Shown here in pieces: positions 1-13,889 of a stretch of 13,889 nt of DNA. This DNA comes from Phycisphaerales bacterium UBA4658 (lineage in GTDB: Bacteria; Planctomycetota; Phycisphaerae; Phycisphaerales; UBA1924), in assembly GCA_002405485.1 (NCBI GenBank), contig DHLW01000081.1:16722-30610 (forward strand), read 5' to 3'. A model generated the notes under the pieces. That model was not told where the DNA came from. It saw only the letters and a program-made list of their open reading frames with translations, and ran no database searches. Numbering within the stretch: position 1 is the stretch's first letter; every line of letters starts with the position of its first letter. Both the position numbers and the translations under genes were made by a program.

Positions 1-727
1 CGATGTTCTCGATCCCGCACACGATGATGCAGTTGTCCTTCTTGTCGCGGACAACCTCCAGCTCGTACTCCTTCCAGCCCAGAACCGACTGGTCGATCTG
101 CACCTGCCCGATCATGCTCGCCCGGAGCCCGCGCGTCATGATCTCGTCGAACTCCTCCTTGTTGTACGCGATGCCCCCGCCGCTCCCGCCCAGCGTGAAC
201 GCCGGACGGATGATCGCCGGCAACCCGATCTCCTCCAGGAACGCCCTGGCCTCGGCGAGCGTCGTCACCGTCTTGGCCTTGGGCATCTTCAGCCCCAGCC
301 CCTCGACGATGTCCTTGAACGCCTGCCGATCCTCGGCCCGGTGGATCACCTGCCGGTTCGCCCCGATCATCTCCACCCCGAACTCCTGCAGCACCCCCTG
401 GTCCCAGAGCGCGCACGCGCAGTTCAACGCCGTCTGACCCCCAAGCGTCGGAAGCAGCGCGTGAATCGGATCCCCCAGCTCCTGCTGACGGATGATGATC
501 TTCTTCACCGCCTCCGGCGTGATCGGCTCGATGTACGTCCGATCGCTGAATCCCGGATCCGTCATGATCGTCGCCGGGTTCGAGTTCACCAGCACCACCC
601 GGAACCCCTCGCTCTTCAGCGACTTGCACCCCTGCGTGCCCGAATAGTCAAACTCGCACCCCTGCCCGATGACGATCGGCCCCGATCCCAGCACCAGAAT
701 CGTCTTGATATCACTGCGCTTCGGCAT
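1..727 (-). CDS. carB: Carbamoyl-phosphate synthase large subunit, N-terminal part (3' end outside window)
   Basis: The large subunit of carbamoyl-phosphate synthase makes carbamoyl phosphate from bicarbonate, ammonia (channelled from the small subunit's glutamine) and two ATP, feeding pyrimidine and arginine synthesis in the cytoplasm. Only the first 242 residues are in the window; the full family protein is about 1,070 residues, so the gene continues past the left edge. Visible hallmarks are [19 protein letters not shown] (about residues 14-32), [11 protein letters not shown] (47-57), GGQTALN (96-102), and the ATP-grasp glycine-rich segment [12 protein letters not shown] (174-185). The segment [12 protein letters not shown] (217-228) also matches the family. 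The ATG at 727 is preceded by AGGA five bases upstream, and the protein starts where CarB normally starts. The small-subunit gene is not adjacent here. Identification is by recognition of family motifs and is very secure. Confidence 0.97.
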
Positions 728-889
728 CGGCGTCCTGACGGCAAGAGCACGCTGCGCCCGCCGCACGGCTCCACCGCGCTGCTCGCCCCGGGCGCAAACT
801 CCGCCACGATAGACCCCCTCACCTCCGCTTTCACCTCGTTCCTCCCGATTCCGTGCACAACGCCCCGAAGCACCGCTCGGCGGCCGCCC

Positions 890-2149
890 TCAGTTCCCCC
901 GACTCTGACCCGAGAACACCCTCGCAATCGTCAGATCCGGCCGGTGCGATTGCAGATGCACCAGCCCGCGCGCAATCGCCAGCTCCAGATCCGGGCTCAC
1001 ACACCGCGGATCCAGCGCCTCTCCCGCGTGCGCTTCCCGAAGCTGCCGAGTCTGCTCCGCGCTCAGCCCCGCGATCACCAGCGTCCGCTTCTGCTGGTGC
1101 AGCCGCGCAAGTGCCGCCCGCAGCTCGAACGCCGCGTCCGAATCCAGTTGCTGCACGTCCGTCAGGTCCAACACCACCACCCGCGCTGCCTCGGGCACCC
1201 GCTCCGACCACGCCAGCAGGTTCGGCAATCGCTGCAGGCCCCCGCGACCTCGCCCACGCACCTGGTCGTGGCGGAGGTGATACACCACGATCTCCGGCGG
1301 GAGATTCAGGCCAAAGTCCGCCACCAGCTCGCTCGGCTCGATCTCCGCGATCGGATGCCGCGCATCCTGATACACCATCACCAGCATGAACACCACCGGC
1401 GGCACCATCGCCAGCGTGTGCACATAGTCATACGCGACCGTTCCGAGCGCGGCCCCAAGCGCCAGCGACCCGACGATCGACGCCAGCAGCCCAAGCCGCC
1501 GCGCCGCCGGATGCACCAGCACGTCCCGCAGCGTTCCGCCCTCCGAAAGCCACTGACGAACCACAAAGCCGAACTGCGCCCCCTCCATCCCAAGGTCCGT
1601 GAGCACGCCCGTCACATGCGTCGTCCGCACCACACCGCTGGAAATCCGCGTGATGGTCGCGTTCTGCAGCCCCATCGCCGCCGACGCGATCCCCAGAAAC
1701 ACGTACAGCCGCACCCCGGTCTCCACAGTCCCGGGTTCGTGCCACCGCAGCATCACCGCAAGCACGCCCAGAAGCGCCGCCTCCAGAGCCATGGGCAGGA
1801 TGTAGATCGACTCCCACGCTCGCCTGCGGGCAAACTCCATGACCCACCCGCTCGCCGCGGCCCCAAGGACGAACGTCACCAGCACAAACCCCGCAAAGCC
1901 CGCCAGATTCCAGTGTGTCCCCGCGTCCTGCCAGCCGCCCGCCGTCGATCGAACGCCTTCCACCACCTGAAATCCCAGGTCCGACGTGGTCCCGGTCATG
2001 TGGCTGCTGGCATGCCGGCAGACGATGAGCGTGACGATGTTCGTATACCCCGCCACCCACGCCAGAGTCAACGCCAGCCGCGCTTGCTGACCAAAGGAAT
2101 GCGCCTGGGCGACAAACACCCTGAACAGTACCTGCACCGGCAAGGACAC
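890..2149 (-). CDS. YoaK/DUF1275-family membrane protein fused to a C-terminal STAS domain
   Basis: A 419-residue inner-membrane protein of unknown activity. Residues about 24-260 hold six hydrophobic segments (roughly 24-44, 82-104, 114-135, 145-163, 219-240, 245-260). They carry DUF1275 hallmarks: HMTGTTSDLG near 50-59 and GLQNATITR...THVTGVLTDLG near 160-187. The cytoplasmic tail (about 283-402) reads as a STAS domain: VVVLDLTDVQQLDSDAAF (324-341) fits the strand followed by the conserved acidic/Ser loop, and TLVIAGLS (356-363) fits the next strand. STAS tails are best known on SulP anion transporters and anti-anti-sigma factors, so the tail may regulate the membrane part; this is inference. 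The start is a GTG, chosen because an in-frame TAA lies 11 codons upstream and no better start precedes the first helix. No clear ribosome-binding site is seen. It lies upstream of carB on the same strand with a 162-base gap. Confidence 0.85.
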   Translation of the reverse strand: MSLPVQVLFRVFVAQAHSFGQQARLALTLAWVAGYTNIVTLIVCRHASSHMTGTTSDLGFQVVEGVRSTAGGWQDAGTHWNLAGFAGFVLVTFVLGAAASGWVMEFARRRAWESIYILPMALEAALLGVLAVMLRWHEPGTVETGVRLYVFLGIASAAMGLQNATITRISSGVVRTTHVTGVLTDLGMEGAQFGFVVRQWLSEGGTLRDVLVHPAARRLGLLASIVGSLALGAALGTVAYDYVHTLAMVPPVVFMLVMVYQDARHPIAEIEPSELVADFGLNLPPEIVVYHLRHDQVRGRGRGGLQRLPNLLAWSERVPEAARVVVLDLTDVQQLDSDAAFELRAALARLHQQKRTLVIAGLSAEQTRQLREAHAGEALDPRCVSPDLELAIARGLVHLQSHRPDLTIARVFSGQSRGN

Positions 2150-2252
2150 ATCGTGCCCGACCGACCATCCGGACCCGTGTTATCCGGACGTTCGGGCACC
2201 GGTTCGGCCATTGCTGGCCCCGTGGGACCATCGTGGCTGTTTTGAACGAAGT

Positions 2253-2270
2253 CGAAGTTTCGAAACTTCG
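2253..2270. repeat. 18-base perfect palindrome
   Basis: CGAAGTTTCGAAACTTCG is its own reverse complement. It sits about 103 bases left of the start of the DUF1275-STAS gene on the minus strand and about 70 bases upstream of the -35 of the plus-strand gene, so it could be an operator for either direction. The half-site AAGTTT recurs at 2354-2359 next to the plus-strand promoter. Function is inferred only. Confidence 0.6.
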
Positions 2271-2340
2271 GCCTCACGTCCGCAACATTGCCCGAGAAAA
2301 GCGAAGTTGAACCGATTTTTCGCGGTTTCCCAACTCTGCG

Positions 2341-2369
2341 TTGACAAACCATCAAGTTTCCCGCAAACT
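2341..2369 (+). promoter_or_regulatory. Candidate sigma70-type promoter of the first secreted mosaic gene
   Basis: A perfect -35 TTGACA (2341-2346) is followed after exactly 17 bases by CAAACT (2364-2369), which keeps the key A2, A4 and T6 of TATAAT. The same two hexamers with the same spacing occur upstream of the paralogous gene at 5866-5894. If used, transcription would begin near 2376, giving a leader of roughly 180 bases before the ATG at 2559. Confidence 0.55.
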
Positions 2370-2391
2370 TGCGATATCCGGAGTTTGCGGG
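2353..2391. repeat. Overlapping inverted repeats across the -10 region
   Basis: Two inverted repeats share DNA here. CAAGTTT (2353-2359) pairs with AAACTTG (2365-2371) across five bases. CCCGCAAACT (2360-2369) pairs with AGTTTGCGGG (2382-2391) across twelve bases. The middle element AAACT is used by both, so the two pairings are mutually exclusive as hairpins. The shared element covers the proposed -10, which is the position expected for an operator. Whether it acts as DNA operator or as RNA structure is unknown. Confidence 0.5.
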
Positions 2392-2450
2392 GTGCCTTTT
2401 GGCGTTCGCAGTCGACCGCCGCAGCCCGTTCACTCCGGAAGAGCCGTTCT

Positions 2451-2468
2451 GAGAGTCTCCCAACTCTC
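2451..2468 (+). repeat. Small leader hairpin upstream of the first secreted mosaic gene
   Basis: GAGAGT (2451-2456) and ACTCTC (2463-2468) are exact inverted repeats around a six-base loop. They fall in the predicted untranslated leader, about 90 bases upstream of the ATG. The hairpin overlaps the second copy of a TCCCAACTCT direct repeat. It is short and could be chance. Confidence 0.3.
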
Positions 2469-2558
2469 GCGGCTCGAAGTGTGTGGTTCCCGAGCGTGGA
2501 CGCGAGCGCATGCCGCGGCCATTGCTCGGGGGCGTGTTTACACGAAGGTGGTGTGTCC

Positions 2559-5500
2559 ATGTCGAAGATTCGAACGCCCAGGATCCTGGCGGCGTTGGCG
2601 TGCTGTATGGGCGGGTTGCTCTCCGCCTCAGCCATCGCCCAGCCCGCAAACAACACGTGCGGTCAGAACCGTGCGTCATTCACCATCCCCAGCACCGGCG
2701 GTGTTGTGACCCAGTCCGTCACCGGCTGGACGCGCGACGGCGCCGCCTGCTCCGGCACCACGGGTGCTGACGTGTACTACTACTTCACCCCGGCCACCGC
2801 TGGTCCCTGGCGGCTGGACACCTGCACCAGCCCGAGCTTCGACTCGGTGCTCTCCATCCACGAGGACATCTGCCCCGTTGCCGCCACCACCTACGCCGAT
2901 GGCGCCACCGCGGCCGTCGCGTGCAGCGACGACTCCTGCGGCTCATCTTCACGGATTTCGTCCATCACGCTGACCCCCGGCGAAACGTACATCATCCGCG
3001 TCGCCCGTTGGTCCGGCACCGCCGCGGCCACGTTCACCCTCACGGTCCTCGACCTCGGTGTGACCGGCGCCTGCTGCAATGCTGCTGGCGTCTGCACCGT
3101 GGTGACCGCTGCGGCGTGCACCACCTCCTTCCAGGGCAGCGGCACCGGCTGCTCCCCGAACCCCTGCCCCCAGCCCCCGGCCAACGACCTGTGCACGGCG
3201 GCTGAGGTCATCCCCGCGACGGCCATCCCGTTCAACGCCAGCGTGACCGGCAACCTGCTCGTCGCCGGCCCCACCACGACGATCACGCCGGGCGTCTGCG
3301 CGTCCTCGGCCCGTGACGTGTTCTACTCCTTCACGCCCGTGGACAGCGGCAGCTACACCTTCACCACCTGCAACAGTGTCACGGGCACGCTCGATACGGT
3401 CCTGTCAGTCCACAGCGCCTGCCCGGCCGACGGCAGCAACTCCATCGGCTGCAGCGACGACTCCTGCACCGGCGGCGTCGGTCCGTCCACCATCTCCAAC
3501 CTCGCCCTCACCGGCGGCACGACCTACATCATCCGCGTCGCCCGCTGGTCCACCGGCGCCGGCGGCCCCTTCCGGCTGGACATCACCACCGGCGCGTTCG
3601 GCGCCTGCTGCGACACCGCCGCCGGCACCTGCCTCCTGCAGAGCCAGGCGTCCTGCCCGACCGGCTTCCAGGGTGACGGCACGCTGTGCTCTCCGAACCC
3701 CTGCCTCGGCGCGTGCTGCAACCCGACCTCCGGTGCCTGCACGCTGACCGGCTCGGCCGCCTGCGCCTCGCCCAACGTCTTCCAGGGAACGGGCACGCTC
3801 TGCACCCCGAACCCCTGCCCGCAGCCCCCGCCCCCGGCCAACGACGAGTGCACCGCCGCCGTCGCTCTGACCGTCGGCACCGCCGGCTCCGGTCAGCTCA
3901 CCGGCGCCACCGGCACGGACATCAGCCTCTGCTCCGCTACGGACGTGGACGTCTGGTTCTCCGTGACCCCGGCCGCCAGCGGCACGTTCACGGTCACCGT
4001 GACGCCCTCGAGCACGTCCGATGACGCGGCGGCGATCGCCGTGTTCGAGTCCTGCCCCCCGACTCCGGACGTTCACCTGGCCTGCACGGCTCAGCCCGGC
4101 CTGGGTACGGTCAGCACCGTCACCTTCTCCGGTGTCGGCGGCTCGACGTACTTCATCCGCGCTGGCGCGTTCCTCGGTGACGCCGGCAGCTTCAGCATTC
4201 TCGTGCAGGGCGTGACCGCTGGCGCCTGCTGCAATGACATCACCGGCGTGTGCACCCTCGTGACCACCGGCGTCTGCGCGACTGGCTCGACCTACCAGGG
4301 CGACAACACCGTCTGCACCCCCAGCCCGTGCCCGGCTTCCGGCGCGTGCTGCAATGACACGACCGGCACCTGCTCCACGACCATCCAGGCCGCCTGCCCC
4401 TCCGGCAGCACCTGGCAGGGCGCGGCGACCGTCTGCACCCCGAACCCCTGCCCGCAGCCCCCGCCCCCGGCCAACGACGACTGCGCCTCGGCGGTTGCTC
4501 TGACCGTCGGCGCTGCTCCGATCCCGGGCACGACCGCGGCCGCTACCCAGAGCCAGACCGGCTCGTGCACCGGCTCGACGCTGGACGTGTTCTACAGCTT
4601 CAACGCCGCCGCGGCCGGCACCTTCACCGCGACCGTTGACTCCGCCTCCACCACCCTGTTCTCGATCATCGCTCTGGATGCGTGCGGTGGCGCCGAGCTC
4701 GCCTGCACGGGTGCGCTCGTCGATCCGGCCGTCCTGACCTTCTCCGTCCCCGGCGCCGGCACCTACTACCTCCGCGTCGCCACCTTCGTCCCCGGCGAGA
4801 GCTTCACGGTGAGCATCTCGACCACGATCGCCGGCGCGTGCTGCAACCCGGTCAACGGCTTCTGCACCATCTCCACGACCGGCGCTGCCGGCTGCGCCTC
4901 GGGCACCAACTACCAGGGCGACAACACCGTCTGCACCCCCAACCCCTGCCCGCAGCCCCCGCCCCCGGCCAACGACACCTGCGGCACCGCTCAGGCCCTG
5001 GCGCTGAACGTCCCCTTCCTCGGCGACAACACCGCGGCGACCGGTGACGGCACCGAAGGCCCCGGCGGCGCGTGCTACTTCACCAGCCCGACCAACTTCA
5101 GCAAGGCCGTCTGGTTCACCTTCACCGCTCCGGCGACCGGTCTCTACGGCATCACCGCCTGCGGTTCGAGCTTCGACACCCTCCTCTCCATCTTCGACGG
5201 CACCTGCGCCGCGGTCGGCACCGAGCTCGGCTGCGACGATGACAACTGCGACGGCATCACGCCCCCGGGCAGCGGCCTCGCCTCCATCATCGCGCCGGTC
5301 TCCCTCACCGGCGGTCAGGTCTACCTGATCCGGCTCTCGTCCTACACCCCGACCGGCAGCACGACGCCCTCCGTCGGCGCCTACACCATCACGGTCACGG
5401 GCACCGCCCCGGCCGGCGTCTGCTGCCGCGGCGCTACCTGCAGCACCGCGGTCGCCCCGGCCGCCTGCGTCACCACCGGCACTCAGTGGGGCGCGAGCTT

Positions 5501-5729
5501 CAGCACCGCTTCCGGCACCTGCAACATCGCCGGCAACAACACCTCCCCCTGCTGCCACGCCAACTACGACAAGTCCACCGACGGCATCCAGGTCGCCGAC
5601 ATCTTCGCCTTCCTCAACGACTGGTTCGCCTCCAGCACCTTCGCCGACTTCGGCGGCGACGGCACCGTGGCCCCGGACGTGAACGACATCTTCGACTTCC
5701 TCAACGCCTGGTTCGCCGGCGGCTGCTAA
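2559..5729 (+). CDS. Secreted mosaic protein: five PPC-like domains, six GACC Cys-rich modules, dockerin-like C-terminus
   Basis: A 1,056-residue exported protein of unknown function. Residues 1-27 form a signal peptide with likely cleavage at ASAIA/QPAN. Five PPC-like beta-sandwich domains (about 28-169, 208-347, 427-554, 639-758, 807-952) share a pattern DVxYxFTP...FDxVLSxH...CSDDSC...TYIIRVA. Between them are Cys-rich modules opening with GACC at 170, 348, 384, 555, 595 and 759, and a GVCC variant at 953, most closing with C[TS]PNPC. The linker PQPPPPANDxC recurs. Residues 998-1056 are a dockerin-like duplication opening with CC and ending WFAGGC. Those loops depart from canonical calcium loops by short insertions. 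The ATG at 2559 is chosen because it starts the signal peptide and has AAGGTGG seven bases upstream; the frame is open further upstream without family features. Codons are strongly C-ending, hinting at high expression. Its tandem paralogue follows at 5933. Adhesion or surface display is plausible but inferred. Confidence 0.85.
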   Translation: MSKIRTPRILAALACCMGGLLSASAIAQPANNTCGQNRASFTIPSTGGVVTQSVTGWTRDGAACSGTTGADVYYYFTPATAGPWRLDTCTSPSFDSVLSIHEDICPVAATTYADGATAAVACSDDSCGSSSRISSITLTPGETYIIRVARWSGTAAATFTLTVLDLGVTGACCNAAGVCTVVTAAACTTSFQGSGTGCSPNPCPQPPANDLCTAAEVIPATAIPFNASVTGNLLVAGPTTTITPGVCASSARDVFYSFTPVDSGSYTFTTCNSVTGTLDTVLSVHSACPADGSNSIGCSDDSCTGGVGPSTISNLALTGGTTYIIRVARWSTGAGGPFRLDITTGAFGACCDTAAGTCLLQSQASCPTGFQGDGTLCSPNPCLGACCNPTSGACTLTGSAACASPNVFQGTGTLCTPNPCPQPPPPANDECTAAVALTVGTAGSGQLTGATGTDISLCSATDVDVWFSVTPAASGTFTVTVTPSSTSDDAAAIAVFESCPPTPDVHLACTAQPGLGTVSTVTFSGVGGSTYFIRAGAFLGDAGSFSILVQGVTAGACCNDITGVCTLVTTGVCATGSTYQGDNTVCTPSPCPASGACCNDTTGTCSTTIQAACPSGSTWQGAATVCTPNPCPQPPPPANDDCASAVALTVGAAPIPGTTAAATQSQTGSCTGSTLDVFYSFNAAAAGTFTATVDSASTTLFSIIALDACGGAELACTGALVDPAVLTFSVPGAGTYYLRVATFVPGESFTVSISTTIAGACCNPVNGFCTISTTGAAGCASGTNYQGDNTVCTPNPCPQPPPPANDTCGTAQALALNVPFLGDNTAATGDGTEGPGGACYFTSPTNFSKAVWFTFTAPATGLYGITACGSSFDTLLSIFDGTCAAVGTELGCDDDNCDGITPPGSGLASIIAPVSLTGGQVYLIRLSSYTPTGSTTPSVGAYTITVTGTAPAGVCCRGATCSTAVAPAACVTTGTQWGASFSTASGTCNIAGNNTSPCCHANYDKSTDGIQVADIFAFLNDWFASSTFADFGGDGTVAPDVNDIFDFLNAWFAGGC
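3799..3847 (+). repeat. 49-base perfect direct repeat, copy 1 (linker)
   Basis: This 49-base stretch is identical to 4432-4480. It encodes the junction CTPNPCPQPPPPANDxC between a Cys-rich module and the next beta-sandwich domain. Related copies differ by one or a few bases at 4930-4977 in the same gene and at 7616-7656 in the paralogue. Such conservation at the DNA level suggests recent module duplication or gene conversion. Confidence 0.85.
4432..4480 (+). repeat. 49-base perfect direct repeat, copy 2 (linker)
   Basis: Identical to 3799-3847, at the equivalent module junction two beta-sandwich domains further on. A second exact repeat, 32 bases long, occurs close by: 4292-4323 matches 4910-4941 and encodes the YQGDNTVCTP segment. 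Confidence 0.85.
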
Positions 5730-5761
5730 GCCACCCGGTTGATCTCAACGCGTCTACACCC

Positions 5762-5792
5762 CAGCCCCTCGGCCCGTCCGGCCGAGGGGCTG
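5762..5792 (+). terminator. Terminator-like hairpin after the first secreted mosaic gene
   Basis: CAGCCCCTCGGCC (5762-5774) and GGCCGAGGGGCTG (5780-5792) form a perfect 13-base-pair stem with a five-base loop, followed by TCGTTT. It begins 32 bases after the stop codon at 5727-5729. The T-run is short, as is common in GC-rich genomes. Confidence 0.75.
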
Positions 5793-5848
5793 TCGTTTAC
5801 GGAGCCCGCGTCCACGATCCGCGCGATCGGAAGGGGCCAACTTCCGGA

Positions 5849-5864
5849 ATGTTGCTCGCAACAT
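5849..5864. repeat. Inverted repeat abutting the second promoter
   Basis: ATGTTGC (5849-5855) and GCAACAT (5858-5864) are exact inverted repeats with a two-base spacer. The right arm ends one base before the -35 TTGACA, an operator-like position. A lone GCAACAT half-site also occurs at 2282-2288, upstream of the paralogue's promoter. The regulator is unknown. Confidence 0.5.
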
Positions 5865-5865
5865 C

Positions 5866-5894
5866 TTGACAGGTGCGTTAAAATCGAGCAAACT
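5866..5894 (+). promoter_or_regulatory. Candidate sigma70-type promoter of the second secreted mosaic gene
   Basis: TTGACA (5866-5871), 17 bases, then CAAACT (5889-5894): the same hexamers and spacing as at 2341-2369. The spacer sequences are otherwise different, so the match is not simple duplication of the whole segment. Predicted transcription would start near 5901, leaving a leader of only about 32 bases before the ATG at 5933. TAAAAT at 5879-5884 is an alternative -10 but lacks a -35 at proper spacing. Confidence 0.6.
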
Positions 5895-5932
5895 CTCTGA
5901 AATGGGGCGGTGTTTTCAGAGCGGGAGTCACC

Positions 5933-8407
5933 ATGGGTCACGTGTTCTCGGGAGCTCGGTGGGGCCTTGGGGTTGCTTGTGCCTTGACTCTGGGTGTGCC
6001 GGCGCTCGCGCAGCCGGCCAACAACGTGTGCGGGCAGAATCAGCCCGCGTACACGATTCCCGGTACTGGCGGCGTGGTGACCGGAACAACCTCGGCGGCG
6101 ACGGTCGATGGCGGCGGGTGCGCCGGGTCGGGTGGTGACGTGTATTGGTACTTCACCCCGGCGATCTCCGGCGCCTATGCGTTGAACACCTGTGCCACCT
6201 CGCCGAGCTTTGACACGGTGCTCTCGGTGCATCTCGGATGCCCGGCAAACACGTCGAACTATGTTGCAACGGGAACGTGCAACGATGACAGTTGCGGTCT
6301 GCTCTCGGATCTGCCCAGCGTCAATCTGACCGCGGGTGTGACGTATGTCATCCGGGTGGCGAACTATGGCTCGGCGACCGGGACCGTTCGGCTGACCGTG
6401 AGCACGCCGACGCCGCCCGCTCAGAACAACCAGTGCTCCGCGATCGCGACGCTTCCCGCGTTCAACTTCACGGGCACGGGGTTCACGACCAGCGGCTCGC
6501 TTGTCGGGGCAACGACCGACGGATGGGCGAGCATCGGGGGCGGCGTGTTTGCATGTCTGGACACGAACACCGCGGCCGCCCCCAACAGCAGGAACGACGT
6601 CTGGTATCGCTTCACGCCCAGCGTCTCGACGAACTTCAACTTCTCGCTGTGCAACAGCGCGACGTCGTGGGACTCGGCGCTGTCGCTGCACACCGACTGC
6701 CCCGACTCCGGCTCGGGCGTGAGCAACACGATCGCCTGCAACGACGACGGGGTGTGCGTGGCGGGGGTCGGGCTCTCGGCGATCGTCGGCCAGCCGCTGA
6801 GCGCGGGCGTGCCGGTCTATATCCGCGTGGCACGATTTGGCGTTGGTGGACCGACCGCCGACCAGTTCCAACTCCAGGTCACCAGCGACGCGCTCGGGGC
6901 CTGCTGCCGACCAGATGGCTCGTGCTCGCTGACGGACTCGGCGGGATGCACGAGCATCGGCGGCGCGTACCAGGGCGACGGCTCGGCGTGCGCATCGGTG
7001 ATCTGCACGGGGGCTTGCTGCGACCCGGCCACAGGTGTCTGCTCCGTCACCGGGCCGGCGAACTGCAACTCGCCGAGTACCTTCCAGAGCGTCGGCACGG
7101 TCTGCTCTCCGAATCCGTGCCCGCAGCCCCCGCCTCCGGCCAATGACGAGTGCTCGGGCGCGGCGGTCGTGACCGCTGGCACGCCGACGACCACGGGCTT
7201 CAACACCACCGCAACCACCGGTGCCAGCGATGTGCACTCGTGCGCAACGGGCGGGCTTGGCGTCTGGTTCGCATTCACCGCACCGGCCACATCCTCGTGG
7301 CAGATCGATACCAACGGTTCGGCGTTCGACACGCTGGTCTCGGTGTTTGACGGCTGCGGCGGGAACGAACTGGCGTGCGATGACGACTCGGGCGCCGGCG
7401 TGAGCTCGCTGGTGACCGTCTCATTGAACGCGGGCCAGTCGGTCCGCATCCTGATCTCGGCGTTCGGTGCGGGCACCGGCGGGAACTTCTCGCTGAACAT
7501 CGCCTCCATCGTCAGCGGAGCGTGCTGTAACTCGGTGACCGGCGCGTGCGCCTTGACCAGCACCGGCTCGGCCGGGTGTGCTGCCGGAACGCTGTACCAG
7601 GGCGACAACACGGTGTGCACCCCCAACCCCTGCCCGCAGCCCCCGCCCCCGGCCAATGACGACTGCTCCACGGCTCAGGCCCTGGCGCTCAACGTCGCCT
7701 TCACTGGCTCCAATAGCGCGGCGACCGGCGACGGTCTGGAAGGCCCCGGCGGCGCGTGCTACTTCAACAGCCCGACCAACTTCAGCAAGGCCGTCTGGTT
7801 CACCTTCACAGCCCCGGCGACGGATGCCTACGGCATCACCGCGTGCGGCTCGGCGATCGATACGGTGCTCTCGGTCTTCGACGGCTCATGTGCGGCGATC
7901 GGCGGCGAACTCGGGTGCGATGACGACACCTGCGACGGCGTCTCTCCCCCGGGCAGCGGGCTGGCCTCCATCATCGCGCCCGTGAGCATGACGGCCGGTC
8001 AGACGTATCTCATTCGGCTCGCGGTCTACACCGGCCCCGATTTCCCCGTGCCAGGCGGCGGATACACGATCACCGTCACCGGCACGCCGGTGGCGGGCGG
8101 CGTCTGCTGCCGAGGGGCAACCTGCAGCACCGCCGTGAGTCAGACGAACTGCACGGCGGGCACGAACCACGGCGCGATGTACGTCGCGTCGGCCTTGACC
8201 TGCAACCAGAATGCGAATCTGGTGACGCCATGCTGCCATGCCGACTACGACAAGATGGGAGGCATCGCCGTTCCGGATATCTTCGCGTACATCAACGACT
8301 GGTTCGCCAGCTCGCCTTATGCCGCGATCGGCGGCGACGGGACCGGCGGCGGCGCAACCGTGCAGAACCTCTTCGACTGGATCAACTCCTGGTTCGCGGG
8401 GTGCTGA
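5933..8407 (+). CDS. Secreted mosaic protein, paralogue of the preceding gene, with dockerin-like C-terminus
   Basis: An 824-residue exported protein of unknown function. A signal peptide occupies residues 1-26 (cleavage near ALA/QPAN). Four PPC-like beta-sandwich domains lie at about 27-170, 171-321, 402-528 and 577-722. GACC Cys-rich modules open at 322, 360 and 529, with the GVCC variant at 723. The C-terminus (767-824) starts CCHADYD and ends WFAGC. Both ends match the upstream paralogue closely: the mature N-terminus QPANNxCGQN...TIPxTGGVVT, and the last beta-sandwich with SPTNFSKAVWFTFTAPAT and SGLASIIAPVS. It has one beta-sandwich and three GACC modules fewer than that paralogue. Codon use is more mixed (many gcg, acg, ggg) except in the last third. 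The ATG at 5933 has GGGAG five bases upstream and starts the signal peptide. It has its own promoter-like sequence and terminator, so it is probably a separate transcript. Adhesive or surface function is inference. Confidence 0.85.
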   Translation: MGHVFSGARWGLGVACALTLGVPALAQPANNVCGQNQPAYTIPGTGGVVTGTTSAATVDGGGCAGSGGDVYWYFTPAISGAYALNTCATSPSFDTVLSVHLGCPANTSNYVATGTCNDDSCGLLSDLPSVNLTAGVTYVIRVANYGSATGTVRLTVSTPTPPAQNNQCSAIATLPAFNFTGTGFTTSGSLVGATTDGWASIGGGVFACLDTNTAAAPNSRNDVWYRFTPSVSTNFNFSLCNSATSWDSALSLHTDCPDSGSGVSNTIACNDDGVCVAGVGLSAIVGQPLSAGVPVYIRVARFGVGGPTADQFQLQVTSDALGACCRPDGSCSLTDSAGCTSIGGAYQGDGSACASVICTGACCDPATGVCSVTGPANCNSPSTFQSVGTVCSPNPCPQPPPPANDECSGAAVVTAGTPTTTGFNTTATTGASDVHSCATGGLGVWFAFTAPATSSWQIDTNGSAFDTLVSVFDGCGGNELACDDDSGAGVSSLVTVSLNAGQSVRILISAFGAGTGGNFSLNIASIVSGACCNSVTGACALTSTGSAGCAAGTLYQGDNTVCTPNPCPQPPPPANDDCSTAQALALNVAFTGSNSAATGDGLEGPGGACYFNSPTNFSKAVWFTFTAPATDAYGITACGSAIDTVLSVFDGSCAAIGGELGCDDDTCDGVSPPGSGLASIIAPVSMTAGQTYLIRLAVYTGPDFPVPGGGYTITVTGTPVAGGVCCRGATCSTAVSQTNCTAGTNHGAMYVASALTCNQNANLVTPCCHADYDKMGGIAVPDIFAYINDWFASSPYAAIGGDGTGGGATVQNLFDWINSWFAGC

Positions 8408-8472
8408 ACCCGCCTTTCCGGGCGACTTCCGGGATCCGGTGGCGGACCGAAGACAACCCAATGCGTGCTGCT

Positions 8473-8505
8473 CAACGCCCCCGAACCTGCTGTTCGGGGG
8501 CGTTG
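8473..8505 (+). terminator. Terminator-like hairpin after the second secreted mosaic gene
   Basis: CAACGCCCCCGAAC (8473-8486) and GTTCGGGGGCGTTG (8492-8505) form a perfect 14-base-pair stem with a five-base loop CTGCT. It lies 65 bases after the stop codon. Downstream is TTCACT rather than a full T-run. Confidence 0.7.
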
Positions 8506-8608
8506 TTCACTCGGGCGATCAAGGTTCTATAACCATGGACAACGAGCGATCGGGCAGTCTGCGCGGGCCAGGATCTGATGTGCGGCCCCAAGAGGGATTT
8601 CTGGGCAA

Positions 8609-8638
8609 ACGACCGACCTTGGCCGGTCGATCGGTCGT
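8609..8638. repeat. Inverted repeat in the glmS leader or upstream region
   Basis: ACGACCGA (8609-8616) and TCGGTCGT (8631-8638) are exact inverted repeats. Within them, CGACC (8614-8618) can alternatively pair with GGTCG (8625-8629), so two overlapping pairings are possible. It sits 108 bases upstream of the glmS start. No regulatory role is established. Confidence 0.35.
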
Positions 8639-8745
8639 AGCAGGGGACTCTGGTCCCATCGCGCCTTCGCGGGTGTCGGTGGGGTTAGGATGTACGCCGT
8701 CGGCGTGTCGGTCGCATCGTTCGGACTGAAACTGGAACCTCTATC

Positions 8746-10584
8746 ATGTGCGGAATCGTCGCGTATCTCGGCTCCAAGCCCGCCCAGCACCTTCTGCTTG
8801 AGGGTCTCAAGCGGCTGGAGTATCGCGGGTACGACTCGGCGGGGATCGCCGTGATCAACGGCAAGATCACCGTCTGCAAGGCCGTCGGGCGTGTGAGCGT
8901 GCTGGAGGAGAAGCTCGACTCGATCGGCGGGCTTGCCGGATCGCTGGGGCTTTGCCACACGCGCTGGGCGACGCACGGCGGGGTGAGCGAAGTCAACGCA
9001 CACCCGCACACCGACGACAAGCATGGCATCGCCGTCGTGCACAACGGGATCATCGAGAACTATTCGGCCCTGAAGACCTACTTGAAGGACAAGGGGCACA
9101 CGTTCAAGGGCGAGACCGACACCGAAGTGCTGGCGATGCTCATCGGCGAGCTGTACGAGGGCGACCTGGAGGCGGCGGTGCAGGCCGCGCTGCGCGAGGT
9201 GACGGGGGCCTATGCGATCGCGGTGATCTGCGAGAAGGAGCCGAACGTGCTCGTGGGCGCCCGCAAGGGTTCGCCGCTGATCGTGGGCGTGGGGAATGAC
9301 GAGTATGTCGTGGCGTCGGATGCGAGCGCGATCGTGGCGCACACGGCGCACGCGTTTGCGCTCGATGACTACAACGTCGTGAAGCTGGAGCGCACGCCGC
9401 AGGGCTGCACCTTCCGAACGAGCACCATCCACAACGTGCCGGTGACGCCGAAGATCGAGCAGCTTGAGATTGATCTGGCGCAGATCGAGCTTGGGCAGTA
9501 CGAGCACTACATGCTCAAGGAGATCTTCGAGCAGCCGCAGAGCTTGCGGAACTGCATCTCCGGGCGCATCAACACCGACGACGGCAAGGTGACCCTCGGC
9601 GGGGTGAGCAACTTCGCCAAGGAGCTGACGCGGGCCAAGAAGGTGATCCTCACGGCCCAGGGCACGGCCCTGCACGCGGCGATGATCGGCCGGTACCTGC
9701 TGGAGGATCTCGCCAAGGTTCCGGCGCAGACGGAGTATGCCAGCGAGTTTCGCTATCGCAACCCGATCATCGAGGACGGCACGGTGGTCGTGGCGGTGAG
9801 CCAGTCGGGCGAGACTGCCGACACCCTCGCCGCGCTGCACGAGGCCAAGGATCGCGGTGCGCTCGCGCTGGGGGTCGTGAACGTGGTCGGCTCGTCGATT
9901 GCGAGGGAGACCGACGCGGGCGTGTACCTGCGCGTGGGTCCTGAGATCGGCGTGGCGAGCACCAAGGCGTTCACGGGCCAGGTGGCGGTGCTGACGCTCA
10001 TCGGGCTGTTCATGGCCCGTCGGCGGATCATGAGCGCGGACCAGTGCTCGGACCTGCTGAAGGCGATGCAGTCGATTCCGGAGAAGATCGAGCGCGTGCT
10101 GGAACAGGCGCCGCGGATCAAGCGTGTGACGGAGAAGTATGTCGAGCGTGAGAACTGGCTGTTCCTGGGCCGCGGGTACAACTATCCGACTGCGCTCGAG
10201 GGCGCACTGAAGCTGAAGGAGATCAGCTACATCCACGCCGAGGGCATGCCGGCGGCGGAGATGAAGCACGGCCCGATCGCGCTCATCAACGAGGGGATGC
10301 CGGCGGTGTTCATCGCCAACAAGGGCCGGCAGTACGAGAAGGTGCTGAGCAACATCCACGAGGTCCGCGCCCGCGGCGGGCACGTGATCGCCGTGGCGAC
10401 CGAGGGCGACGAGCACATCAAGCACCACGCCCACGACGTGCTGTACGTCCCGGACATTCCTGAACCGCTGAGCCCGCTGCTGACGGTGATCCCGCTGCAG
10501 ATCATGGCGTATTACGCGGCGCTGGCGCGCGGGCATGATGTGGATAAGCCGCGGAACCTGGCGAAGAGTGTGACGGTGGAGTGA
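8746..10584 (+). CDS. glmS: Glutamine--fructose-6-phosphate aminotransferase (isomerizing)
   Basis: GlmS converts fructose 6-phosphate and glutamine to glucosamine 6-phosphate and glutamate, the first step toward UDP-GlcNAc in the cytoplasm. The 612 residues match the usual length of about 600-610. Cys2, directly after the initiator Met, is the N-terminal nucleophile of the glutaminase domain (1 to about 240), supported by RGYDSAG (27-33), RWATHG (73-78), HNGIIENY (99-106) and GETDTE (122-127). Two SIS domains follow: SQSGETADT (352-360), GVASTKAFT (402-410), EGALKLKEISYIHAEG (485-500), KHGPIALI (507-514) and the invariant C-terminal tail DKPRNLAKSVTVE. One oddity: the sugar-phosphate loop usually written CGTSxHA reads QGTALHA (305-311). 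The ATG at 8746 is fixed by Cys2; GGAA eight bases upstream is a weak ribosome-binding site. The gene starts after a strong terminator-like hairpin, so it probably has its own promoter. Confidence 0.98.
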   Translation: MCGIVAYLGSKPAQHLLLEGLKRLEYRGYDSAGIAVINGKITVCKAVGRVSVLEEKLDSIGGLAGSLGLCHTRWATHGGVSEVNAHPHTDDKHGIAVVHNGIIENYSALKTYLKDKGHTFKGETDTEVLAMLIGELYEGDLEAAVQAALREVTGAYAIAVICEKEPNVLVGARKGSPLIVGVGNDEYVVASDASAIVAHTAHAFALDDYNVVKLERTPQGCTFRTSTIHNVPVTPKIEQLEIDLAQIELGQYEHYMLKEIFEQPQSLRNCISGRINTDDGKVTLGGVSNFAKELTRAKKVILTAQGTALHAAMIGRYLLEDLAKVPAQTEYASEFRYRNPIIEDGTVVVAVSQSGETADTLAALHEAKDRGALALGVVNVVGSSIARETDAGVYLRVGPEIGVASTKAFTGQVAVLTLIGLFMARRRIMSADQCSDLLKAMQSIPEKIERVLEQAPRIKRVTEKYVERENWLFLGRGYNYPTALEGALKLKEISYIHAEGMPAAEMKHGPIALINEGMPAVFIANKGRQYEKVLSNIHEVRARGGHVIAVATEGDEHIKHHAHDVLYVPDIPEPLSPLLTVIPLQIMAYYAALARGHDVDKPRNLAKSVTVE

Positions 10585-10592
10585 GTGCAAAC

Positions 10593-10618
10593 AGCCGCGT
10601 CATGGCAATGTGGCGGCT
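10593..10618 (+). terminator. Weak hairpin after glmS
   Basis: AGCCGC (10593-10598) and GCGGCT (10613-10618) are exact inverted repeats, and the interior GTCAT...ATGTG can partly pair, giving a longer imperfect stem. It starts nine bases after the glmS stop. There is no T-run, so termination is uncertain. Confidence 0.35.
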
Positions 10619-10662
10619 TGTGACGCCTCGTGTGAGATGCCTCATGTCTATATCCTTTAGGT

Positions 10663-12252
10663 ATGGACCTGTGGCACGAGATTCGGCTGGGGTTGGGAGT
10701 CGCGCTGGGCGTGCTCGCTGGTGCGATTCTGTGCTGGGCGCTACTTCGTGACCGCATGTATCGAAGCGCTCGCGGGCGGCGGTGCGTCCGGTGTTGCCAT
10801 GACATGACCGGCGTCCCGGGACGAACTTGTCCCGAGTGTGGCACGTTGGCGAAGTCTGAGAAGGTGCTCTCGGGCTATCGAGTGCGACGCGGCGGCATCG
10901 CCATGGCTGTACTCATCACTTGTGCAGCGATCGTGACAACCTATTGGTCGAGCGTGAGCAACGGCAAGTGGATGGCGTTCTCACCGATGTGGATGAAGGC
11001 GGCGGTGTGGCCCGAGCTCGGCACAACCGATCGCGTCTTCGAGCATCTGATCCAGCCGCTCCAGGGGCCAATGCCGAACGGCGTGACCAAACGGCTTCTT
11101 GCGTGGAGCTGCGAGCGCGGCATGCGATCATCACAGCCAAGAGTGGTAATCAATGCGAAGATCCTTGTACTGCGTACCGAGGCGGATCCGGCTCTTGCGG
11201 CGCAGGTCGAGCAGATGGGATTCGATCACTCCGAAGTTGAGAGTGAGCGCACGAGCTATCGGCTGCGGCGTGCCGGATCGGTCGCGGAGCTTTCATCGGT
11301 GTTGCGGCGCGGCGGTCCGGCGAACTTCCACGCGGTCGCCAAAGCCATCGAACGTGTGGGAAACATCGATCCCGAGGGCGTGCTCTCTCTTGCACGACTT
11401 GGGCCAAATCCGATGCAGGGAAGCGGATTCTCAGACACCATCATGATCGGGTTGTGGTCGGTCGTCGGGCAAGATGCACGGAGAACTGATCTGCTCTTCG
11501 ATCAGGTGCTCATGGCGGAAGACGGAAGCAGATTGGTTCATGCACCATCCGGGTTTTCCGATCGTGCTGATCTTCGAGCGATTGTCGGGCGGGCACTCGC
11601 TCGCGGCCACGAGATTGAGCAGCGTGTGGCGCTCTCTCGTTGGGTGTGGCGATTGAACGACGTCGAATCACATCGCAAGCGGAATGGCGCCACGGATGCT
11701 GAAGTTCTGAAGGATTTCCAGACGTGGGCGCCGCAGTTCGTCGCCGCAATGTGCGACACTTGTCCGGAGCTGCGAGAGGCAGTTCGGCGTGATCTGAGCA
11801 ATCTTGGCGATGATCGCATCGAAGACCTGCTCTTGAGACGAGCCGCTACCGATCCAACTGCCCGCGCGAATATCTTGGACGTGCTTTCCACCCGCGGGTA
11901 TGTTCGTCGAGTTCCCATCAGTCTGGCGGTGCGAGAGTTTGCCCTTTCGTTCATGCGAGACCCCAACAAGGAGAGGAGATTTACCGCTCGCCGAATGCTC
12001 GGCGGAATGCCCGCCTCGCTCATGCCCCAGCTTGCGAGCGTGTTCGACGACCCGAACCCGGACGTTCGTCGTGATGCCTTCGAGCTGGCGGAGAATCTTC
12101 AGAACTGGAGCGACGACCTGCATGCCTCGCTGCAGGCCATCGCTCAGAGCCCGACGCGCCCGGAAGAAGATCGTGTCGGCGCAAAGCGGGCGGTGACGGC
12201 CATGGAAAAGCGGCGCGAAGAACTACGCGCCAATCCGCCTGCCATTGAGTGA
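10663..12252 (+). CDS. Membrane protein with zinc ribbon and HEAT-like C-terminus, function unknown
   Basis: A 529-residue protein I cannot assign to a characterised family. A first hydrophobic helix spans about 8-28. It is followed by a zinc-ribbon-like segment with C41-x2-C44 and C56-PE-C59 (CPECG), in the style CxxC-x(2)-DMTGVPGRTCPECG. Similar ribbons beside membrane helices are frequent in planctomycete hypothetical proteins. A second helix spans about 79-97, so the ribbon lies in the loop between two membrane segments. The remaining 430 or so residues are soluble and largely helical. A HEAT-like unit is visible near 450-480 (LASVFDDPNPDVRRDAFELAE), and earlier segments such as PELREAVRRDLSNLGDDRIEDLLLR suggest degenerate copies. 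The ATG at 10663 gives a good N-terminal helix, but the ribosome-binding site is poor. A TGAG/CTCA hairpin lies just upstream. It is followed 24 bases on by the phosphorylase-family gene, so the two may be cotranscribed. Confidence 0.75.
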   Translation: MDLWHEIRLGLGVALGVLAGAILCWALLRDRMYRSARGRRCVRCCHDMTGVPGRTCPECGTLAKSEKVLSGYRVRRGGIAMAVLITCAAIVTTYWSSVSNGKWMAFSPMWMKAAVWPELGTTDRVFEHLIQPLQGPMPNGVTKRLLAWSCERGMRSSQPRVVINAKILVLRTEADPALAAQVEQMGFDHSEVESERTSYRLRRAGSVAELSSVLRRGGPANFHAVAKAIERVGNIDPEGVLSLARLGPNPMQGSGFSDTIMIGLWSVVGQDARRTDLLFDQVLMAEDGSRLVHAPSGFSDRADLRAIVGRALARGHEIEQRVALSRWVWRLNDVESHRKRNGATDAEVLKDFQTWAPQFVAAMCDTCPELREAVRRDLSNLGDDRIEDLLLRRAATDPTARANILDVLSTRGYVRRVPISLAVREFALSFMRDPNKERRFTARRMLGGMPASLMPQLASVFDDPNPDVRRDAFELAENLQNWSDDLHASLQAIAQSPTRPEEDRVGAKRAVTAMEKRREELRANPPAIE

Positions 12253-12276
12253 GCGAGTGAGTCATACACTCGCTCC

Positions 12277-12966
12277 GTGCCATCTGCCTCGTTGGTCATT
12301 CTTTGCCCCATGGCAATCGAACGCATGCACGTTCAGCGTGCGGTTCGAGATCTTGGTGGGCGTGAGGTTGCCGTCATCCAAACCGGCATCGGCAAGCACG
12401 CCATCATTGCCGCCGCGGCTTCGGCGATGGCCTCGCACGCGAAGTCCCAAGGCCCCGGAAAGCCGCTCCACCTGATCCTCGCCGGCGCCTGCGGCGGCCT
12501 CACGCCCGTTGACGACGTTCCCGCCATCGCCCGTGTCATCGACGAGCACGGCCATTCCTGGACGCCCGCCAACGCCGATCCATCCGGGATTACGCTGGTC
12601 GGCGTGGACACGATCATCGCGACGCCTGCGGACAAGGCCGCACTTGCCGCCCGCACGGGGGCGGCGATTGTGGACATGGAGTCCCATGCCTTTGCCGCGT
12701 GGTGCGAAGAGCGCGGGGTGCGATGGTCGGTGGTGCGCGGCGTGAGTGATACGCCGGAGGAGACGTTGCCGCATGAGGTGCTTGATTGGATCTCGCCCTC
12801 GGGCGATACGCGCTCTGTGCGTGCGGCGCGTGATCTGCTGCTGAAGCCGTGGCTGATTCCGCATGTGCTGGGCGTGCTTCGGCGGAGCAGGCGGGTGTTG
12901 CCGAAGGTGGGGCGCCGGGTGGTTGAGGTACTGCGGTCGGACGCGCTCGCGGAGGCCGCACGATGA
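12277..12966 (+). CDS. Phosphorylase-superfamily (PNP/UDP) nucleosidase-like protein
   Basis: A 229-residue protein of the nucleoside phosphorylase/nucleosidase fold, which cleaves N-glycosidic bonds of nucleosides such as MTA/SAH, futalosine or purine nucleosides. Visible family features are the first strand SLVILCPMAIE (5-15), the glycine-rich VIQTGIGKHAI (33-43), the AGACGGL loop (69-75), the substrate-binding segment IVDMESHAFA (131-140) with its MES triad, and VVRGVSDTP (152-160) with the Asp expected to contact the base. Substrate cannot be read from sequence; hopanoid-associated (HpnG-like), MqnB-like and MTA/SAH-type proteins all share this layout, and no pathway neighbour decides between them. 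The GTG at 12277 is preferred over ATG 12310 because only the longer form includes the first strand. It is 24 bases after the preceding gene and overlaps nadD by ATGA, implying translational coupling. Confidence 0.8.
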   Translation: MPSASLVILCPMAIERMHVQRAVRDLGGREVAVIQTGIGKHAIIAAAASAMASHAKSQGPGKPLHLILAGACGGLTPVDDVPAIARVIDEHGHSWTPANADPSGITLVGVDTIIATPADKAALAARTGAAIVDMESHAFAAWCEERGVRWSVVRGVSDTPEETLPHEVLDWISPSGDTRSVRAARDLLLKPWLIPHVLGVLRRSRRVLPKVGRRVVEVLRSDALAEAAR

Positions 12967-13715
12967 GCGATCATGGCGTGACGCCTTTGCCGGTGCCCAT
13001 GAGCGGCGCGGATGCGCCGGCGTTCATCGTGTTCTTTGGCGGGACGTTCGATCCGCCGCATGTGGGGCATGTGGAGCTGCCCCGTCGCGTGCGCGATGAG
13101 GTTGAGCAACGCGAAGGGGTGAGCGGGCGCGGGTGGATCGTGTATGTGCCCGCGTCGCGCTCGCCGCACAAGGCCGATGCGCCGATCGCGAGCGACGCGG
13201 ATCGGGTGGCGATGCTGAAGCTCGCACTCCGGGGAACGCCGCGGGCGGCGGTCTGGACCGATGAGGTTGATCGGGCGCAACGGGCGGGTCCGAACGTGGA
13301 GCCGAGTTACAGCGTGCAGACGCTGCGGCGTGCGCGGGAGTGGCTGGATGAGCACGGCTTCAGCGGCGTGCCGCTGCGGCTATTGATCGGGGCGGATCAG
13401 GCGATGAGCTTTCACAAGTGGCGTGAGCCGCGTGACATCCTGCGGCTGGCAAGCCCGGTGGTGATGGTGCGCAGTGGCAGTGGGGCGGATGCGGCGGCAT
13501 TGGCTCGCGGGCTGGAAGCAACGGGATTCTGGACTGCCGACGAGTTGGACAAGTGGGCGAGCGGCGTGGTCAACGTGGGGCGGCTGGACGTGAGCGCGAC
13601 GGAAACACGAGCGGCACTCGCCCTTGGTGCATGGGCGAGTGCCGCGTCGTCGATGGATCCGGATGTGCTGGCGTACGTCCGCGAGCGCGGGCTGTACGCA
13701 AGGCCGCGGGCTTAG
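12963..13715 (+). CDS. nadD: Nicotinate-nucleotide adenylyltransferase
   Basis: NadD transfers AMP from ATP to nicotinate mononucleotide, giving deamido-NAD in cytoplasmic NAD synthesis. The 250-residue protein has the nucleotidyltransferase signature GGTFDPPHVGH (26-36) with the HxGH catalytic pair, SPHK (67-70), the LLIGADQ strand-loop (140-146) followed by FHKW (150-153), and VSATETR (210-216) corresponding to the usual ISxTxIR. It is longer than typical NadD (about 190-220 residues): extra residues are at the N-terminus (about 20), around 46-57, and in a charged stretch near 173-200. The start at 12963 has GGAGG seven bases upstream and overlaps the previous stop as ATGA. An internal ATG at 12999 would give a length closer to the family but lacks a good ribosome-binding site. 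Its TAG stop overlaps the stop of the convergent gene. Confidence 0.93.
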   Translation: MSDHGVTPLPVPMSGADAPAFIVFFGGTFDPPHVGHVELPRRVRDEVEQREGVSGRGWIVYVPASRSPHKADAPIASDADRVAMLKLALRGTPRAAVWTDEVDRAQRAGPNVEPSYSVQTLRRAREWLDEHGFSGVPLRLLIGADQAMSFHKWREPRDILRLASPVVMVRSGSGADAAALARGLEATGFWTADELDKWASGVVNVGRLDVSATETRAALALGAWASAASSMDPDVLAYVRERGLYARPRA

Positions 13716-13889
13716 CAGCCGGCGAACCAGGCGTTGAGATACGCGAAGATGTCGGTGACGTCGAGCGTGCCGCCGTTGAAGTTCGCGCTGGGCAGCCCGC
13801 CGAAGAACGCGTTGAGATACGCGAAGAGGTCGTTGGTCTCCAGCCCGTTGACGCCGTCGAAGTTCGCCGGGCAGCAGGTGGTGGGGTTG
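13712..13889 (-). CDS. C-terminal end of a third dockerin-like (GC-type) exported protein, partial
   Basis: Only the last 59 codons lie in the window; the gene enters from the right edge. The sequence opens with CCPANFDG and contains two related repeats, NDLFAYLNAFFGG and TDIFAYLNAWFAGC, the latter ending directly at a TAA stop (13714-13712). This matches the C-termini of the two secreted mosaic proteins at 2559-5729 and 5933-8407 in the CC opening, the aromatic FAYLN repeats, and the final WFAGC. By analogy the full protein is probably large and exported, but its N-terminal domains cannot be seen. The stop codon overlaps that of nadD on the other strand, with no room for a terminator between the two genes. 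Confidence 0.85.
   Translation of the reverse strand, partial: NPTTCCPANFDGVNGLETNDLFAYLNAFFGGLPSANFNGGTLDVTDIFAYLNAWFAGC

What the first reader, a model, noticed from the sequence alone, without database searches (positions are those of the whole stretch)
5552..13889. Three proteins share a Cys-capped dockerin-like C-terminus: CC at its start, WFAG(G)C at the very end
The C-termini at 5550-5726, 8231-8404 and 13715-13888 (minus) all open with CCxA[ND][YF]D, carry two copies of a [DN][IL]FxxLN-type helix, and stop immediately after WFAGC or WFAGGC. The calcium-type loops vary in length and lose acidic residues between copies, while the first CC and the last Cys do not change. This suggests a disulfide-closed module, or a sorting or attachment signal that needs the free end, more than a standard calcium dockerin. 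I recall such tails being called 'GC-type dockerin' in Phycisphaerae; their partner or anchor is, to my knowledge, not characterised, and no cohesin is visible here.
Basis: partly seen in the sequence, partly recalled or inferred. Interest (0 to 1): 0.7.

Follow-up and report, generated by a model that had tools for sequence, protein, structure and literature searches.

The report
Disulfide-clasped dockerin tails in Planctomycetes
Three neighbouring secreted proteins end in the same small calcium-binding docking module whose two ends are probably stapled together by a disulfide bond; the module is an already named but uncharacterised family, found on well over a hundred proteins of this bacterium, and sister species carry matching 'socket' proteins that wear the same tail.

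Summary
The tails belong to, or lie near, NCBIfam NF041540 (dockerin_GC); the window's 79%-complete Phycisphaerales genome has 151 matches at E<=10, 115 of the listed ones over cut-off. Wider data change the reading. (1) The end need not be free: of 130 terminal tails with the Cys, 77 stop there, 53 run 1-3 residues on. (2) 'CC' is a junction: its first Cys closes an upstream six-Cys module in 33 of 37 cases. (3) The N-site and C-site Cys go together: of 297 two-repeat tails 284 have both, 8 neither, 5 one; two further Cys pairs co-occur (9 of 9, 4 of 4 terminal tails; one internal domain breaks the first). I infer a disulfide clasp. (4) Sixteen proteins carry a half-dockerin with both Cys. 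(5) Sortase 0 of 61, exosortase unspecific, cohesins rare (9 of 120 strong). But both congeners sampled encode cohesin proteins ending in this tail; a model of one matches cohesins. Best reading: disulfide-clasped dockerins assembling a surface protein layer; binding untested.

The parts
2559..5729 (+). secreted protein 1; likely start MSKIRT... (signal-peptide-like by eye), four GBD_T9SS_assoc (PF23759) stretches, seven six-Cys modules, C-terminal GC-type dockerin
5421..5552 (+). last six-Cys module of protein 1; its sixth Cys (5550-5552) is the first C of the 'CC'
5553..5726 (+). GC-type dockerin of protein 1 (second C of the CC to the terminal Cys, WFAGGC)
5933..8407 (+). secreted protein 2; signal-peptide-like start by eye, two GBD_T9SS_assoc stretches, four six-Cys modules, GC-type-dockerin-like tail
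8105..8233 (+). last six-Cys module of protein 2; its sixth Cys is the first C of the 'CC'
8234..8404 (+). GC-type-dockerin-like tail of protein 2 (below the NF041540 cut-off: 19.5 and 24.4 of 29 bits)
13712..13888 (-). C-terminus of protein 3 with GC-type dockerin (37.7 bits) and stop; the frame continues beyond the window into a masked or gap stretch

Best explanation
The tails are dockerin-like docking modules: two calcium-loop/helix repeats whose N-terminal flank and C-terminal end are joined by a disulfide between the Cys just before loop 1 and the Cys just after helix 2. This would be a covalent form of the non-covalent head-to-tail 'clasp' known in cellulosomal dockerins. They sit at the C-terminus of well over a hundred proteins of this genome, most of them apparently secreted, and hold these on a shared extracellular or surface scaffold. 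In the window's genus at least part of that scaffold is probably made by secreted cohesin proteins that carry the same dockerin and so can chain. In the many related genera without a recognisable cohesin the receptor is something else. Shown: the domain, the Cys correlations, the junction nature of CC, the distribution, and the cohesin-dockerin_GC proteins in congeners. Inferred: disulfide formation, calcium binding, cohesin binding, surface location.
Against: No structure or redox data; coordinates of the AlphaFold model were not available, so no S-S distance was measured. Foldseek gave no dockerin match for the tail (one unrelated row, E 4.8). Pfam Dockerin_1 did not match the three tails. 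Cohesins found strongly in only 9 of 120 family genomes and not in the window's own genome, so cohesin cannot be the general partner. The Cys association is not corrected for relatedness among paralogs and orthologs. One internal domain has the helix-2 Cys without the column-5 Cys. Total Cys parity of the proteins shows no signal (58 even, 45 odd of 103, crude).
Confidence: 0.62

Rival explanations
1. C-terminal sorting or covalent attachment signal: the near-terminal Cys is the chemical handle (lipid, thioester or isopeptide-like transfer) recognised by a dedicated enzyme, the dockerin repeats being only the recognition fold.
For: Domain is C-terminal in 136 of 140 assessable cases and the Cys lies within 4 residues of the end in the 130 that have it; found on many different proteins; no general cohesin partner. 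An exosortase gene is present in 61 of 61 family genomes.
Against: N-site and C-site Cys are kept or lost together, which attachment does not predict; 53 of 130 continue past the Cys, and 3 of 4 internal domains have Cys at both sites, one of them with the N-site Cys displaced upstream; no membrane segment or basic cluster seen in the tails; sortase 0 of 61; exosortase is equally present in 4 of 4 same-order genomes without the family.
Confidence: 0.13
2. The tail is not an anchor but a stability cap: a disulfide-closed calcium mini-domain that protects the C-terminus of secreted proteins, or takes part in homotypic self-association, without a dedicated receptor.
For: High copy number with no co-distributed cohesin or sortase; half-dockerins with both Cys.
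Against: Congener cohesins linked to the same tail suggest a cohesin-dockerin system; dockerin repeats are otherwise a binding module.
Confidence: 0.15
3. Ordinary calcium dockerin bound by an ordinary cohesin; the Cys are incidental stabilisers.
For: Loop positions 1, 3 and 12 keep D/N or D/E in most domains; most of the 15 tails sampled in the other genus have DxDxDG loops; cohesin fold in congeners.
Against: Pfam Dockerin_1 not matched by the window tails; cohesin missing or unrecognisable in most family genomes, 50 of 61 of which have 20 or more of the tails; both Cys kept in 284 of 297.
Confidence: 0.1

Closest known systems
NCBIfam NF041540 dockerin_GC (GC-type dockerin domain-anchored protein)
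   Same: Profile match over 29 bits for tail 3 (37.7) and, in the genome search, tail 1 (30.2); same C-terminal position and GC end.
   Different: Tail 2 scores below the cut-off; single-repeat and internal copies exist; the end may run 1-3 residues past the Cys.
Cellulosomal type I dockerin (Pfam PF00404; e.g. C. thermocellum) with its head-tail intramolecular clasp
   Same: Two calcium-loop/helix repeats; termini expected to meet (clasp described in PMC4728124, passages).
   Different: Not matched by PF00404 here; the clasp would be a disulfide instead of ring stacking; the inter-repeat linker looks shorter (canonical length recalled).
'Planctosome' cohesin/dockerin hypothesis of freshwater Phycisphaerae (PMC6461901)
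   Same: Dockerin + HYR + cohesin adaptor proteins: congener proteins here also combine cohesin, HYR and dockerin, and a lamin-tail protein lies beside the cohesins.
   Different: The passages I saw do not mention Cys, the GC end or a clasp; here the adaptor dockerin is GC-type and the window's genome has well over a hundred such dockerins.
PEP-CTERM/exosortase and LPXTG/sortase sorting
   Same: A short C-terminal module shared by many secreted proteins.
   Different: No hydrophobic segment or basic tail; sortase 0 of 61; exosortase not specific.

Membership tests
NF041540 dockerin_GC | whole-protein score of 29 bits or more | tested here: inconclusive
   tail 3 37.7 (met), tail 1 23.7 but 30.2, tail 2 19.5/24.4 (not met); so tails 1 and 3 are filed as members, tail 2 as a near relative
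NF041540 dockerin_GC | GC at the extreme C-terminus (feature as recalled and as the name says) | tested here: met
   all three window tails; genome-wide 77 of 136 terminal tails have Cys as last residue
Dockerin type I (Pfam PF00404) | match to the Pfam profile | tested here: not met
   no PF00404 row at E <= 1 for the three window proteins
Dockerin (fold) | two F-hand calcium loops each followed by a helix | tested here: inconclusive
Cohesin-dockerin system | cohesin encoded in the same genome | tested here: inconclusive
   own genome (79% complete) none; both congeners in the sample yes
Cohesin-dockerin system | calcium-dependent binding of cohesin by the dockerin | not testable with these tools
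   needs protein
Sortase substrate (LPXTG type) | sortase in the genome and LPXTG plus membrane segment | tested here: not met
   PF04203 in 0 of 61 family genomes; no such segment seen in the tails
PEP-CTERM/exosortase substrate | PEP motif, membrane segment, basic cluster (recalled) | tested here: not met
   not seen in the tail sequences, although exosortase is present in 61 of 61
Disulfide-clasped module | the two Cys bonded to each other | tested here: inconclusive
   correlated presence; no distance or redox measurement

The most novel reading that the evidence does not exclude
GC-dockerins are built to be closed by disulfides in two ways: within one chain (two repeats, Cys to Cys) and between chains, where half-dockerins of one repeat pair as covalent homo- or heterodimers that rebuild the two-fold dockerin. 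Together with cohesin-dockerin_GC adaptors they would make a self-extending, calcium- and disulfide-locked extracellular protein coat holding well over a hundred different secreted proteins.
Probability: 0.22. Interest if true: 0.78.

Novelty: new variant of a known kind. Interest (0 to 1): 0.52.

Why it matters
A named but uncharacterised anchor family occurs in all 61 sampled genomes of this Phycisphaerales family, with 20 or more matches in 50 of them (the count per genome being capped near 81). The Cys correlations give it a concrete, testable chemistry, and the cohesin-dockerin_GC proteins of congeners give a concrete candidate partner. If right, these Planctomycetes display much of their secretome on a cohesin-dockerin scaffold with no known link to cellulose, and natural disulfide-clasped dockerins and half-dockerins would be new parts for protein assembly.

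Tried and rejected
Free-end signal: rejected because 53 of 130 Cys-bearing terminal tails run on and four domains are internal. CC as a dockerin signature: rejected. Sortase: 0 of 61. Exosortase as dedicated enzyme: 61 of 61, but also 4 of 4 same-order genomes without the family, and 8 of 16 such genomes in all. Cohesin as general partner: PF00963 over cut-off in 5 of 61, any match at E <= 1 in 13 of 61; lineage profile A2 in 4 of 61; A3 in 14 of 120 at E <= 0.05, nine of them strong. One of the five PF00963 genomes (G206) has a cohesin array not found by A2, possibly contamination. Family-only distribution: at first it looked limited to one GTDB family, but the class sample shows it also in 8 of 10 genomes of family f81, with scattered matches elsewhere. 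Cys parity of whole proteins: no signal, 58 even and 45 odd of 103 with a crude signal-peptide cut. Foldseek of the 58-aa tail against PDB: one unrelated row. Similarity of the congener cohesin clusters to the own-genome stretches held: only one 52-base stretch. Third Cys pair (columns 9/32): weak (p 0.003; 4 shared of 32 and 7), not claimed. Phrase search 'GC-type dockerin' gave 0 papers; other literature searches. First regex scorings of the Cys sites misplaced several N-sites (in one search three rows: two tails with both Cys and one with the N-site Cys only); they were replaced by the column-based scoring.
Full report
WHAT IS THERE. The three C-termini were confirmed at the stated places. 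No held paper contains the phrase 'GC-type dockerin'. The window lies in an unnamed 3.9 Mb, 203-contig genome of 79% completeness. G247 and G287 are in the window's genus.

GENOME-WIDE COUNT. The genome search gave 151 matches at E <= 10, with 150 of 171 candidates scored; I count 115 listed rows over the cut-off. I fetched the stretches around the matches and found 152 ORFs with the domain (E <= 0.01) using a profile built from the tails; 140 could be assessed, 12 being masked or cut by contig or stretch ends. The seeds of that profile were tails ending in or near Cys, which biases against finding Cys-less tails. Of 130 full-length candidates, 91 have a crudely scored signal-peptide-like start.

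THE END. In 136 terminal domains the last Cys is followed by nothing in 77, by Pro in 34, by 1-3 other residues in 19; 6 have no Cys. Four of the 140 domains are internal. So the Cys is nearly always close to the end, but the free end is not required.

THE START. 37 of 148 assessed tails have CC at the start. In 33 of these 37 the first C is the sixth Cys of a six-Cys module lying directly upstream. In the window the modules run 5421-5552 and 8105-8233, ending exactly on the first C of each CC. Of the four exceptions, one is the window's own cut-off third tail, whose upstream is masked, one has a similar Cys-rich stretch with wider spacing, and two have no such module. Six-Cys modules number 162 in 45 of 152 proteins.

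CYSTEINES GO IN PAIRS. Own genome, column-based scoring: both sites 131 of 140 (115 two-repeat and 16 single-repeat), N only 2, C only 2, neither 5. A sample of 20 evenly spaced 20 kb stretches of another genus: 15 of 15 tails found have both. Best tails of 28 other genomes (27 other genera and one congener): 29 of 29 (biased, as they are best matches to a model that includes the Cys). Loci from named contigs: both 112 of 113 (chosen by similarity). Pooled two-repeat tails: both 284, C only 2, N only 3, neither 8, of 297 (Fisher 5e-12). Two extra pairs occur together in terminal tails: CxC[DN] at the start with FLNC in helix 2 (columns 5 and 51, 9 of 9) and a loop-2 Cys with a helix-2 Cys in the other genus (columns 34 and 47, 4 of 4). 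Against this, one internal domain (L098) has the helix-2 Cys without the column-5 one, though a CxC lies further upstream (7 both, 1 helix only, 132 neither). Of the nine, two are from a congener and look like orthologs of own-genome rows, and three are neighbours on one own contig, so independent events are fewer. Two probable orthologs without the terminal Cys (L077, L234) have instead a second Cys close to the N-site one. This is what bonded cysteines predict and what a single reactive terminal Cys does not. A rival view, that a sub-lineage lost both by descent, is not excluded for the 'neither' class.

CALCIUM LOOPS. In 124 two-repeat domains each Cys site is kept in 117. Loop position 1 is D/N in 123 and 114, position 3 in 116 and 93, position 5 D/N/S in 74 and 64, position 12 D/E in 122 and 117 (loops 1 and 2). 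So calcium binding is plausible for most, and the Cys are about as conserved as the best loop positions.

HALF-DOCKERINS. Sixteen proteins of the genome end in one repeat with both Cys, and a congener locus has two more (L184). In a single loop-helix unit the two Cys lie at opposite ends of the helix (my reasoning from the fold), so a bond within one unit is unlikely. Two units could close each other and rebuild the two-fold dockerin. This is a prediction only.

PARTNER. Family-wide, NF041540 is in 61 of 61 genomes, 60 over the cut-off, 50 with 20 or more matches (about 81 candidates at most were scored per genome). Sortase 0 of 61. Exosortase 61 of 61 but not specific. PF00963 cohesin over cut-off 5 of 61. 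A lineage profile built from the congener domains hits 14 of 120 at E <= 0.05, nine of them below 1e-18, and not the window's genome. The two other genomes of the window's genus shown in that sample, G247 and G287, both have clusters of cohesin proteins ending in a GC-dockerin, some cut by contig ends. The smallest are 214-226 aa: signal-peptide-like start, cohesin, GC-dockerin, with NF041540 over the cut-off. The AlphaFold2 model of one (mean pLDDT 73) matches cohesins in PDB, best E 1.4e-8, with 63 matches at E <= 0.001 of which 50 are listed. The cohesin sequence profile agrees (E 0.0015). Of six complete cohesin ORFs fetched from other genera, five end in tails without a terminal Cys; the sixth (L294, G208) ends in another two-repeat tail closing in GGGAC, which my profile does not recognise. 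So cohesin is a plausible partner in this genus and cannot be the general one.

DISTRIBUTION. Phylum sample: any match 12 of 199, over cut-off 6 of 199, five of these in the window's family. Class sample: 82 of 198 any match, 43 over cut-off; family f1 11 of 11 and f81 8 of 10, same-order families f2 0 of 3, f82 0 of 2, f3 1 of 8. Of 14 loci outside the family, my profile hit 5 tails: two with Cys at both sites (one terminal), two with neither, one with C only, so weak matches elsewhere are at least partly other dockerin-like repeats.

LITERATURE. PMC6461901 (passages) proposed a cohesin/dockerin 'planctosome' in freshwater Phycisphaerae with a dockerin-HYR-cohesin adaptor and an LTD protein. 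The congener cluster has the same kinds of parts. The passages say nothing of Cys. Searches with dockerin plus Phycisphaerae, Planctomycetes and cohesin, sorting signal, Phycisphaer, Planctomycetota, and 'planctosome' listed no paper whose title or abstract start speaks of GC-type dockerins; for most of these papers I saw only the listing.

VERDICT. A real, abundant, named family with uncharacterised function. The new content is the paired-Cys evidence for a disulfide clasp, the explanation of CC, the half-dockerins, and cohesin proteins wearing the same tail in the same genus.

Noticed in passing
window 3072-5552 and 6902-8233: A six-Cys module (CC..C..C..C..PC) recurs 7 and 4 times in proteins 1 and 2 and 162 times in 45 of 152 dockerin-bearing ORFs; neither Pfam nor NCBIfam listed it for these proteins.
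   Followed up: partly
L070, L071, L058 (own genome contigs 65, 64, 193): Half-dockerin genes occur in three neighbouring pairs of look-alike proteins, one pair on the window's own contig about 10 kb before the window.
   Followed up: partly
L289:2038-10647 (-), G247 contig 162: A 2870-aa protein with lamin-tail, Ig-like, GEVED and GBD_T9SS_assoc domains and a GC-dockerin tail lies inside the congener cohesin cluster; a candidate large scaffold or anchor.
   Followed up: partly
L156-L159, L163, L169 (other genera): In several genera both calcium loops carry matching insertions (such as GSGDPSDPGYGIPDG), lengthening the domain to as much as about 80 aa while both Cys stay.
   Followed up: no
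L077 and L234: Probable orthologs that lack the terminal Cys carry a CVGxPADW[DN]C start instead, as if the N-site Cys had found a new partner.
   Followed up: partly
L289, L290, L312 minimal cohesin-dockerin proteins: A third dockerin Cys in the inter-repeat linker (DCRADF) is shared by all three, together with one Cys in the cohesin.
   Followed up: no
L294:2231-4981 (+), G208: A cohesin protein of another genus ends in a different Cys-rich two-repeat tail (CTQDFNGDGD...FFRVLGGGAC) that the GC-dockerin profile does not hit: perhaps another Cys-capped dockerin type.
   Followed up: no
G245 (family genome): 165 first-look candidates, 81 scored, but only 3 matches to NF041540: possibly a diverged tail type.
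   Followed up: no
window 13888 and beyond (L315): The third protein runs into a masked or gap stretch just outside the window, so its upstream domain is unknown.
   Followed up: yes
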